A DNA stretch of 64,000 nucleotides from Herpetosiphonaceae bacterium. Lineage in GTDB: Bacteria > Chloroflexota > Chloroflexia > Chloroflexales > Kallotenuaceae. Below, piece by piece: positions 1 through 64,000 of this stretch (the stretch's first letter is position 1; each line of letters begins with the position of its first letter). The notes under the pieces were generated by a model. The model saw only the letters and a program-made list of their open reading frames with translations, did no database searches and was not told the DNA's origin. Made by a program: the position numbers and the translations under genes. The stretch spans positions 1-64,000 of the forward strand of contig DASUTC010000200.1 in assembly GCA_036374795.1 (NCBI GenBank), written 5' to 3'.

Positions 1-75
1 AGCTGGCATAAAAACAGATGATCTACGAGGCTCGGTCGAGGCAGCTAGCGGGGGAGAGCGAGCACAAACGGATAC

Positions 76-103
76 GTTCTCCGAGCTGTATACCTCGGAG
101 AGC
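76..103. repeat. Inverted repeat / hairpin upstream of first gene
   Basis: Perfect 8-bp arms TCTCCGAG (78-85) and CTCGGAGA (94-101) with an 8-nt loop; one wobble and one further pair extend the stem to 76/103. No T-run follows, so a factor-independent terminator is not well supported. An operator or mRNA hairpin between an unseen upstream gene and the GT2 gene is possible. Nothing else coding is supported in bases 1-256. Confidence 0.5.
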
Positions 104-256
104 GCACTGTATGGCTTCGGCAGCGTGCTGCTAATACCCTGCAACCGTAGATCGGCGCGAGCAGGACGCTGTGGAGCCTTAACTTGTCAGTCGTCGGCTG
201 GTCTGGTATGCTCATGCCGCCGCCTGTTTGCGCGGAGTTGTCACGGGTTAGATACT

Positions 257-1177
257 ATGCAGGATGTTTTGAATACGCCGACCGTCGCTGCGCCGCCCCA
301 GCGCTGGCCGTTTAGTGTGACGATCGCGATGCCCGCCTTCAACGAGGCGCATGGTATCGCCCAGGTGATCGCGGCGGTCCGGGCGGAGGTGCCTGAGGCC
401 GAGGTGCTGGTAATCGACGACGCATCGCGCGATGATACGGCGGTGGTCGCCGAAGCGGCAGGCGCGCGCGTCGTGCGCCATCCCTACAACAAAGGCAACG
501 GCGCATCGATCAAAACCGCGATCCGCCATACCCGCACCGACGTGCTGCTGATCATCGACGCCGACGGCCAGCATAATCCCGACGATATTGCGCGGCTGCT
601 CAAGTACATGGATCGCTACGATATGGCCGTCAGCGTGCGCTCGGCACAGTCGCACGCCTCGCGCGCGCGCGGCCTGGGCAACTGGCTGCTGGCGCGCTTC
701 GCGTCGTATGTGGCCGGGATGGAGTTCGCCGATCTCACGTCGGGCTTTCGGGCGATGCGCACTGAGGTGATCCGCGAGTTCGTTCACCTGCTGCCCAATC
801 GCTACTCGTGGCCGACGACCAGCCTGCTCTGCTTTGCCAAGGCCGGCTACTCGATCAAGTTCGTGCCGATCGACGCGCTCAGACGCACGGGCGGCCAGAG
901 CGGCCAGAAGCTCGTGCGCAACGGCTTCAAGTTCCTGACGATCATTCTGCGGATCGTAATGCTCTTCAGCCCGCTGCGCGTCTTCTTTCCGGTCAGCCTG
1001 ATCATGTTCGTCCTGAGCGCGCTGGCCTACCTGGCGAGCGTCGTCGCGAGCGGGCGCTGGCTGCATATTCCGGGCGCGACCCAGACGCTCTTTACCGGCG
1101 CGATCGTGGTGTTTATGTTTGGCCTGCTGGCCGAGCAGATCGTCGCGCTGGGCCTGATCGGACGGCGCGAGCGATGA
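257..1177 (+). CDS. GT2 family glycosyltransferase (dolichol-phosphate-mannose synthase-like)
   Basis: 306 residues. The N-terminal half is a GT-A catalytic domain: nucleotide-sugar entry motif (VTIAMPAFNEA), the acidic IDDAS motif, then IIDADGQHNPDD with the metal-binding DxD. A conserved MEFADLTSGFRAM segment follows. The C-terminal third has two hydrophobic segments (about residues 235-260 and 275-300), so the enzyme should sit on the cytoplasmic membrane and probably loads a sugar onto a polyprenyl phosphate. I chose ATG 257 because the homology begins just after it; the longer upstream reading frame has no family resemblance. The stop overlaps the next start (ATGA), so translation is coupled to the flippase-like gene. 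Confidence 0.88.
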   Translation: MQDVLNTPTVAAPPQRWPFSVTIAMPAFNEAHGIAQVIAAVRAEVPEAEVLVIDDASRDDTAVVAEAAGARVVRHPYNKGNGASIKTAIRHTRTDVLLIIDADGQHNPDDIARLLKYMDRYDMAVSVRSAQSHASRARGLGNWLLARFASYVAGMEFADLTSGFRAMRTEVIREFVHLLPNRYSWPTTSLLCFAKAGYSIKFVPIDALRRTGGQSGQKLVRNGFKFLTIILRIVMLFSPLRVFFPVSLIMFVLSALAYLASVVASGRWLHIPGATQTLFTGAIVVFMFGLLAEQIVALGLIGRRER

Positions 1178-2160
1178 GCAGGCTACGTCCACTGCTGCGC
1201 CTTGGGCTGCGATTGCTCGGCCCTGCGCTGCTGCTCTACTTTTTGCTGACGGTCAACCTGCGCGAGGTGTGGCGCACGCTGCTGGCGACCGATCCCTGGC
1301 TGTTTCTGCTCTCGGTGGTGCTGGTGGTGCCGTTCCTGGTGCTCAAAGCCATCCGCTGGCAGCTGATCCTGCGCGCCTGGCAGATCATCCTGCCGCTGCG
1401 CGAGGCGACCGCGCTCTACTGCATCGGGATCTTCCTGGGCGTCGTGACACCGGGCCAGGCGGGCGATGCCGTGAAAGCCTGGTATCTGCGCAAGCGCGGC
1501 TATCCGCTCAGCACCGGTCTGGCGAGCGTCGTCGTCGATCGGCTCTTCGATGTCGGCATCTCGGCGCTGCTGGCGGCGACCGGCCTGTATTTCTTCTGGG
1601 ATATTCTGCCCGGAGGCAAGGCGATCAACGTGCTCGTGGTGGCCGGGCTGCTCGCGGCGGTGGTCGTCGGGCTGATCTTCGCCGGTAATCGCCGCCTGCG
1701 GGTCTTCGTGCTGCAAGAGGCGCTGCCGCGCTTCATGCCCCGGCTGTTGCGCGACCGCATGGGCGGCGGCGGGCTGGAGCGGCTGCATCTCACGTCGCGC
1801 CAGATCGCGATCATCACGCTGGTATCGCTGACGGGCCTGGCCTGGACCTACATTCGCATCTACATCCTCTTTCTGGCCCTCGACACGCCGTTTCCGATCG
1901 GGCCGTTTATCGCGCTGGTCGCGATCCTCTCGATCGTCGGCGCGGCCTCTCCCGGCGGTGTCGGCACGCGCGATCTGACGATGGTGCTGGTGCTGAGTGC
2001 GGTGCTCAACATCGAGCCGCAGCAGGCGACCATTCGCGCGCTCTCGCTCTCGACGCTGCTGCTGCTGCTCAATATCGAGAACGTGCTGATCGGCTTTTTG
2101 TACTCGCTGCGCTACCCGCTGGCCGAGGCGCGCCAGGACGCGCTGGCCGAGCCGCAGTAA
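1174..2160 (+). CDS. Lysylphosphatidylglycerol-synthase-TM / YbhN-like membrane protein
   Basis: 328 residues with about eight hydrophobic helices. The arrangement is that of the flippase-like (LPG synthetase transmembrane, UPF0104/YbhN) family: an early FLLTVNLREVWRTL segment, the VTPGQAGDAVKAWYLRKRG loop, and a late AASPGGVGTRDLTM loop. The family is thought to move lipids or lipid-linked sugars, but substrates are rarely known. It starts at ATG 1174 inside the stop of the GT2 gene, a pairing common for lipid-linked sugar synthesis and transport. The first 122 codons of the open frame upstream of this ATG are a shadow of the GT2 gene. Confidence 0.85.
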   Translation: MSRLRPLLRLGLRLLGPALLLYFLLTVNLREVWRTLLATDPWLFLLSVVLVVPFLVLKAIRWQLILRAWQIILPLREATALYCIGIFLGVVTPGQAGDAVKAWYLRKRGYPLSTGLASVVVDRLFDVGISALLAATGLYFFWDILPGGKAINVLVVAGLLAAVVVGLIFAGNRRLRVFVLQEALPRFMPRLLRDRMGGGGLERLHLTSRQIAIITLVSLTGLAWTYIRIYILFLALDTPFPIGPFIALVAILSIVGAASPGGVGTRDLTMVLVLSAVLNIEPQQATIRALSLSTLLLLLNIENVLIGFLYSLRYPLAEARQDALAEPQ

Positions 2161-2195
2161 CATAGGGGTGCTGCGCGCAGCGGGGTGAGGGCCTG

Positions 2196-2230
2196 AACGT
2201 GAAACCTGGAACGTGAAAGCTGGAACTTTG
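2196..2230 (+). repeat. Heptad repeat cluster, locus 1 (AACNTGR)
   Basis: Five consecutive 7-mers: AACGTGA, AACCTGG, AACGTGA, AAGCTGG, AACTTTG. The array ends 8 nt before ATG 2239 and leaves no obvious Shine-Dalgarno. It lies between two co-directional genes. It is the same family as the clusters near 5338, 11814, 20197, 29451, 34795 and 63980. Confidence 0.8.
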
Positions 2231-2238
2231 GATACGCT

Positions 2239-2661
2239 ATGAGACGGAAGCGGATCAGACGACGGATTCTTCTGCTATCGGCGGCGCTGGCGGTCGCGCT
2301 GTCGGTGCTGGTGATGTTTTCGGTGCGTGCCTTTGAGCACGCCCGTCACCTGCGGCAGCGCACTGACGAGCCGATCCAGCCCTGGATGACGATCCCGTAC
2401 GTCGCTCGCTCGTATCAAGTGCCGCCGCCTCTGCTTGCCGAAGCGCTTGGTCTGCCGCCGGGAGCCAAGGAGCGTCGCCCGCTGGGGCAGGTCGCCGCTG
2501 GTCAAGGCCGTGCATTCGCGGATGTTAAGGCCGACGTGATCCAGGCGATCGCGCAGTTCCGCGCGTCGCGGCCTCCGCGCGGCCCGGACGCGCCCGGAGT
2601 GCCGCCGCCACCTAGCCCGCCGGATCCGTCGCCATCAGCCGATAATCGGAGGACGCCATGA
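2239..2661 (+). CDS. Small single-pass membrane protein, DedA partner
   Basis: 140 residues: a very basic N-terminus (MRRKRIRRR), one hydrophobic helix (about 10-31), then a soluble part and a Pro-rich disordered tail (PPPPSPPDPS). The middle segment around WMTIPYVARSYQVPPPLLAEAL resembles the short helical segment found in some membrane redox proteins, where a regulator-like fold precedes a Pro-rich tail; I cannot name a function. The stop overlaps the DedA start (ATGA at 2658), so the two are translationally coupled and probably work together. The start codon follows directly on a heptad repeat cluster. Confidence 0.7.
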   Translation: MRRKRIRRRILLLSAALAVALSVLVMFSVRAFEHARHLRQRTDEPIQPWMTIPYVARSYQVPPPLLAEALGLPPGAKERRPLGQVAAGQGRAFADVKADVIQAIAQFRASRPPRGPDAPGVPPPPSPPDPSPSADNRRTP

Positions 2662-3371
2662 GTTTGAGCGATCAAATTCTGGCGGCGCTGGTGCAATATG
2701 GTCTGCCTGTGCTCTTCGGCGTGATCGTGTTCGCGTCCAGCGGCGTGCCGCTTCCGGCAACGCTGCTGCTGATCGCGGCGGGCGCGTTCGTGGAGCAGGG
2801 CGATCTTGATCTCTGGTGGGTCGTCGGCTTCGGCCTGGCCGCCGCCGTGATCGGCGATCATCTCGGCTACGGGATCGGGCGGTGGGGCGGAGCGCGCATC
2901 GAGCTGCGCATCAACCGCTGGCTCGGCGGCCCCTCGCGGCTGGAGGCCGCCAATCGCGCCACGCAGCGCTGGGGTGGGCTGGCGATCTTCTTCAGCCGAT
3001 GGCTGTTCACGCCGCTGGGACCGCCGCTAAACTATACCAGTGGGATCGCGCGGTATCCTCTGGGATGGTTTTTCTGCTGCGATGTCGCGGGCGAGATCAT
3101 CTGGGTTATCGGCTATGTGCTCATCGGGCGCGTCTTCAACGACCGCGTGGAGGCGATGAACGCGCTGCTGGGCGACCTGAGCTGGATCAGCGTCGCCTGT
3201 GTAGCGGTCGTCGTGCTCGGCTGGCTGCTGATCCGATCGTTCCGCTCCGGCCATCCCGAAGCGCCGGATGAGACGGATCGGGGGCGCGCGACGGAGCCTC
3301 AGAGCTGGAGCTACGACGAGCCAGGCTTTGCCCAGGATCATCCCAGTCTGTCGGAGAACACGCGCGGCTGA
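2658..3371 (+). CDS. DedA family (VTT/SNARE-associated) membrane protein
   Basis: 237 residues with four to five hydrophobic segments. Family signs are the early FASSGVPLPATLLLIAAG stretch, the GDHLGYGIGRWGG loop, a helix with an Arg followed by TPLGPPLNYTSGIARY, and a late WVIGYVLIGR helix. DedA proteins are inner-membrane proteins linked to undecaprenyl-phosphate or phospholipid recycling and to proton-motive-force homeostasis. The last 40 residues are hydrophilic. Coupled to the small membrane protein upstream. Confidence 0.88.
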   Translation: MSLSDQILAALVQYGLPVLFGVIVFASSGVPLPATLLLIAAGAFVEQGDLDLWWVVGFGLAAAVIGDHLGYGIGRWGGARIELRINRWLGGPSRLEAANRATQRWGGLAIFFSRWLFTPLGPPLNYTSGIARYPLGWFFCCDVAGEIIWVIGYVLIGRVFNDRVEAMNALLGDLSWISVACVAVVVLGWLLIRSFRSGHPEAPDETDRGRATEPQSWSYDEPGFAQDHPSLSENTRG

Positions 3372-3386
3372 TCGCAGAGGGGCGCT

Positions 3387-3959
3387 ATGACACGACCAAG
3401 CAGGCCCACAAAAGACGATCTGGCGGCAGCCGCAGGTACAACCGTTCCCGATGTGATCGCGCCGGATCTGCGGGTGCTCTTCTGCGGCATCAATCCGGGG
3501 CTGTATTCGGGCTGGACCGGCCATCATTTTGCGCGGCCCGGTAATCGCTTCTGGCCGACGCTGCACGCGGCGGGCTTTACCGACCGCCGCCTCGATCCCG
3601 CTGAGGAACGTCTGCTGCTTGCGTGCGGCTACGGCATCACCAACCTCGTCGAGCGCGCGACGGCTGCCGCAGCCGAGCTGAGCGGCGCGGAGCTAGCCGA
3701 GGGCGGCCAGCGGCTCCTGGCGAAGATTCAGCAGTACCGCCCACAGGCGGTAGCGGTGCTGGGCATCAGCGCCTATCGCATGGCTTTTGCCCGACCGCAG
3801 GCAGTGATGGGTCGGCAGCCAGCGCCGCTCGGCCCCGCGCTCCTCTGGATATTACCCAATCCAAGCGGCCTTAACGCGCATTATGCGCCGGCGGATCTGG
3901 CGCGAGTCTTTCGCGAGTTTCGCCTGGCGCTGGAGCAGGAAGCGCCACGCGCATCGTGA
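3387..3959 (+). CDS. mug: G/U mismatch-specific DNA glycosylase
   Basis: 190 residues of the Mug/TDG uracil-DNA glycosylase family. The active-site strand reads FCGINPGLYSGWTG, with the Asn of GINPG that positions the water in E. coli Mug, followed by FARPGNRFWPTLHAAGFT. The wedge motif LPNPSGLNAHY is near the C-terminus. It removes uracil or ethenocytosine mispaired with G during base excision repair. Length is close to the E. coli protein (about 168) with a short N-terminal extension. ATG 3387 has AGAGGGG upstream and lies 15 nt after the DedA stop. Confidence 0.93.
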   Translation: MTRPSRPTKDDLAAAAGTTVPDVIAPDLRVLFCGINPGLYSGWTGHHFARPGNRFWPTLHAAGFTDRRLDPAEERLLLACGYGITNLVERATAAAAELSGAELAEGGQRLLAKIQQYRPQAVAVLGISAYRMAFARPQAVMGRQPAPLGPALLWILPNPSGLNAHYAPADLARVFREFRLALEQEAPRAS

Positions 3960-4115
3960 TGCGCAGCTAGCCTCCGCCCGGCTTTTCGGTGAAGATAGTA
4001 TTCCGCGAGGTGAGCTTCTCTTTACCGTGCCCCATGCCCGCCGCCCTATAGTTGGGAGTACAAGCTGGTGTACGCGAGGCACCAGCGTCGGGCTATCGGA
4101 AATGGGAGGTGGATC

Positions 4116-4427
4116 ATGCGTATCGACATGACACCTGGCCTGTGCTCGAATGAATATCGAAACACAGGTGGCTCCTTTTGCCAGGATTGCTTCGCCGCCT
4201 TTCTCATCCACGGCTGCTACCCAGATCGCGCCTGTATCACCAAGGTGGTCGATGACGGCAAGGACCAGACGACGCTCGTTATGCGCGTGGGAGATCATCA
4301 AAAAGTCTTCGTTATTACGGACAACAATCGGGAGGCGCTGGCTTATGGCGGGTGGCGCGGCTGGGTCGACTTTGTCGATAACGTGCCGACGACACCCGCA
4401 GCCGACCAGCCGCAGGAGCAGGCATAG
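4116..4427 (+). CDS. Small Cys-containing hypothetical protein
   Basis: 103 residues. ATG 4116 is preceded by GGGAGGTGG, which makes this start more likely than the longer frame from 4068. Two Cys pairs lie in the first half (FCQDCF and HGCYPDRAC), which could bind metal or form disulfides. The rest has a WRGWVDFVDNVP segment and an acidic Pro/Gln tail. No signal peptide or membrane helix. I do not recognise a family. It stands alone between mug and the MOSC gene. Confidence 0.6.
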   Translation: MRIDMTPGLCSNEYRNTGGSFCQDCFAAFLIHGCYPDRACITKVVDDGKDQTTLVMRVGDHQKVFVITDNNREALAYGGWRGWVDFVDNVPTTPAADQPQEQA

Positions 4428-4574
4428 CTCCAGGCTGGCGGTGCCAGCGATGTCTGGACGGCGCAGCGGGAATGTCACACAACCGCTCGCCGCTGCGTAC
4501 TCTCGGCCCTTCGTCCATTGCGTCCGCGCGAGCGCCGTGCTACCATCGCGCGAACGTAGCGAAGGGAAAAACCT

Positions 4575-5237
4575 GTGATTACGATCCACTCCATCTTGAT
4601 CGGCCAGCCGCAGACGATCACCGACGAGCAGGGCATCTGGGAGTCGTCGATCTTTCGCACGCCTGTCACTGGAGCGATTGAGCTGACGACGCGCGGCCTG
4701 CTGGGCGATCATGTCACCGATACCGAAAGGCACGGCACGCCCGACCAGGCGGTCTGCTGCCATCTGCTGGCGCACTACGATCACTGGAATGCCGCCTACA
4801 ACCTCACCGATCCGCAATCGATGCTCGGCCCCGGCAGCGTCGGCGAAAACTGGACGCTGGTCGGGATCGACGAGAACACAAGCTGTATCGGCGACATCTA
4901 CAGCGTGGGAACCGCTCAGGTGCAGATCAGCGGGCCGCGCGTGCCGTGCTGGAAGCAGGAGCGCAAGCTCAAGCTGCCCGACTTTCTCAAACAGACACGT
5001 GAGACGCTGCGCACGGGCTTCTACCTGCGCGTGCTCCAGCCGGGCGTGGTGCAGCCGGGCGATCAGTTGCGGCTTGAGGCGCGGCCACTCCCCGATCTGA
5101 CGCAGAACAGAATCAACGTCTGCGCGCATCACGCGTTGGATGTCGCATTTGCGGAGCGGCTGCTGGAAACGCCGGAGCTGGCGGCGGGATGGAAGCGGAT
5201 TCTACGCTACAAGCTTGATCACCGCAGCCGGGATTGA
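4575..5237 (+). CDS. MOSC domain protein (YiiM-like)
   Basis: 220 residues, GTG start with GAAGGG upstream. The MOSC core is recognisable: GLLGDHVTDTERHGTPDQAV (family form GLxGDxxxDxxxHGGPDxAV), PGSVGENWT, and the conserved Cys in RVPCWKQ. MOSC proteins bind sulfur carried by molybdenum cofactor; the YiiM type takes part in reduction of N-hydroxylated compounds or in molybdopterin sulfur handling. No molybdoenzyme partner lies nearby. Confidence 0.85.
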   Translation: MITIHSILIGQPQTITDEQGIWESSIFRTPVTGAIELTTRGLLGDHVTDTERHGTPDQAVCCHLLAHYDHWNAAYNLTDPQSMLGPGSVGENWTLVGIDENTSCIGDIYSVGTAQVQISGPRVPCWKQERKLKLPDFLKQTRETLRTGFYLRVLQPGVVQPGDQLRLEARPLPDLTQNRINVCAHHALDVAFAERLLETPELAAGWKRILRYKLDHRSRD

Positions 5238-5248
5238 GCGAGGTGGAG

Positions 5249-5365
5249 CGCAAAGAACCAGGCACGGGCAAGAACAAAGCGCAAAACACAACCGGAGAAC
5301 CAAGAACAAAACGAAGGAACACGAACCGAGATCCCGAAACGTTGAACCCTGATCTCGAATCTTGG
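5249..5365 (+). repeat. Heptad repeat cluster with GAACAAAG-type module, locus 2
   Basis: The first part (about 5249-5325) is rich in AGAACAAA and GGAACAC-like words. The second part has 7-mers AACGTTG (5338), AACCCTG, ATCTCGA, ATCTTGG in phase up to 5365, ending 10 nt before ATG 5376. The last unit supplies a GGAG Shine-Dalgarno. More degenerate than loci 6 and 7. Confidence 0.65.
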
Positions 5366-5375
5366 AGTCGCTGCG

Positions 5376-5987
5376 ATGGCAAAAATCGACCTCAAGAAGG
5401 AGCTGAGATCGCTCTACAATCCTTCCGCCAGTGACGTATCGCTGGTGGATGTGCCGACGATGAACTTCCTGATGATCGACGGTGAGGGCAACCCGAATAC
5501 ATCGCAGCAGTACGCCGATGCCGTCGAGGCGCTCTATGCGCTGTCCTACGCGCTCAAGTTCAAAGTCAGGCAGAGCGCCAGCGGCGTCGATTACGGCGTG
5601 ATGCCCCTGGAGGGCCTCTGGTGGGTTGACGATATGGCAACCTTCAGCGTCGAGCATAAGGATGCGTGGCAGTGGACGATGATGATTATGCAGCCGGAGT
5701 ATGTGACCGCTGAGCTGGTCGCCGTGGTGCTGCGCGAAGTCGAGCGGAAAAAGGCGCTGCCCGCGCTGCACGGCGTACGCTTCGAGCCATATCACGAGGG
5801 ACGCGCCGCGCAGATCATGCATATCGGCCCGTACAGCGCGGAAGGCCCGACGGTGGCGCGGCTGCACGAGTTCATCGAACAGCGCGGCTACCGCCGACGA
5901 GGCAAGCATCACGAGATCTACCTGGGCGATCCCCGTCGATCCGCGCCGGAGAAGCTGCACACGGTGCTCCGCCAGCCGATCGAGTAA
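5376..5987 (+). CDS. GyrI-like small-molecule-binding domain protein
   Basis: 203 residues, a stand-alone GyrI-like (AraC effector-binding type) domain of the long form. Conserved stretches include the start around MAKIDLKKEL, MNFLMIDGEGNPN, the LEGLWWVDD segment and the C-terminal HEIYLGDPRRSAPEKLHTVLRQP. These proteins bind or hydrolyse small hydrophobic molecules; no DNA-binding domain is present. ATG 5376 has GGAG 8 nt upstream, supplied by the last heptad unit. Confidence 0.82.
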   Translation: MAKIDLKKELRSLYNPSASDVSLVDVPTMNFLMIDGEGNPNTSQQYADAVEALYALSYALKFKVRQSASGVDYGVMPLEGLWWVDDMATFSVEHKDAWQWTMMIMQPEYVTAELVAVVLREVERKKALPALHGVRFEPYHEGRAAQIMHIGPYSAEGPTVARLHEFIEQRGYRRRGKHHEIYLGDPRRSAPEKLHTVLRQPIE

Positions 5988-6025
5988 GGCGCGGGAGCGA
6001 GAACCAGGAGCAGGCCAGCGCGTCG

Positions 6026-6529
6026 TCAGCCTCCAAAGCCAAACAGGCCGCGCGTCTTGCGCGACATGAGCATCAGCCCCAGTGTGCCAAAGCCAAGGCC
6101 GACGATATAGCCCAGCCAGCCGTCGCTCTGCTTGATCTTCAGCACTGCCGCAGATCGATTCTTAACAAATGCGGTGATCTCTTCTGCTGTGCGGCGCTTC
6201 TGGTCGTATCGTGAGGAGTAGCCGCTGGTGAGGGGCATCGGGCCGCTCCTGGTTTGCAGGACGATACGATACCGGGATGTTCTGCTTCGCCGCGAGGGTA
6301 GTAGCTGCGCCTCTTTCTCGACCGTCGCGCCGGTCAGGTCGGCGAGCCGAAACTGCCGGGCATAGTTATTCAGCGGCCCCGTCGATTTAAGCTCGCACTG
6401 GCTGTTCTGGAGCGCGCGGCCACAGGTGAGCGTCACGGTGGAGCTAAGCGTCAGCACGGCAGTGATCGCGATCCCGATACAGACGATGCCGATGAGGAAT
6501 CCGGCGAGCGAGGATCTGGCGGATAGCAT
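6026..6529 (-). CDS. Hypothetical two-helix membrane protein
   Basis: 167 residues with one hydrophobic helix at each end (about 10-32 and 140-158) and a polar loop of about 110 residues with two Cys (LTCGRALQNSQCEL) that could pair outside the cell. The loop reads like a small beta-sandwich with a basic patch. Convergent with the GyrI-like gene, with 38 bp between stops. No family recognised. Confidence 0.65.
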   Translation of the reverse strand: MLSARSSLAGFLIGIVCIGIAITAVLTLSSTVTLTCGRALQNSQCELKSTGPLNNYARQFRLADLTGATVEKEAQLLPSRRSRTSRYRIVLQTRSGPMPLTSGYSSRYDQKRRTAEEITAFVKNRSAAVLKIKQSDGWLGYIVGLGFGTLGLMLMSRKTRGLFGFGG

Positions 6530-6659
6530 GGAGTACCTCTCATGTGGTCAGGTAAAGCCTGCACACAGATACGTATATCCCGAAGCGACGTTGCGGGCTA
6601 TCGCCTCCTCTCAGGTGCCCGATCCGCTGCATGGCGCTGTGCGGCACGGCGTTCGCGTG

Positions 6660-7145
6660 CTACCTGCCCGTGCGCGTTGCATGATCTTTCTCCGTCAGGA
6701 AGTACGCTCGCTGCTTCGCCGCTGGCTTGATCGCACCTAGCCGCGAAAGATCTTCATCCTGCTCTACCTCGCGCCAAAACGCTGCTTCGTTCTCTGCCGT
6801 TCCCAGCACCACCCACGGATGCCCAAATCGTGTTTCCGCAATCCATAGATCAACGGAGAATCCCCCGCGCTCCTCGAACAACGCATCTCCGACTGGCGAC
6901 GCTTGCAGCTCCCCTACAAGATTGACCTTATGCCGTCCAGCGCATGCATCAGCCAGCATCTCTGTTACATAGGCTTCAATCAAGCTGCTCTTTTTTTGAT
7001 CCGCGACATCAACGGCACGAGCGTAATCGCTCTCATCAGCATTATTAAACTCCGGCTGCTCGACCCTCAGCAGGAGATAATGCTGACAATACGCGTCCTC
7101 GCGCTGCAACCGATACAGGCTGAAGATATCAAGCGGAATTCCCAT
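6660..7145 (-). CDS. Hypothetical soluble protein
   Basis: 161 residues, no signal peptide or membrane segment. Begins MGIPLDIFSLYRLQ; a central GGFSVDLWIAETRFGHPWVVLG stretch looks like a beta-strand core; acidic overall with a basic tail. GGAG sits about 10 nt before ATG. First of three consecutive minus-strand orphan genes (7173-7721 and 7822-8094 are the others), which together might be a small accessory unit. No function assigned. Confidence 0.6.
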   Translation of the reverse strand: MGIPLDIFSLYRLQREDAYCQHYLLLRVEQPEFNNADESDYARAVDVADQKKSSLIEAYVTEMLADACAGRHKVNLVGELQASPVGDALFEERGGFSVDLWIAETRFGHPWVVLGTAENEAAFWREVEQDEDLSRLGAIKPAAKQRAYFLTEKDHATRTGR

Positions 7146-7172
7146 CTGCTGCGTGCTCCGTTTCCTCGATCG

Positions 7173-7721
7173 TCATGTCGTTGACCGCTGGCTCTCAAAA
7201 AATGCTTGGAACACTCTTCGGCTCTCGAAAAAGCTGTCGAACTCCTGAATCAGCCCTTTGTATCGCTCATCCAGATGATGAGAGCATTCTATTTGATATT
7301 CAAAGCTATGGCTCTTGCCCGCAGAATCTCGGAAGCTGAAAGAGTAGAACGTCGGATGTAAGAACGGATACGGAGACTTTAGATCAGCGAGCTCATAGAC
7401 GTTGAACTCCGTGGCAAGTTTTCTGAGAAATGCTTCCACCTGCTGCTGGTCCTTCACGAGAACCTCGGTCATATGCGACGGCTTGGGGCGAGTTTGTCCG
7501 AAGGCGGGGAGCAGACGCGCTAATCGAGATGGAGGTTGCGGCGGTAGAGGAATTGTACCCGGACCTGGGAAAGGCCGGGAAATCCATAGCGTCACGGTGT
7601 AACCCTCTTGATCGGAATCAACCTTGTATTCGGAAACAGGCCCGCCGTGACCGAGATCGGCGGCGACGCGCAGCAGGACATGGGTAAGGTGATGGGATCG
7701 TTGATTCATGGCTTGATCCAT
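7173..7721 (-). CDS. Hypothetical protein (start uncertain)
   Basis: 182 residues from ATG 7721; ATG 7709 is the alternative. The open frame extends to 7928, but that part runs over the neighbouring gene (7822-8094) in another frame and is Arg-rich, shadow-like sequence, so I shortened it. Contains a Pro-rich stretch (PGPGTIPLPPQPPS) and a C-terminal region with FYSFSFRDSAGKSHSFEYQIE. No motif recognised. Confidence 0.5.
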   Translation of the reverse strand: MDQAMNQRSHHLTHVLLRVAADLGHGGPVSEYKVDSDQEGYTVTLWISRPFPGPGTIPLPPQPPSRLARLLPAFGQTRPKPSHMTEVLVKDQQQVEAFLRKLATEFNVYELADLKSPYPFLHPTFYSFSFRDSAGKSHSFEYQIECSHHLDERYKGLIQEFDSFFESRRVFQAFFESQRSTT

Positions 7722-7821
7722 TCGCTGCTTAACGATGTCGTTGAGTCGACGCTCACGAGATATGATGATTGAATCGCCGCGATCGGACTCTGTTGCAACG
7801 CTTTGGTCGCGCAAAGGAGAG

Positions 7822-8094
7822 CTACGTTTCAGTTTCCAGAACTTTGGAAAGCTGATATGTCTCGCGGAGCGATTCCAGCCGAGATGGCGTAGCTTTAATC
7901 TCACCTTCCATCCAATTGTCCCACTCAAAGATGACCAGTTCGTTATCAGCTTGATTCATTAAGTCGTACCGGTTGTAATCGATGCCTGCGTCCATTCCAT
8001 CGTAGCGATACATTTCTTTAAATCCCAAGTGCTTGAGGTCTTGCATGATTCGATGCCAGGTTTCTGTTTCAATATGTTCAATCTTGTACGGCAT
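7822..8094 (-). CDS. Small acidic hypothetical protein
   Basis: 90 residues, acidic, no membrane segment. The sequence (MPYKIEHIETETWHRIM at the start, ELVIFEWDNWMEGEIKA in the middle) looks like a compact alpha/beta fold. It lies directly upstream of the 7173-7721 gene on the same strand and probably shares its transcript. Function unknown. Confidence 0.6.
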   Translation of the reverse strand: MPYKIEHIETETWHRIMQDLKHLGFKEMYRYDGMDAGIDYNRYDLMNQADNELVIFEWDNWMEGEIKATPSRLESLRETYQLSKVLETET

Positions 8095-8167
8095 CTGGTA
8101 TCCGCCTATCCCATGATTCTGGCCGCCTGCCCCGGCGAGCTCCGCGCAGGGTCAAACGTCATGCGCC

Positions 8168-9214
8168 TCATTTGCCCCAGGACAAGCCTGAGTTGGCGTC
8201 GATCTGGCCGTTATGTGTCAGCGCCCTGGACTCGCCGGGGCTAAGCGTGCCGCTAGCGTCCTTCAGCGTCAGCACATACACATCCGCGCCTTCATCGCCA
8301 AGCTGCACATAGGCAAGCTGCTTGCCATCCGGCGACCAGGCAGGCGCGCGCGCGCTGCCCGCAGCGGTCAGGCGTACGGCGGAGCCGCCAAGCGACAGAT
8401 GCGGAATCGCCCAGATGTCGGTTTTTCCGTCGACGATCGCGGCAAACGCCAGCCAGCGCGCATCGGGCGACCATGCCGGATCGTAGGCGTTGTCGGGAAT
8501 GCCGGGGTAGGCCGAGGACTCGCCGGTATTGGGATCGTAGAGCATGATCTGCTTGGGCTCCGCTCCGCGCGGCACGCGCGTATACGCCAGTGCCGACTCG
8601 TCGGATGCCCAGGTGGATCGCTGAAAATCGGACTCGTCCGCGCGGAGCAAGAGATCGTCGTTGGTGGGCTGGCGCGTGCCGATCAGGCTGATCGGGTACT
8701 GGTAGATCGAGAGCGGATACTCAGCCGGCGGCGAGACGGTGGGCGGCGCGACCTGCGACAAAAAAACGATCTGCTTGCCGTCGGGCGTCCACGTGGGCGC
8801 GGCAGCCCACACCACCTCATGCATAAACTCCTGAGTCCAGGGCTGCGACTGTCCGCGATTGAACGTGATCTGCGTCGGCAGGCCGCCGCTCACATCCAGC
8901 AGATAAATATCGGAGAAGCTTTCATCGCGGCGGACGTAGGCAATGCGGCGGCCATCGGGCGACCATGCGGGATCACGGGTGGTGCCGTCTCTGGTCATCT
9001 GCCGCGTGGTCTGGCCCTGGTGCAGATACAGATTGCCGTCTTGCACGAACAGCAAACGACCGTCGATGCTCGCGTCGGCTTGCATAGCGACCGGTCGGGC
9101 GGTGGGCCTGGATTGGGGCTGGCTGCTCTCCGCTGGCTCTGAGCCGAGCGAGCAGGCCGCGATCAGCGGCCCGATCAGCAGCAGCCCGATCAGCCGTCCT
9201 ACGATACGTTTCAT
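8168..9214 (-). CDS. PD40 / TolB-like beta-propeller lipoprotein
   Basis: 348 residues. A lipoprotein signal peptide ends in LIAAC (Cys about 21), then a Ser/Pro-rich linker, then at least four WD40-like PD40 blades each with a WSPDG-type turn (AWSPDGRRIAYV, TWTPDGKQIVFL, AWSPDARWLAFA, AWSPDGKQLAYV). Such propellers bind partners or ligands at the outer face of the membrane. Last gene of a minus-strand run: its ATG overlaps the stop of the lipid kinase (9211-9214), implying translational coupling. Confidence 0.85.
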   Translation of the reverse strand: MKRIVGRLIGLLLIGPLIAACSLGSEPAESSQPQSRPTARPVAMQADASIDGRLLFVQDGNLYLHQGQTTRQMTRDGTTRDPAWSPDGRRIAYVRRDESFSDIYLLDVSGGLPTQITFNRGQSQPWTQEFMHEVVWAAAPTWTPDGKQIVFLSQVAPPTVSPPAEYPLSIYQYPISLIGTRQPTNDDLLLRADESDFQRSTWASDESALAYTRVPRGAEPKQIMLYDPNTGESSAYPGIPDNAYDPAWSPDARWLAFAAIVDGKTDIWAIPHLSLGGSAVRLTAAGSARAPAWSPDGKQLAYVQLGDEGADVYVLTLKDASGTLSPGESRALTHNGQIDANSGLSWGK

Positions 9215-10233
9215 GGGCGATGCTGTGATTTGTCGATTAAAATACGTCGGATGCGATCCATCATCGGCACGCGCAGGCCAGGCATCTCGCCGAGCGTCTC
9301 GCCGGAGGCCCAGGGCGGTATCAGCGTCCGCAGCGCGCCGCGCGCAACGCGAAAGGTCATCGGCGTGACGCCGATCGGATCGCCATCCACATGCACCTCA
9401 AGCGGCGTGGCGCTGCTGATCTGCACTTCGCGCGCCCGATAATAATCCATGTCTGGATTGAGATTATACCGCCGTAAGAGGATGCTGAGGATATGCAGGG
9501 GCGCTGATCGAACGTCCTGGCCTTTGATCACCGCGATGTCGAGCAGGCCATCGGTCAGATTCGCGTGGTGGGTGATCTGCAAAAAGCCGCCGTACAGCCT
9601 GCTGTTGCCGATCACTACCATCAGCACACGGCCTTTGATCAGCCGTCCGTCGATGCTGATGCGGGCGCGCGTGCCGTGGACTTCGCGCGCGGCCAGCAAC
9701 GCCTGGACGATATAGGCCAGCAGCCCAAGCTTGCGCTTTGCTTCGGGGTGGACCGCGCGGGTGACGGCGGCGTCGAAGCCGACGCCGGCCATCAGCAGAA
9801 AATAGCGCTCCCCGGCCATGCCCAGGTCGATGTTGACCACATGGCCCGCCGCCAGGCTCGTGGCGGCGTCGAGCGGTCGGAGCGGCAGCTTCAGCTCGCG
9901 CACCCACACATTGCCGGTGCCGACCGGCAGCACCGCCAGCGCGCTGCGAGTATGCGCGATGCCATTCACTACCTCGTTAACGGTGCCGTCGCCGCCCGCC
10001 GCCGCGACGATGTCGTAATGCTGCTCGGCGGCCTCTCGCGCCAGCTTGATCGCGTGTCCGGCATAGGCGGTCGGCAGAAGCTCCACCTGCCAGCCAAGCG
10101 CCTGCCAGGCGTGCATAGCAGCCTGCACGCCGCCGATGTCCTCGGCGTTTCCAGCGCGTGGATTCAGAATAATCCTGGCGCGTCGGGAATGCAGGCTGCC
10201 ATGCTGTGAAGCGCCGACAGCATCGCTGGTCAC
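9211..10233 (-). CDS. Diacylglycerol-kinase-type lipid kinase
   Basis: 340 residues, GTG start overlapping the stop of the response regulator (GTGA at 10230-10233). DAGK catalytic domain: ARIILNPRAGNAEDI at the start, the nucleotide-binding AAAGGDGTVNEVVNGI loop, and LPVGTGNVWVREL. The C-terminal beta domain of the YegS/BmrU type follows. It phosphorylates a lipid (diacylglycerol, sphingosine-like or unknown) at the inner membrane face. Coupled to both neighbours. Confidence 0.87.
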   Translation of the reverse strand: MTSDAVGASQHGSLHSRRARIILNPRAGNAEDIGGVQAAMHAWQALGWQVELLPTAYAGHAIKLAREAAEQHYDIVAAAGGDGTVNEVVNGIAHTRSALAVLPVGTGNVWVRELKLPLRPLDAATSLAAGHVVNIDLGMAGERYFLLMAGVGFDAAVTRAVHPEAKRKLGLLAYIVQALLAAREVHGTRARISIDGRLIKGRVLMVVIGNSRLYGGFLQITHHANLTDGLLDIAVIKGQDVRSAPLHILSILLRRYNLNPDMDYYRAREVQISSATPLEVHVDGDPIGVTPMTFRVARGALRTLIPPWASGETLGEMPGLRVPMMDRIRRILIDKSQHRP

Positions 10234-10979
10234 TCGTGCTCTTCCTCCAGAGTCGGCACCCGAAACGGCGTGTTCGCGACCGCATCCAGCGGCGTGTCGA
10301 TCCAGCCCCGGCGCAGCGCGTAGATCACCGCCTGCGTCCGATCGTTCAGCGACAGCTTGCGCAAGATCGACGAGATATGGTTCTTCACCGTCTGCGTGCT
10401 GATGCCGAGGTTGTCGGCGATCTCCTTGTTGGAGCTGCCCGCCGCAATCTTTTCCAGCACCTCGATCTCGCGGTCGCTGAGCGGCGAGAAGAGCGAAAAA
10501 TCGACATCGGCCTCGGTCGTCACACCCCGGTTGATGTCGCGGAACTGCGACAGGATGCGCTGCGCCACCTTCGGCTCGTCGAACATGACCTCATTGATCA
10601 CGTACTCGCCGCGAGCGACGCGCCGGATGATCTGCGCGAGCTGGACCGAGCTGATCTCTTTGGAGTAGTAGGCCGCCGCTCCGGCGCGCAGCGCGTTGAA
10701 CGCCTGCTCATCGCTCTCGTGCATCGAGAGCATGATCACGCCCAGGCTTGGATAGGTCCGATGGATCTGGCGGGTCAGCTCAAGGCCGTCCATGCCCGGC
10801 AGATTCAGATCGACGATCATCACGTCGGGCGGCGTCACGCTGATGAACTGGAGCGCCTCCTCCGCCGATGCCGCATCGCCGACGACTTTAATATCATGCT
10901 CTTCTTGCAGGCTATAGCGCACGCCCTGGCGGAAGAGCGGATGATCGTCCACGATGAGGAGGTTTATAGTGCGGTACAT
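10230..10979 (-). CDS. LuxR/NarL-family response regulator
   Basis: 249 residues. Intact receiver: acidic pair D11/D12, phospho-acceptor D57 (IVDLNLPGMDG), S85, K107. A LuxR helix-turn-helix lies near residues 170-235 (LSDREIEVLEKIAAG, NKEIADNLGISTQTVKNH). A long insertion-like linker of about 40 residues separates the two domains. No histidine kinase is adjacent. Its start overlaps the end of maf by 16 bp and its stop overlaps the lipid kinase start, so it sits inside a tight four-gene run. Confidence 0.92.
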   Translation of the reverse strand: MYRTINLLIVDDHPLFRQGVRYSLQEEHDIKVVGDAASAEEALQFISVTPPDVMIVDLNLPGMDGLELTRQIHRTYPSLGVIMLSMHESDEQAFNALRAGAAAYYSKEISSVQLAQIIRRVARGEYVINEVMFDEPKVAQRILSQFRDINRGVTTEADVDFSLFSPLSDREIEVLEKIAAGSSNKEIADNLGISTQTVKNHISSILRKLSLNDRTQAVIYALRRGWIDTPLDAVANTPFRVPTLEEEHE

Positions 10980-11746
10980 GCTGGAGTTGTCCTCCCTTGG
11001 TCGGCTAGCCAGCGCTCAAACGCGGCGACGGGATCGGCCAGACCAATCAATCCTGTCGCAGTTAACACTCGGTGAGTTGTGACGAGCGGCAACCCGACGA
11101 CACACGTATACGATCCCTGGACGTGCTGGACCAGCCGCCCGCCCAGTCCTTGAATTCCGTACGCGCCAGCCTTATCCAGCGGCTCGCCGGTGGCTACGTA
11201 GTCGGCAATCTCCGCATCGGTCAGCGGTGCCATCCGCACATCGGCGGCATCGAGCGCAAACTGGAGGGAATCTGCATCGTGCCCGTCGCCGCCACAGGCC
11301 ACAACGCCGGTATAGACCCGGTGGGTGCGTCCGGCCAGACGGCGCAGCATAGTGCGGGCCTCGGCAGGATCGCGCGGCTTGTTGAGCACGTCCTGATCGA
11401 TCACAACGATTGTGTCAGCGCCCAGGATGATTCCGCTCACACCTTCGTCGAGCGCTGCCATTACTTTACGCCATGCAAGGAGGGTGGGATGTTGCGATAT
11501 GGCAAGTGGAAAGGGCGGCAGCTTCGCTTGCAGCTCCGGCGGCGCTGGGCGGCTTTCTTCCTCGCCCTGAGTTGCGATTGCGGCGAAATGGGGGATCAGG
11601 TAGCGCAGCAGCTCGCGGCGTCGGGGCGAGGCCGAGGCCAGGGTTAGCTGACGGTCTAGTCCATCATGTTCCAACAAATTGCACAGCCTATCTACTGTAG
11701 ATAAACGCGCCACATAAGTGGCAGCATCATAGCATCTCCGAATCAA
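10964..11746 (-). CDS. maf: Maf-like nucleoside triphosphate pyrophosphatase
   Basis: Up to 260 residues. Maf signature LTLASASPRRRELL, then GADTIVVIDQDVLNKPRD, the GRTHRVYTGV strand and DKAGAYGIQG. Maf proteins hydrolyse non-canonical or modified nucleotides (dTTP/UTP type or m7GTP type) and limit their incorporation. The start is uncertain: no ATG precedes the homology, and TTG 11746, an in-frame GTG, or one of two TTG codons about six residues before the core are possible; usual family length (about 190-210) favours a later start. The C-terminus runs about 20 residues past the usual end, into the response regulator start. Confidence 0.85.
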   Translation of the reverse strand: MIRRCYDAATYVARLSTVDRLCNLLEHDGLDRQLTLASASPRRRELLRYLIPHFAAIATQGEEESRPAPPELQAKLPPFPLAISQHPTLLAWRKVMAALDEGVSGIILGADTIVVIDQDVLNKPRDPAEARTMLRRLAGRTHRVYTGVVACGGDGHDADSLQFALDAADVRMAPLTDAEIADYVATGEPLDKAGAYGIQGLGGRLVQHVQGSYTCVVGLPLVTTHRVLTATGLIGLADPVAAFERWLADQGRTTPACTAL

Positions 11747-11813
11747 TCCGACAAGGTAACGACGGGTAGTGGGCTACTCGGCGCTCGCTGCTTAGGACAT
11801 TTAGACAGGATGA

Positions 11814-11923
11814 TCGAAGTGCAAGTTCCACGTTTCGAGTTTCACGTTCCCCGTGGTTCCTGGTACGCCCTTTGGGCATGGCACCGGTTTGCTCTTTGTT
11901 CCCCTGTTCCTTTGTTCTTTTGT
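11814..11923 (-). repeat. Heptad repeat cluster with GAACAAAG module, locus 3
   Basis: Read on the minus strand, immediately after the malQ stop come GACAAAAGAACAAAGGAAC-type words, then 7-mers AACGTGA, AACTCGA, AACGTGG, AACTTGC, ACTTCGA in phase (plus positions 11848 down to 11814). It points toward maf, about 70 bp away. The order (GAACAAAG module first, heptads second) and orientation relative to the next gene match loci 2, 5, 6 and 7. Confidence 0.75.
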
Positions 11924-13456
11924 CTAGCCCACGCTATCCTCGGCAACCGCGCTGGGCACCTCCAGCGGCACGCGACCGTACAGGCTCGTCAGGCGGCCAA
12001 GCCGCGCCGCGACCTCATGAGTGAGCTGATGCGCCTGCAAGCGCCAGCTCCAGTTTCCGATGGCATTGCCCGGCTGGTTCATGCGCGCCTCGCTGCCCAG
12101 GCGGAGCACATCTTGTATCGGGATGATCGCGGTATCGCAGACGGACATCAGCGCGATGCGGATAAAGTCCCAGGCGATGTCGTGGCCGTGGATGCCGAAG
12201 TACTCCTGCACGTGCCGTCGCGCGTTGTCGTCCAGGGTGTGCCACCAGCCGATCGTCGTGTTGTTGTCGTGGGTGCCGGTGTAGACGACGAGGTTGCGGT
12301 GGTAGTTATGCGGCTGGTGAACGTTGGTCGGGCGGTCGCCCCAGGCGAATTGCAGCACGGCCATGCCGGGAAAGCCCAGCTCGTCGCGCAGCGCATCGAC
12401 GTCGGGCGTGATCAGGCCCAGGTCCTCGGCGATGATCGGCAGCCGCCCGAAGCGCTCGCCGATCGCCTTGAAGAGCGCCGTGCCCGGCCCCTTGACCCAG
12501 CGGCCATGCATCGCGGTTTCCTCGTGGGCGGGCACCTCCCAGTAGGCCTCGAAGCCCCGGAAATGGTCGAGCCGCACAATATCCACCAGCGTGAGCGTCA
12601 GGCGGAAGCGCTCCAGCCACCAGCCGTAGCCCTGGCGCTCCAGCACGTCCCAGCAGTAGAGCGGATTGCCCCAGCGCTGGCCCGTGGCGCTGAAATAGTC
12701 CGGCGGCACGCCCGCGACGACGGTCGGGTTGAGCTGCTCGTCAAGATAGAACAGGTCGGGATTGGCCCAGACATCGGCGCTATCGTAGGCCACAAAGATC
12801 GGAATATCGCCGATGATCAAAATGCCGTGCTCGTTGGCGTAGCGCTTGAGGTCGAGCCAGTGGGTGAAGAAGAGCCACTGCGCGAACTGCTGAAAACGGA
12901 TCTGCTCGGCCAGCCTTGCGCGTGCGTCGGCGAGCACCGCCGGATCGCGCTGGCGGAGCGGCATCTCCCACTCGCTCCAGGACGCGCCGCCGTGCTCGTT
13001 TTTGAGTGCGGTAAAGAGCGCAAAGTCGTCGAGCCACACGGCATGGCTGGCGATGAATGCCTCGAACGCGGCGCGCTGCTCCGGTGCTCCACCGGCTGTG
13101 AAATGGGCGTAGGCCTCCTGCAAGATGCCGCTCTTCCACGGGATCACCGCGCCAAAATCGACATATGCTGCGGGGAATGCGGGCGCTCGATCGAGCGTCG
13201 ATCGGGGCAGCAATCCATCCTCGACGAGACGCTCCACTGAGATCAGCAGTGGGTTGCCCGCCAGCGCCGACAGGCTCGCGTAGGGCGAGTCGCCGTAGCT
13301 GGTGGGACCAAGCGGCATGATCTGCCAGCGGCGCTGATTGGCGCTGACCAGCCAGTCAATAAAGCCGTAGGCGGCGCTGCCGAGGTCGCCAATGCCGCCG
13401 GGACCCGGCAGCGAAGTCGGGTGGAGCAAGATGCCGCTTGCTCGTCGATCGTACAT
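11924..13456 (-). CDS. malQ: 4-alpha-glucanotransferase (amylomaltase)
   Basis: 510 residues, the usual length of the short GH77 type. N-terminus SGILLHPTSLPGPGGIGDLG is the family start. Catalytic residues are visible: Asp in VRLDHFRGFEAYW, Glu in IIAEDLGLITPDV, Asp in YTGTHDNNT. It transfers alpha-1,4-glucan segments in maltodextrin or glycogen metabolism in the cytoplasm. ATG 13456 with GAGGTG upstream. It is followed, in its own direction, by heptad locus 3 and maf. Confidence 0.95.
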   Translation of the reverse strand: MYDRRASGILLHPTSLPGPGGIGDLGSAAYGFIDWLVSANQRRWQIMPLGPTSYGDSPYASLSALAGNPLLISVERLVEDGLLPRSTLDRAPAFPAAYVDFGAVIPWKSGILQEAYAHFTAGGAPEQRAAFEAFIASHAVWLDDFALFTALKNEHGGASWSEWEMPLRQRDPAVLADARARLAEQIRFQQFAQWLFFTHWLDLKRYANEHGILIIGDIPIFVAYDSADVWANPDLFYLDEQLNPTVVAGVPPDYFSATGQRWGNPLYCWDVLERQGYGWWLERFRLTLTLVDIVRLDHFRGFEAYWEVPAHEETAMHGRWVKGPGTALFKAIGERFGRLPIIAEDLGLITPDVDALRDELGFPGMAVLQFAWGDRPTNVHQPHNYHRNLVVYTGTHDNNTTIGWWHTLDDNARRHVQEYFGIHGHDIAWDFIRIALMSVCDTAIIPIQDVLRLGSEARMNQPGNAIGNWSWRLQAHQLTHEVAARLGRLTSLYGRVPLEVPSAVAEDSVG

Positions 13457-13590
13457 GATACACCTCGATGTCTATTTCCGAAGATCGCGCTATCTTACCG
13501 CACAATGCGTACCAGGCCACCGGGATCGGGCGGCGGGGGTCGGAGATCAGGCGGCGGGCGGCGGGCGCGTAGAGCCGGGAACGAGCTCAC

Positions 13591-13647
13591 AAGCGAACAA
13601 GGGAACAAAGGCGTAGCACCCTTGTTCCCTTGCTCCTTTGTTCGCTT
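13591..13647. repeat. Inverted pair of GAACAAAG modules (locus 4)
   Basis: Outer stem AAGCGAACAA (13591-13600) with TTGTTCGCTT (13638-13647), 10 bp perfect; inner stem GGGAACAA (13601-13608) with TTGTTCCC (13622-13629), 8 bp perfect; an 8-nt bulge lies on one side. It contains the GAACAAAG module in both orientations but no heptads. It lies just past the stop of the GT4 gene (minus strand) and upstream of malQ, so it may act as a transcript 3' end hairpin. Confidence 0.7.
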
Positions 13648-13662
13648 ATTCCTTCGTCGGCG

Positions 13663-14748
13663 CTAATCCAGCCGCACCCGCCGATGACGGTGGAACAGGC
13701 GCAGCACCGGCAGGTTGCGCGGCGCGAGCAGGTGCTCATAGACCGCCTCATAGCGCGCGGCCATCGCCTGCGCCGAGAAGTGCTCCTCGACGCGCTGCCG
13801 ACAGCGGCGGCGATCCAGCTCGACCACACGCGGCACGGCGGCGATCATCTGCTCCATGCTGTCGCAGACAAAGCCGGTTTCGCCATCCACGATCACCTCC
13901 TCGACCGAGCCGCCGCGCATGGCGATCACGGGCGTGCCGCAGGCCATCGCCTCGGCCATCGTCAGGCCGAACGGCTCGCGCCAGTCGATCGGGAAGAGCA
14001 GCGCGTAGGCGTTGCGCAGCAGCTCCGCCTTCGCCTGCTCGTCGACCTCGCCGACGTACTCGACCAGCGGATCGGCAAAGAGCGGCTCGATCTGAGTCTC
14101 GTAGTACTCGCGATCGACTTTATCGATCTTGGCCGCGACTTTGAGCGGCATGCCGGTGGCACGCGCGATCTCGACAGCGCGATCGGGCCGCTTCTCAGGA
14201 CAGATCCGGCCCAGGAAGACGAGATACTCGCCTGGCTGATCGTTGGCGATGAAGTGCTCGATGCAGATACCGTTGTAGACCGTCCCGACCCAGTTGATCG
14301 CGACGTGCTGGAGCGGCTCGCGCTGGCTGTTGCTAATGCTGGCGACAGGCACATCGCCGTACACGCGGAAGATCGCCCGTAGCTCAGGAATATCGAGCCG
14401 TCCGTGGAGCGTCGTCAGGATCGGCGTGGTGGTGCGGCGCGTGAATGGAAACGTGTAATAGTCCACATGTGAGTGGATAATATCGAAGGCGTCGGCATGC
14501 TGCACCACATACTCAAGCATCGCCACCTGCGCGGCCATCGGATCGATCGACTGTGGATCGAGACGGCTGGCGCAGGGCCACATCGGCACAAGCTTGGCCG
14601 AGGTCTGCGAATCGCCGCTGGCAAAGAGCGTCACGTCGTGGCCGCGCCGAACCAGCTCCTCTGTCACGGCATGGACCACACGCTCGGTGCCGCCGTACAA
14701 CTTGGGGGGGACGCTTTCAAACAACGGTGCAATCTGTGCGATACGCAT
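13663..14748 (-). CDS. GT4 family glycosyltransferase
   Basis: 361 residues, GT-B fold. Starts MRIAQIAPLFESVPP with the KLYGGTERVVHAVTEELVRRGH donor/acceptor segment; the C-terminal half has FLGRICPEKRPDRAVEIA and the nucleotide-sugar-binding [18 protein letters not shown] motif with the conserved Glu. Cytoplasmic; the sugar is not predictable. AAAGG precedes ATG. Upstream of malQ on the same strand but separated by 206 bp and a hairpin, so probably its own unit. Confidence 0.9.
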   Translation of the reverse strand: MRIAQIAPLFESVPPKLYGGTERVVHAVTEELVRRGHDVTLFASGDSQTSAKLVPMWPCASRLDPQSIDPMAAQVAMLEYVVQHADAFDIIHSHVDYYTFPFTRRTTTPILTTLHGRLDIPELRAIFRVYGDVPVASISNSQREPLQHVAINWVGTVYNGICIEHFIANDQPGEYLVFLGRICPEKRPDRAVEIARATGMPLKVAAKIDKVDREYYETQIEPLFADPLVEYVGEVDEQAKAELLRNAYALLFPIDWREPFGLTMAEAMACGTPVIAMRGGSVEEVIVDGETGFVCDSMEQMIAAVPRVVELDRRRCRQRVEEHFSAQAMAARYEAVYEHLLAPRNLPVLRLFHRHRRVRLD

Positions 14749-15331
14749 TGATGATTACCTTTCTGGTGTGCAGCCGGGCAATACGCGACCAGCGGATCTC
14801 GCTGATCTTGCTGCATGATCGATGGACTATGTTGGGGATGAGTCGACTGGGTTGGTAGTCCATGTTCGGCGATGGCACGCCGTGCCCTGTTCGGACGCTG
14901 GAGTCTTGAAGATTAATGAAAGATGGTTACAATGCTAACACTGCTTGCCAGCGCCATACATGCCATCTTTGCCCGTTCGATGACGACCAGGATCACTCGT
15001 GCAGAATCAAGACACCTTTTCGGAAAGGCGGTCCTGCGATTCTACATCAGCAAGGGAAACGTTGGGTATTCCCCACACCCCCGGCCTGTCGGCACACTAG
15101 CTCGTCGTACACGCCGCGCGACAGACGGTAGCCGATCATTGGCGGCCTAGCGCGCTGGTGCTGGCGACGTTCTTCAAGTACATGGAGCTATTGAGGTTTG
15201 CGCTCTACACAATGTAGCACAATAACTCCAGCATCAGTATAGCAGATTCGGTGCCACCGCGCCCTGCCCAGGTGGGCACTGAAGTGCGGCAGGGAAACGA
15301 CAGGTTGCAGCGTCCGCAGCCTGACAGCGGC
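14749..15331. other. 583-bp gene-free region with one imperfect hairpin
   Basis: No gene supported. It holds the 5' region of the GT4 gene and the 3' region of the large regulator. An imperfect inverted repeat, GGAGCTATTG (15184-15193) against CAATAACTCC (15220-15229), has one mismatch and an inner CTAC/GTAG stem. It lies about 100 nt past the regulator stop but lacks a T-run. Short open frames here have shadow-like composition. Confidence 0.5.
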
Positions 15332-18262
15332 CTATCCCAGAGGCATCACCCTGCCAGACGCCCACGCCGCCGTGAACGAGCTTTCATCCATCTGCGTGCG
15401 GACGCTGGCGATCATCTGCTCGTAGTATGGACGATCGGCAGGCTGTGGCGGCGCGCTGATCGCGTCACGCAGCGCCTCCGCCGCTCCGGCAAGCTGCGCG
15501 GCCCGCACCACCTGGCCCCGCGCTCCAGCCAGACCCGCCAATCCTTCGAGCGCCGTAGCAATTCCCTCGCGATCGCCAACCTCGCGGAACAGATGTAGGC
15601 TTTCTTCGAGCAGCCGCTCCGCGCGCTGGTGATCGCCGTTGGAGAGCGCGATCCGCCCAAGGTAGGTCAGAGAGCGCGCGATGCCCGATTTGTTGCCGAC
15701 CTTTTGCAGCAGCGCAAGACTTTCTTCGAGCAGCCTAGACGCATGGGCGTGCGCGCCGCGAAAGAGCGCGCTGCGGCCCTGGAAGTTGAGCGCCATCGCG
15801 ATGCCGATCTTGTGATCCAATTCCTGGAACAGCGCCAGGCTTTTATCGATCAGCGGCGCGGCGCGCTCGTCATCGCCTTCGTTGAGCACGGCCATGCCCA
15901 TGTAGTGCAGCGTGCTCGCCATGCCGTATTTATCGTGGATCTGGCGGAAGAGGCCCAGCGCCTCTTCCAGCAGGCCAATCGCCTGGCGGTAGTCGCCCTG
16001 CCAGTAGGCGATTAAGCCCAGGTTGGTCAGCGCCTGCGCGATCCGCTCTTTATCGCCAGCCATCCGCTGATGCATCAGGCTCTCGGTAAAATAGGCCCGC
16101 GCCTGGTGGTAATCGTCCTGAATGAAGGCCAGCACACCAGCGCCGCAGAGAGCTTTGGCTCGTACCGCGCGCGTCACACCTTCGGTATGGGCCAGCACCG
16201 CATCCAGCCAGCGGCGACCTTCCCCGATGTAGTCGCGGGCATACCAGAAGCGCCAGAGCGCGGCGCAAAGGCGTGTGGCTGTTTCGGGCTCGTCGGCTTC
16301 GAGCGCCCAGGTGAGCGCCGCGCGCAGATTCATATGCGCGCGCTCCAGCCGCTCCAGCCAGCTTGCCTGCTGCGCTCCTTTCAACGCAGGCTCGGCCTGC
16401 TCCGCCAATCGGAGGTAGTAGGCCGCATGGGATCGCCGCAGCGCCGCCGCACCGCCGCTCTGCGCCAGCAGCTCGTGGGCATATTCCTGGATCGTTTCGA
16501 GCATCACGAAGTATGGCTCGCCGTCGGGGCCTTCCTCCTGCCGTAGCACGCTCTTGTCCACGAGCGAGACAAGCCCATCCAGCACGTCGAGCGCGTGCTG
16601 CTCGGCTGCTGCCTCGGTCGCGCTCCACACCGCCTCCGCCGCCTCCAGCGTGCAGCCGCCGACGAACACGCTCAGCCGGACAAACAGGGTTTGCTCAGCC
16701 GGAGTCAGCAGCTCGTAGCTCCAATCGATCGTTGCCCGGAGCGTCTGATGACGCAGCGGCGAGTCTTTCGGCCCGCCAGTGAGCAGCCTCAGGCGATGAT
16801 CCAGGCGCGGCAGCATCGCTTGCGGCGGAAGACATTTGATACGCGCTGCGGCCAGCTCGATCGCAAGCGGCAGACCATCCAGCCGCACGCAGATCTCGCC
16901 GACAGCGGCGGCATTCTCGTCGGTCAGCTTGAAGTCGTACTTGACGGCCTGTGCCCGCTCGGCGAAGAGCGTCACGGCGGGCGATTGCGCCAGCGCGGAG
17001 AGTGTCGGTGATGAAAGATCGGGCAGCGCCAGCGGCGGCACGGGCGCTTCGTACTCGCCGTATAGATGCAGCGTCGCGCGGCTGGTGATCACGATCTTGA
17101 GCTGCGGCGCTGCGGCCAGCAGCTCGGAGATCAGCGCTGCGGCGGCTGTCACCTGCTCAAAGTTGTCCAGCACCAGCAGGTGATGTTTATGGCGAAGATG
17201 CACCTTGAGTGTTTCCAGAAGCGGCTGGCCGGGGATCTCTTTCAGCGCCAGCGCCTGCGCAATCGCCGAGACGACCAGCGCGGGATCGCGCACCAGCGCC
17301 AGCGCCACGAACGTCACGCCGTGCTCGAACTCGTCGATCACCTCAGCCGCAATCTGTAAGCTCAGGCGGGTCTTACCAGCACCGCCCGGACCAGTCAGCG
17401 TCAGCAGCCGCACCTCGCCCCGCCCCAAAAGATCGCAGGCCGTGGCAACCTCCGCTTCGCGACCAATCAAAAACGTCGTCGGCGACGGCAGGTTGCTCGT
17501 GCGCGGCGCGGCATGAGCGCGTGGCAGCACAGGCGGCGCTGTCTCGATCGGTATCGGCGCGCTCATCGGCAGCGCAAAACGATAGCCGATCCCCGGCTCG
17601 GTCAGCATATAGCGCGGATTCGACGGATCGTGCTCCAGCTTGCAGCGCAGCCGCCGAATGTACGAGTGCAGGTAGCTGCTTTCTTCGCCGTACGCATCGC
17701 CCCAGACGCGCTGTAAGAGCATCCGGTGAGTCAGGACGTTTCCGGCGTGATGCACCAGCTCACGCACCAGCGCCCACTCGGTCGGCGTGAGTCGTACCTC
17801 CGCTCCATCGCGCATCAGACGGTGATTCTGAAAGTCGATCTCCAGGCTACCGCAGTGCAAGACCTGCGATTGCGCGTGCCGCTCCCAGTATCCGGCCCGG
17901 CGCAGCAATGCTTCGACACGCGCCAGGAATTCTTCCTCACCAATCGGTATCGTCAGGTAGTCGTCGGCCCCAAGCCGCAGCGCGGCCACTTTACGCATCG
18001 TGCTGCTCGGCTCCGCGATGATCATCAAGGGGACCATCGAGTGCTGGCGAATCTGACGGCACAGCTCCATGCCGTCGATCTGCGGAAGCTGGGATGCGAG
18101 AATAACCAGATCCGGCTCTTCTTGCTCCCACAGCGCAAGCGCCTGGAAACCATCGGCAGCGCGCAGTACGCGGAAGCCCTGCGCTTCGAGATGCCGACAC
18201 AATAACATCAGGAGGGCGTGATCAGCCTCGGCGACGAGTACACGTTGCTGTCGAGATACCAT
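15332..18262 (-). CDS. STAND regulator: pseudo-receiver, OmpR-type winged helix, NB-ARC ATPase, TPRs
   Basis: 976 residues from ATG 18262 (TAGGAG upstream); the 33-codon longer frame lacks homology. Residues 7-122 form a CheY-like receiver, but the phospho-acceptor Asp is A56, the conserved Thr/Ser is A83 and the Lys is I105, so it cannot be phosphorylated normally. A KdpE/OmpR winged helix spans about 135-230. The NB-ARC ATPase begins near 265: Walker A GPGGAGKT (291-298), Walker B LLVLDNFEQ, and GLPLAIELAAARIK. The C-terminal 350 residues are tetratricopeptide repeats with GDYRQAI and GDHQRAER-type units. Likely a signal-gated transcription factor. Transcribed alone and divergently from the wall-hydrolase genes. 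Confidence 0.9.
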   Translation of the reverse strand: MVSRQQRVLVAEADHALLMLLCRHLEAQGFRVLRAADGFQALALWEQEEPDLVILASQLPQIDGMELCRQIRQHSMVPLMIIAEPSSTMRKVAALRLGADDYLTIPIGEEEFLARVEALLRRAGYWERHAQSQVLHCGSLEIDFQNHRLMRDGAEVRLTPTEWALVRELVHHAGNVLTHRMLLQRVWGDAYGEESSYLHSYIRRLRCKLEHDPSNPRYMLTEPGIGYRFALPMSAPIPIETAPPVLPRAHAAPRTSNLPSPTTFLIGREAEVATACDLLGRGEVRLLTLTGPGGAGKTRLSLQIAAEVIDEFEHGVTFVALALVRDPALVVSAIAQALALKEIPGQPLLETLKVHLRHKHHLLVLDNFEQVTAAAALISELLAAAPQLKIVITSRATLHLYGEYEAPVPPLALPDLSSPTLSALAQSPAVTLFAERAQAVKYDFKLTDENAAAVGEICVRLDGLPLAIELAAARIKCLPPQAMLPRLDHRLRLLTGGPKDSPLRHQTLRATIDWSYELLTPAEQTLFVRLSVFVGGCTLEAAEAVWSATEAAAEQHALDVLDGLVSLVDKSVLRQEEGPDGEPYFVMLETIQEYAHELLAQSGGAAALRRSHAAYYLRLAEQAEPALKGAQQASWLERLERAHMNLRAALTWALEADEPETATRLCAALWRFWYARDYIGEGRRWLDAVLAHTEGVTRAVRAKALCGAGVLAFIQDDYHQARAYFTESLMHQRMAGDKERIAQALTNLGLIAYWQGDYRQAIGLLEEALGLFRQIHDKYGMASTLHYMGMAVLNEGDDERAAPLIDKSLALFQELDHKIGIAMALNFQGRSALFRGAHAHASRLLEESLALLQKVGNKSGIARSLTYLGRIALSNGDHQRAERLLEESLHLFREVGDREGIATALEGLAGLAGARGQVVRAAQLAGAAEALRDAISAPPQPADRPYYEQMIASVRTQMDESSFTAAWASGRVMPLG

Positions 18263-18315
18263 AAGACTGCTCCTAGTCCAACACATGGCCGACTCTAAAC
18301 CGATGGTGCGGTTCG

Positions 18316-18333
18316 TGAAACGGTGATGTTTCA
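18316..18333. promoter_or_regulatory. Palindrome upstream of the STAND regulator
   Basis: TGAAAC (18316-18321) and GTTTCA (18328-18333) with a 6-nt spacer, 54 bp before the start codon. Two half-sites this close to a transcription-factor gene could be an autoregulatory site. No matching promoter boxes were recognised. Confidence 0.35.
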
Positions 18334-19045
18334 ACGTCGCTACAGCACGATCGGACGACAAGCTCTGGAAGACATGTTTGATTGAGGAAGGCTACACCCT
18401 AAGCTCTCCTGGGCAGTGTTCGACTGTCACCGGCGACAAGGGGGGAGTGTGTGGGTCGCGCGGTGGCAACTACCTACCTGACGAGGGATTAACCTGCCAT
18501 ATTCAGCAACGCTAGGCTTTGTGCGGAATCACGGTGCATCTTCGGAAAATAGCCGATTCTCCACCGGCAAGGGGAGGTTTGGGAGTATACCCTCACGCCC
18601 CAGGCTTGACGGCCAATCAGCACGAGCGTGCGCTCCGATCTACAAAGTGTGCTGCTGTTGTCTCCTGTCTATCTTAAGATTTTTTAAAGAATTTTTCAAG
18701 CTATTATTTAGATCTTTCTACCATTTATTCAGATCTCTTTTAGATCCGACAGGTATAATTTTGGTTAAAACGAAGTACATGGCCTCCCACACCTCTCGCT
18801 GCAATCGTTCCGCTCATCAGATGGAGCAAGGCGGAGTTGGGCTAGACGGATAGGTGTCCAGCGCAGGGGCAACGATCTGGTGGAATCGTATCTGATGTTC
18901 TGGCGCCACACAATCCTTCGATGCTCATCATCCGTCGGCTACTCGCTGCCCAGGCTTCGGGATGCGCGCTGTTCTATCGCTTCGGTTGGGGGCCATCGTA
19001 GCATCTGCTCAACCGCATGTTTGTTGCTGTCAATGGGAGCTATCT
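18334..19045. other. Divergent intergenic region with AT-rich patch
   Basis: About 710 bp between the regulator (-) and the amidase (+) with no supported gene. Bases 18660-18780 are strikingly AT-rich, carry AGATC three times (near 18709, 18731 and 18742) and a TATAAT at 18754-18759 that lacks a convincing -35 box. This is where I would look for the amidase promoter. The rest is unremarkable. Confidence 0.4.
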
Positions 19046-20125
19046 ATGTCGGAATCGCACAACTCTGTTCCACGCCGCTCGTTCCTCAAGGCTGCCTTGG
19101 GTGTCGGCACTAGCATTCTGATGGGCGGGATCGAACTCCGCTTTGCGCCCGTCGTCGAAGCTGCGGTCACTTCGCCCACCATCGCAAGCTGTAGCACCTG
19201 GGGCGCGCAGCCGCCCAAAGAGCCGATCACCGTCCTCAGCACACGTCCAACCAAGATTCTTGTGCATCATACGGCAGGCTCGAACTCTACCGACTACTCG
19301 CTCTCCCATGCCTATCAACTGGCGCGCAACATCCAGCAGAGTCACTTCAATCGCGGCTGGATCGACAGCGGGCAGCAGTTTACGATTAGCCGGGGCGGCT
19401 ATGTGATGGAGGGACGCCACCGCAGCCTTGAGGTGCTGCGCGGCGGCACGTCGCACGTCCGAGGCGCCCACTGCGACGGCCAGAACGATGTTGCGGTCGG
19501 CATCGAGAACGAGGGCACGTACACCTCGGTCCAGCCGCCGCAGGTGCTCTACAATCAGCTTGTCGCGCTGTGCGCCTATATCTGCCAGCAGTACGACATT
19601 CCCAGCTCCCAGATCTACGGCCATCGCGATTTTAATGCCACGCAGTGCCCAGGCGATCAGCTCTATGCGATGTTGCCGAAGCTGCGCAGCGATGTCGCGG
19701 CGCGCCTCGGTGGCGGCGGTGGCTCGCGCGTCTGGCCGATCGTGCAGCGCGGCGACACCGGCGAGCGCGTCAAGACGATCCAGTATCTCCTGCGCCACCG
19801 GGGCTACAGCCTGACGATCGACGGCATCTTTGGGTCAGGCACCGAGAGCGCGGTCAGGAGCTTCCAGACCTCGGTGGGTATTACCTCGGATGGGATCGTC
19901 GGCGCGATGACCTGGGAGTCGCTGATCATCACGACGCGGCGCGGCGACACGGGCGATCCTACTCGCGCGATCCAGAGTCAACTGGTTTCCAAAGGCTATA
20001 GCCTGGTGATCGACGGCATCTTTGGAGCGGGCACTGAGAGCGCGGTCAAGAGCTTCCAGACCTCGCGCGGCCTGACGGTCGACGGCGTCGTCGGTCCAAA
20101 CACCTGGAATGCGCTGGTGAGCTAG
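19046..20125 (+). CDS. Tat-exported N-acetylmuramoyl-L-alanine amidase with two PG-binding domains
   Basis: 359 residues, ATG 19046 with GGGAG upstream. A twin-arginine signal (RRSFLK, residues 10-15) precedes a hydrophobic stretch. An Amidase_2/PGRP catalytic domain covers about 60-200; zinc ligands appear as the first His of VHHTAGS, the His of GHRDFN and the Cys of QCPGDQ. Two PG_binding_1 repeats follow (about 235-295 and 300-358), each with VDG/IDGIFGxGTESAV and FQTS. It cleaves the MurNAc-L-Ala bond outside the membrane. First of three adjacent wall hydrolases. Confidence 0.92.
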   Translation: MSESHNSVPRRSFLKAALGVGTSILMGGIELRFAPVVEAAVTSPTIASCSTWGAQPPKEPITVLSTRPTKILVHHTAGSNSTDYSLSHAYQLARNIQQSHFNRGWIDSGQQFTISRGGYVMEGRHRSLEVLRGGTSHVRGAHCDGQNDVAVGIENEGTYTSVQPPQVLYNQLVALCAYICQQYDIPSSQIYGHRDFNATQCPGDQLYAMLPKLRSDVAARLGGGGGSRVWPIVQRGDTGERVKTIQYLLRHRGYSLTIDGIFGSGTESAVRSFQTSVGITSDGIVGAMTWESLIITTRRGDTGDPTRAIQSQLVSKGYSLVIDGIFGAGTESAVKSFQTSRGLTVDGVVGPNTWNALVS

Positions 20126-20141
20126 CGCGCCGACAGGCGGC

Positions 20142-20224
20142 GAACCACGAGCTGAGAACCACACGAAAGCACCAGAGAACAAGAAAACAAATGTGGAACT
20201 TGGAAATCGAAACCCGGAACATGA
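20142..20224 (+). repeat. Heptad repeat cluster, locus 5
   Basis: Starts 17 nt after the amidase stop with GAACCAC/GAGAACC/GAGAACAAG-type words, then in-phase 7-mers AACTTGG (20197), AAATCGA, AACCCGG, AACATGA up to 20224. A CGGAGG Shine-Dalgarno and ATG 20238 follow. It lies between two co-directional hydrolase genes. Confidence 0.72.
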
Positions 20225-20237
20225 CGGAGGAACAACC

Positions 20238-21209
20238 ATGACACCACGCGCTTCGTTGCGTTCGGTGCGCAACAAGATCCTGATGCTGGCACTGCTCGGC
20301 ATGATCGTGCTGGGCGGCACGCTGCCAGCGCGGGCTTTTTCCAGCGCCTTTTTCCCCACCCAGAGCATCGGTAATCGCGGCGTCGACGTTAAGGCGATCC
20401 AACTGCTGCTGAACATCAGCGCTGACGGCATCTTCGGCTCCGGCACTGATAGCGCGGTCAAGAGCTTTCAGTCGTCGCGGGGATTGGCGGTGGATGGGAT
20501 CGTCGGACCGGCGACCTGGGACGCGCTGACGCCGACGGTGCGCAACGGCAGCACCGGCAACGCCGTCAAAGCGCTGCAACTGCTGCTGAACGAGAAGAAT
20601 CGCGCGGGGCTGTCCGTAGACGGCGTTTTCGGCTCAGGCACTGATGCCGCCGTGCGTAATTTCCAGAGCCATGCCGGTCTGGCGGTCGACGGCATCGTCG
20701 GCCCGACAACGTGGAAGAATCTGGTCTGGCACTACGACTATCCCAACTGGGGCACCAGCATGTGTGATCAAGATCCCGACGCCAACGGCCTGGCAAACTG
20801 GGGCACCGGCGCGGCGATCGGGCAGCTTGAGGCGGCGGCCAATGCGTTCATTGGGCTGGGCCAGGGCCGCGTGCCGGTCGGCGATGTGAGCAGGGAGCAC
20901 GGCGGCGACATTGCCGGCCATGCCAGCCACGAGGTTGGCCTGGACGTGGATGTGTGGCCGATTCGCACCGACAACGCCCAATGCACCGGCACCCGTATTA
21001 CCTGGCAATCGTCGGCCTACGATCGCGCGGCGACCCGTGAGCTGGTCAGGGCGATCCGCAACGCCGCGCCCGGCCATATCAAGGTGATCTACTTCAACGA
21101 TCCGCAGTTGATCAGCGAGGGCCTCACGACGCAGTACGCCAACCATGATAATCACCTGCATATTCGCTACTGCGAGAAGATTCATCCCAACAGCCTGTAC
21201 GATTGCTAG
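20238..21209 (+). CDS. Exported murein endopeptidase (M74/MepA-like) with two PG-binding domains
   Basis: 323 residues, ATG 20238 after CGGAGGAACAACC. Sec signal peptide (residues about 13-33, ending PARA). Two PG_binding_1 domains (about 40-95 and 100-158) with DGIFGSGTDSAVKSFQ and DGVFGSGTDAAVRNFQ. The C-terminal catalytic domain has HASHEVGLDVDVW and HDNHLHIRY, the zinc-ligand pattern of LAS peptidases of the MepA/M74 type, which cut D-Ala-meso-DAP cross-links. Preceded by heptad locus 5. Confidence 0.87.
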   Translation: MTPRASLRSVRNKILMLALLGMIVLGGTLPARAFSSAFFPTQSIGNRGVDVKAIQLLLNISADGIFGSGTDSAVKSFQSSRGLAVDGIVGPATWDALTPTVRNGSTGNAVKALQLLLNEKNRAGLSVDGVFGSGTDAAVRNFQSHAGLAVDGIVGPTTWKNLVWHYDYPNWGTSMCDQDPDANGLANWGTGAAIGQLEAAANAFIGLGQGRVPVGDVSREHGGDIAGHASHEVGLDVDVWPIRTDNAQCTGTRITWQSSAYDRAATRELVRAIRNAAPGHIKVIYFNDPQLISEGLTTQYANHDNHLHIRYCEKIHPNSLYDC

Positions 21210-21293
21210 CGCGAGCCGCTACGCCGATCCGCCGCGCCTGGCTGCGCATAAGCTGACGCAAACTTAACCAAACGCTGCCTGCATCGGCAGCAT

Positions 21294-21331
21294 GAGACAC
21301 GTTCAGTCATTGATATGATTGGACGTGTCTC
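21294..21331 (+). terminator. Hairpin downstream of the endopeptidase gene
   Basis: Perfect 9-bp arms GAGACACGT (21294-21302) and ACGTGTCTC (21323-21331) with a 20-nt loop that can partly pair. A T/G-rich tail (GTTTGTTGTTG) follows. It lies 85 nt after the stop; a terminator is plausible though the loop is long and the T-run interrupted. Confidence 0.45.
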
Positions 21332-21966
21332 GTTTGTTGTTGATATGCTGAGATTTGTAGACATGATCAGGATCTATAGTCGGAATTTTTATTCTCAGTC
21401 GTAGTTCTCTGCTACATTCAACAACCATGCATATCTGTGTATGACAATCGCGATGCTCATCATCATGGTCAGAAAGGATATATGTAGAGGTTTACATAAA
21501 GCGATATGTGGCGATTGCCCTCGGCGATTCGTGATAATCTTCGATATAAATCGATTGCGATCACCGATGAGAATATCATGGTACGGAATATGCTTGCGAG
21601 AATGTGATGATTATTGCGATATAGCTTACTGAATAATGCTCAGGTATCGGTAAGTTGTAGGTTGTATCGTTCATTGTGTTGATATGAGCGAAGCAATTGT
21701 ATGATCGATATAGAAGAAAAGAATATGCATAGCATGTAATCATCGCCGTTAACATACCTGGAAGGGAGGGATAGCAGAACAGTCGAATATCAAGATATAT
21801 GATGATGTTGCGGTGCCTGGCTTTTCTGATGATATAACAGCTTCTAATCTTGCACAGAACGCTGTTGCTCATACGATATAGCATTGTGTCATGGGCCGCG
21901 ATATGGAAAACCGATTACGTATGTCCGCAAGGATCGTTCGTAATCGTTATTCTAAGGAGGGAGATT
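21332..21966. other. AT-rich gene-free region before the third hydrolase
   Basis: About 635 bp markedly richer in A and T than the surrounding genes, with repeated CGAT/GATAT words. Open frames of 63 and 102 codons here look random (Ile/Tyr/Ser-rich, no Shine-Dalgarno). A TAAGGAGGGAG ribosome-binding site at the right end belongs to the next gene. It may be a long regulatory leader, a decayed gene or an RNA gene; the sequence alone does not decide. Confidence 0.4.
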
Positions 21967-22908
21967 ATGCGTCGTATCCTATATATCGCGTTTGGTCTGG
22001 CACTGTTTGCGCTGTTGAGCGCTCCCACGACGACATTTGCGCTCTCGTGGCCGACGCATAGGCTGGGCGATAGTGGCGCGAATGTCTTTACGATCCAACA
22101 CCTGCTCAACGCCCACGGCTACACGCTGACCGCCGACGGCTATTTCGGCGATATTACTCATAATCAGGTCAGATCGTTCCAGTGGTCCAGGGGCCTGGTC
22201 GACGATGGCATCGTTGGACCGAACACCTGGGAGGCGCTGGTGCTCACCGTGCGCTACGGCGACTCCGGCGAGGCCGTCAAGGCAGCGCAGCGCCAGTTGA
22301 ACAAGTACGGCTACGGCCTGACAGTCGACGGCGTCTTCGGTCCCGGCACGGATAGCGCCACACGAGACTACCAGAGCAAGCACGGCCTGGATCAAGACGG
22401 CATCATTGGCCCGGCCACCTGGTCTTCACTGACCTCCGGCGGCGCGTCTGGTCGGGCTGAGCTTGCCGCGCAGATCCGCAACAACAGCCGGATCTCGCTG
22501 CTGACCTCGCATCCATCGGGCGTCTATGATCCGGAGTCGACGGCCTACCAGAATATCGTAGATACGTCCAACGGTCTGGCGGCCAAGACGAGCAGCTACA
22601 GCGACGTAGGCCGCACCTATGTGTATCTCAGCACGTCGATGCTGAGCACGATGGATAAGCTGGCGAATACCTACGGCTATACCTATCGTGTCACCGAGAT
22701 CGCGGGCGGCGACCATAGCTCGACCTCGCGGCACTATGTGGGCGTGGCCTTCGACGTGGACATGATCAACGGCTCGAAGTTCAGCTCGCGCACGACGACC
22801 GTGAGCAACTTTATGCAGCGCTGTCGCGACAATGGCGCGACCGAGGTGCTTGGTCCTGGCGATGCCGGACACTCGACCCACATCCACTGTGCGTGGCCTC
22901 GTCCGTAG
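21967..22908 (+). CDS. Exported M15-like peptidase with two PG-binding domains
   Basis: 313 residues, ATG 21967 with a strong AAGGAGGG. Signal peptide (about 1-25, ending TFA). Two PG_binding_1 domains (about 30-90 and 95-150). The C-terminal domain ends in SRHYVGVAFDVDMI and GHSTHIHCAW, an HxxxxxxD...HxH zinc arrangement as in M15/LAS D-Ala-carboxypeptidases and endolysins. It differs in catalytic domain from its two upstream neighbours but shares their wall-binding repeats. Confidence 0.85.
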   Translation: MRRILYIAFGLALFALLSAPTTTFALSWPTHRLGDSGANVFTIQHLLNAHGYTLTADGYFGDITHNQVRSFQWSRGLVDDGIVGPNTWEALVLTVRYGDSGEAVKAAQRQLNKYGYGLTVDGVFGPGTDSATRDYQSKHGLDQDGIIGPATWSSLTSGGASGRAELAAQIRNNSRISLLTSHPSGVYDPESTAYQNIVDTSNGLAAKTSSYSDVGRTYVYLSTSMLSTMDKLANTYGYTYRVTEIAGGDHSSTSRHYVGVAFDVDMINGSKFSSRTTTVSNFMQRCRDNGATEVLGPGDAGHSTHIHCAWPRP

Positions 22909-22931
22909 CCGCTACGCACGTCGACGCACAG

Positions 22932-22963
22932 GCGGGCCTGATCACAACCATGATCAGGCCCGC
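22932..22963. terminator. Bidirectional terminator hairpin
   Basis: Perfect 13-bp stem GCGGGCCTGATCA (22932-22944) and TGATCAGGCCCGC (22951-22963), 6-nt loop, between the convergent peptidase and P450 genes. No long T-run on either side, but position and strength argue for shared termination. Confidence 0.75.
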
Positions 22964-22990
22964 ATAGCGTGTGGAGCAAGGTGTTTCCGC

Positions 22991-24415
22991 TCAGGCGCTC
23001 GGCGTCAGATCGACCATCTCACGAATATTACCGCGCGCGGTGATACGTGGTACCGGGCGGTTTGTGGGCAGCACGACCATCGGCATGCCGTGCTTTGGCC
23101 CAAGTGTCACCTTGAGCAGCCGATCGATGCGGGCGTTAGGTGCCAGCATCAACCCGTAGCGTTGCAGCAGCAGCGCCAGCACGATCTTGATCTCGGTCAT
23201 GGCGAAGCTCGCGCCGATGCACATACGCCCGCCCGCGCCGAACGGCAGGTATTCGTAGAGCGAGGGCGTGATGCGCTCCCAGCGCTCCGGCAGGAAGCGC
23301 TCCGGCTCCGAGTAGATCTCTGGCATGTGATGGGTCATGTACTGGCTGAACAAGATCACCGAATCCTTGGGCATATCGTACGGTCCCAGGCTGAACGGCG
23401 CGGTGCTGATCCGCGCGCCAAAGCTGGCGGGCGGCAGCAGGCGCATACTCTCCTTGATCACGCGCTCAAGCAGCGGCAGTTGGCTCACCTGCTCAACGGT
23501 CGGCGGCTCGCCGTGGAGCACGTCAGCCAGCTCCGTCCGCAGATCGTCGAGGACGCGCGGATGCTGCGAGAGCAGAAAGAGCGTCCAGGTCAGGGCATTG
23601 GAGCTGGTTTCGTGTCCGGCAAGGAACAGGGTATATGCCTGTGCCACCAGCTCGACATCGCTCATGGCAGCGCCGTCCTCGTCGCGCGCATGGATCAGCA
23701 TCGTCAGGACATCGTTGTGCTCGGAGAGCCGGGCGCGCTTCTCGGCGATCATCCCCCGAATCGTGGCCTCTAGCTGCTCGGCCACCCGCAGCACCTCGCG
23801 GTAAGGTGTTCCCGGCAGGTTATAGGGCAGCAAGTAGACCGACGAGGAGGTGACTAGGGTCAGAATGCGCTTGATCAAGCCGCCGATACTCGCGGCATTC
23901 GGCGGCACGTCGAGGCCAAAGAGCGTTTTGGTGGCGATCGACATGGTTAGCCGCTGCATCTCAGCCGCAAGATCGAGCTGCTGCCCTTCGCGCCATTGGC
24001 CGAGCATCCGCTGCGTGAGCGCGACCATGTCGTCGTGGTAGCTTTCGACGTGCTTTCGATGGAAGGCGGGCAGCATCAAGCGTCGCTGCTGCTTGTGCTT
24101 CTCGCCGTTCATATTGAGCAGGCCGGAGCGCAGCGTGAGCAGCGGCGAGTCGGGCGGCGCGGGCAGATCGCCGAAGGGATCGGAGAAGAAGAGCTGCTGA
24201 TCGCTCAAGAGCAGCCGGTTGTACTCAGGGCCGAACGCAAAGGCCACGTTGGGATGATTGCGCTCCCAGCCGACGATGTTGCCGTACGTCCGTCGTATCC
24301 TGCGCATGTAGGCGATCGGATCGTTGTAGAACGATATGGCATATCCGCGCCAGCCAAGCAGCGGGATATGGCGCGGTCCGGGCAGCGTGAGTGGAGCTAC
24401 TGCCGCTGTTGCCAT
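22991..24415 (-). CDS. Cytochrome P450
   Basis: 474 residues. I-helix AGHETS (oxygen-binding Thr), K-helix ExxR (ESMR), PERFLPERW meander, and heme loop FGAGGRMCIGASFA with the Cys ligand about residue 398. Soluble, no membrane anchor. The style (SDPFGDLPAPPDSP, LPPASFGARIS) resembles CYP102/CYP4-like fatty-acid or terpene hydroxylases, but the substrate is not predictable; no ferredoxin or reductase lies nearby. ATG 24415 is chosen over the GTG two codons upstream because the GTG lies within AAGGAGGTG, which is the ribosome-binding site. Confidence 0.95.
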   Translation of the reverse strand: MATAAVAPLTLPGPRHIPLLGWRGYAISFYNDPIAYMRRIRRTYGNIVGWERNHPNVAFAFGPEYNRLLLSDQQLFFSDPFGDLPAPPDSPLLTLRSGLLNMNGEKHKQQRRLMLPAFHRKHVESYHDDMVALTQRMLGQWREGQQLDLAAEMQRLTMSIATKTLFGLDVPPNAASIGGLIKRILTLVTSSSVYLLPYNLPGTPYREVLRVAEQLEATIRGMIAEKRARLSEHNDVLTMLIHARDEDGAAMSDVELVAQAYTLFLAGHETSSNALTWTLFLLSQHPRVLDDLRTELADVLHGEPPTVEQVSQLPLLERVIKESMRLLPPASFGARISTAPFSLGPYDMPKDSVILFSQYMTHHMPEIYSEPERFLPERWERITPSLYEYLPFGAGGRMCIGASFAMTEIKIVLALLLQRYGLMLAPNARIDRLLKVTLGPKHGMPMVVLPTNRPVPRITARGNIREMVDLTPSA

Positions 24416-24437
24416 AGACACCTCCTTTTGGTGACTA

Positions 24438-24473
24438 TGGATCGATCATATGTGACATTTGTAACAATGTCAA
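24438..24473 (-). promoter_or_regulatory. P450 promoter overlaid by a palindromic operator
   Basis: Minus strand: -35 TTGACA (24473-24468), 17-nt spacer, -10 TATGAT (24450-24445), predicted start about 24438, leader of about 22 nt with AAGGAGG. A 20-bp palindrome at 24453-24472 (7-bp arms TGACATT and AATGTCA, 6-nt centre) covers the -35 box and spacer, exactly where a repressor would block RNA polymerase. Confidence 0.8.
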
Positions 24474-24590
24474 TAGGTGGCGCGATTGCTGTTTGCTATG
24501 GCAACGATGCGCTCCAGCTATCGTTATGCCGATCGTGTACCATAGTGGCGCGTACAATCGAAGGCCGTGCGACCGATGGAGCGACTACAG

Positions 24591-25268
24591 ATGGCTACAG
24601 TGGAATCTGCGCGCTTCGAGCTGCTCGAAACGCTGCGGCTTGAGCGCGGCGAGTACAGCCTGCTGGAGTGTCACCTCGATCGCCTGGCACATTCGGCGCG
24701 CTACTTCGGCATTCCGCTTGCGCTGCCGGTTGTCCGGGCCGCGCTCGACGAGCACCGGGATCGCTTCCCGCATGAGTTGCGCCGGGTGCGCCTGCTCGTA
24801 TCTCAGGACGGAGCGCCGCGCGTCGAGAGTGCCGCGCTGCCGCCGCTGCCCGCGCCGCCGCTGCGGTTCGTCCTGGCGGATACGCCGATCGATCGACATG
24901 ATCGCTGGCTGCTCCACAAAACCACGCGGCGCTCGGCCTACGAGCAGCGACGACAGCCGCATCCCGGTATGTTCGATGTGCTATTGTGGAACGAGCAAGA
25001 CGAGCTGACCGAGTTTACGATCGGTAATCTGGTGATCGATCAGGCTGGCACGTGCTACACGCCGCCACGGGAGAGCGGTCTGCTGGCCGGAACATTGCGC
25101 GCCGAGCTGCTGGTGCGGGGAGCGATCCACGAGCGCATCCTGACACGCGCCGATCTTGCCAGCGCCGAGCGAATCTGGCTGATCAACAGCGTGCGGGGCT
25201 GGGTGCTGGTGCAGCTTGCCGACACAACAGCGCATCTCGAATCTGGCGAGGCCGGAGACGCCCGGTAG
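24591..25268 (+). CDS. pabC: Aminotransferase class IV, aminodeoxychorismate lyase-like
   Basis: 225 residues from ATG 24591 (GGAG 9 nt upstream; ATG 24576 and GTG 24567 are alternatives). Fold-type IV PLP enzyme of the kind fused to PabB in many bacteria: ARFELLETLRLERGEYSLLECHLDRL, then HKTTRRSAYE with the PLP Lys, EFTIGNLVI, TPPRESGLLAGTLR and NSVRGW. It would convert aminodeoxychorismate to p-aminobenzoate plus pyruvate in folate synthesis. No pabB is in the window. Divergent from the P450. Confidence 0.82.
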   Translation: MATVESARFELLETLRLERGEYSLLECHLDRLAHSARYFGIPLALPVVRAALDEHRDRFPHELRRVRLLVSQDGAPRVESAALPPLPAPPLRFVLADTPIDRHDRWLLHKTTRRSAYEQRRQPHPGMFDVLLWNEQDELTEFTIGNLVIDQAGTCYTPPRESGLLAGTLRAELLVRGAIHERILTRADLASAERIWLINSVRGWVLVQLADTTAHLESGEAGDAR

Positions 25269-25512
25269 CGCGGGACAATCCGGCTGGCTCGCGGTGCTGC
25301 TTGGCGGCGGTGTCGCGATCTGCGCCTTCACGATGTACGGCTGCTACGTGGTCTTCGATCGGCTGCAAACGCGCGCCGAAACGACGCAAGGCCGCCAGCG
25401 CTGGCTCGCCATCGGCCTCGCGGCGGGTGTTGGATTGGTCGCCCTGCTTACGTTCTGGTGCTGCTTTGCGCTCAGCGCCGGGCTGATGCAGGCGCTAGGG
25501 CTGAACCTTTAA
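25216..25512 (+). CDS. Small two-helix membrane protein
   Basis: 98 residues from TTG 25216, overlapping the end of the lyase gene by 53 bp in another frame; a GTG about 30 codons later is another possible start. Two hydrophobic helices (about 24-46 and 65-92), the second with Trp-Cys-Cys. Composition and helix spacing look genuine, but there is no clear ribosome-binding site. Function unknown. Confidence 0.45.
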   Translation: MPTQQRISNLARPETPGSAGQSGWLAVLLGGGVAICAFTMYGCYVVFDRLQTRAETTQGRQRWLAIGLAAGVGLVALLTFWCCFALSAGLMQALGLNL

Positions 25513-25530
25513 TCCTCGGTGTTCCACGTC

Positions 25531-25947
25531 TCACCACGAGATCAGGCGCGTCAGATCGACGCGGATCGCCTGCGAGTACTCGGCAGCCATCTCCTCAGGC
25601 TTCCACTGCATACGAGCGATCAACTTTGCATACTTCTCGACGTACGCCGCCGACATCAGCGTGCTCGTCGGCTCGTCCAGCAGCGTGGCCCGCCCTTCGA
25701 GCAAAACAACATCCTCGCCCTGATCGGCGGCCTCAAGGGCGAGCATCACGCTCGGATTGTGCCGCAGGTTGCGAATCTTCTGGTTGTCCGGCTTGCTGAA
25801 GATCAGCATCGTCTGATCTTCCCACAGAAACCAGACCGGCACCAGATGTGGACGGCCATCGGGCCGGGTTGTGCTGAGCCAGATGATCGGCTCGGTGCGC
25901 AGGCGCTCAGCGATGTGTGTGCCTTTGGATGTGTTCAGGTCAAGCAT
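25531..25947 (-). CDS. Pyridoxamine 5'-phosphate oxidase-like (F420/FMN) family protein
   Basis: 138 residues, split-barrel flavin-binding fold: WLSTTRPDGRPHLVPVWFLWED, then MLIFSKPDNQKIRNLRHNPSVMLAL, typical of the PPOX family that uses FMN or F420. These reduce or oxidise small molecules, or bind heme or biliverdin. Convergent with the small membrane protein. Cofactor choice not resolvable by eye. Confidence 0.82.
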   Translation of the reverse strand: MLDLNTSKGTHIAERLRTEPIIWLSTTRPDGRPHLVPVWFLWEDQTMLIFSKPDNQKIRNLRHNPSVMLALEAADQGEDVVLLEGRATLLDEPTSTLMSAAYVEKYAKLIARMQWKPEEMAAEYSQAIRVDLTRLISW

Positions 25948-26094
25948 GGCTTGAGTGTACGTCGATTCGCGCCGTCGATCAAGCCGCCAAAACGACCAGG
26001 TGGCCGACCGAGATTCGGGCAGGTGGATGCAGCGGGACGCCGAACAGATTCATGCCTGAGCAGCCTCTTCGGCGTCCGTATGCGGAGCGTGCGC

Positions 26095-27282
26095 TTACGT
26101 GTGGCCGTTGCCGTTCCCGTTCCTATGTGTGGCGACCGCCGCCGTGGTGCGGAAGACCTTGGTGCCACGCACGGCCTCACGCTGATCGCCGTTATGGCTG
26201 GTGATGTTACGATAGACCTTGAGCGCCTGGGCCACCACCTGATCCATATTGTAGTACTTGTATGTCGCCAGCCGCCCCACGAAATGCACGCCGGGCGTCG
26301 TCTCGGCCAGCGCCCTGTACTGATCGTACATCTTGGCGTTCTCAGGACGCGGCACCGGATAGTACGGATCGCATTCGGCCTGCGGAAACTCGTACACGAT
26401 GCTGGTCTTGGGATGGACCTGGCCCGTAAGGTACTTGAACTCGGTGATGCGCGTGTAGGCGTAGTCGTTGGGATAGTTGATCACCGGCGCGGGCTGATAG
26501 ACCTGCGTGTCGTGCGTCTCGAACTTGAACTCCAGCGAGCGATACGGCAGCTTGCCGAATCGGTCGGCGAAGAAGGCATCGATTGGGCCGGTGTAGATCA
26601 TCTGGCGATACGGGATGAAGCCCTCGATCTCGCGGTAGTCGGTGTTGAGCATGATCTTGATGTTCGGATGATCCAGCATCCGCTCGAACATGCGCGTATA
26701 TCCGTGCAGCGGCATGGCCTGGTAGCTGTCGGTAAAGTAGCGATCGTCACGATTGGTGCGGGTTGGCACGCGCGCCGTTACCGAGGCATCCAGCTCTGAG
26801 GGATCGAGGCCCCACTGCTTGCGGGTATAGCCCCGAAAGAACTTCTCGTACAGCTCGCGGCCTACCTTGCTCACGACCACATCTTCCGAGGTGCGGATCT
26901 GATCGCGCGGCTCGGCCACGGATGCGAAAAACTCGTCAAGCTGAAAGGCGGTCAGATTCAGGCCATAGAGCTGATTGATCGTATCCAGGTTGATCGGCAT
27001 CGGCACGAGCTGCCCATCGACACAGGCGCGCACGCGGTGCTGGTACTGTCGCCATGCGGTGAAGCGCGACAGGTACTCGAAGACATCACGCGAGTTGGTG
27101 TGAAAGATATGCGGGCCGTATTTGTGAATCAGAACGCCAGCATCGTCGTAGCAATCATAGGCATTGCCCCCGATATGATTCCGCACGTCGCAGATCAAGA
27201 CTTTTTTGTTGGCTCCGCTGGCAAGTCGTTCGGCCAGCACGCTCCCTGCAAATCCCGCTCCGACGATCAGGTAATCAAACAT
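26095..27282 (-). CDS. glf: UDP-galactopyranose mutase
   Basis: 395 residues. FAD-binding Rossmann start YLIVGAGFAGSVLAERLA, NHIGGNAYDC, the YGPHIFHTN loop, TRKQWGLDP, and the C-terminal FVGRLATYKYYNMDQVVAQAL flavin motif. It converts UDP-galactopyranose to UDP-galactofuranose for surface polysaccharides. A 30-residue Asn/His-rich tail exceeds the usual length (about 370). Divergent from the glycosyltransferase gene at 27462. Confidence 0.96.
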   Translation of the reverse strand: MFDYLIVGAGFAGSVLAERLASGANKKVLICDVRNHIGGNAYDCYDDAGVLIHKYGPHIFHTNSRDVFEYLSRFTAWRQYQHRVRACVDGQLVPMPINLDTINQLYGLNLTAFQLDEFFASVAEPRDQIRTSEDVVVSKVGRELYEKFFRGYTRKQWGLDPSELDASVTARVPTRTNRDDRYFTDSYQAMPLHGYTRMFERMLDHPNIKIMLNTDYREIEGFIPYRQMIYTGPIDAFFADRFGKLPYRSLEFKFETHDTQVYQPAPVINYPNDYAYTRITEFKYLTGQVHPKTSIVYEFPQAECDPYYPVPRPENAKMYDQYRALAETTPGVHFVGRLATYKYYNMDQVVAQALKVYRNITSHNGDQREAVRGTKVFRTTAAVATHRNGNGNGHT

Positions 27283-27461
27283 AGCTCAACCTTCGCCTTC
27301 CTCTGTAGCTGTCCATTCGCATTTACCAATATTTATTGCGCTGACGGCGGCTGAGTTTAGCAAGAAGTGTGCTAGACCGCGATGAGGCCGAGGTGAATGT
27401 CCAAACCAGGGGGCAGAAAATACGATCGGCGGCAGGCGATGCTTGCCGCGCGTCTGATCCC

Positions 27462-28604
27462 ATGCTATCATCGCTCGCTGTGAAACCATACGGACGTGTA
27501 GCGGTAGTCCATGACTATCTCAACCAGTACGGCGGCGCAGAGCGTGTGCTCGAAGCTCTGCACGAGCTGTTTCCCGATGCTCCGGTCTATACTTCGATCT
27601 ACGATCCGACGGCGATGCCAGCCCACTACCGGGATTGGGATATTCGTACGTCGTGGATGCAGAGGATGCCGGGCTGGCGCAAGCATTTTCGGAAATATTT
27701 TCTGCTCTATCCCAGCGCGTTCGAGTCGTTCGATCTGAGCGCCTACGATCTGATCCTGAGTTCGTCGAGCGCCTACGCCAAAGGGATCATCCCCCGGCCA
27801 GGAGCGGCGCACGTGTGCTACTGCCATACGCCGATGCGCTTTGGCTGGCGGACTGGCAGCTACCTCGAACGCGAGTCGATCGGCGGCTGCGCCAGCCAGG
27901 CGCTCTCGCTGCTGCTGACGTATCTGCGAACCTGGGATGTTGTCTCGTCGCAGCGCGTGGATGCGTTTATCGCCAACTCGCGCGAGGTCGCCGGGCGCAT
28001 CCAGCGCTACTATCGGCGCTCTGCCGCCGTCATCCCCCCGCCGGTCGATCTCGCGCCTTACGTCGCAGCAGAGCCGGAAGATTTTTATCTCACGGGCGGT
28101 CGCTTCGTGCCATACAAACGCATCGATCTGGTCGTCCAGGCATGTACCGCGCTCAAGCTGCCGCTGGTCGTCTTTGGGTCTGGCCGCGATCAGCCAAAGC
28201 TTGAGGCGCTGGCCGGTCCGAACGTGCGCTTTGTGGGCCGTGTGAGCGATGCCGAGCTTCAGGATCTCTACCGTCGCTGCCGGGCCTATATTACGGCGGG
28301 CGATGAAGACGCCGGGATTCAGCCGGTCGAGGCGATGGCCGCTGGCCGTCCGGTGATCGCCTACGCGGCGGGCGGCGTGCGCGAGACGGTGATCGAGGGC
28401 GTGACGGGCTGCTTCTTCTATGAGCAGACCGCCGCCGCGCTGGCGGTGGCGCTGGCCCAGAGCCGCACGCTGCGGTTCGATGCCCTGACGATTCGGCGTC
28501 ACGCCGAGCAGTTCAGCCGCGAGCGCTTCAAAGCGCGGATCATGGACGTGATCGAGCAGCAGGTGGGCGCGGTGCCGGCTGAGACAGGTGTGCTTGATTC
28601 GTGA
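27462..28604 (+). CDS. GT4 family glycosyltransferase
   Basis: 380 residues. RVAVVHDYLNQYGGAERVLEALHELFPDAPVYTS is the N-terminal signature (kept here only as a family description: GGAERV motif); the C-terminal half has GGRFVPYKRID, FVGRVSDAEL and the EDAGIQPVEAMAAGRPVIA donor site. ATG 27462 used; GTG 27480 is possible; neither has a clear ribosome-binding site. It heads a plus-strand series with the Wzz-like and tyrosine-kinase genes, so it probably adds a sugar to an exported polysaccharide. Confidence 0.9.
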   Translation: MLSSLAVKPYGRVAVVHDYLNQYGGAERVLEALHELFPDAPVYTSIYDPTAMPAHYRDWDIRTSWMQRMPGWRKHFRKYFLLYPSAFESFDLSAYDLILSSSSAYAKGIIPRPGAAHVCYCHTPMRFGWRTGSYLERESIGGCASQALSLLLTYLRTWDVVSSQRVDAFIANSREVAGRIQRYYRRSAAVIPPPVDLAPYVAAEPEDFYLTGGRFVPYKRIDLVVQACTALKLPLVVFGSGRDQPKLEALAGPNVRFVGRVSDAELQDLYRRCRAYITAGDEDAGIQPVEAMAAGRPVIAYAAGGVRETVIEGVTGCFFYEQTAAALAVALAQSRTLRFDALTIRRHAEQFSRERFKARIMDVIEQQVGAVPAETGVLDS

Positions 28605-28628
28605 GTTGTGATTGAGGTGTAGCTTTCT

Positions 28629-29339
28629 ATGGAACTTCGGCATTATTTTGCCATTCTGCGCCGCTCCTGGCCGCTGGTCGTCGGCCTGCCGCTGCTGGTT
28701 GCGCTGGCGACGGTGGCGGCCACCTTTCTGCTGCCAGCGCGCTATGCCACGCAGGTAACGATGTTCGTCACGCAGAAGCCGCTGGCGACCAACGAGCCGT
28801 CGGTGGTGCTGCCCGACTACAACAATTTCAACAGTTGGGCGGCCTCCGAGTATATCGTCGATGATATGCTCCAGCTGGTGCAGACCCAGACCTTCGCGCA
28901 AGACATCGCGGCGTGGATCAGGCAGCAGCACAATGCCGATGTGGCGGTCGAGGATATTCGTAGCGGGCTGGCTGCCGAGCGCACGCACCGCGCCGTGACG
29001 GTCGAGGTCGAAGCGAACGACCGGCAGCACGCCGAGTGGATCGCGCAGGGTGTCGTCGCGATGCTTGAGCAAAAAGGGCTGGGCTACTGGAACCGCAGCG
29101 ATTCGGGCCAGTTGAGCGTGGCCGTGCTCGACCAGCCGCAGCGTGCCGGGCGGGCCGGTGGCGCGATCGGCCTGGCGCTGGATCTGATTGTTCGCACGCT
29201 GCTGGCCTTCTTGCTGGCGGTTGGCCTGGCGTTCCTGCGGCACTATCTGGACCAGACCGTTCACCGCCGCGCCGACATAGAGGAGCTGGGGCTGGAGGTT
29301 GTCGGGGCGATTCCGGTGGTCAAGGGTGCTAAAGGCTAG
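28629..29339 (+). CDS. Wzz-like polysaccharide co-polymerase
   Basis: 236 residues: N-terminal helix (about 13-36), a periplasm-type domain with predicted helical stretches, and a second helix (about 180-203) followed by a short cytoplasmic tail (VHRRADIEELGLEVVGAIPVVK) typical of Wzz/KpsE/CapA subunits that activate a tyrosine kinase. Sets chain length or gates export of exopolysaccharide. 24 bp after the glycosyltransferase and upstream of the kinase. Confidence 0.87.
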   Translation: MELRHYFAILRRSWPLVVGLPLLVALATVAATFLLPARYATQVTMFVTQKPLATNEPSVVLPDYNNFNSWAASEYIVDDMLQLVQTQTFAQDIAAWIRQQHNADVAVEDIRSGLAAERTHRAVTVEVEANDRQHAEWIAQGVVAMLEQKGLGYWNRSDSGQLSVAVLDQPQRAGRAGGAIGLALDLIVRTLLAFLLAVGLAFLRHYLDQTVHRRADIEELGLEVVGAIPVVKGAKG

Positions 29340-29361
29340 GCCGCCGTCAGGCCGGGGGTGT

Positions 29362-29485
29362 GGGAACGAAAGAACAAAGGAACAAAAGAAGCAAGGGAAC
29401 AAAGCGAGGATCAAGAGCCAGGTTCAACGTTTAAAGTTCAAAGAATCCGCAACTTGGAACTTGAAACTTGGAACTTGAAACTTGG
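29362..29485 (+). repeat. Heptad repeat cluster with GAACAAAG module, locus 6 (cleanest)
   Basis: The first module (29362-29406) has GAACGAAA, GAACAAAG, GAACAAAA, GAAGCAAG and GGAACAAAG in succession. The second has five perfect, strictly alternating 7-mers, AACTTGG/AACTTGA, at 29451-29485, preceded by weaker units. It ends 14 nt before the tyrosine-kinase start and lies between two genes that should form one functional unit. Confidence 0.88.
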
Positions 29486-29499
29486 AAAAGTGAGTTGAT

Positions 29500-30174
29500 A
29501 TGACGAATACTGTTACAAACACAGCGACGCAGTTGATCGCGCTGCGCGATCCGCGCTCACCGGCTGCGGAGGCGTACCGCGCGCTGCGCACGAATATTCA
29601 ATTTTCGAGCCTGGATAAGCCGCTGCGGACGATCCTCGCCACGAGCACCGCGCCTGACGAGGGCAAAAGCACGACGATCGCTAATCTGGCGGTGACGATG
29701 GCGCAGGCCGAGCAGCGCGTGATTCTGGTCGATTGCGACCTGCGTCGTCCGTCGCTGCATACGATGTTTGGCCTGCCCAACGAGGAGGGCCTGACTAGCC
29801 TGATGTTGCAAGAAAACAGCCGTATGCCCGCGCAGAAGACCGAGGTGCCCGGCCTGCTGGTGCTGACGAGCGGCCCGCTGCCGCCGCGTCCCGCCGATAT
29901 TCTAGGCTCGAAGCGCATGGAGGCAGTGATCGCGCAGCTCCGCGAGCACGCCGACATCGTGCTCTTCGACACGCCGCCGGTCAACGCCGTCACCGATGCG
30001 GCAGTGCTGGCGACCAAGGTCGATGGTGTGCTGCTGGTCTTTCGCGCCGGAGCGACCAAGCGCGATCGGGCGCGTGAGGCGCGGCGGCTGCTCGATAAAG
30101 TCAACGCGAACGTCGTCGGCGTGGTTCTGACGGATGTCAAGGGCGAGGATACCTACAGCTACTACGGAACCTGA
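29500..30174 (+). CDS. Bacterial tyrosine kinase (BY-kinase, CpsD/CapB type)
   Basis: 224 residues. Walker A (TAPDEGKST, K56), Walker A' (VILVDCDLRRP), Walker B (IVLFDTPP). A short C-terminal tyrosine cluster (Y219, Y221, Y222 before the last Gly-Thr) is the autophosphorylation site. It pairs with the Wzz-like protein upstream to control polysaccharide polymerisation and export at the membrane. The cluster is minimal (three Tyr) compared with the longer tails of some homologues. Confidence 0.93.
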   Translation: MTNTVTNTATQLIALRDPRSPAAEAYRALRTNIQFSSLDKPLRTILATSTAPDEGKSTTIANLAVTMAQAEQRVILVDCDLRRPSLHTMFGLPNEEGLTSLMLQENSRMPAQKTEVPGLLVLTSGPLPPRPADILGSKRMEAVIAQLREHADIVLFDTPPVNAVTDAAVLATKVDGVLLVFRAGATKRDRAREARRLLDKVNANVVGVVLTDVKGEDTYSYYGT

Positions 30175-30322
30175 GCAGCCGGTTCAACCGTTTTGTCGCG
30201 GGCGGTGCCGACGCGCCGCTCGTGTTTGTTGTGCGGCGGGTCGTCGCATCGATCCAGCTTCGGGTAAACCACTTGCTATGCTAAACTGCTGCAAGGCTCT
30301 GATGTTTGTAAGGTGGTTTGTT

Positions 30323-30547
30323 ATGCAGGCAGTGACTCTCGATGAAGCACAAGCGCACCTTGTCGATTTAGTTGAAGCCGCAATTAGCGGTGAAACCGTG
30401 GTGATCACGAAGGATGGGCAGCAGGTTCAGCTCGTCCCAGTATTACAGCCGATACATCGCCCAAAGTTTGGCAGCGCTCGTGGTCAAATCCAGATGGCTG
30501 ACGACTTTGATGCGCCACTTGCCGACTTCGATGAGTACATGCGATGA
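30323..30547 (+). CDS. Phd/YefM-type antitoxin (VapB)
   Basis: 74 residues, ATG 30323 with AAGGTGG upstream. MQAVTLDEAQAHLVDLVEAA, then GETVVITKDGQQVQLVPV, is the Phd/YefM DNA-binding and dimer domain; the acidic C-terminal tail (ADDFDAPLADFDEYM) is the toxin-binding part. Normally represses its own operon and neutralises the PIN toxin. Its stop overlaps the toxin start (ATGA at 30544), but the toxin is broken. Confidence 0.9.
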   Translation: MQAVTLDEAQAHLVDLVEAAISGETVVITKDGQQVQLVPVLQPIHRPKFGSARGQIQMADDFDAPLADFDEYMR

Positions 30548-30939
30548 ACCTATTACTCGATACGCACACGTTCCTATGGTTCATTGACGGTAGTTTGAAA
30601 CTAAGCGGTGATGCACGGGCGTATATTGAGGCCGAAGCAAATACGTCGTACATTAGTATTGCCAGTTTGTAGGAGATAGCGATTAAGGTAAGTCTGGGAA
30701 AACTTGTCCTTCAGCAATCGTTTGATCCCTTTATTCCACAACAATTGCGACTCAACGGATTTATGGTGTTGGGGTTGAATACAGATCATATGGCAACAGT
30801 CGCAACCCTCCCATTTCCACTAGGTGATCACCGCGCCCCATTTGATCGGCTCATCATCGCTCAAGCCATCGTTGAGCAGATGCCAATTCTTAGCCGTGAT
30901 ACCAAGCTCGATGCCTACAGGATCACCCGTATATGGTAA
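30544..30939 (+). pseudogene. PIN-domain VapC toxin with internal TAG stop
   Basis: Frame from ATG 30544 reads MNLLLDTHTFLWFIDGSLKL and continues to TAA 30937-30939 (131 codons), except for TAG at 30670-30672 (codon 43). The surrounding residues SIASL-stop-EIAIKVSLGKL match the family form S(I/V)ASLWEIAIK, so the stop most simply replaces a Trp TGG by one G-to-A change. PIN acidic residues D6, E44, the Asp of FDRLIIAQA and the Asp of SRDTKLDAY are all still present, suggesting a recent lesion. VapC is a ribonuclease; the product here should stop after 42 residues. Confidence 0.88.
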
Positions 30940-31066
30940 GCTTGCTTGCTGTAGACTATGTCGCCGCGACCAACGTCGCTAAGCGGTCTTAAGATGTCGA
31001 ACCAGGAGTGTAGTCGATACCTACCTAATACACCACCACGCACTGTGCAGACCGCGTAACCGTCCC

Positions 31067-31888
31067 TCACCTCACAAACTCAGGCCGGAACCACTGCGCG
31101 TTGAGCCGATCAAAGACCTGCTCGCGACGCATCTCCTCCAGCGCGCGGTTGATCGCCTGCTCAAGCTGGTAGGCTTCGACCGGCATCGCCAGCACGTAGG
31201 GCTCGAAGGTCAGCACATGCGCGATGCCCAGGCCAGGATGCGCGGGCGCGGCGCTGAGCGCGCTGATCGTATCGGTCAGCACCGCGTCGATGCGCCCGGC
31301 AGCCAGCGTGTCGAGCGCCGCCGCTGGCGAGTCGAAGCTGGAGTCTACGGTCATCGCCGGGAGGTCGCGCTGAAGCTTGCGCGCCAGGGTGTCGCCCTCG
31401 CTGCCCAGCGCCGCGCCGACCACGCGACCATCGAGATCGGCTGCTTTGGTGATGCCCGCTCCCTTGCGCGCGACGATCGCCTGCCCCGCGTTGAGATAGG
31501 GCGTCGAGAAGCGCGCGCGCCAGCCCTGCTCAGGCGCGAGCGGCAGCGCCGCAGCCAGCAGATCGACGCGGCGGGTGCTTAGCGCGTCATACAGCGCATC
31601 GTAGCCGACCGCCACGAACTCGACGCGCACACCGATGCGCCGCGCTAGCTCGCGCACCAGATCGATGTCATAGCCCTGGAAACGTCCGTCGCGCTCTTCG
31701 GCGAAGGGCCTGAAGCCGGGATCGGTGCCCACGCGCAGCACGCCGCGCTGCTGGATCGCCGTCCAGATGGGATCTGCCGCGCCGCGCTGGGTGTAGTGCG
31801 CCGTCCAGCCGTAGGCTACCAGCACCAGCAGCGCCAGCAGATCAAGGATTCGTCGAGCAGTGCTTCGCATGGCCGCATGGTACCGCAT
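31067..31888 (-). CDS. Amino-acid-type extracellular solute-binding protein (SBP family 3)
   Basis: 273 residues from ATG 31888 (ATG 31870 is an alternative). N-terminal hydrophobic helix (signal or anchor), then GVLRVGTDPGFRPFAEERDGRFQGYDIDLVRELARR in the family pattern, YDALYDALSTRRVDLLAA and GRIDAVLTD. Periplasmic-binding fold that binds amino acids or similar ligands outside the membrane. No ABC permease or ATPase is adjacent, so it may serve a distant transporter or act as a sensor. Confidence 0.85.
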   Translation of the reverse strand: MRYHAAMRSTARRILDLLALLVLVAYGWTAHYTQRGAADPIWTAIQQRGVLRVGTDPGFRPFAEERDGRFQGYDIDLVRELARRIGVRVEFVAVGYDALYDALSTRRVDLLAAALPLAPEQGWRARFSTPYLNAGQAIVARKGAGITKAADLDGRVVGAALGSEGDTLARKLQRDLPAMTVDSSFDSPAAALDTLAAGRIDAVLTDTISALSAAPAHPGLGIAHVLTFEPYVLAMPVEAYQLEQAINRALEEMRREQVFDRLNAQWFRPEFVR

Positions 31889-32039
31889 CTCCTACCGCCT
31901 GTCGAAGAGAGTCCCGACAGATTGTAGGAGTTGCGGCTAGCGCGATGTCTGCCTGTGGTCTATGCCTGCGGCACAACGCACATGGTATGCTCCGCCGTGC
32001 AGATAGCTCATCGTGTTGACACTGGAGGACCCTACAATC

Positions 32040-33167
32040 ATGCCGAAGCTGCCTTTCAAGCGAAAACCTGCTGACGACGCAGCATCGCTCAGTTCGTACA
32101 TTCCTTCGCAGATGGTCGATTACACATCGCTGCCGCCGATCGAGGAAGATACCGCGCTGGCGCGCTTCAACCGCTTGCCGCCGGTCGCGCGGATTGGCGC
32201 GGTTCTGCTGCCGATCCTGCTGCTGCTTGGCGCGACCTGGGGCGTCTGGCAGGCGCTGGCGGGAACGCCCAAGACCAAGGCCAAAGCGCCGGAAACGCCG
32301 GTCGTTGAAGTCTCGCGCGCGCAGGTCGTCAGCCGCGATGCGATCGTTGTGGAAGCCCAGACGAAGCATGTTACGGACGGCACCAATGTCACCGCGCGGC
32401 TGCTGTCCGGGGCAGAAGCAACCGATTGGGCCGATCCCGAACAGAGCACCGCAACCGTGCGGAACAGCAAGATCGAGCTGCGCATGACCAGGGCAGATGC
32501 GTGGCAGGGCACGCTTACCAGTGAAGGCAGCTATACAGTCGAGCTAACCGTTGGCGATGCCGCTAATGCCATCGCGGCGAGCACGCCGCTGACGGTGCCG
32601 GAGAAGCTGGCGGCGGTATTCTTCGGCCCTGAGGCGACGCCGGAGCCCACGCCGACGCCGGAGCCCACGCCTGAGCCGCCCGTCGCCGCCGGACCGCCGA
32701 CGCTCTCGGTAGTCGTGGACTCAACGATGCTGATCAGCCCCACGCTGCGCACCCCGCCCGTCGGCAGCGTGCAGACGGGCATGACCTTCGAGCCGATGTT
32801 CCGCAGCGCCGACAGCAAGTGGTTCCTCGTGAAACAGGGCGAGCAGGTCGGCTGGCTGCACGCCGACCAGATCAAGATCGACGCCGAGGCCAGCGCGAAA
32901 GTACCGCTCGTCACCCCGGACCCGGCCAGAGTTGACGCCGGGCCGCTCAAGGCGACGGTCTTCAACGGCGGCAATATTCGCTACCGGCCCAACGTCCAGA
33001 GCGGCACGGTCCTGGGGCAGCTTCACGCGCGGCAGACGGTGACGCTCACGCAAAAAACCGCAAATGGCGAGTGGTACAAGGTCGTCGCGCCGGAGGCCGA
33101 GGGCTGGGTCAGCAGCAGCCTGCTGACGATCGATGCGGCGGTGGCGGCCAAAGTTCCCGCACAGTAG
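32040..33167 (+). CDS. Membrane-anchored protein with two SH3-like domains
   Basis: 375 residues, ATG 32040 with GGAGG upstream. A 55-residue cytoplasmic N-terminus, one transmembrane helix (about 54-76), an extracytoplasmic beta domain (about 95-200), a TPEPTPTPEPTPEP linker, then two bacterial SH3 domains (about 225-285 and 300-370; NIRYRPNVQSGTVLGQL, WYKVVAPEAEGWVSSSLL). Probably binds the wall or surface polymers. A short terminator follows. Confidence 0.8.
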   Translation: MPKLPFKRKPADDAASLSSYIPSQMVDYTSLPPIEEDTALARFNRLPPVARIGAVLLPILLLLGATWGVWQALAGTPKTKAKAPETPVVEVSRAQVVSRDAIVVEAQTKHVTDGTNVTARLLSGAEATDWADPEQSTATVRNSKIELRMTRADAWQGTLTSEGSYTVELTVGDAANAIAASTPLTVPEKLAAVFFGPEATPEPTPTPEPTPEPPVAAGPPTLSVVVDSTMLISPTLRTPPVGSVQTGMTFEPMFRSADSKWFLVKQGEQVGWLHADQIKIDAEASAKVPLVTPDPARVDAGPLKATVFNGGNIRYRPNVQSGTVLGQLHARQTVTLTQKTANGEWYKVVAPEAEGWVSSSLLTIDAAVAAKVPAQ

Positions 33168-33201
33168 CTCCCAAGCACATACAACGCTCTAGCCCTGGCG
33201 C

Positions 33202-33219
33202 AGCCCGTCGGGGCTTTTT
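33202..33219 (+). terminator. Rho-independent terminator
   Basis: AGCCC (33202-33206) pairs GGGCT (33211-33215) over a 4-nt loop, followed by a T-run to 33219. Short stem but correct form, 35 nt past the SH3 gene stop. Confidence 0.6.
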
Positions 33220-33287
33220 ACATTACCTAAACCAAAAGTCGGGGGTAGGTACTAACCGGGTGGCAGAGAGGGTTGGGACTAAGTGGG

Positions 33288-33327
33288 TTTGCATCTTGGC
33301 ACGGTTCTCGGTATTATGGCACCATAA
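33288..33327 (+). promoter_or_regulatory. Candidate promoter with palindrome, AAA+ ATPase gene
   Basis: TTTGCA (33288-33293), 18-nt spacer, TATTAT (33312-33317). A palindrome TTATGG-CA-CCATAA (33314-33327) overlaps the -10 box and expected start. It lies about 110 nt before ATG 33432. Not CIRCE. Confidence 0.45.
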
Positions 33328-33431
33328 CATTTCTACAAGGGCGCCCGCAACACCTGACCTGCCTTCCTCAAGCGCCTCTATGTAGCCCCCAGTACATTTT
33401 GCTCTTGTTGTTTCGTCAGGAGGTCCCTCCC

Positions 33432-34634
33432 ATGAGCACCGCTCACCAACTCGCCCCAATCTCCAGCGACCCCATACCCGATGGAATGCAGCTTGCCACA
33501 CGCGGCACCGCCAACCCGCTAGATGAGATCGAACAGGACCTGCGCGCGGCGATCTTTGGTCAGAACCGGGCGATCGAAAGTGTTATTCGGGCGTTGAACC
33601 GTGCTCGCTTTGGCTTTGCCGCCGGTAATCGCAACCGTCCGCTGGTCAACCTGATGTTCCTTGGTCCCACAGGTGTCGGTAAGAGCGAGTGTGCCAAGCG
33701 CCTTGCGCAGCGGCTACATCCCGCAGGTGGCGGCTTCCTCAAGATCGACTGTTCGCTGTTTAGCCAGGGCCACGAGGTTTCAGCGCTGGTCGGCGCGCCG
33801 CCGAGCTACGTTGGCCGCGACCAGAAGCCGCTGCTCGATCCCGACGTGATCGAGATGGAAAACAGCGTCGTGCTCTTCGACGAGATCGAGAAAGGCACCG
33901 CCGAGCTGTGGAACCTGCTGCTCCAGATCATGGAGGACGGCGAGGTCACGCTGCTCAACAGCGCGCGCACGGTTTCGTTCCGCAACTCGATCCTGATCAT
34001 GACGACCAACGTCGGCGCGAAAGAGATGGTCGACTATCTCGACAAGCGCAACATTGGCTTCAAGTCGACGCGCCAGGACATGGAGGCGACCGGTCAGCAG
34101 ATCTATCAGATCGGCTTCGAGGCGTTGCAGCGTCACTTCCGGCCTGAGTGGATCAACCGCATCGACGAGATCATCGCGTTCCGCCCGCTCTCCAGCGCCA
34201 CCATGAGCCGCATCTTCGATCGGATGCTCGACGAGGCCAACGAGCAATATCTGACCTACGGCATCAAAGTGGCGGTGAGCGAAGCCGCGAAAGATTATAT
34301 CCTGCACCGAGGCTACAACCCCACCTTTGGCGCGCGTCCGCTCCGCGCCCGCATGCTGAAAGACATCGACGCGCCGCTGGCCGATCTGCTGGCTTCCGGT
34401 GGCATCCCCCAGGGCAGCCGCGTGTTGGTAGCCTTTAACGGCAACGATCGCTATGGTGAGGACCTGTCGTTCTACTACGAGCGCGACACCGATCTAGAAT
34501 CCCTGGGCCGCAAACGCCGTGAGGCCGTGCAGCAGGCCGCAAAGCGTCCCGCGCAGCAGCAGGAGACGAAGTCTCCGGCACCTTCGCAAGGCCCTGCGAT
34601 GGCGAAGACGATCGAGAACGTCGGGCGACGCTAA
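33432..34634 (+). CDS. Stand-alone ClpB/ClpA D2-type AAA+ ATPase
   Basis: 400 residues, ATG 33432 with AGGAGG. A single AAA+ module equal to the second ATPase domain of ClpA/ClpB: Walker A GPTGVGKS (78-85), pore loop GAPPSYVG (121-128, pore Tyr about 126), Walker B VVLFDE (146-151), sensor-1 Asn in MTTNVGA, arginine finger region RPEWINRIDEII, sensor-2 GYNPTFGARPLR. The D2-small domain follows and then a 60-residue polar tail. No D1 domain, N-domain or ClpP loop tripeptide is visible. Probably an unfoldase or remodelling enzyme of unknown client. Confidence 0.88.
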   Translation: MSTAHQLAPISSDPIPDGMQLATRGTANPLDEIEQDLRAAIFGQNRAIESVIRALNRARFGFAAGNRNRPLVNLMFLGPTGVGKSECAKRLAQRLHPAGGGFLKIDCSLFSQGHEVSALVGAPPSYVGRDQKPLLDPDVIEMENSVVLFDEIEKGTAELWNLLLQIMEDGEVTLLNSARTVSFRNSILIMTTNVGAKEMVDYLDKRNIGFKSTRQDMEATGQQIYQIGFEALQRHFRPEWINRIDEIIAFRPLSSATMSRIFDRMLDEANEQYLTYGIKVAVSEAAKDYILHRGYNPTFGARPLRARMLKDIDAPLADLLASGGIPQGSRVLVAFNGNDRYGEDLSFYYERDTDLESLGRKRREAVQQAAKRPAQQQETKSPAPSQGPAMAKTIENVGRR

Positions 34635-34659
34635 GCCGCACATCCCATCCTACGATCTA

Positions 34660-34687
34660 CCGGACCCTGGCGTATGCCGGGGTTCGG
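34660..34687 (+). terminator. Hairpin terminator after the AAA+ gene
   Basis: 12-bp stem with two G-T wobbles (34660-34671 with 34676-34687) and a 4-nt loop GTAT, 25 nt past the stop; followed by TTGGTTTAAG. Strong stem, weak T-tract. Confidence 0.6.
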
Positions 34688-34759
34688 TTGGTTTAAGCGC
34701 CACCATACCCTTTGTAGCGCCTCCGTTGAGTAGGCGCACGATGACGTATGTTACAATTT

Positions 34760-34857
34760 GACGAAAGAACAAGGGAACCAGGGAACAGGCCGAGAACTTG
34801 AAACGTTGAACTTGAAACTCGCAACGTTGAACTTGAAACTTTGAGCTTGAAACCTAG
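34760..34857 (+). repeat. Heptad repeat cluster, locus 7 (longest)
   Basis: GACGAAAGAACAAGGGAACC-type module at 34760-34790, then nine 7-mers in strict phase at 34795-34857: AACTTGA, AACGTTG, AACTTGA, AACTCGC, AACGTTG, AACTTGA, AACTTTG, AGCTTGA, AACCTAG. It ends 10 nt before udk ATG 34868. Here the preceding gene is closed by its own hairpin, so the repeat lies in the udk leader. Confidence 0.88.
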
Positions 34858-34867
34858 TGTGAAGAGT

Positions 34868-35542
34868 ATGCAACATCCGATCATTATTGGCGTGGCCGGT
34901 GGGACGGGTTCGGGCAAGACCACAGTATCGCGGGCGATTTTGCAGCGGGTCGGATCGGCGCGGATCGCCTATATCGAGCACGACTCGTACTACCGTGAGC
35001 TGTCGCATCTATCGCTGGAGGAGCGCGCCAGGGTCAATTTCGACCATCCCGACTCGTTGGATAACGAGCTGTTGATCGCGCATCTGGACGCGCTGTGCAG
35101 CGGCCAGGCGGTCGAGGTGCCGATCTACGATTTCACAAGACATAATCGCAAGCCGGAGACGCACCTGGTCCAGCCGCAGCCGGTGATTATGGTCGAGGGC
35201 ATTCTGATCTTTGCCGACAAAGCGCTGCGCGAGCGGATGGACATCAAGATTTATGTGGATGCCGACGCCGACATGCGCTTTATCCGTCGCTTCCAGCGCG
35301 ATATTCGTGAGCGCGGTCGGTCGATGGAGTCGGTGATCGAGCAGTATCTCCACACGGTGCGTCCGATGCATCTGGAATTCGTGGAGCCGTCCAAGCGCTA
35401 CGCCGACATCATTATCCCGCGCGGCGGCCTGAACTCGATCGCGATCGATATGGTCGTGGCGCGGATCGAGGATATGCTCGCGGCTCATCAGCAGCAGACC
35501 AAGTCGGCTGCCAATATTACCCCGTCCGGCGACCTCACTTAA
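34868..35542 (+). CDS. udk: Uridine kinase
   Basis: 224 residues, ATG 34868 (GAAG upstream). P-loop GVAGGTGSGKTTVS, the YIEHDSYYREL segment, NFDHPDSLDNELL, PIYDFTRHNRKPET and RRFQRDIRERGRSMESVIEQY lid motif are all family hallmarks. It phosphorylates uridine or cytidine in pyrimidine salvage. Length is normal. Preceded by heptad locus 7; only 6 bp separate it from the GT39-like gene. Confidence 0.96.
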   Translation: MQHPIIIGVAGGTGSGKTTVSRAILQRVGSARIAYIEHDSYYRELSHLSLEERARVNFDHPDSLDNELLIAHLDALCSGQAVEVPIYDFTRHNRKPETHLVQPQPVIMVEGILIFADKALRERMDIKIYVDADADMRFIRRFQRDIRERGRSMESVIEQYLHTVRPMHLEFVEPSKRYADIIIPRGGLNSIAIDMVVARIEDMLAAHQQQTKSAANITPSGDLT

Positions 35543-35548
35543 TCCGTC

Positions 35549-37057
35549 ATGTTTTCCCACAATACATCGTCGATCGCCGCGTCGGGCAGCGCCGCGTCGC
35601 GCACACAGGCCACTCTCTGGCGGCTCGGTCTGCTGCTGGTGCTTGGTCTGGCGCTGCTGCTGCGGCTGCTGTGGATCGATGCCGACGCGGCTACAACGCT
35701 GACCTGGAGCGGCGCGCCCTTCACCGACGAGGGGCTGTACAGCCACGCCGCGCGCAACCGCGTGTTGTTCGGCATAGCGCGCACCAACGAGTGGGACAAC
35801 CGGCTGGTCAGTCCGCTCTTCGACGGCCTGGCCTTCGTCGTATTCTCGCTCTTCGGCGTCGGATTCGTGCAGGTCCGGCTGATCAGCATCGTCTTCGCCA
35901 CGGTCGCGCTGCTGCTGTTCTGGAGCTTGCTGCGCTCCGACTGGGGGCCGCGCTGGGCGCTGCTGGGAGCGAGCCTGTGGGGGCTGGATTATTTTTGGCT
36001 TCAGTACAGCCGCCTGGGCCTGCTGGAGCCGAGCATGGTCGCGTGGCTGGTGGCGGCGGCCTGGTGCTGGCGGCGCGCGCTGGGCGGCAGCGCGTGGTGG
36101 TCGATCGGATGTGGAGCCTGTGCCGCGCTGGCGTGTGTCTGGAAATCGCTGGCGTTGATCTGGCTGCCGGTGCCGCTGCTGGCGCTGCTGCTGCTCAATC
36201 GGCGCTGGACGCGCTGGCCGATCGCGGTCGGCTACCTGCTCGGTCTGGCGCTGGCGCTGGGCCTGTATGGCCTGATCTGGTATCTGCCGCATCGCGGCGA
36301 GCTGACGGCCTATAATCAGTTCTACGCCGCCGATCGCGTTCCCCAAACGCTGCAAGAGGCGCTTCAGGTCTTTGGACGCAACATTCGCTCGACGTACATC
36401 TGGGGCCAGACACCAGTGTTGCTGGGCGTCGCGCTGGCGGGCACGTTCAAGGCGCTGCTGGCCTGGCGCGATCGATCGCTAGCGCCATCGGTCGCGCTGG
36501 CGCTGGCCTGGGCGCTGTGCGGCGCGGGCTTGCTGCTGATGCCGTACAGCCCGCCGCGCTACTATACGCTGGTGCTGCCAGCGCTCGTGGTCCTAGCAGT
36601 GTTTGCAGTGGCTCATGCCGATAATCAATATTTTCAATATTTTCAATCACTCATGCGCTACGGACCTGCGCTGCTGCTCACGGCCTGTCTGCTCTGGAAC
36701 GGCTGGTGGTATCTGCGCTGGGCCGCCGCTCGACGGACGACCTTACCTGACAGTGCGCGCGCCGTCGAGCGGCTGGTGCCACGCGGCGAGCTGGTGCTGG
36801 GCGTGGCGGCGTGTGGTTTGAGCCCCGGCAATACCCTGCCGTGCGCCCCGCCGTTCGTGGGCCTGGCGAACGACCGGCTGCCGGTCGAGACGCTGGGCGC
36901 GCGCTACGCGCTGGTGGAAGAAGGCAACCGTGATGATTATCTGCGGCGTTTTTACGGCCCGCTGCTGGCACGCTCGATCCGGCTGGGGCAGCTTCCGCTT
37001 GGCTCTCGGCGGCTCACGCTCTACCGCTTGGACGAGCCAGCAGCGGGCGATCGATGA
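35549..37057 (+). CDS. GT39/ArnT-like integral membrane glycosyltransferase
   Basis: 502 residues, about ten membrane helices. An early periplasmic loop has the GAPFTDEGLYSHAARNRV pattern with the conserved acidic residue of PMT/ArnT-type GT-C enzymes (DEG), then WDNRLVSPLFDGLAFVVF. They move sugars from polyprenyl-phosphate donors to acceptors on the outer face. The C-terminal third carries a soluble domain with two Cys (VAACGLSPGNTLPCAPP). Start ATG 35549 lies 6 nt after udk. Followed by the flippase and GT4 genes. Confidence 0.85.
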   Translation: MFSHNTSSIAASGSAASRTQATLWRLGLLLVLGLALLLRLLWIDADAATTLTWSGAPFTDEGLYSHAARNRVLFGIARTNEWDNRLVSPLFDGLAFVVFSLFGVGFVQVRLISIVFATVALLLFWSLLRSDWGPRWALLGASLWGLDYFWLQYSRLGLLEPSMVAWLVAAAWCWRRALGGSAWWSIGCGACAALACVWKSLALIWLPVPLLALLLLNRRWTRWPIAVGYLLGLALALGLYGLIWYLPHRGELTAYNQFYAADRVPQTLQEALQVFGRNIRSTYIWGQTPVLLGVALAGTFKALLAWRDRSLAPSVALALAWALCGAGLLLMPYSPPRYYTLVLPALVVLAVFAVAHADNQYFQYFQSLMRYGPALLLTACLLWNGWWYLRWAAARRTTLPDSARAVERLVPRGELVLGVAACGLSPGNTLPCAPPFVGLANDRLPVETLGARYALVEEGNRDDYLRRFYGPLLARSIRLGQLPLGSRRLTLYRLDEPAAGDR

Positions 37058-37069
37058 TGGTCGCGAGCG

Positions 37070-38350
37070 ATGTTGATTCGTAACGCTGCCTGGAGCTTTG
37101 GCGCGCAGATCATGCGTCTGGCGACGGCGCTGCTGCTGATCGTCCTGCTGGAGCCTGCCGCGCGCGGCTTTCAAAGCCTGATCGTGCTCGTGCCCACGCT
37201 GCTGGCATCGCTGACGCTGCTCGGCGTGAGCCACGCGACGCCCGTGCTCCTGAATCGGGGCGTGAGCGAGCAGCGGCTGCTGTCGAATCTGCTCGGCCTT
37301 GGCCTGTGCGTGGTCGCTGCGGTGATCGTCGTGGCGCTGCCGGGCCTGCCGCTGGCGGCGCGTTTTCTCAGCGGCGAGTACCGCGTCACGACCGACGACG
37401 TGCTGCTTGGTCTGCTGTTGCTGCCGCCGACGCTGCTCGGCGATTATCTGCGCTCGCTGCTGGCTGCTCGCCGCGATCTGCGGCAGGTGGCGCTGACCCA
37501 GAGCGTGCAGGCGGTCGCGCAGCTTGTACTGGCGATCGTGCTGGTGCTGTGGCTCCGCTGGGGCGCGCGCGGCGCGGTGTGGTCCGTGGTGCTGGGCGGC
37601 TGGTGTGGATTTGGCTGGACGGTGTGGTCGGTGCGGCGGCTGGGTCGCCTGCGACCCCGGCTCGACGGCGCTGTGCTGCGGCCTTTGCTCGGCCTGGGCC
37701 TGCGCGGTCACGTCGGAAACGTGGTGCAGACGTTCAACTATCGTCTCGATGTCCTGATCGTGCAGGGCTTTCTGGGACAGGCGGCGGTCGGGCTGTACCA
37801 GACCGGCGTTCTGCTGGCCGAGATGATCTGGTACATTCCGAACGCGATCAGCGCCGCGCTGCTGCCGCAGGTAGCCGCGACCGGCAGCAGCCGGGACACG
37901 CCGCGCGTGGCGCGGCATACGCTGCTCCTGACCAGCCTGGGCGCGGTCGGGCTGCTGGGCGTGACGTGGCCCGGATTGGCGCTGCTCCGCCCGCTCTATT
38001 TGCCAGCGGTCGCGCCGATGGCCGTGCTGCTCCTGGGCGTGGTGGCGCTCAGTATCCATAAAGTGCTGGCGAGCGATCTCTCCGGTCGGGGCTGGCCGCA
38101 CTATCCATCGCTGACCTCATCGCTGGCGCTGGTCGTCACGCTGCTCGCCGATCTGCTCCTGATCCCGCGTTTCGGCATCCTGGGCGCTGCGCTGGCCTCG
38201 ACGCTGGCCTACATCACGCAGACGATCGTGCTGCTGCGGATCTACACGCGAGTAGCGCGGGTTCCCTGGCATGAGCTGCTGATCCCGCGCCGCTCCGATA
38301 TGCAGGTCTATCGACGGCTGGTGCTCAGGCGCGGCGAGGTTCCTCGATGA
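37070..38350 (+). CDS. Polysaccharide flippase (Wzx-like, MOP superfamily)
   Basis: 426 residues with about twelve hydrophobic helices. RNAAWSFGAQIMRLATALLL at the N-terminus and YRLDVLIVQGFLGQAAVGLYQTGVLLAEMIWYIPNA in the middle are the MOP polysaccharide-exporter pattern (shortened here to its recognisable core). It would flip lipid-linked oligosaccharides across the membrane. The stop overlaps the next start (ATGA, 38347). Confidence 0.88.
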   Translation: MLIRNAAWSFGAQIMRLATALLLIVLLEPAARGFQSLIVLVPTLLASLTLLGVSHATPVLLNRGVSEQRLLSNLLGLGLCVVAAVIVVALPGLPLAARFLSGEYRVTTDDVLLGLLLLPPTLLGDYLRSLLAARRDLRQVALTQSVQAVAQLVLAIVLVLWLRWGARGAVWSVVLGGWCGFGWTVWSVRRLGRLRPRLDGAVLRPLLGLGLRGHVGNVVQTFNYRLDVLIVQGFLGQAAVGLYQTGVLLAEMIWYIPNAISAALLPQVAATGSSRDTPRVARHTLLLTSLGAVGLLGVTWPGLALLRPLYLPAVAPMAVLLLGVVALSIHKVLASDLSGRGWPHYPSLTSSLALVVTLLADLLLIPRFGILGAALASTLAYITQTIVLLRIYTRVARVPWHELLIPRRSDMQVYRRLVLRRGEVPR

Positions 38351-39435
38351 TACCGCGACGAATCTGTCTGATCGGCCCGGCGAGCAATGTGCATGTTCAG
38401 CGCTGGGCGGAGGCGCTGAGCGGGCGCGGCTGCCCCGTAAGCCTGATCTCGACGACACCGATCGCCGCGCTGCCGCCAACGCTGCGCCGCCTGCCGCTCT
38501 TGACGATCGCTACGGCAACCGCGGGCATGACGCCGTCGCAGCGTGTCGCGGCGCTGCTGCGGGGCTGGGCGCGTGTTCCCGGCATCGTCAGTGCGCTCAA
38601 GCCCGATCTGGTTCACCTGCACTCGCTGCCCGCTCCGGCGGCGGTGCCGTTTTTGTGCCTGCTGCGTCGTCTGGTCGTCTCGACCTGGGGCTCGGATGTC
38701 GTGCAGCGCGACGCGCGCAAGACGCGGCTGTACCCATATCTGCTGGCGCACGCCGAGCAGCTTACCGCGACCTCGCGCTATCTGGCGCGCGTAACGGCCA
38801 GCTACCTGCACGCGCCCCGTCCGATCCATGTGATCCCGTTTGGCGTCGATCTTGATCGATTCAGGCCCGCGCCAGAGCCACCCGGCGGCTACAACATCGG
38901 CACGCTGCGCCATCTGGAAATGAACTACGGCATCGACGTGCTGATCGAGGCCGTGCCGCTGATGCTGCGCGCCGTGTCCCAGGTGCAGGTGCAGATCGGC
39001 GGGGCGGGCAGCATGCAGCCGATGCTCGAACGGCGGATTGCCGAGCTAGGGATTGCCGAGCGCGTGCGGCTGTGCGGTCGAATTCCGCATCAGAACGTGC
39101 CCGCGCTGCTGCGGTCGCTCAGCCTCTTCGTGATGCCATCGCGCGCCGAGTCGTTTGGTGTGGCCGCGCTTGAGGCGCAGGCGTGCGGCCTGCCGGTGGT
39201 GGCATCGAACGTGGGCGGGCTGCCCGAAGTGGTGCGTGACGGCGAGACTGGTCTGCTCGTGCCGCCGGAGCGACCGGCGGCGCTGGCCGCTGCGTCGATC
39301 GATCTGCTGCGCGATCCTGAGCGCCGTGCCGCGATGGGCCGCGCCGGGCGCGAGTGGGTGAGCCAGCGCTATGACTGGCAGCAGAATGTTTCGCAGATGC
39401 TAGAGATGTATGCGCAGATCCGGCTCGACCACTAG
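38347..39435 (+). CDS. GT4 family glycosyltransferase
   Basis: 362 residues. ICLIGPASNVHVQRWAEALS start, STWGSDV segment, then IPFGVDLDRF and donor-site PSRAESFGVAALEAQACGLPVVASNVGG with the Glu-rich E-x7-E pattern. Coupled to the flippase by ATGA overlap. The final bases lie inside a terminator hairpin. Likely assembles the repeat unit that the flippase exports. Confidence 0.9.
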   Translation: MIPRRICLIGPASNVHVQRWAEALSGRGCPVSLISTTPIAALPPTLRRLPLLTIATATAGMTPSQRVAALLRGWARVPGIVSALKPDLVHLHSLPAPAAVPFLCLLRRLVVSTWGSDVVQRDARKTRLYPYLLAHAEQLTATSRYLARVTASYLHAPRPIHVIPFGVDLDRFRPAPEPPGGYNIGTLRHLEMNYGIDVLIEAVPLMLRAVSQVQVQIGGAGSMQPMLERRIAELGIAERVRLCGRIPHQNVPALLRSLSLFVMPSRAESFGVAALEAQACGLPVVASNVGGLPEVVRDGETGLLVPPERPAALAAASIDLLRDPERRAAMGRAGREWVSQRYDWQQNVSQMLEMYAQIRLDH

Positions 39436-39465
39436 CCGAGGGCGGATCGCGATCTGCCCTCGGCT
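39434..39465. terminator. Bidirectional terminator hairpin overlapping the stop codon
   Basis: Near-perfect 32-nt palindrome: AGCCGAGGGC (39434-39443) with GCCCTCGGCT (39456-39465), extended inward past one G-T wobble. It lies between the convergent GT4 and META genes and overlaps the last two bases of the GT4 stop. No T-run. Confidence 0.65.
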
Positions 39466-39479
39466 GTCGTCGACGGGAG

Positions 39480-40340
39480 CTACTGAGACGCAGCCTGAGC
39501 CGTGAAATGCAGCGCGCCGCCGTCGTAGCTCAGCACGAGGTTGTTGCCGTCGATTGCCCAGGCGGTGACAGCGCGCAGCGCGGTGATGTAGCGTGTCTCC
39601 TGCTCCATGACTCCGGCGTCGGCGCACGCCATCAGCGTTTGCTGGATCTCGCCGAACGTGATCTGCTGCCCCTCGACTGTGTACGCTCCGCCGTAGTGGT
39701 TGCAGCCAGCGTTGCCCCCGACGGTGCCATTGGCGAGCTTCAGGGTGATCTGCGAGCCGGTGATCAGCGATTGGACGGTGTCGCCCTGCTCGAAAGCGCT
39801 GATCTGCCAGGTCGTATCGAGCAGCGGGGCGGCGCGGGGCGGCTGCACAAGCGTGAAGTTGAGCTGCCCGCCTGTGTAGGTGATCGTCAGGCTGTTGGCG
39901 GTAGCGCTGAACGATCCGGCTGCCGCCAGGGCTTGCAAAAACGCCTGCTCCTGCTGCATCACGGGACCATCACACGCCATCTCAGTCTGTCCCAACTGGC
40001 CGATCGTCAGGCGCTCGCCCTCGACGGCGTAGCTTCCGAAATACGAGTTGCAGCCCGTCGAGCCGTCGAGCCTGCCGTCGTCATGAAACGTCACGACCGG
40101 GGCTTTCTCCGTCAGCGGTGCCAGCGGTTGTTCGGACGGGCCGTACTGTGTAAGCAGCCATTGCTTGTTGGTGAAGCGCTCGCCGGAGGGAGTGCCCTCC
40201 GGCTCCGAGGTTGGGCTGCTGCTCTGATCTGGTGGTGTCACGCTTCCTTGCTCCTGTGGTGCCTGGGTAGTTGTGGTGGAACAGGCGACGAGTAGGCCGA
40301 GGATCGTAAGCGTGGCGATAATCATACGAAAGAGACTCAT
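39480..40340 (-). CDS. Lipoprotein with two META (HslJ-like) domains
   Basis: 286 residues from ATG 40340 (GAGG upstream). Lipobox LLVAC, a Ser/Thr/Pro linker, then two META domains (about 55-165 and 170-280), each with a paired Cys pattern: GxxGCNSYFGSY...MACDGP and GNAGCNHYGGAY...MACADA. META proteins are linked to heat tolerance, motility or protease inhibition; exact role unknown. Internal duplication is clear. Confidence 0.85.
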   Translation of the reverse strand: MSLFRMIIATLTILGLLVACSTTTTQAPQEQGSVTPPDQSSSPTSEPEGTPSGERFTNKQWLLTQYGPSEQPLAPLTEKAPVVTFHDDGRLDGSTGCNSYFGSYAVEGERLTIGQLGQTEMACDGPVMQQEQAFLQALAAAGSFSATANSLTITYTGGQLNFTLVQPPRAAPLLDTTWQISAFEQGDTVQSLITGSQITLKLANGTVGGNAGCNHYGGAYTVEGQQITFGEIQQTLMACADAGVMEQETRYITALRAVTAWAIDGNNLVLSYDGGALHFTAQAASQ

Positions 40341-40498
40341 CAAGCTGTTACCTCAACTGTTCGCTCACAGCCTCCCATGAGCGGTTATCCGACTCTGCAA
40401 AGAGTGATTAGATGCTTGACGCCGATGTTACAGAAAAAGTTCTAGCTTTTGTTAGAATACTGCTGTCGACGATCTGTATACCTTGGAAGAGCTGGACG

Positions 40499-40987
40499 AT
40501 GACGATGAAAACCAGCGCCAACGCGACGATCCGGCCTGCGCTGCCGGAAGAAGCGCGGCTGATCAGCGAGCTTGCGCTGCGCTCCAAAGGCTACTGGGGC
40601 TATGATCAGGCGTTTATGGATGCCTGCCTCCCGCTGCTGACCTTCTCGGCAGCGTATATCACGGCGCATCCGGTGTTCGTGCTGGAAGTCGCGGGAGCGG
40701 TGGTTGGATTCTACAGCCTGCTCGGCAGCGAGAGCGAGGTCGAACTCGACAATCTGTTTGTCGATCCCGACGCGATCGGGCGTGGATACGGCAAGCGGCT
40801 GTTTCGACATGCCGTGGCGACGGCTGCCCGGCTTGGCTTTCGGAGGATGGTGATCGAGAGCGATCCCCATGCCGAGGCGTTCTATCGCGCGATGGGCGCG
40901 GTGCGCTGCGGCGAGCGTCTTTCTCCGATCAGCGCCGCTCGCCGCTTGCCGCTGATGTATGTGAGCCTAGCCCCTGATAACGAGTAA
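40499..40987 (+). CDS. GNAT family N-acetyltransferase
   Basis: 162 residues from ATG 40499 with GGAAGAG upstream. GNAT core: TIRPALPEEARLISELAL, VELDNLFVDPDAIGRGYGKRLFRHA with the acetyl-CoA-binding RxxGxG/A loop (GRGYGK), and ESDPHAEAFYRAMGA. Substrate unknown. It interrupts the polysaccharide genes together with the META lipoprotein. Confidence 0.87.
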   Translation: MTMKTSANATIRPALPEEARLISELALRSKGYWGYDQAFMDACLPLLTFSAAYITAHPVFVLEVAGAVVGFYSLLGSESEVELDNLFVDPDAIGRGYGKRLFRHAVATAARLGFRRMVIESDPHAEAFYRAMGAVRCGERLSPISAARRLPLMYVSLAPDNE

Positions 40988-41045
40988 CCCTCGCCGCTTT
41001 GATCCCTGGTTGAGCACCGCGCCTGTGAGGAAACAGCGCGCCTGC

Positions 41046-41072
41046 TTGCTCAAGCGTAAGCTGCTGTATAAT
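41046..41072 (+). promoter_or_regulatory. Candidate promoter for the 41137 glycosyltransferase
   Basis: TATAAT at 41067-41072, 65 nt before the start codon. The best -35 match is TTGCTC at 41046-41051, with a short 15-nt spacer. The -10 is perfect, the -35 is weak. Confidence 0.4.
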
Positions 41073-41136
41073 CCGCGCGTTGCATGGTTTCGGTAGGGTA
41101 TAGCATTACCCCACGATCGATTGATGAGCAAGTGTG

Positions 41137-42423
41137 ATGCGCCGTGTTCTGATCCTGACCTATGATTTCCCGCCCCGGGGCGCGACAGGCGTGCTGCGGG
41201 TGACGAAGTTCGTGCGCTATCTGCCGGAGTTTGGCTGGCAGCCGGTGGTCGTCGCGGCGACGGTGCGCGGCGGCCTGCGCGACGAGGCGCTGCTGGCGCA
41301 GTTGCCGCCCGACCTTGAGGTGATCCGCGTTGATAATCCGCTCGCGCCGGGTGATGCCGTTGCGGGACGCCACAGCGCGCGTCCTTCGCGCAGTGCCCGG
41401 CTGCGGCAGCGGCTTCGTCGCCTGTTCATCCCCGATCCGCAACTGCTGTGGGTGCCTGCCGTGGTGCGCGCCGCAGCCGACCGTCTGCGTCAGGGCGATA
41501 TTTCTGCTTGCTTCACGACCGCGCCGCCGTACTCGGTGCATGTCGCGGGCTGGTGGCTCAAGCGTCGGTTTCCCGTTCTGCCGTGGCTGATGGATCTGCG
41601 CGATATTTGGAGCGAAAATCCGTCGATCCCCGATCCGCTGACCTACAAGTTGCAGCGGGCCTGGGAGCAGACCTGCCTGCGCGCCGCCGATCATGTGACG
41701 ACTGCCACAGCGGGCCAGCGCGATCTGATTCTGCGCGCGTTCGACATGTCCGCCGACCACATCTCGACGATCACCAATGGCTTCGACCCGGCGGATGTTC
41801 CGCCGACAACACCGCCTCCGGCTCGTAAAGCGCTGCGTCTGACGCACGTCGGGTCGCTGGTGGGGACGCGCGCGGCTGCCACGCGAGGATTGTTCGAGGC
41901 GCTGGCCCGGCTTGTGGCGCAGGGCATCACGGCGGACGATCTTGAGCTGCGGCTGGTCGGCGTTTTCGATCCCGACGTTTACCACTGGGCCGAGCCGTTT
42001 GTTGCCAGCGGCATGGTTCAGATCGTGCCGTTCATGCCGTATGCCGAAGCGATCGCGGAGATGGCGGCGGCAGAGGTGCTGCTGCTGATCACCACCGACG
42101 ACCGCGAGGGTCGCCTGAGCCATCCCAACAAGCTGTTTGAGTATTTCGCGATCGGCAGGCCGGTGCTGGCGCTCGCGCCGGAGGGCGATGTCTCGCGCCT
42201 GGTGCGTGAGGCGGGTGTGGGCCAGGCCGTGCCGCCGCTGGCAGCCGATCGAATCGTCGCGGCGCTGCACGCGCTGCTGGCCGAGCACCGAGCGGGCACG
42301 CTTGGTCGGGGCGCGGCGCACGCTCCACGGATTGCGCAGTTCGAGCGCCGCGAATTGACGCGCCAGCTTGCTGCCCGTCTCGATGCGCTGGCTGCCGCCC
42401 GTGCCGTAGCGCAGGAGTCGTGA
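41137..42423 (+). CDS. Glycosyltransferase (GT4-like)
   Basis: 428 residues. RRVLILTYDFPPRGATGVLRVTKFVRYLPEFGW start (recognisable DFPP and GVLR motifs), PWLMDLRDIW segment, TNGFDPADV, and the donor site HPNKLFEYFAIGRPVLAL. ATG 41137 chosen over GTG one codon earlier. The middle has a flexible Pro-rich insert (PPTTPPPARK). Probably in the same polysaccharide pathway as the next two genes. Confidence 0.87.
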   Translation: MRRVLILTYDFPPRGATGVLRVTKFVRYLPEFGWQPVVVAATVRGGLRDEALLAQLPPDLEVIRVDNPLAPGDAVAGRHSARPSRSARLRQRLRRLFIPDPQLLWVPAVVRAAADRLRQGDISACFTTAPPYSVHVAGWWLKRRFPVLPWLMDLRDIWSENPSIPDPLTYKLQRAWEQTCLRAADHVTTATAGQRDLILRAFDMSADHISTITNGFDPADVPPTTPPPARKALRLTHVGSLVGTRAAATRGLFEALARLVAQGITADDLELRLVGVFDPDVYHWAEPFVASGMVQIVPFMPYAEAIAEMAAAEVLLLITTDDREGRLSHPNKLFEYFAIGRPVLALAPEGDVSRLVREAGVGQAVPPLAADRIVAALHALLAEHRAGTLGRGAAHAPRIAQFERRELTRQLAARLDALAAARAVAQES

Positions 42424-42462
42424 TCGTGTCGCAGCCTGTCCAATGGAGCGTCTAGCATCGCA

Positions 42463-43293
42463 ATGGTCGATCTTTCAATCGTCGTCGTCGCCTACAAGAG
42501 CGAGCCGCTGCTCCACGCGACTCTGGCCTCGATCACGCAACACACACGTGACATAACGTACGAGGCGATCGTCGTCGATAACTCGCCGTCGCCTGGGATC
42601 GCCGCGCTCGATCAGATCGTTCCGGGCGCGAATCTGATCCGCAACCCACACAACACCGGCTTTGCCACCGCCTGCAATCTCGGCCTGCGCGCCAGCCAGG
42701 GGCGCTACCTGGCGCTGCTCAATCCCGACACGCTGCTCCACGATGACGCGCTCTCGGCGCTGGTGCGCTGGCTGGACGACCACCGGCAGATCGGGGCGGC
42801 GGGGCCGCAGTTGCTCCAACCGGACGGGCAGCCGCAGCCCTACAGCTACGGCAGCGCGCCGACGCCCGGCTACCTGATCCGCCGCGTCTGGTCGCATCTG
42901 CGCGGCGGCTATCTGCACCAATGGGCCGGGACACAGCCGCAGCCGGTCGATTGGGTGGCCGGAACATGCATGGTCGTGCGGCGCGACGCATACGAGGCGG
43001 TCGGCGGCCTGGATGAGCGCTTCTTTTTGTATTTCGAGGATGTCGATTGGGGCTGGCGGCTGCGGCGGGCTGGCTGGCCGGTGATCTTTCTGCCAGCGGT
43101 GACGATCACCCACATTGGCGGCGGCACCGTCGGATCGCGCGCCGTTGCGCACTACGATCGATCGCTGGTGCGGCTCTACGCCAAGTATTACGGCCCGGTC
43201 GTCACCGCCGGTGTGTGGCTGGCGCTGTGTGCCTATCGCGTGATCCAGCGGCTCGCGCGTCGGCTGCATGAAGCTGTTGGAGCAGGACGATGA
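42463..43293 (+). CDS. GT2 family glycosyltransferase (rhamnosyltransferase-like)
   Basis: 276 residues. LSIVVVAYKSEPLLHATL, VVDNSPSPG, NTGFATACNLGL, LLNPDTLL (metal-binding Asp), GTCMVVRRDAYEAVGGLDERFFLYFEDVDWGWRLRRAGW are the WbbL-type signature segments. Adds a sugar, often rhamnose, to a lipid-linked glycan. The stop overlaps the start of the next GT4 gene (43290). Confidence 0.9.
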   Translation: MVDLSIVVVAYKSEPLLHATLASITQHTRDITYEAIVVDNSPSPGIAALDQIVPGANLIRNPHNTGFATACNLGLRASQGRYLALLNPDTLLHDDALSALVRWLDDHRQIGAAGPQLLQPDGQPQPYSYGSAPTPGYLIRRVWSHLRGGYLHQWAGTQPQPVDWVAGTCMVVRRDAYEAVGGLDERFFLYFEDVDWGWRLRRAGWPVIFLPAVTITHIGGGTVGSRAVAHYDRSLVRLYAKYYGPVVTAGVWLALCAYRVIQRLARRLHEAVGAGR

Positions 43294-44405
43294 GCGATGG
43301 GCTGCGGATCGTGGTGGATGCGCGGGCGACAACGCCGCACTTTCCCGGCGTGGCGCGGGCGACGCTCGGCCTGCTGTCGGGGCTGGCCGAGATCGAGCTG
43401 CGGCATCACATCGCGGTGCTGAGCTATGGCGACGATCCCCCGCCGACACAGGTAGCCTTTGCCCGGCCACAGATCGCGCGCATTCCAACCCGCGCCGCGC
43501 CCTTGAAACTGGCGCAGCAGTGGCGGCTGCCGCTGCTCAGCCGGATCGTTCAGCCGGATGTGTGGCACGCACCTTATTACATTCGTCCATTCTGGGGCGT
43601 TCCGCGTCCCGTCGTCACGGTCTTCGACGTGATCGGGCGGGTCGTGCCGGGCGCGCTGCCGCCGCGCTCGCGTCTGCTGTTTGAGCTGTCGCTGCGGCTG
43701 TCGCTACGGGGCGCGAACCAGATCATCACCAGCTCGGCGGCTACCAAGCGCGATCTGATCCGCGAGTACCGGATCAGCGATGAGCTGATCCGCGTGATCC
43801 CGCTGGCCGCCGATCGCTCGTTTACGCCGCAGCCCGCCGCGAGAATCCAGCCGATCCGAGAGCGCTACGCGCTGCCGGAGCGCTACCTGCTCTACTTCGG
43901 CAGCAACAAGCCGCATAAAAACCTGGCGACGCTGATCCGGTCGTTCGCGCGGGTGGGAACCGATGTGCCGCTGGTGATCGCCGGAGCATGGGATCGGCGC
44001 TACACCGAGCCACGGCAGATCGTCCAAACACTGGGCCTTGAGCAGCGGGTGCGCTTCATCCACGATGTGCCCGCCGCCGATGTGCCCGCGCTGCTGTCGG
44101 GCGCGCTAGCCTTCGTCTTTCCTTCGCGCTACGAGGGCTTTGGCCTGCCGCTGCTTGAGGCGATGGCCTGCGGCACGCCCGTGATCGCCAGCAACACATC
44201 GTCGCTGCCGGAAGTCGTGGGCGATGCCGGGCTGCTGGTAGCGCCGGAGGAGGGGCCGCTGGCCGAGGCGCTGCACACGCTGCTGGACGATCCGGTGCTC
44301 CGCGAGCGGCTGCGCGAGCGGGGATTAGCGCGGGCGGCGTGCTTCACGTGGGCGGAGACGGCCCGCCGGACGATCGCGGTGTACGAGCGAGCGGCGGGCC
44401 GATGA
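43290..44405 (+). CDS. GT4 family glycosyltransferase
   Basis: 371 residues. [12 protein letters not shown] and [11 protein letters not shown] in the N-domain, then [67 protein letters not shown] donor pattern (mannosyltransferase B-like). Last gene of the plus-strand polysaccharide series, convergent with the glycoside hydrolase (47 bp between stops). Confidence 0.92.
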
Positions 44406-44452
44406 TGAAAATGTAAGGGTGTATTGCCATACGCCCCGAAGATGATCGCCGA

Positions 44453-47107
44453 TTACCGACCGTAGCGCCAGCGCAGATAATGCTGCCCGACGTTGCCCAT
44501 CTCCACCTGGAAGCCAGCCGGATTGCTCGGCGTGTAGGTCAGCACGCGCCGCTGGAACGCCTGCATCAGCACATCCTTCTCGACGCCGCCAACCTTGACG
44601 CGCGCCCAGTACGGCTCGCTGATCGGCAGGCCGACCGCAAAGATCGCGTCGATCACCTGGCCTTGACGGTAGCCGCCCTCGTAGATCAGGCCGCGCTGCG
44701 CGAAGAAATCGGTGAAGACGCGCGGTACGTTGTGGCCCAGCGTCGCATCGTAGCCGCCAATCTGCACGCCGTAGCGTCCGAGCGCTCCATCATCCGCGAC
44801 GCCTCCGTCGCGCCGCAGCGTGGCGATCACGGTCTGACCCGTGCGATTGGGCGCTTTCGCGGTGTTGATTGGGTAGGCGACGCTGCGGAATGAGGCGTAG
44901 GTCGGACCCTGCGGGTTAGCCTCGGTCGGATCGCCCGCGACCGCCTGCTCGGCTGGCGCGGCGTCGGCAAAGGCCGCGTCGCCGACCTGCGTCTTGCCGG
45001 TGATTAGCTCGACTACCAGCAGGCCGTTCGTCACCTGGCCGTTGGCGGGATTGTTGATCTCCATCCGGCTTTTATCAAAGTACTGCACCACGCGCGAGCC
45101 GCCGGGGCTGTCGCTGTATGGCTCGCGATGCGACGCGGTGATCGGCTGCGGACCCCAGAGCCAGGTACGCGGCTGCGTCAGCCTGCCCTCGGCGACCGCA
45201 CGGTCGGTGCGCTCCCACACACGCTGGAAGTTGGGCGTCGCGTACCTGCCATCGTAGGGCGCGGGCGCGTTGCCTGCGGGCGGCGCGGACGGCGGATTCG
45301 GCGCGCTGGCGGGGACGTGCCGCACATAGATCGGCGCGGGACCGACGCTCAGGCCGAGCGTGCCGTTTTCGGCTCCGACCTGGCTGCTGTTACCGTCGCG
45401 CTGTGTTACCGTGGCGCTCGCCGATGCGGTCGGTAGCCGCACGGCACCGCCGCCGGGTGCCCAGATCACATCGACGACATCGCCCCCAACCTGGAAACGC
45501 TGGACATACACATCGCTGCCCTGGAACGCCGTCAGATCGTCAACGTAGATCGTGCCGGAGCCGGTAGCTGTGTTCGGGCTATCGTCGACGATCAGCTCCT
45601 TGAGCCGGAGCGCGCCGTCGAGCCGCCCGTTGCCGCCGCTGATGCGGTTGCCCTCTTCGACCTCGCCGGTCAGCGAGGTGCTCAAGAACTGCCAGCCCGC
45701 CCCGCCGATGTAGCCGAGGCGGTATTGCAGCACCTCGCCCTGCTCGTCGGCGATGCGCACCTGAAGCATATGGCCTGAGCCGTCGCCATAGACCCACAGG
45801 CCGAGTCGGGTGGTATTGCCGGGCAGCGGCGTGTTTTCGCTGCGTGGAAAGGCGACATAATCGTTATTGGCGCTGTCGAAGCGGTAGCTGATCTGGCCTG
45901 CCGCGCTTCCGCCGTGGACCTGCGCCCCGCTGGCGACGATCGGCTGCTTGCCTGCGGGGAAGGGCGCTCCCCAGCCGCGCGTGTCATCGAACGACACGAC
46001 GACCTGGCTCGGCATCACGTTCTGCGCGCCGCGCGGCTGCGCGCCGCCGATCTGCTGGCTGAGCACGCGGAGCGCCTGCGCCGCAGGCTTGAGCGAGCTA
46101 TAGTCGGTGCTGCCGCCGCCGCCACGGATGATGCCGTAGCAGGGCTCCTGATGATCTTTGAAGTTATACCAGAGCACGCGCTCGGCACCTGCCGCCCGCA
46201 GCAGCACGCCGCCGCGCACGAGATGATTGGCCTGCTGCTGCTCGTCGGTGCGCCCGACCGGATCGCGCTCGCACGCGCCGCTGCCCCAGCCGTACTCCGT
46301 GACCCAGATCGGCTTGCTGCCGTAGCGCGCGGCCAGCGCCCGCACATTGTCGATCCCGACCACGTCGATCTGCGCGGTTTCGGGCGTGAACGGATCCACG
46401 TACGCATGGACCGAGAGCACGTCGAACGCGCCCCACGCGCCGTTAGCCGCGACCGCCGTCAGGAAGCTCTGGTCGAAGGGCACCACGCCGCCGCTCAGCA
46501 GCGTGACCGACGGATCGACCGCTTTGATCGCGGCTGCCGCTTTGATCAGCATCCGCGCGTAGGCCGCCGCATCCGGCCCCGGCTTCCAGAAGTTGGAGTT
46601 CTCCGGCTCGTTCCAGATCTCCCACGCCTGGACCCTGCCCTTGTAGTGCGCCGCGACCGCCTGCGCAAACGCGGCGTACCTGTCGGGATCGGGCGGGTAG
46701 AACGAAACGCCGTCGACGGGATCGCTCGGCTCCGGCGTGGCCCAGCCGACCGACGGGCCGATCACGCCGATGATGTTGACGCCGTTGCGCCGGTGCAGAT
46801 CAAAGACCGTATCGTGCCAGGACCAGTCGAACTGGCCGGGACGCGGCTCGACCCGCGACCACTGCACGTCCTCGCGCACCCAGCCGACCGCAAGATTTTT
46901 CACCAGCCCAGCCGGTTGGTCGAGCGTCTCGTAGTTGGGGTAGCGCGATGCGATATGGCTATTGAGGCCAAAAACGGATGCGCTTGATGTCGCCGCCTGA
47001 GAGGTCGGCGCTGGCTGTGTCGGCGCTGGCTGTGTTGCCGCCTGCGAGCAGGTGTAGGGCAGCAGCAGCGAAGCGATCAGCATCAAAGCAAGCGTAAGCT
47101 GTCTCAA
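44453..47107 (-). CDS. Exported multi-domain glycoside hydrolase (GH39/GH5-like, clan A)
   Basis: 884 residues. TTG start at 47107 is supported by GGAAGGA 8 nt upstream; no ATG precedes the signal peptide. Signal peptide (about 1-23), Thr/Pro/Ala linker, TIM barrel about 45-360 with acid/base E167 in IWNEP and nucleophile E271 in VTEYGWGS. Then a galactose-binding-like beta-sandwich (about 370-560) and a C-terminal region (from about 640) with VQYFDKSRMEI and RRVLTYTPSNPAGFQVEMGNVGQHY, a module I associate with Chloroflexota secreted proteins. Likely cuts or trims a surface polysaccharide next to the genes that make it. Confidence 0.87.
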   Translation of the reverse strand: MRQLTLALMLIASLLLPYTCSQAATQPAPTQPAPTSQAATSSASVFGLNSHIASRYPNYETLDQPAGLVKNLAVGWVREDVQWSRVEPRPGQFDWSWHDTVFDLHRRNGVNIIGVIGPSVGWATPEPSDPVDGVSFYPPDPDRYAAFAQAVAAHYKGRVQAWEIWNEPENSNFWKPGPDAAAYARMLIKAAAAIKAVDPSVTLLSGGVVPFDQSFLTAVAANGAWGAFDVLSVHAYVDPFTPETAQIDVVGIDNVRALAARYGSKPIWVTEYGWGSGACERDPVGRTDEQQQANHLVRGGVLLRAAGAERVLWYNFKDHQEPCYGIIRGGGGSTDYSSLKPAAQALRVLSQQIGGAQPRGAQNVMPSQVVVSFDDTRGWGAPFPAGKQPIVASGAQVHGGSAAGQISYRFDSANNDYVAFPRSENTPLPGNTTRLGLWVYGDGSGHMLQVRIADEQGEVLQYRLGYIGGAGWQFLSTSLTGEVEEGNRISGGNGRLDGALRLKELIVDDSPNTATGSGTIYVDDLTAFQGSDVYVQRFQVGGDVVDVIWAPGGGAVRLPTASASATVTQRDGNSSQVGAENGTLGLSVGPAPIYVRHVPASAPNPPSAPPAGNAPAPYDGRYATPNFQRVWERTDRAVAEGRLTQPRTWLWGPQPITASHREPYSDSPGGSRVVQYFDKSRMEINNPANGQVTNGLLVVELITGKTQVGDAAFADAAPAEQAVAGDPTEANPQGPTYASFRSVAYPINTAKAPNRTGQTVIATLRRDGGVADDGALGRYGVQIGGYDATLGHNVPRVFTDFFAQRGLIYEGGYRQGQVIDAIFAVGLPISEPYWARVKVGGVEKDVLMQAFQRRVLTYTPSNPAGFQVEMGNVGQHYLRWRYGR

Positions 47108-47145
47108 GTGGTGTTCCTTCCCGGTAGGTCTAAGGGGGAGACATG

Positions 47146-47174
47146 ATTATACCGAGAGATCAAGCGCTTGGTAA
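47146..47174 (-). promoter_or_regulatory. Promoter of the glycoside hydrolase gene
   Basis: Minus strand: TTACCA (47174-47169), 17-nt spacer, TATAAT (47151-47146). About 39 nt before the TTG start. Consensus -10, 4/6 -35. The rest of 47108-47367 shows no gene. Confidence 0.62.
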
Positions 47175-47367
47175 GGGAAATGAGATCGAAATCGGGTGGA
47201 TCGGTAGGGGGTAGATCGTCGGCCTGTCGCCTGGCCCGATGGACAAGAGCAGCGTGCGCAGGCTGGGCGCGATCGTCGCGGCAAATCATGAGGGATCGCC
47301 GCTGTCGAGCATCCCCACGGCGGCTATCGCACGCGATCCTGTGTTCCATCGACTGTGGATGATGGCT

Positions 47368-47847
47368 TTACGTAAGAAGCTCGCGAAGCTCATCCGTCAG
47401 TTGCCTGACCAGATCCGGCCTGCCGTGAAACTGCGCCGGGGTATTTTGGAAGAGTTCGACGCGCCATGTCTGATCGTGTCTGACAGCAACCACAGTCTGG
47501 ATCGTATTCACGGCGGGATTGAGGTCGGCCTGCCCAGGCGGGATCATGCCGCAGACAGCCCGAAGGAGGGCAATATCAGCGCCCAGAAAGCGCACGTCTC
47601 GAATCTTCCCTACGTAGGTGCCCGTCTGGTGGTCGGAGAAGATCTGGCGGATATGCGACTCGATCTCGGCCTGTCCGCTGATCGCGCTCCCATCGAAGCC
47701 GATAGAATGGCCGTCCTCACTGAAGAGCGCAGCAAACGCATGGGCATTCCGCTCGTTCCAGCTAGACAATAGCTGCTGATAGAGCGCGCGTACTTCCCGC
47801 TCATCAGCCGCTCGTGCAGGGTGGGATTGGTCCGGCTGCGTGCTCAT
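47368..47847 (-). CDS. SnoaL/SgcJ-like nuclear-transport-factor-2 fold protein
   Basis: 159 residues from ATG 47847 with AAGGAGG upstream (preferred over the longer frame to 47874). Cone-shaped NTF2 fold: EREVRALYQQLLSSWNERNAHAFAALFSEDGHSIGFDG, then GQAEIESHIRQIF and IALLRAVCGM. The family (TIGR02246 type) includes enzymes and binding proteins without a shared reaction. First of a series of same-strand accessory genes. Confidence 0.82.
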   Translation of the reverse strand: MSTQPDQSHPARAADEREVRALYQQLLSSWNERNAHAFAALFSEDGHSIGFDGSAISGQAEIESHIRQIFSDHQTGTYVGKIRDVRFLGADIALLRAVCGMIPPGQADLNPAVNTIQTVVAVRHDQTWRVELFQNTPAQFHGRPDLVRQLTDELRELLT

Positions 47848-47971
47848 CGTCGGCCCTCCTTCAGCGCTGCGCACGCTGTTTTAGTACATCTGCGCTTATT
47901 CTAGCAGCGCTGTCAGGTAAAGAAGCACCAACAAAAGTCTCAGCCGTGATCCCTGGCCCAGCCCCGTGCGC

Positions 47972-48595
47972 TCAGTTCTCGAACATAAACGAGACAAGTC
48001 GGGGCACAGCGCGCTGATCCTCGTGGTGCCACCACTCGCGCAACCGTTTGAGCGTGAGGCCGCTCGATTCTGCCGCCGTGAGGAAATCAGAGATATGATG
48101 TACGAAGGCGGGAATGACGACCTGCTCTGCGCCGGTCTGGTAGTTGGCCTGCGATCCCTGATACTGTTTGAATGGATGGAGTTCGCAGATAAAGAACCGC
48201 CCGCCAGCTACCAGCGTGCGCGATGCCTCGGCAAAGATGAAGGGTAGCTCGGCAATGTGCTCAAGCACAAGGTTGCAGACGATCAGATCGACCGACCGAT
48301 CCGCGCACGGCCACTGCCGGGTGAGATCCGCCACCGAGTAGCTGACATTGGGTGCGGGCAGCTTCGCTCTGGCTTGGCTGATCATGCCTTCTGAAAAATC
48401 AAGGGCCTGCACGCGCGCGCCAATCTGAGCCAGCAGCGCCGTGTTCTTGCCCGTGCCGCAGCCAAGCTCCAGAATCGAGCTGTAGCGCGTGTCGGCCAGC
48501 GTTTCCTGCATGACCTGATGATCCAGATCGCGCGTCAGGTTACGATCAGTGTCGTACGTGGCGGCCCATGCGTTGTATGCCTCGCGGACGCTCAT
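47972..48595 (-). CDS. SAM-dependent methyltransferase (class I)
   Basis: 207 residues from ATG 48595 (AGGAG upstream; the longer frame to 48664 lacks homology). Motif I ILELGCGTGKNTALLAQIG, motif II acidic turn ALDFSEGM, motif IV DLIVCNLVLEHIAELP, and post-motif region VAGGRFFICELHPF. Methyltransf_11/25 type; substrate unknown. Confidence 0.88.
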   Translation of the reverse strand: MSVREAYNAWAATYDTDRNLTRDLDHQVMQETLADTRYSSILELGCGTGKNTALLAQIGARVQALDFSEGMISQARAKLPAPNVSYSVADLTRQWPCADRSVDLIVCNLVLEHIAELPFIFAEASRTLVAGGRFFICELHPFKQYQGSQANYQTGAEQVVIPAFVHHISDFLTAAESSGLTLKRLREWWHHEDQRAVPRLVSFMFEN

Positions 48596-48739
48596 GGCGA
48601 CTCCTACTGTGTTGCGGCTTCGGCTGACTCGTTTCGGGCCTGCATACGCCGCCATTGCTGGCACAGATCGCGGGCAGCGTGTGTAGCAAGTCGAGCACGG
48701 ATCTGCTAACCAGCCCCATCGCTGCGCCTGGAAACGAGG

Positions 48740-49756
48740 CTACAGCGCGCTGCTGTCCGACGCACGGGCGATAGCGACGATATTTCCAGGCGCAAACAGG
48801 TCGATAAAACCGTCCACCGCAGCGCTCCGGTCTTGCTCGCCGAGATCGGGCAAAACAAAGACCTCTTCGGCATACGCCGCCATATCCTGCACCGCCCAGG
48901 CATAGCGATAATAGACCAGCGCCCGCTGGTCGATCGCCACATCGCCATAGCCCTGTAAAAAGCATGTCGTCTCGTGCGGGCTGACCAAACCGTGCCCAAT
49001 CCCACCGATGACGAACATCAGGTCACGCTCTTTCGGAGCCAGGATCATCTCATCCCAGTCTACAATCCACATCTGCTGCGCGGAGTCCAGCAGCACGTTC
49101 CAGGTGTGCAGATCGGCATGGCACAGCACGCGCGGCAGGGTGGCTTGACGCAACTGGCTGCCGAGCGTGTCGGCCCGTTCGATCAGCGCGTGTATGTCGT
49201 GCCGCCGCTCACGCCAAAACGCGGCCAGCGCACGCTGGATCGGGTCGGCGAGGTCGTGGCTGTCGATCACCGGTTGGAGTTGGGTCAGCACGTGGCGTCG
49301 CGAGGGAATAAACCTTTCCTGCGGGATCATCAGCCGCAGCTCAGCGGGCAGTTGACTCGTATGGATCTGCCGGAGCGTGCCGCCAAGGTCACGCCAGTGC
49401 TGATCCGACAGGCCCACCTTCGCGGCGTTGCGCGCCGCGATAAAGGGATAGAGGCTCAAGGCGAAATCGTCTACGCCGACCCACATGGCGCCGTCCGTCG
49501 TCGGCAGTGGCGCGACGATGTGGGCAATGCCTTGCTCGTGGATGAAGCGCGGGATGAGCAGGCTCGGCGGGCTGAAACCCACGCCAGCACGAACTTTGAG
49601 AAAATAGCTCGTCCCATCGACGGCATCTACGCGGTACACGAACGATGCGGAGTCATTGCCGATTGGGAGGAAGGTCAGCGCCGTGATCGACATGCTATAG
49701 TGTGCGTACAGCGCCGCGCGAATGGCTGCGTCTGTGAGCCTGGGTGGTGTGCGCAT
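48740..49756 (-). CDS. APH-family kinase, spectinomycin phosphotransferase APH(9)-like
   Basis: 338 residues. Kinase catalytic loop CHADLHTWNVLLD (HxDxxxxN) and metal-binding IVDWDE, followed by LAPKERDLMFVIGG, a segment that from memory closely matches APH(9)-Ia of Legionella (same length, same N-terminal HYxxxI layout). APH(9) phosphorylates spectinomycin. Resistance is plausible but not proven by sequence; environmental relatives may act on other substrates. The VOC gene ends 22 bp before its start, so the two are co-transcribed. Confidence 0.8.
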   Translation of the reverse strand: MRTPPRLTDAAIRAALYAHYSMSITALTFLPIGNDSASFVYRVDAVDGTSYFLKVRAGVGFSPPSLLIPRFIHEQGIAHIVAPLPTTDGAMWVGVDDFALSLYPFIAARNAAKVGLSDQHWRDLGGTLRQIHTSQLPAELRLMIPQERFIPSRRHVLTQLQPVIDSHDLADPIQRALAAFWRERRHDIHALIERADTLGSQLRQATLPRVLCHADLHTWNVLLDSAQQMWIVDWDEMILAPKERDLMFVIGGIGHGLVSPHETTCFLQGYGDVAIDQRALVYYRYAWAVQDMAAYAEEVFVLPDLGEQDRSAAVDGFIDLFAPGNIVAIARASDSSAL

Positions 49757-49777
49757 CGGTTTGCATGCCTGTGTCTG

Positions 49778-50290
49778 TCAGTCCGTGCCCTGTCCGGCAG
49801 CCGCCTGCTTGAGCGCTGCTATGTCAAGCTTCTTCATCTGAAGCATTGTGCTCCACACCCGGCGAGCTTTTTCGGGATCAGCATCATTCCAAAGCTCTTC
49901 CAATGCTCTGGGCACGATCTGCCACGAGAGCCCATATTTGTCTTTCAGCCACCCGCATTGTTGCGCGGCTTCGTCTCCGCCCTCGGAGAGCTTTTCCCAA
50001 TAGTAGTCTACTTCGTCCTGAGACTCGCAATTGACGACGAACGAGATCGCCTCGGTGAATTTGAAATGCGGCCCGCCGTTGAGCGCGACAAATTCCTGCC
50101 CGTTGAGCTGGAATACCACGGTCATAACCGATCCCGGCGATCTGCCGGAGGCCGCCGCGCCTTCTGACTCATAGCGCGTAACACGCACCAGCTTAGAGTT
50201 TTTAAAAATCGAGGTGTAAAAGGTCGCGGCCTCTTCGGCTTGATCGTCGAACCACAAGAAGGGGGTGATCTTTTGGCTGGTGTCTTGCAT
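49778..50290 (-). CDS. PhnB-like VOC superfamily protein
   Basis: 170 residues, ATG 50290 with AAGGAGC. KITPFLWFDDQAEEAATFYTSIFKNSKL, the FVALNGGPHFKF strand, and KYGLSWQIVPRALEELW are the PhnB/3-demethylubiquinone-methyltransferase-like VOC pattern. Such small dimeric proteins include antibiotic-binding and glyoxalase-like members; this subgroup is functionally obscure. Leads a short operon with the APH gene and has its own promoter. Confidence 0.88.
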   Translation of the reverse strand: MQDTSQKITPFLWFDDQAEEAATFYTSIFKNSKLVRVTRYESEGAAASGRSPGSVMTVVFQLNGQEFVALNGGPHFKFTEAISFVVNCESQDEVDYYWEKLSEGGDEAAQQCGWLKDKYGLSWQIVPRALEELWNDADPEKARRVWSTMLQMKKLDIAALKQAAAGQGTD

Positions 50291-50363
50291 CGGATTGCTC
50301 CTTCCTAGCTATAGCAATAGCTGGTGCTACCCGAACGATGCCCGCATGCTGCTTATAGAAACG

Positions 50364-50392
50364 ATTATACGCCGAGCTGATTCCTTAAACAA
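50364..50392 (-). promoter_or_regulatory. Promoter of the VOC-APH unit
   Basis: Minus strand: TTGTTT (50392-50387), 17-nt spacer, TATAAT (50369-50364); 74 nt before ATG 50290. Perfect -10, weak -35. Confidence 0.55.
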
Positions 50393-50515
50393 CCTGCGCT
50401 CTGTGCGGAGGCCAGCAGAATCGCGGACCCGCATAAAACGCCGACGCAGGATCGGGTAGGCCGCCCAACCTACGCGAGACTTGTGTGACACCAGCACGAA
50501 AATTCGCCGCGTTCT

Positions 50516-50538
50516 AAAACCGCGACGTAAGACGCGGT
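50516..50538 (-). terminator. Terminator after the epimerase gene
   Basis: Minus strand: ACCGCG (50538-50533) pairs CGCGGT (50524-50519) across a short loop containing one more C-G pair, then TTTTAG. A second bulged hairpin (GGGCCGCACG ... CGTGC..GCCC) lies just before it at about 50540-50567. Confidence 0.5.
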
Positions 50539-50571
50539 CGGGCGCAGCACGTTGTCGTGCGGCCCTTGACG

Positions 50572-51495
50572 TTAGCCTGAGCGCCTTGCGAGGGCTTGTG
50601 CGGTGGCGATCCACCCTTCACGCGCATTGGGGTACCTGGGCGTCCACCCACTTGCCGCTCGGAACCGCGCATTACTCACGCGCAAGGATCGAGTCAGTGA
50701 CGTTGTGCGTTTGCCGAGCAAGAGCGCCGCGCGGCCTGGAACGCGCAGCCACGCTGCCTTGCCTGCGGCTGCCGCAAGCGCGTCTGCGTAGTGACGCTTG
50801 GTGAGCGGCTCGTTGTCAACGACGTTGTAGGTTCCGGCTGGAATCGCCAGCGCCGCAACAACTGCCGCGCCCCCATCAGCCACATGAATAGACGAGACAA
50901 AGGTGTTGGGCGGCCCCATCATAATGACGATATGGCGACGCGCCAGGGCAAAAAACTCCTCGCTATGCGTCGCGCCGGGGCCGTAGAACCACCCGAAACG
51001 AAGCACGATGCCCGTGCCACCTGCGGCAGAAAACCGGTTCGCGCTCGCTTCCGCCGCCAAATTGCCTTGGGCCATCGGGAAATGGTCGGGCGCGCAGTTT
51101 TCATCGATCCACATCGCTCCTCGATCGGGATAAATCATGCTGACCGATTCCTGTACCACCCGACCGACGCCCGCCGCGATTGCGGCGTCGACAATAATAG
51201 CTGATCCTTCCTTGCGGACGCGGTCATTGGCGGCCCACGCCTTTGTCTGCATAAACCGCGCGGTTGGCGGAATGGCCGTTGCAAGGTTGATGATCGCATC
51301 GTGCCCTTTGAACGCCTCGGTCAGGGCCGCTCGATCGAAGATAGACACCGTGACGGGCGAAGCCCCCTGCTTGCGCAACTGAGCAGCCTTTTCTGGCGTT
51401 CGCGCCAACGCAGTAACGGTATGTCCTGCACGAACAAGGGCTGGAACGGCATGACTACCGATTGCACCCGTGCCGCCTACGACGAACACGTTCAT
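50572..51495 (-). CDS. NAD(P)-dependent epimerase/dehydratase (atypical SDR)
   Basis: 307 residues. Rossmann start NVFVVGGTGAIGSHAVPALVRAGH (GxxGxxG), acidic turn replaced by LART suggesting NADP, then AIINLATAIPP, ESVSMIYPDRG and FGWFYGPGA. Belongs to the NmrA/epimerase side of the extended SDR family. Substrate unknown. Its TAA stop lies in GGCTAACG, which resembles the first core of an integron attC site. Confidence 0.85.
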   Translation of the reverse strand: MNVFVVGGTGAIGSHAVPALVRAGHTVTALARTPEKAAQLRKQGASPVTVSIFDRAALTEAFKGHDAIINLATAIPPTARFMQTKAWAANDRVRKEGSAIIVDAAIAAGVGRVVQESVSMIYPDRGAMWIDENCAPDHFPMAQGNLAAEASANRFSAAGGTGIVLRFGWFYGPGATHSEEFFALARRHIVIMMGPPNTFVSSIHVADGGAAVVAALAIPAGTYNVVDNEPLTKRHYADALAAAAGKAAWLRVPGRAALLLGKRTTSLTRSLRVSNARFRAASGWTPRYPNAREGWIATAQALARRSG

Positions 51496-51557
51496 GTTGT
51501 GGTCCTATTTTTATGATCAACATCGTCTTACTAGAAAGCGGCACGACAGGTGATTTT

Positions 51558-51572
51558 ACGGAATTATTCCGT
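51558..51572. repeat. 15-bp palindrome ACGGAAT-T-ATTCCGT
   Basis: Perfect 7-bp arms around one base, in the 393-bp gap between the epimerase and the disulfide reductase. It is followed by ATAAGCCCGCTATCCCC and another CGGAATATGCG word. It could be a recombination or regulatory site next to the integrase remnant; no other gene is supported in 51496-51686. Confidence 0.4.
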
Positions 51573-51686
51573 ATAAGCCCGCTATCCCCATAGATGTGCG
51601 GAATATGCGTATGCCCTCAGGCACATTCGCTGATTGGGCATTGTACATCACCGGATGATCGTGTTCAACATTCCTGAGGTGTCGTG

Positions 51687-51764
51687 ATGGGCCGACAAGC
51701 GCCCAAACTTCTCGATCTTGTCCGCGACGCCCTCCGCCGCAAACACTACTCGCTGGAAACTCAT
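51687..51764 (+). pseudogene. N-terminal remnant of an integron-type tyrosine recombinase
   Basis: From ATG 51687 (GAGG upstream) the first 24 codons read GRQAPKLLDLVRDALRRKHY then S, matching the start of integron-integrase-like proteins (PKLLDQVRxxIRxxHYSxRTE). After that the frame loses all resemblance and runs out of phase into the next gene. None of the catalytic R, H, R, Y residues is present, so this is at most a truncated fragment. Confidence 0.5.
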
Positions 51765-51888
51765 TGGTCGCGGGCACTCTTGTTGCTGCTGCGTCGTGCA
51801 TGTCTGATCGTATCCTGCCGCCGACATGTTTCACAACATACCGATCGCTGGGCTGTAACCAGATGCGATTCTACGACGAGGAGCTTTC

Positions 51889-53331
51889 ATGACCACACGA
51901 TATGATGTACTGGTGCTGGGCGCGGGACCGGCGGGGACGATGGCGGCGCTCCATGCCTGCGAGCTTGGCGCGCGCGTGGCGATCGTGGATCGGGAGCGCA
52001 CGGGCGGCACCTGCACCAACACCGGCTGCGTCCCGACGCGCGTGCTGGCAAAGACCGCGCGCACGCTCCGCGATATTCGAGATGCGGGCGCGTACGGCAT
52101 CCAGGTGAGCGAGCCGACGTTGCACTGGGTGCAGACCCGCGATCGGGTGCGCCAGGTGATCGCCGACGTTCACGCCAACAAGCACGTTTCCGAGAACATT
52201 CGTAGCGCCGGTGGCGAGCTGTTTCTGGAGGGCACGGCGACCTTCTGCTCGTCGCACGAGGTCCGGCTATCCGATTCGGGCCGGACGCTGGCCGCCGACA
52301 AGATCATCATATGTGTTGGCGGACACTCGCGGCGGCTGCCGCTCCCCGGCGTGGAGCACGCGCTGTACCCGGAAGATATTCTCGATCTCGAAACGTTGCC
52401 GCGCTCGGTAGCGATCGTCGGCAGCGGCTATACCGGCGTGCAGCTTGTGACGGTGATGAATGCGTTCGGCGCGGAGGTTACGCTGCTGGAGATGCAGCCG
52501 CATGTGCTGCCGGGCATGGATCGCGATGTCGGGCAACTGCTGCACGAGAGCTTCCTCAGCCAGGGCGTGACCGTCGCCACCGGGATCAAGGGCGTGGAGC
52601 GTATCGATTTGCTCGACGAGGGGCGGCGGCGGCTGGTTTATACGAAGGACGATCGGCAGGAGCAGGTTGAGTGTGATGCCGTGTTTCTGTGCGCGGGCTG
52701 GCCTGCGGCGATCGAGGGCCTGGGCCTTGAGGAGATCGGTGTGGAGATCGACAAGGGCTATATCACGGTCGACGAGTATCTCCAGACCAGCGTGCCGCAT
52801 ATCTTCGCGGCGGGCGACGCCAACGGCCAGGGGATGCTGGTGCAGGGCGCGCACTTCGAGGCGTTCGTCGCCGCCGAGAACGCGGTACGCGGCCCGAAGA
52901 TGTCCTTCAAGCACAAGCTGCTGCCCAGCGGCGGCTTTACCGATCCCGACTACGGCGGAGTTGGCCTGACCGAGGAGCAGGCGCGCGAGCAGCATCCCGA
53001 TTGCCTGGTAGCCGTCGCGCACTTTGCCGATCTCGACCGCGCGATCATCGATCGGCGGACGGTCGGGTTTCTCAAGCTGATCGTGGACCGCGAGACGATG
53101 CTGGTGATCGGCGCGCACGCGGCAGGCGAGCACGCCGTCGAGGTAATCCAGTCCATTGCGACGGCGATGGCGGCTGAGGTCACGGCGACGACGCTGGCCG
53201 GGATCGAGCTGGCCTATCCGACATACACTGCGATCGTCGGGATGGCCGCCAGCCAGCTTGCGCCTGAGGCGGGCCAGGCAACCGTCCGTCCGATTGCGCG
53301 ACCCGATCGAGTAGGAAACGGAGATACATGA
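51889..53331 (+). CDS. Flavoprotein disulfide reductase lacking the His-Glu dyad
   Basis: 480 residues. FAD-binding GAGPAG (11-16), redox disulfide [12 protein letters not shown] (C42, C47), NAD-binding [10 protein letters not shown] and second FAD motif FAAGDAN. The dimerisation domain lacks the HPH-T-x-E motif of lipoamide dehydrogenase and instead reads [15 protein letters not shown] (about 440), closer to mercuric reductase, but the N-terminal and C-terminal Cys pairs of MerA are absent. It should therefore not be a lipoamide dehydrogenase. Its stop overlaps pxpA (ATGA), tying it to 5-oxoproline metabolism. Confidence 0.88.
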
Positions 53332-54098
53332 AGATCGATCTGAACTGCGATTGCGGCGAGAGCTTCGGGCCGTGGCGCATGGGCGACGACGACGCGCTGC
53401 TGCCGCATGTCACGTCGGCGAATGTGGCCTGCGGTGCTCACGCTGGCGATCCGACTACCATGCGCCGCACGGTGCGGCTGGCCCGCGAGCTAGGCGTTGG
53501 CGTCGGCGCGCATCCGGGCTATCCCGATCTACAAGGCTTTGGCCGCCGTCTGCTCGATCTGTCGCCCACCGAGATCGCGGATAGTGTGCTGGCGCAGATC
53601 GGCGCGCTCTACGCTATTGCGCGGGCCGAGGGCGTGGAGCTGACACATGTCAAGCCCCACGGCGCGCTCTACAACCACGCCGCGACGACGCCAGCGGCGG
53701 CGGAGGCTATCGCGCGGGCGGTAGCCTCGTTCAGCCGCGATCTGATCCTGGTTGGTCTGGCAGGCTCCGCGCTGGTCGATGCTGGCCGCGCCGCCGGGCT
53801 GCGCGTGGCGCGCGAGGCGTTCGCCGATCGCATGTACGAAGCGGATGGCTCGCTGCGCGATCGGCGCAAGCCCGGCGCGGTGATCCACGACGATCGGCAG
53901 GCGCAGGCGCAGGCGATCCGCATCGTGCAGCAGCGCTCGACGCTGACCTATGACGGCGCGCGTGTGGACCTGGAAGCTGATACGATCTGTCTGCACGGCG
54001 ACACGCCCGGCGCTGCCGGGCGCGCAGCGCTGCTGCGGCGCGAGCTTGAGGCGGCGGGCATCGCGGTGCTGCCGCTGGCGCAGGTCGTCGGCGGGTGA
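53328..54098 (+). CDS. pxpA: 5-oxoprolinase subunit A (LamB/YcsF family)
   Basis: 256 residues. [58 protein letters not shown] and [12 protein letters not shown] are the family blocks. With PxpB and PxpC it performs ATP-dependent opening of 5-oxo-L-proline to glutamate in the cytoplasm. Start ATG 53328 overlaps the reductase stop, and its stop overlaps the pxpB GTG start. Confidence 0.96.
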
Positions 54099-54769
54099 GC
54101 GCGACGATCCGCTGGCGCGTGCTGCCGCTCGGCGAGGCGGCGCTGCTGGTCGAGGGCCAGCCCGCCGATCTGCCGACCAACCGGGCGGTGATCGCGCTGG
54201 CGCGGGCGCTGGACGCGGCGGCGCTGGATGGCGTCGAGCCGTCGGTCCCGGCGATCAACACGCTGCTGGTGCCGTTCGATCCGCTGCGGCAATCGGAGGC
54301 TGCGCTCGAACGAACGATCCACGATCTGCTGAGACAGCTTGAGGCAGCGCCGGATATGCCCGCGCGCGTCGTGTCGATCCCGGTGCGCTACGGCGGCGCG
54401 GACGGTCCGGATCTGCCTGAGATTGCCGCGCGCGTTGGCCTGACGCCCCAGGAGGTTGTGGCGCTGCACTGCGCGCAGCTTTATCGCGTGCTGCTGATCG
54501 GCTTCGCGCCGGGCTTTCCGTATCTCGGCCCGCTGCCGGAGCGCTTGCAGTTGCCCAGGCGGGCCACGCCCCGCACCAGCGTACCCCCAGGCACGGTCGC
54601 AATCGCCGCCGATCTGAGCGGCATCTATCCGGCCAGGCTGCCGGGCGGCTGGCATCTGATCGGCTGGACGCCGCTGCGCCTGTTCGATCCCGCCGCCGAC
54701 CCGCCCTCCGCGCTTGAGCCCGGCGATGGCGTGCGCTTCGTGCCACTGCCCGATGGAGTCCAGCCGTGA
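54095..54769 (+). CDS. pxpB: 5-oxoprolinase subunit B (KipI-like)
   Basis: 224 residues, GTG start overlapping the pxpA stop (GTGA). [13 protein letters not shown] at the start, [37 protein letters not shown] and [18 protein letters not shown] identify the carboxyltransferase-domain (CT_C_D, KipI) subunit. Works with PxpC as the ATP-dependent part of the enzyme. Its stop overlaps the pxpC start. Confidence 0.95.
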
Positions 54770-55761
54770 TTCACGATTCGATCCCGGTTCTGCACGTGCT
54801 TGCGGGCGGCGTGCTGACGACCGTGCAAGATCTGGGGCGATACGCCGCGCGGCGCTACGGCGTGCCCCAGAGCGGCGCGCTGGACAATGTCGCGGCTGTG
54901 GCGGCAAACCGGCTGCTGGATAATCCGTCGAGCGCCGCTACGCTGGAGATGACCGCAGGCGGCGCGGACTTTGAGGTGCTGGCGCCGACGCTGCTGGCGC
55001 TCACAGGTGCCGATCTTGGCGCGGCGCTCGACGACGAGCCGCTGCCGCTGTGGATGGCGGTCTTTGCGCGAGCGGGCGCGCGGCTCAGGCTGACCGGGCG
55101 GCGGGCTGGCTGGGGCGCGCGGGCCTATCTGGCGGTCGCGGGCGGCTTCGATGTGCCTCCGGTGCTCGGCTCGTGCAGCACGTATCTGCCCGGCGGCTTT
55201 GGCGGTCTGCATGGGCGGGCGCTGCGGGCTGGCGATTTGCTGCACGCTCCGTCGGGTGCTATCGATGCCGTACGTCTTGCCGGGAGAAGCTGGCCGCCGC
55301 ATGCGCGACCGGCCTACGCTGCGCAGCCGGTGCTGCGCGTGCTGCCCGGCCCGCACGTCGAGCGCTTTGCCGCCGACGCGCTCGATCAGCTCGTCGCCGC
55401 GCCGCTCCAGGTCAGCGCAAGCTCGAATCGCATGGGCTACCGCCTTGAAGGTCCGAGTATGCGCTATGCCGTGCCGTGGAGCCTGCCGTCGCTGGGCGTG
55501 CTGCCCGGCGTGGTGCAGGTGCCGCCCGACGGCAGCCCGATCCTGCTCATGGCCGACGCGCAGACGACCGGCGGCTATCCGATCGTCGGGGTGGTGATCG
55601 GGCCGGATCTGCCGCTGGCCGCGCAGCTTCTCCCCGGCGATCGGCTGCGCTTCGCGTGGACGACGCCCTCGGCGGCGCTGGCTGCGCGGCATGAGATGCA
55701 GCGCTGGCGCGGGGCGGTGCCCGACGACGACCTCTACCCGTTGGCATGGGCAGGGGCGTGA
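54766..55761 (+). CDS. pxpC: 5-oxoprolinase subunit C (KipA-like, biotin-carboxylase-linked fold)
   Basis: 331 residues, GTG start overlapping the pxpB stop. VLAGGVLTTVQDLGRYAARRYGVPQSGALD is the defining start block, followed by LEMTAGGADFE, YLAVAGGFD, GSCSTYLPGGFGG, SSNRMGYRLEGP and ILLMADAQTTGGYP. End of the coupled four-gene unit. Confidence 0.95.
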   Translation: MIHDSIPVLHVLAGGVLTTVQDLGRYAARRYGVPQSGALDNVAAVAANRLLDNPSSAATLEMTAGGADFEVLAPTLLALTGADLGAALDDEPLPLWMAVFARAGARLRLTGRRAGWGARAYLAVAGGFDVPPVLGSCSTYLPGGFGGLHGRALRAGDLLHAPSGAIDAVRLAGRSWPPHARPAYAAQPVLRVLPGPHVERFAADALDQLVAAPLQVSASSNRMGYRLEGPSMRYAVPWSLPSLGVLPGVVQVPPDGSPILLMADAQTTGGYPIVGVVIGPDLPLAAQLLPGDRLRFAWTTPSAALAARHEMQRWRGAVPDDDLYPLAWAGA

Positions 55762-55794
55762 CTTTCTTAGCCCGATGGCAGGCCAAACGATCGC

Positions 55795-55839
55795 TTGACC
55801 TGAGTAATCGGATTCGTGTATGCTGGTGGCACTCACCAG
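55795..55839 (+). promoter_or_regulatory. Promoter and palindrome of the SPFH gene
   Basis: TTGACC (55795-55800), 18-nt spacer, TATGCT (55819-55824). Overlapping the expected start is CTGGTG (55823-55828) with CACCAG (55834-55839), a 5-nt-spaced palindrome. About 110 nt leader; GGAAGGA precedes ATG 55936. Confidence 0.5.
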
Positions 55840-55935
55840 GCGCATCCCCAGATCTGCAACCAATCCGGCATGCGTGCGTAGATCAGTCACAGTTTCGTCA
55901 CAGTCCCACCGACATACATAGGAAGGAACCGCACT

Positions 55936-57147
55936 ATGGCTCAAGCGCCGTACACCAATCAGGTCGCTCAAGGTATTTCACAGCTTGCTCAGGTTCGCGC
56001 CGCGATCGAAGAGGCGGCAGAGGTTTTTGGCCGTAAGGATGAGGCTGGCCGCACGCCGATTGTGGTGGTGCCCAGGCGTCAGAATCGTATCCGCTGGGGC
56101 CTGGTCATCTTCGGCGGCTTCGTGATTCTGTTTGGATTCTTTGCCGCAGGCGTGACGAGCCGTGGCTTCGTGGGCGCGCTCGGCTTCTTCTTCGGCGCTC
56201 TGCTGATCCTGGCTGGCCTGCTGCGCTCGCTATATATCCAGGTGCCCGAAGGCGTCAACGCGCTGCTGGCGCGCGGCGGCAAGCATATCGGCGTGGTTGG
56301 CGCGGGCCTGCACTTCATCCAGCCGTGGGTGGTCGTCTCCCATCTGGTGACGCGCCGTGAGATCCCCTATGATGCGCCGGTCAAGGAAGCGCCGACCAAA
56401 GATAACGTGCGGGCGGCGGTCGATACGTCGATCACCTTCATGGTGACAGACCCGTACCGCTTCGTGTACGGTATCTCGGCCAGCGGCTTCGATCAGGTCT
56501 TCCAGGCGGCCTGTCAGGACGCGATCCGCTCGATGGTGCGTCTGGTCACGTCGGAGCAGGTCAACGATCTGGCGCGGCAGGAAACCGCAGGGCTGCGCGA
56601 GTCGCTGAATGCGGACGTGGAGCAGTACGGCGTGACGATTGCCAAGATCAATATTACGGACGCTCGACCGCCCGCCGAGTTTTTACAGTCGCAGGAGGCG
56701 CGGCAGTTGGCAGTGCTTCAGCGCGCCGAACAGTCGGAGAAGCAAGCGCTGGCGCAGCGTCGGCAGGCCGATCAGGAGGCGCTGGCCCGTCAGCAAGTCG
56801 TAGCGCGCGTCGAGCGTGAGCGCGAGGAGCTGCAGGTGCAGGTGCAGCAGGCTGAGGCGCGGCGGCGCATCGCCGAGCTGGAGGCCGAGGCCGAGATGAT
56901 GCGCCTGACACGGCTGGAAGAGACGATGCGCAATAATCCGCACGCGGCGCAGCGCGAGATCGAGATGGCACGGCTTGACGTAGCCCGCTCGCTGGCCGGA
57001 AACAGCCGCGCCGTGCTGCAAGTCGGCAGCGCCGATGAGATGGTCCGCGCGTTTGTCATGCGCGATATGCTGCACGACATTCATACGCAGGCTAACGGCG
57101 TGCGGCAAGGCGACGGGCAGACCCAGGAGGAGCGCCCGGCGGTGTAA
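55936..57147 (+). CDS. SPFH/Band 7 (stomatin-like) membrane protein
   Basis: 403 residues. Cytoplasmic start, two close helices (about 55-77 and 80-100), then the SPFH domain (about 100-260; VPEGVNALLARGGKHI, REIPYDAPVKEAPTKDNVRAAVDTSITFMV, DARPPAEFLQ). A long Glu/Gln/Arg-rich coiled coil (about 255-345) is typical of flotillin/stomatin oligomers that organise membrane microdomains. No NfeD partner is adjacent. Its own promoter and terminator suggest a single-gene unit. Confidence 0.9.
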   Translation: MAQAPYTNQVAQGISQLAQVRAAIEEAAEVFGRKDEAGRTPIVVVPRRQNRIRWGLVIFGGFVILFGFFAAGVTSRGFVGALGFFFGALLILAGLLRSLYIQVPEGVNALLARGGKHIGVVGAGLHFIQPWVVVSHLVTRREIPYDAPVKEAPTKDNVRAAVDTSITFMVTDPYRFVYGISASGFDQVFQAACQDAIRSMVRLVTSEQVNDLARQETAGLRESLNADVEQYGVTIAKINITDARPPAEFLQSQEARQLAVLQRAEQSEKQALAQRRQADQEALARQQVVARVEREREELQVQVQQAEARRRIAELEAEAEMMRLTRLEETMRNNPHAAQREIEMARLDVARSLAGNSRAVLQVGSADEMVRAFVMRDMLHDIHTQANGVRQGDGQTQEERPAV

Positions 57148-57175
57148 CGAGGCGGGTAGCTCCATAGTCTGATCG

Positions 57176-57204
57176 AAAGGGCACGCATACCGTGCCCTTT
57201 CTTG
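57176..57204 (+). terminator. Rho-independent terminator after the SPFH gene
   Basis: Perfect 10-bp stem AAAGGGCACG (57176-57185) with CGTGCCCTTT (57191-57200), 5-nt loop, then CTTGTTCTC. A-run before and T-run after allow use in both directions, serving the convergent gene at 57243 too. Confidence 0.85.
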
Positions 57205-57242
57205 TTCTCATACGCTGGTTGCAAGGCTGATCAGCAGCGGAT

Positions 57243-57650
57243 TTAAGATTCGCTCGTATGCTCCGGCTGCTCGGTTTTCTTGACGATCGTATAGCCCGTG
57301 ACCGCGCTTCGTCCGCCGCTGTAGTGCGTCCACTGCCACTGAACATCCTCGTCTTCGTCAAGCTCAACGCTAATCACGGCCGGAGCGGGTGCGGCGTTAT
57401 CAGGCTGCGGCGCGAAGACCGTCCGTTTCTTCGGCTGCTGCTCATTCTGATCGCTCTGTGGCTCGCTGTGATCGATCCTGATCTCCTTGCTGCGCTCAGA
57501 TTTCGGCTCGCTACACCGATTGTACACGAGTGCGCAAATAGCCAGCCCGGCGCGCAGCAGCACTCGATCGTTCAGGCATACACGATCGAGCAACAGGTTG
57601 CATCTGCTTGTAACGTATACATCTGTGGTTGCGATTCCTTTCTGAATCAT
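57243..57650 (-). CDS. Hypothetical protein with acidic/Gln-rich tail
   Basis: 135 residues from ATG 57650 (weak ribosome-binding site); an in-frame GTG about 29 codons later, before LLRAGLAICALVYNRCSEPK, is an alternative that would give a signal-like start with a Cys. The second half is polar (SEPQSDQNEQQPKKR, ELDEDEDVQWQW) and looks disordered with a short strand region. No family recognised. Confidence 0.45.
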   Translation of the reverse strand: MIQKGIATTDVYVTSRCNLLLDRVCLNDRVLLRAGLAICALVYNRCSEPKSERSKEIRIDHSEPQSDQNEQQPKKRTVFAPQPDNAAPAPAVISVELDEDEDVQWQWTHYSGGRSAVTGYTIVKKTEQPEHTSES

Positions 57651-57746
57651 GACTCTGGGTTACTATTGATCATATAATTACCAGCTTATACTATAGAGAA
57701 TAGCCTCCCCGGATCAGCTTTCATAGAATAGAAAGTGGAGAATCCT

Positions 57747-58574
57747 GTGCTTGATACTCAAATTAGCCGTCTCACACAGCTTGGCCTGAATGTGTACGAA
57801 GCGAAGGCATACGCGGCGCTGCTTGGCAAAGAAAGCTTTACCGCAACGCAGGTCGCCGATATTTCGGGCGTGCCTCGCCAGCGCATCTACGACATTCTAG
57901 CCAGTCTGGTCGAGCGTGGTCTGGCGATCAGTCGGCCCGGAAAGCATGGCACGAAGTACGCCGCAGTTGCTCCCAAGCTGGCGCTGCACGCGCTGCTTGA
58001 GCAGGAGCAGCAGCGCTTGAGTCGTCTGGAAACGATCACCAACGAGCTGGTCGATGAGCTGGGCAATCAGTACCTCGAGGGCAAGGAAGAGAGCAGCCCG
58101 CTCGAATATATCGAGGTGCTGCGCGGGCGCACGGCGATCAATCAGCGCTTTGCCGAGATCCAGCAGAACTGCCAGCGCGAGATCCTGATCTTCACCAAGC
58201 CGCCCTACGCCCGCCCGCCGCAGGAGAACGTGGAGGGTCTGGAGACGCTCAAGCGGCATATTCGCGCCTGCTCGATCTATGAGTACAGCGTGCTACAGAA
58301 TGAGGAGACGCGCCAGGCGGTCGATTTCTTTATCCGGCATGGCGAGGAGGCGCGCTTCGTCGAGCACCTGCCGCTGAAGCTGGTGATCGTCGATGAGGAG
58401 ATCGTGATGTTCGCGATGGAAGACCCGATCGCTGGACGAACCGACCTCACGATTTTGCTGATCGAGCATAAGCAGCTTGCCAGGCTGGTCAAGATTGCGT
58501 TTGAAACGCTCTGGGGTCGCGGCGAAACGTTTGACGCCGCCTGCGCGCGGCTTGAGCTGTCGGTCGAGCGCTAA
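57747..58574 (+). CDS. TrmB family transcriptional regulator
   Basis: 275 residues. I chose GTG 57747 because GGAG lies 6 nt upstream; GTG 57735 is the longer option. N-terminal winged helix: LTQLGLNVYEAKAYAALLGK, ATQVADISGVPRQRIYDILASLVERGL. A short coiled coil and the C-terminal TrmB effector domain follow (LEVLRGRTAINQRF-like segment, VDEEIVMFAMEDP). TrmB proteins usually sense sugars; the target here is unknown. The GNAT gene follows 94 bp downstream. Confidence 0.87.
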   Translation: MLDTQISRLTQLGLNVYEAKAYAALLGKESFTATQVADISGVPRQRIYDILASLVERGLAISRPGKHGTKYAAVAPKLALHALLEQEQQRLSRLETITNELVDELGNQYLEGKEESSPLEYIEVLRGRTAINQRFAEIQQNCQREILIFTKPPYARPPQENVEGLETLKRHIRACSIYEYSVLQNEETRQAVDFFIRHGEEARFVEHLPLKLVIVDEEIVMFAMEDPIAGRTDLTILLIEHKQLARLVKIAFETLWGRGETFDAACARLELSVER

Positions 58575-58668
58575 GCCGCTGGATTCTGGTCGCGGTTACG
58601 TGTTCAGCCGAATACGTCTGGCGTCGAGGGCAGCGCAAGCGGCAGAACCAACGTTGAAAGATAAGCGT

Positions 58669-59169
58669 ATGCAGCAAGATCAACAGCCGATCGTGATTCG
58701 TCCGGTGCGCGCCGAGGACGCCGAGGCGATCGCGCAGATCACGCGCGAGGCCGGCGTGATCGAGACGATTTTAGCGCTGCCGAGCGACCGCGTTGCACAG
58801 CGTGAGCAGGCGCTGGCCCGTCTGGGCGACGACGAGCATTATTTTGTTGCCGAGGTTGCCGGGCAGGTGCTTGGGCTGGCGGGCTTGAGCGTAGGCCGTG
58901 GACGGCTGCGGCATAGCGGACATGTCTTTTTGTTCGTGTCACAGGCGCTTCATGGCCGGGGTATCGGGACGCGGCTGATGGAAGCGCTGCTCGATCTGGC
59001 GGATAACTGGCTCCTGCTGCGGCGCGTCGAGCTTACGGTGTTTGCGGAAAACGAGCGGGCGCGGCGGCTCTATGAGCGCCTGGGCTTTGTGGTCGAGGGG
59101 CGACGCAAGATGAGCGTGATCTCACAGGGCGAGCTAAAAGACGAGTTTCTGATGGCGCGCTATCGCTGA
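58669..59169 (+). CDS. GNAT acetyltransferase, YhhY/AaaT-like
   Basis: 166 residues from ATG 58669. IVIRPVRAEDAEAIAQIT at the start, HVFLFVSQALHGRGIGTRLMEALLDLADNWLLLRRVELTVFAENERARRLYERLGFVVEGRRK overall pattern (core GRGIGTRLM acetyl-CoA loop and VELTVFAEN) matches E. coli YhhY, an amino-acid N-acetyltransferase. Cytoplasmic. Probably co-transcribed with the TrmB gene. Confidence 0.88.
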   Translation: MQQDQQPIVIRPVRAEDAEAIAQITREAGVIETILALPSDRVAQREQALARLGDDEHYFVAEVAGQVLGLAGLSVGRGRLRHSGHVFLFVSQALHGRGIGTRLMEALLDLADNWLLLRRVELTVFAENERARRLYERLGFVVEGRRKMSVISQGELKDEFLMARYR

Positions 59170-59237
59170 TTGGCTGCTGCGGCAGGTTTGTATCTCCGAG
59201 CCGATGCAATGGCCCTGTTTATGCTAGAAGATCCTCG

Positions 59238-59280
59238 TTGACACCACTATTTATGGTGTTTATAATTCAGGTACCTGAAT
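59238..59280 (+). promoter_or_regulatory. Consensus promoter with two palindromes, subtilase gene
   Basis: TTGACA (59238-59243), exactly 17 nt, TATAAT (59261-59266): both boxes perfect. Palindrome 1, ACACCA/TGGTGT (59241-59259), fills the spacer. Palindrome 2, ATTCAGGTACCTGAAT (59265-59280), is a perfect 16-mer over the -10 edge and start site. So strong a promoter with two operators implies tight repression. It lies about 120 nt before ATG 59401. Confidence 0.85.
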
Positions 59281-59400
59281 GCATCTCATGGGTGTTCGGG
59301 GAACCTTTTCGGGAATGAAATCTCCTGCGTCGGCTCAGGGTCGGGAATGGTTGAAGGACGCCCCACACGCTGACCTGTCGACGCGATAAGGATCTTCTGT

Positions 59401-61149
59401 ATGCTCCGCCTGTCTCGCCTGCTCAGCCTCGTCTTGATTGGATTGCTCGTCCTGGCCTCGTTGGCAGCCCCTCATCCCAGCCGCGCCACGACGGCGATTA
59501 TCGATCCGCTGCTGGCGCAAACGCTCCAATCCACCGCGCCGGATACACCTGTGTCCGTGATTGTCACCTTTGAAAGTCAGCCTACGACAACGGATCTATC
59601 GCGCCTGATCGCGATCGGTGCCTCGGTCGCGCCGCTGCGCCATCTGCCAATGGCGGGAGTGCTGGCGACGCCCGCGCAGATCGATCTGATCGCGCAGCTC
59701 AGCGGCGTGCGATCGGTGTACGCGAACCAGCGGCTGCAATACTTCTTGCGCGAGAGCGTGACGACGATCGGAGCGCCCGGCGTCTGGGCCGACTACGGCT
59801 ACCGGGGCGAGGGCGTCGGCATCGCCGTGCTGGATACCGGCATCGACGGCCTGCATCCTGATTTGCAGTACGGCCCCAAGACCGTCGAGAACGTCAAGTT
59901 TCTGGGCTTGCAGTACGCCGCCGGCCAGGATCTCGACACGCTCAATCTGCCGGTCGCATACGTCGAGGATCAGCGCAACACCGATACTACCGGCGGTCAC
60001 GGCACGCATGTCGCGGGCATTATCGGGGCGTCGGGCGCTGCCAGCGGCGGCTACTACCAGGGCGTCGCGCCGCGCTCGAATCTGATCGGCCTGGGTGTCG
60101 GCGACACGATCGAGATCTTTACCGCGCTGGCTGGCTTCGACTGGGCGATCGAGCATAAAGAGCAGTACAACATTCGGGTGGTCAACTGTAGCTGGGGCAA
60201 TATCATCCCCGGCTTCGATCCGAACAACCCGGTCAACGTCGCGACCAGGCGTGTCCACGATGCGGGAATAACAGTCGTGTTCGCCTCCGGCAACTCCGGC
60301 TCCAACACCGATACGCTCAATACCTACAGCGTCGCGCCGTGGGTCATCGGCGTGGCGGCGGGCGATAAGGATGGCCGTAACGTCTCGTTCTTCTCGTCGC
60401 GCGGCATTCCCGGCAGCGATCTGTACCATCCGACGCTGACGGCTCCTGGCTATCTGATCGCCTCGGATCGCGCTGTGACGGGCGTGGCAACCAGTGGCCC
60501 GTCGACGCCCACCGACCCGGCCTTTATCGCCCCGCAGCATCTTCCGTACTACACCGTCGCCAGCGGCAGCAGCATGGCCGCGCCGCACGTGTCGGGGGCG
60601 ATTGCGCTGATGATGCAGGCCAATCCAGCGCTGACACCCGATGTGATCAAGCGCGTGCTGATCAATACTGCTACGCCGATGCCCGATTACCAGGAGTATG
60701 CGGCGGGCGCGGGCTACCTCAACGTCCGAGCGGCGGTCGATGCCGCCAGGCAGATCAAGAATATTCGTACCTATCGCGATCCACGCACCGGCAAAGAGCA
60801 GCAGGTCTACGATCAGACGACTACCTGGAGCGGTACGGTTGGTATCAGCGCTCCGGGCCTGCCCGCCACCGATAGCCGCACGATCCAGGTTGCGCCGGGC
60901 ACCGTCTCGCTTGAGGTAACGGTAGACTGGAACATCATCGCCAGCGACCTCAACCTGTACCTGTACGATCCGCAGGGCGTGCTTGTCGCCAAGTCGGAAA
61001 CCGTGCAGGCGGTCTATAACTACGCCAACGAGCACGTACATGTCAACTCGCCCGCAGCCGGGACCTGGACAGTGCGCGTGAGTGGCCTGCTCAACGCTCC
61101 GCAGGCGTATCGCGCCACAAGCAACGGCGTGGTGCTGGTCAATCCCTAA
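59401..61149 (+). CDS. Exported subtilisin-like serine protease (S8)
   Basis: 582 residues. Signal peptide (about 1-29), I9-type propeptide (about 30-115; SVIVTFESQ), catalytic domain with D145 (AVLDTGID), H200 (GGHGTHVAG), oxyanion N298 (ASGNSG) and S391 (ASGSSMAAPH). A C-terminal P-like beta-sandwich (about 480-580; LEVTVDWNIIASDLNLYLYDP, AGTWTVRVSG) follows. Secreted protease. Terminated by a strong hairpin. Confidence 0.95.
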   Translation: MLRLSRLLSLVLIGLLVLASLAAPHPSRATTAIIDPLLAQTLQSTAPDTPVSVIVTFESQPTTTDLSRLIAIGASVAPLRHLPMAGVLATPAQIDLIAQLSGVRSVYANQRLQYFLRESVTTIGAPGVWADYGYRGEGVGIAVLDTGIDGLHPDLQYGPKTVENVKFLGLQYAAGQDLDTLNLPVAYVEDQRNTDTTGGHGTHVAGIIGASGAASGGYYQGVAPRSNLIGLGVGDTIEIFTALAGFDWAIEHKEQYNIRVVNCSWGNIIPGFDPNNPVNVATRRVHDAGITVVFASGNSGSNTDTLNTYSVAPWVIGVAAGDKDGRNVSFFSSRGIPGSDLYHPTLTAPGYLIASDRAVTGVATSGPSTPTDPAFIAPQHLPYYTVASGSSMAAPHVSGAIALMMQANPALTPDVIKRVLINTATPMPDYQEYAAGAGYLNVRAAVDAARQIKNIRTYRDPRTGKEQQVYDQTTTWSGTVGISAPGLPATDSRTIQVAPGTVSLEVTVDWNIIASDLNLYLYDPQGVLVAKSETVQAVYNYANEHVHVNSPAAGTWTVRVSGLLNAPQAYRATSNGVVLVNP

Positions 61150-61176
61150 CGCTCGCCGACTCCAGTCAAGCACGCA

Positions 61177-61208
61177 GCCGCGCAAAGATTATTTGCGCGG
61201 CTTTTGTT
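61177..61208 (+). terminator. Rho-independent terminator after the subtilase gene
   Basis: Perfect 10-bp stem GCCGCGCAAA (61177-61186) with TTTGCGCGGC (61192-61201), 5-nt loop, followed by TTTTGTTTG. Confidence 0.88.
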
Positions 61209-61391
61209 TGAGCGCGTTCGGAGCGCCGCACTCCATGTCCTGCAACTTCGTTACCTGCTCAGGAGACTTTACCGTTTTTTGATAAAAGTCCTGAGTAATG
61301 GGTTAGTTAAGCACGGGTCTAAGCAGTACTAACGGTCGATTATAAAAATTTGTAAAAATTGATTTGATGTCTCATGTATGCATACACCCTT

Positions 61392-61439
61392 TGGTGCCCC
61401 CACACCTCATCCCAAACTATGGTGCCCCCACACCTCATC
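61392..61439. repeat. 20-bp direct repeat
   Basis: TGGTGCCCCCACACCTCATC at 61392-61411 and again at 61420-61439, both perfect, 28 nt apart start to start. It lies between an AT-rich stretch (61300-61380) and the ribosome-binding site of the small exported protein. Could be a tandem activator site or a duplication. Confidence 0.75.
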
Positions 61440-61468
61440 TCACCTCTTGCTCGATGAGGAGGATTCCT

Positions 61469-61864
61469 ATGCTATCTACTCGATCACTGCCGCTACGCGC
61501 ATCCCTGGTGATGCTGGCCCTGCTCACGCTGGCGCTATTCAATTCCATGCCTGCATCTGCGGGCGCTGCACCGCCGCGCAGCGAAAGCAAGCCGCTCACT
61601 GGAACGCTCGCCGAGCGGATTAAGTTCTTGAGCCATAACGCAGGCGGCAACTTCTGCCTAACGCAAGGTCATAACGTCTATCAAAGCGCATCGTTCAACT
61701 CAGGCGTCGTTGGTTGGGTTTCGTACTATGACGTGTGGCACCACTACAATAGCTCCGGCAACTGGAGCCTCGGCTACGTAGTGACGAAATCCTGGATTCG
61801 TGGCTATATTCCGCTGGGCATTATTCAGTACGAAACATACCACGACGCGACGCGCTGCCACTAA
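61469..61864 (+). CDS. Small exported protein, SH3-like
   Basis: 131 residues from ATG 61469 with GAGGAGG. Signal peptide (about 1-36, ending SAGA), then about 90 residues with many Tyr/Trp/Gly (VVGWVSYYDVWHHYN, WSLGYVVTKSWIRGYIP) in an SH3b-like pattern. Only two Cys remain in the mature part (NFCLT near its start and RCH at the end), probably a disulfide. Paired with the next gene (21 bp apart). Confidence 0.75.
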   Translation: MLSTRSLPLRASLVMLALLTLALFNSMPASAGAAPPRSESKPLTGTLAERIKFLSHNAGGNFCLTQGHNVYQSASFNSGVVGWVSYYDVWHHYNSSGNWSLGYVVTKSWIRGYIPLGIIQYETYHDATRCH

Positions 61865-61885
61865 TAAACATAAGGAGTCCATGCT

Positions 61886-62218
61886 ATGAGCACACTATAT
61901 TCTCGGCTCCGATCGCGGTTCAGCCGCGTGCAGGTTGCGGCGCTGCTGGGCGCAATCGCAATCGCAAGCATGTTCAGCGTCACGACGCAGGGTGTGGCAG
62001 CGCTTGATCGTCGCTACGTCTGCTGGAGTTCATTGTGGGTGCGCAATCAGCCAGTCGGCCATGCTATCGCGATCCTCTACCGAGGCGAAGCGTTCGACCG
62101 GGAGCGCTCCACCTTCTATAATGGCGAGTACTGGAGCTATGGCTTCGCCTGGGGCGGCGAGAACGTCTGGGGCTGGGTGCAGCACGCGGGCCTGACGAGC
62201 GCGACCGGCTCGTGCTAA
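61886..62218 (+). CDS. Small exported protein, SH3-like (paralogue-like)
   Basis: 110 residues, ATG 61886 with AAGGAG. Signal peptide (about 1-39), then a compact SH3b-like domain (WVRNQPVGHAIAILYRGE, YWSYGFAWGGENVWGWVQHAGL). Two Cys at the same relative places as in the upstream protein (near the start and at the last residue). Likely co-transcribed with it. Function unknown; could bind the wall or inhibit something outside the cell. Confidence 0.75.
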   Translation: MSTLYSRLRSRFSRVQVAALLGAIAIASMFSVTTQGVAALDRRYVCWSSLWVRNQPVGHAIAILYRGEAFDRERSTFYNGEYWSYGFAWGGENVWGWVQHAGLTSATGSC

Positions 62219-62311
62219 TGAGATATGTGCACGTAGATCGGCTGAAGTTGATGCGCGGATCGAGTTTGTCGTAGCAATGCTTCGGTACGAGGTTGCACTA
62301 GAGATATAGCC

Positions 62312-62344
62312 GCGACGGCACCTGCTCGATGCAGGTGCCGTCGC
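62312..62344. terminator. Bidirectional terminator hairpin
   Basis: Perfect 14-bp stem GCGACGGCACCTGC (62312-62325) with GCAGGTGCCGTCGC (62331-62344), 5-nt loop, between the convergent SH3-like and ChW genes. T-rich flank on the plus side (TTACGTTTG). Confidence 0.8.
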
Positions 62345-62379
62345 TTACGTTTGTCACGGTAGATGATGCAAGCCTGCGC

Positions 62380-63777
62380 CTAGCACGACCCTGACAGCCA
62401 GACCTTAAGCGCCTCCATGCGTCGACTTTGGCCGGTGGTACCGGCGGTAGCGCCATTAGACACAGATCCTAACCATCCATGGCCCTGCACATGGGCCTGG
62501 TAGTTGATATTGCAGCCGGATGGTGCGCCAACCAGCCAGACCTTGATCGCCTCCATACGTCGGCTTTCCCCGGTTGTCCCACCGGTGGCTCCGTTACAAA
62601 CGCTCGATAGCCAGCCCTTGCCTCGGACATGCGCCTGATAGCAGACGGACGCGCCAGGCATGTTTTGCAGCTTGATCTGGGCAGCCTCCATTCTCCGGCT
62701 CTGGCCGGTGGTGCCTGCTACTTGCCCGGATGTTACCCAGCCAAGCCACCCATAGCTCTGTACATGCGCCTGGTACGTCACGCTGGGGGTGGTAGATACA
62801 GGGAGCGGCAGGGTGACATCATTGGAGATCAGCGCCCAGTGCAAGTAGCCACCATAGATATTATCCCAAATATAGCCATCCAGCTCCACTCTATACGTTC
62901 CAGCGGGCGTGGTCAGCGGGAGATAAAATACGATTTGATTCCCAAAGAGCGGAGTATATCCCAGATAGCTATGAAGGCTGTTGTTCCGGTAGAGATACCA
63001 GTAGTGGTGCTCGAAACAGCATCCTGTGTTGGCGGTGAGCTTGTAGTTATTGCCGACGACGGCGACGGTAAGACTTATGCTGGTTGCCATCTTAAGTTTG
63101 CCGGTATCAAACGAGAGTTTCCGATCGACTGGCGGGATATTTTTCGTAATTTCCTCCCCTATGGGAACATCATCGCGGCTTTCGATACGTCTTGGGAAAA
63201 TGCCTTCCGTGGGCGCTGCCACGTTGTCTGCGGAATCGGACGCTCGATTGACACAGTGGTCGACGTCGGCTGGCGTGAAGTAGCTCGTGAAGCTGCCATC
63301 GCGATGCACGTCAACGACCGTATTCACGCAGCCACCGAGCACAGCGTCATATCCAGCCTGGCGGCGCGGCTCAGTCTCGTCGATTGGCATCGGGCTGGCG
63401 ACGATCGTCGCGTCACAGAGCGAGCGGTCGACTTCTTCTTGGGCCTCTCGCGGAGCAGTTACGATCTTAAAACAGCGGTCGGCTGAGAGGAGGTAGCCCT
63501 CGTTGGTGCCTGTCACGGAGCTAGGCTTCAGGCGTAGCGGCATCGTTTCAGTCTCGGTGATACATGCCTGGATGGCGGGGTTCGAGACTTCCAGGGTTTG
63601 GAGGACTGAGCCTACATGCGTTCCTACTAAAGCGTAGCATTGCCCTTCGATCACAACAAGATCGCGGACGGTGTACGTCTCCTCCATGGCTGATGTTCTC
63701 GTCGTCGGTAGAAAAACGGCGGCTAGCATGATGGTCATCAAGAGCTGGATAGCTTTGGTCCAACGAGCGGCTGTCAT
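62380..63777 (-). CDS. Exported protein with three ChW repeats
   Basis: 465 residues from ATG 63777 with GGGGAG 7 nt upstream (preferred over TTG 63795). Signal peptide (about 1-30), a Cys-containing N-terminal region (about 35-215), a beta-sandwich-like domain (about 225-325; TAGTYRVELDGYIW-like stretch), then three C-terminal repeats of about 45 residues, each YQAHV..xGWL..V..G..xGTTGQSRRMEA..KVWL. These are clostridial hydrophobic W (ChW) repeats, thought to act in extracellular protein interaction. Repeat 2 carries two Cys. Confidence 0.85.
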   Translation of the reverse strand: MTAARWTKAIQLLMTIMLAAVFLPTTRTSAMEETYTVRDLVVIEGQCYALVGTHVGSVLQTLEVSNPAIQACITETETMPLRLKPSSVTGTNEGYLLSADRCFKIVTAPREAQEEVDRSLCDATIVASPMPIDETEPRRQAGYDAVLGGCVNTVVDVHRDGSFTSYFTPADVDHCVNRASDSADNVAAPTEGIFPRRIESRDDVPIGEEITKNIPPVDRKLSFDTGKLKMATSISLTVAVVGNNYKLTANTGCCFEHHYWYLYRNNSLHSYLGYTPLFGNQIVFYLPLTTPAGTYRVELDGYIWDNIYGGYLHWALISNDVTLPLPVSTTPSVTYQAHVQSYGWLGWVTSGQVAGTTGQSRRMEAAQIKLQNMPGASVCYQAHVRGKGWLSSVCNGATGGTTGESRRMEAIKVWLVGAPSGCNINYQAHVQGHGWLGSVSNGATAGTTGQSRRMEALKVWLSGSC

Positions 63778-63877
63778 TGTCGACTCCCCTTTCAACGATG
63801 ACCGAAGCGTCGTGGTATCGGTCTATCACAAGGACGTTGTTGAGGAGTACTCCCTTTCCTAGAATGATTAAAACATA

Positions 63878-63906
63878 TTGACACCACAAGATGTGGTTGT
63901 TATACT
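63878..63906 (+). promoter_or_regulatory. Near-consensus promoter at the right edge
   Basis: TTGACA (63878-63883), 17 nt, TATACT (63901-63906), reading right out of the window; no plus-strand gene before 64000. The spacer holds ACCAC/GTGGT (63883-63897). The first ten bases TTGACACCAC are identical to the subtilase promoter. It runs antisense to the leader of the ChW gene. Confidence 0.65.
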
Positions 63907-63979
63907 ATTTTTAAACATCATGGTTGATAGTAGTATTCCGCTTCATGCGCTCCCCTGCTATCCACTAAGGCTTCATACA

Positions 63980-64000
63980 GAAAGTTCAAAGTTTCAAGTT
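63980..64000 (-). repeat. Heptad repeat cluster, locus 8 (cut by window end)
   Basis: On the minus strand: AACTTGA (64000-63994), AACTTTG (63993-63987), AACTTTC (63986-63980), in phase and truncated by the window edge. Orientation is toward the ChW gene, about 200 bp away. Confidence 0.65.

Follow-up and report, generated by a model that had tools for sequence, protein, structure and literature searches.

The open reading frame at positions 15332-18262 of the window, the 64,000-nucleotide (64-kb) stretch of Chloroflexota DNA analysed here, encodes what we judge on balance to be an AfsR-like one-component STAND activator that carries a pseudo-receiver and is dedicated to peptidoglycan hydrolases. 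Relatives have in common with it the dead receiver site, the adjacent wall-hydrolase genes and a predicted DNA site ahead of them; therefore the protein is probably a dedicated switch for secreted hydrolases.

The frame is uninterrupted on the minus strand and translates to 976 amino acids, and its start codon is backed by an AGGAG ribosome site that is conserved in G005, a second species of the window genus. Pfam matches bear out the first-pass annotation, which had read a receiver, a winged helix, NB-ARC and TPRs: Response_reg at residues 8-116 (E 1.4e-20), Trans_reg_C (PF00486) at residues 153-229 (E 5e-21), which makes this an OmpR/PhoB-type transcription factor, NB-ARC at residues 277-477 (E 2.6e-7), and TPR_12 (E 3e-22). 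The protein and its parts are placed as follows.

15332..18262, minus strand: full regulator, with pseudo-receiver, OmpR/PhoB winged helix, NB-ARC (STAND) ATPase and TPR sensor (Pfam, AlphaFold2, PDB fold matches)
17897..18244, minus strand: pseudo-receiver, residues 7-122 (Pfam and alignment; purifying selection)
17573..17866, minus strand: OmpR/PhoB winged-helix DNA-binding domain, residues 133-230 (Pfam and recognition-region comparison)
16832..17506, minus strand: NB-ARC/STAND nucleotide-binding domain, residues 253-477 (Pfam and motifs)
15350..16462, minus strand: helical/TPR sensor region, residues 601-971 (Pfam, model, fold matches)

The NB-ARC domain comes after the winged helix via a disordered linker (residues 234-251). 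Walker A (GPGGAGKT), Walker B (LLVLDN), TSR and GLPLA motifs can all be read, so the ATPase, unlike the receiver, looks intact. An AlphaFold2 model built on a 42-row alignment has a mean pLDDT of 90, with low confidence in only two short stretches, one of them the linker. In a PDB fold search the N-terminal part of the model resembled KdpE and RpaA on DNA, and, across 730 alignment columns, the model resembled 6mfv, a STAND protein whose sensor is made of TPRs. Pfam, the motifs and the 6mfv match thus identify a STAND signal-transduction ATPase, in which a NOD with Walker A and B motifs is joined to a helical repeat sensor, a combination that resembles the one found in immune receptors. It should also be noted that the window genome holds at least eight further NB-ARC-TPR proteins (C101, C314, C372, C37, C176 and others; L002-L009), which begin with an XRE-type helix-turn-helix, a nucleotide-cyclase-like domain or neither, and whose ATPase/TPR part is 44-54% identical.

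When aligned with 17 OmpR-type regulators from its own genome, the protein has A56 at the Asp site, A83 at the Thr/Ser site and I105 at the Lys site, in agreement with the earlier reading of these three residues. The Mg-binding acidic pair is also damaged (E12/A13). The 17 ordinary regulators all retain Lys, the acidic pair and Thr/Ser, and 16/17 retain Asp; one of them, L169 (C341:6277-7107), has Gly at the phospho-acceptor position together with Lys, Ser and the acidic pair. A receiver in which any of five conserved residues is missing is a pseudo-receiver, a group that makes up ~6% of bacterial receivers (PMC12632262); with its Response_reg match, E12/A13, A56, A83 and I105, the window protein belongs there. 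Having A56, both here and in G005, it is also an aspartate-less receiver, a class amounting to ~2% of receiver-OmpR proteins (PMC4395418), although this status holds only at genus level because the other 11 homologues retain Asp. It does not qualify as a two-component response regulator, since catalytic residues are lost and no kinase lies beside the gene; no histidine kinase was seen among the immediate neighbours in the window, in the Herpetosiphon locus L151 or in the metagenome-assembled (MAG) locus L034. The DDY...ARV motif of the alpha4-beta5-alpha5 face is retained in the window receiver and in most family members.

Homologues were sought in genomes of the family (6), the phylum (400), the order (82) and the class (158). 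Among the matches listed, the full architecture occurs in 13 genes from 11 species and 5 genera of a single order, and it may exist outside the order of the window organism too. Tabulating their residues, as had been suggested, gave a split outcome, to be read with the 13 not being independent (six come from one genus). None has an intact acidic pair or the Lys, which is replaced by I, T, A, Y or L, and Thr/Ser is lost in 11/13. Loss of Asp is no family trait: it is confined to the window species and its congener G005 (2/13), and 11/13 retain the residue. The paralogue L155 keeps Thr as well as Asp. In the G005 orthologue, whose gene is split across two contigs, the Asp, Thr/Ser and Lys positions hold A, A and T. 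No homologue among the 13 keeps both Asp and Lys, the combination named beforehand as the refuting case, and 13 same-architecture genes without Lys and an intact acidic pair rule out an isolated degenerate copy.

In a tree that included the 17 controls, the family's receiver and winged-helix units grouped as a single clade apart from them (support 98). A first tree hinted at a swap of NB-ARC domains between lineages; this was set aside, since with a longer segment a single clade is compatible with the data (p-AU 0.535). Nei-Gojobori estimates of receiver dN/dS (~0.06 for deep Herpetosiphon pairs; 0.23 when the two species of the window genus are compared) are about equal to those of the NB-ARC and TPR parts and indicate purifying selection. 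Since these values are like those of the rest of the protein, the domain is maintained for something besides phosphotransfer. With Lys and the acidic pair lost in 13/13, no adjacent kinase seen and the receiver under purifying selection, the original proposal that a two-component part was turned into a one-component STAND transcription factor is supported. Four of the six Herpetosiphon genomes carry an additional gene whose match begins at the winged helix. In one of them the paralogue, L153, has the order winged helix-NB-ARC-TPR with the receiver absent, and three more genomes are indicated. This receiver-less paralogue (L153:3430-12000) is divergent from a gene for a very large (1900+ aa) secreted protein.

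Upstream of the regulator, the gap of about 780 bp to a wall-hydrolase cluster that the first-pass annotation described is real and measures 784 bp (18263-19046). Across it lie genes for three secreted proteins with peptidoglycan-binding domains.

19047..20125 (readable from 18962), plus strand: gene 1, TAT-signal protein with Amidase_2 and two PG_binding_1 (domain search)
20193..21209, plus strand: gene 2, two PG_binding_1 and a Peptidase_M74-like domain (domain search; same type in the L151 cluster)
21850..22908, plus strand: gene 3, two PG_binding_1 and a C-terminal domain (GHSTHIH...) (domain search)

Gene 1 has an orthologue at the same place in G005, in Herpetosiphon and in L034. The C-terminal domain of gene 3 gave no Pfam match and, from its sequence, looks like an undescribed M15/VanY-like peptidase-type domain; it (HYVGVAFDVD...GHSTHIHCAW; 21850-22908 and L202:1704-2303) recurs in a Herpetosiphonaceae MAG, again with no Pfam match.

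The divergent arrangement of regulator and hydrolase genes is conserved in three genera and two families (the window genus, Herpetosiphon and a Herpetosiphonaceae MAG), as seen in G005, in the fully read Herpetosiphon loci L151 and L035 (H. llansteffanensis) and in L034 from the MAG. Hydrolase linkage is absent for the G002 member, for both G424 members and for one paralogue (G005 C110). The G002 gene sits after sugar-transport genes and the G005 paralogue after a GH6 glycosidase gene. Two members without hydrolase linkage, L161:2730-5612 and L150:5020-11362, are found beside a secreted GH6 glycosidase and downstream of sugar ABC-transporter genes, a hint that the family may regulate genes for glycan breakdown more widely.

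The region 18660-18780, put forward earlier for DNA-binding assays, contains a conserved, PhoB-box-like predicted operator array followed by a -10 element.

18673..18746, plus strand: predicted operator array (footprint conserved in G005; weight-matrix score)
18754..18759, plus strand: -10 element TATAAT, directed at the hydrolase genes (last box anchor 13 bp away)

WAGA-like anchors stand at 18676, 18687, 18698 and 18709, then at 18730 and 18741, giving a spacing of 11 bp within groups and 21 bp between groups; the box consensus is TTWAGAT. The intergenic DNA of the window and G005 is mostly unalignable, except for one block (~18670-18712) that belongs to the array, and G005 has the same six anchor positions with TATACT at the same distance. 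In Herpetosiphon and the MAG the layout is two boxes, 20 bp, two boxes, 13 bp and TATAGT, so that the 13-bp spacing from box to -10 is identical in G005, Herpetosiphon and L034. With a weight matrix trained only on Herpetosiphonaceae boxes, a family other than that of the window genus, and with box spacing fixed after both sequences had been seen, the window array scores 45.9 bits; the runner-up among independent sites in the 64 kb reaches 16.5 bits, and the best of 300 dinucleotide shuffles 32.1 bits. The two boxes beside the -10 element cover roughly -38 to -17 relative to the expected start, near the position of the AfsR box, a 22-bp site of two 11-bp repeats at -40 to -19 (PMC10936776). 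The palindrome noted earlier before the start codon (TGAAAC-GGTGAT-GTTTCA, 18316-18333) does exist; however, it is absent from the G005 contig, and the 64 kb contain 27 inverted repeats with arms and loop as long as its own. Being common by chance and missing in G005, it offers no evidence of an operator.

Further predicted sites are few. A strict two-box pattern has one match in the 7.75-Mb window genome, the array beside the regulator. With one mismatch allowed at most, the version with four boxes and 21-bp spacing matches twice there. The second match, on C267, has 0 mismatches and precedes a gene for a secreted protein that shares 55% identity with the cluster gene 3 product across the C-terminal domain. 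The four-box pattern with 20-bp group spacing has no match in this genome. With that spacing, all six Herpetosiphon genomes carry the cluster site plus a second, similarly built one; this second site has 0-1 mismatch in 6/6 and each time precedes an orthologous secreted gene, which encodes SpoIID and PG_binding_1 domains (one copy domain-tested). The MAG has a second strict two-box match, before another PG_binding_1 protein. No matching site at up to one mismatch was found in G001, G003 or G004, same-genus or same-family relatives that have no regulator gene. Other genomes of the order give scattered single matches, about as many as a reversed-pattern control, and the matches L200, L201, L203, L205, L206 and L207 were set aside because they look like chance or unrelated genes. 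In G424, which holds two family members, a one-mismatch four-box site (L208, C44:9438-9498) lies between a response-regulator-like gene and a gene for a small secreted protein. Two genomes of another genus that do not have the regulator gene carry similar TTAAGG arrays: 11-bp TTAAGGTT arrays occur near a CATACT element at L210 and L211 (G421 C362, G384 C295). These arrays may be sites of an ordinary PhoB-type regulator.

We compared the window protein to known systems. AfsR of Streptomyces coelicolor (SARP-NOD-TPR) likewise combines an OmpR-type DNA-binding domain with NOD (NB-ARC) and TPR; its NOD and TPR inhibit, and ATP relieves the inhibition (PMC10936776). Its target, two 11-bp direct repeats over the -35 region upstream of the -10 (PMC10936776), is similar to the predicted array. 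However, AfsR has a BTA domain and no receiver, whereas the window protein has a pseudo-receiver before the winged helix and no BTA domain among its Pfam matches, which places it outside the SARP family. The atypical OmpR/PhoB regulators ChxR, HP1043, CosR, RitR and GlnR share with it a receiver fold with lost catalytic residues and an OmpR winged helix. These are stand-alone proteins of ~230 aa, whereas the window protein has a STAND ATPase and TPR sensor fused behind; binding of direct repeats by ChxR involves an unphosphorylated dimer (PMC3960148). MalT and PH0952 have the same NOD-arm-sensor layout with helical/TPR sensors, and they offer STAND precedents for NB-ARC/TPR gating (PMC4381067, PMC6468293). 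The effector of the window protein is N-terminal and OmpR-type, whereas MalT carries a LuxR-type DNA-binding domain at its C terminus and its inducer is known. KdpE and PhoB share the receiver-winged helix fold and tandem-repeat operators beside a -10 element, but their phosphorylation site is intact and they have no ATPase or TPR. We found no paper on a protein with pseudo-receiver and NB-ARC in the open-access literature searched.

By analogy with AfsR, MalT and PH0952, control would have passed to the ATPase/TPR sensor. The NB-ARC/TPR module, in a nucleotide-dependent manner and not through phosphorylation, would decide whether the winged helix can act, holding the effector off until a ligand or partner binds. 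Once triggered, the protein would assemble head-to-tail on the 11-bp TTWAGAT direct repeats, which would stand in for the -35 region of the divergent promoter, and the bound protein would recruit RNA polymerase for transcription of the secreted peptidoglycan hydrolases. We infer from sequence that the regulator itself binds the array and that it activates hydrolase transcription. The pseudo-receiver probably supplies a phosphate-independent dimer contact, as in ChxR (PMC3960148): because the fold and the alpha4-beta5-alpha5 motif are kept and the phosphotransfer chemistry is lost, the domain is most likely a phosphorylation-independent dimerisation or docking piece.

The array could instead belong to another, ordinary OmpR/PhoB-type regulator, with the STAND protein adjoining the hydrolases by chance or regulating something else. 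At least 17 other OmpR-type regulators in the genome could bind TTWAGAT repeats, 11-bp repeat boxes are a common operator form of the OmpR/PhoB family, and the TTAAGG arrays occur in genomes without the STAND gene. We nevertheless regard this as rather unlikely, since the array directly adjoins the STAND gene in three genera and two families, and the absence of matching sites from G001, G003 and G004 coincides with the absence of the gene. Moreover, the recognition helix is conserved between exactly those members that adjoin the array: the region YLHSYIRRLR of the window protein is nearly identical to YLHAYIRRLR and YLHAYMRRLR in Herpetosiphon.

Other alternatives concern the receiver. The purifying selection that it experiences despite dead chemistry, and a degenerate active-site pocket that could hold a ligand, would fit a receiver that itself acts as the sensor by binding a small molecule or a protein partner, a role suggested for other pseudo-receivers, with NB-ARC/TPR secondary. 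This is quite improbable given a paralogue of the same effector-ATPase-TPR order without any receiver, and given that AfsR works without one (PMC10936776). Retention of Asp in 11/13 homologues, and of Thr as well in L155, might mean that Asp-keeping members are still phosphorylated and that the window protein is a recent loss, locked on or off. However, Lys and the intact acidic pair, which serve phosphotransfer and Mg binding, are missing in 13/13 and no kinase gene adjoins, so that we consider residual phosphorylation highly improbable. That the receiver is a decaying, functionless relic is scarcely credible: several catalytic residues are lost and it is the least similar part between members, but its dN/dS of 0.06 to 0.23 equals that of the rest of the protein, the model gives a high-confidence receiver fold, and most members keep the DDY...ARV face. 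An AfsR-like activator with a phosphorylation-independent receiver remains our preferred reading.

Because the predicted targets are wall hydrolases, cell-wall fragments are an attractive guess for the signal. It is unlikely, though conceivable, that the protein acts as a bacterial NOD-like receptor whose NB-ARC/TPR module senses muropeptides (from its own wall or from prey) and, by way of the pseudo-receiver and winged helix, turns on a small dedicated regulon of secreted hydrolases, possibly for predation by Herpetosiphon-type bacteria.

A 2025 review (PMC12632262) calls the switching of pseudo-receivers a mystery. In this protein the likely switch, the STAND ATPase with its TPR sensor, is fused to a pseudo-receiver in one chain. 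The predicted regulon is short and the operator testable, and therefore the replacement of phosphorylation could be addressed with one protein, one promoter and one reporter. The proposed activator would link NB-ARC sensing to the expression of cell-wall hydrolases in bacteria related to the predator Herpetosiphon.
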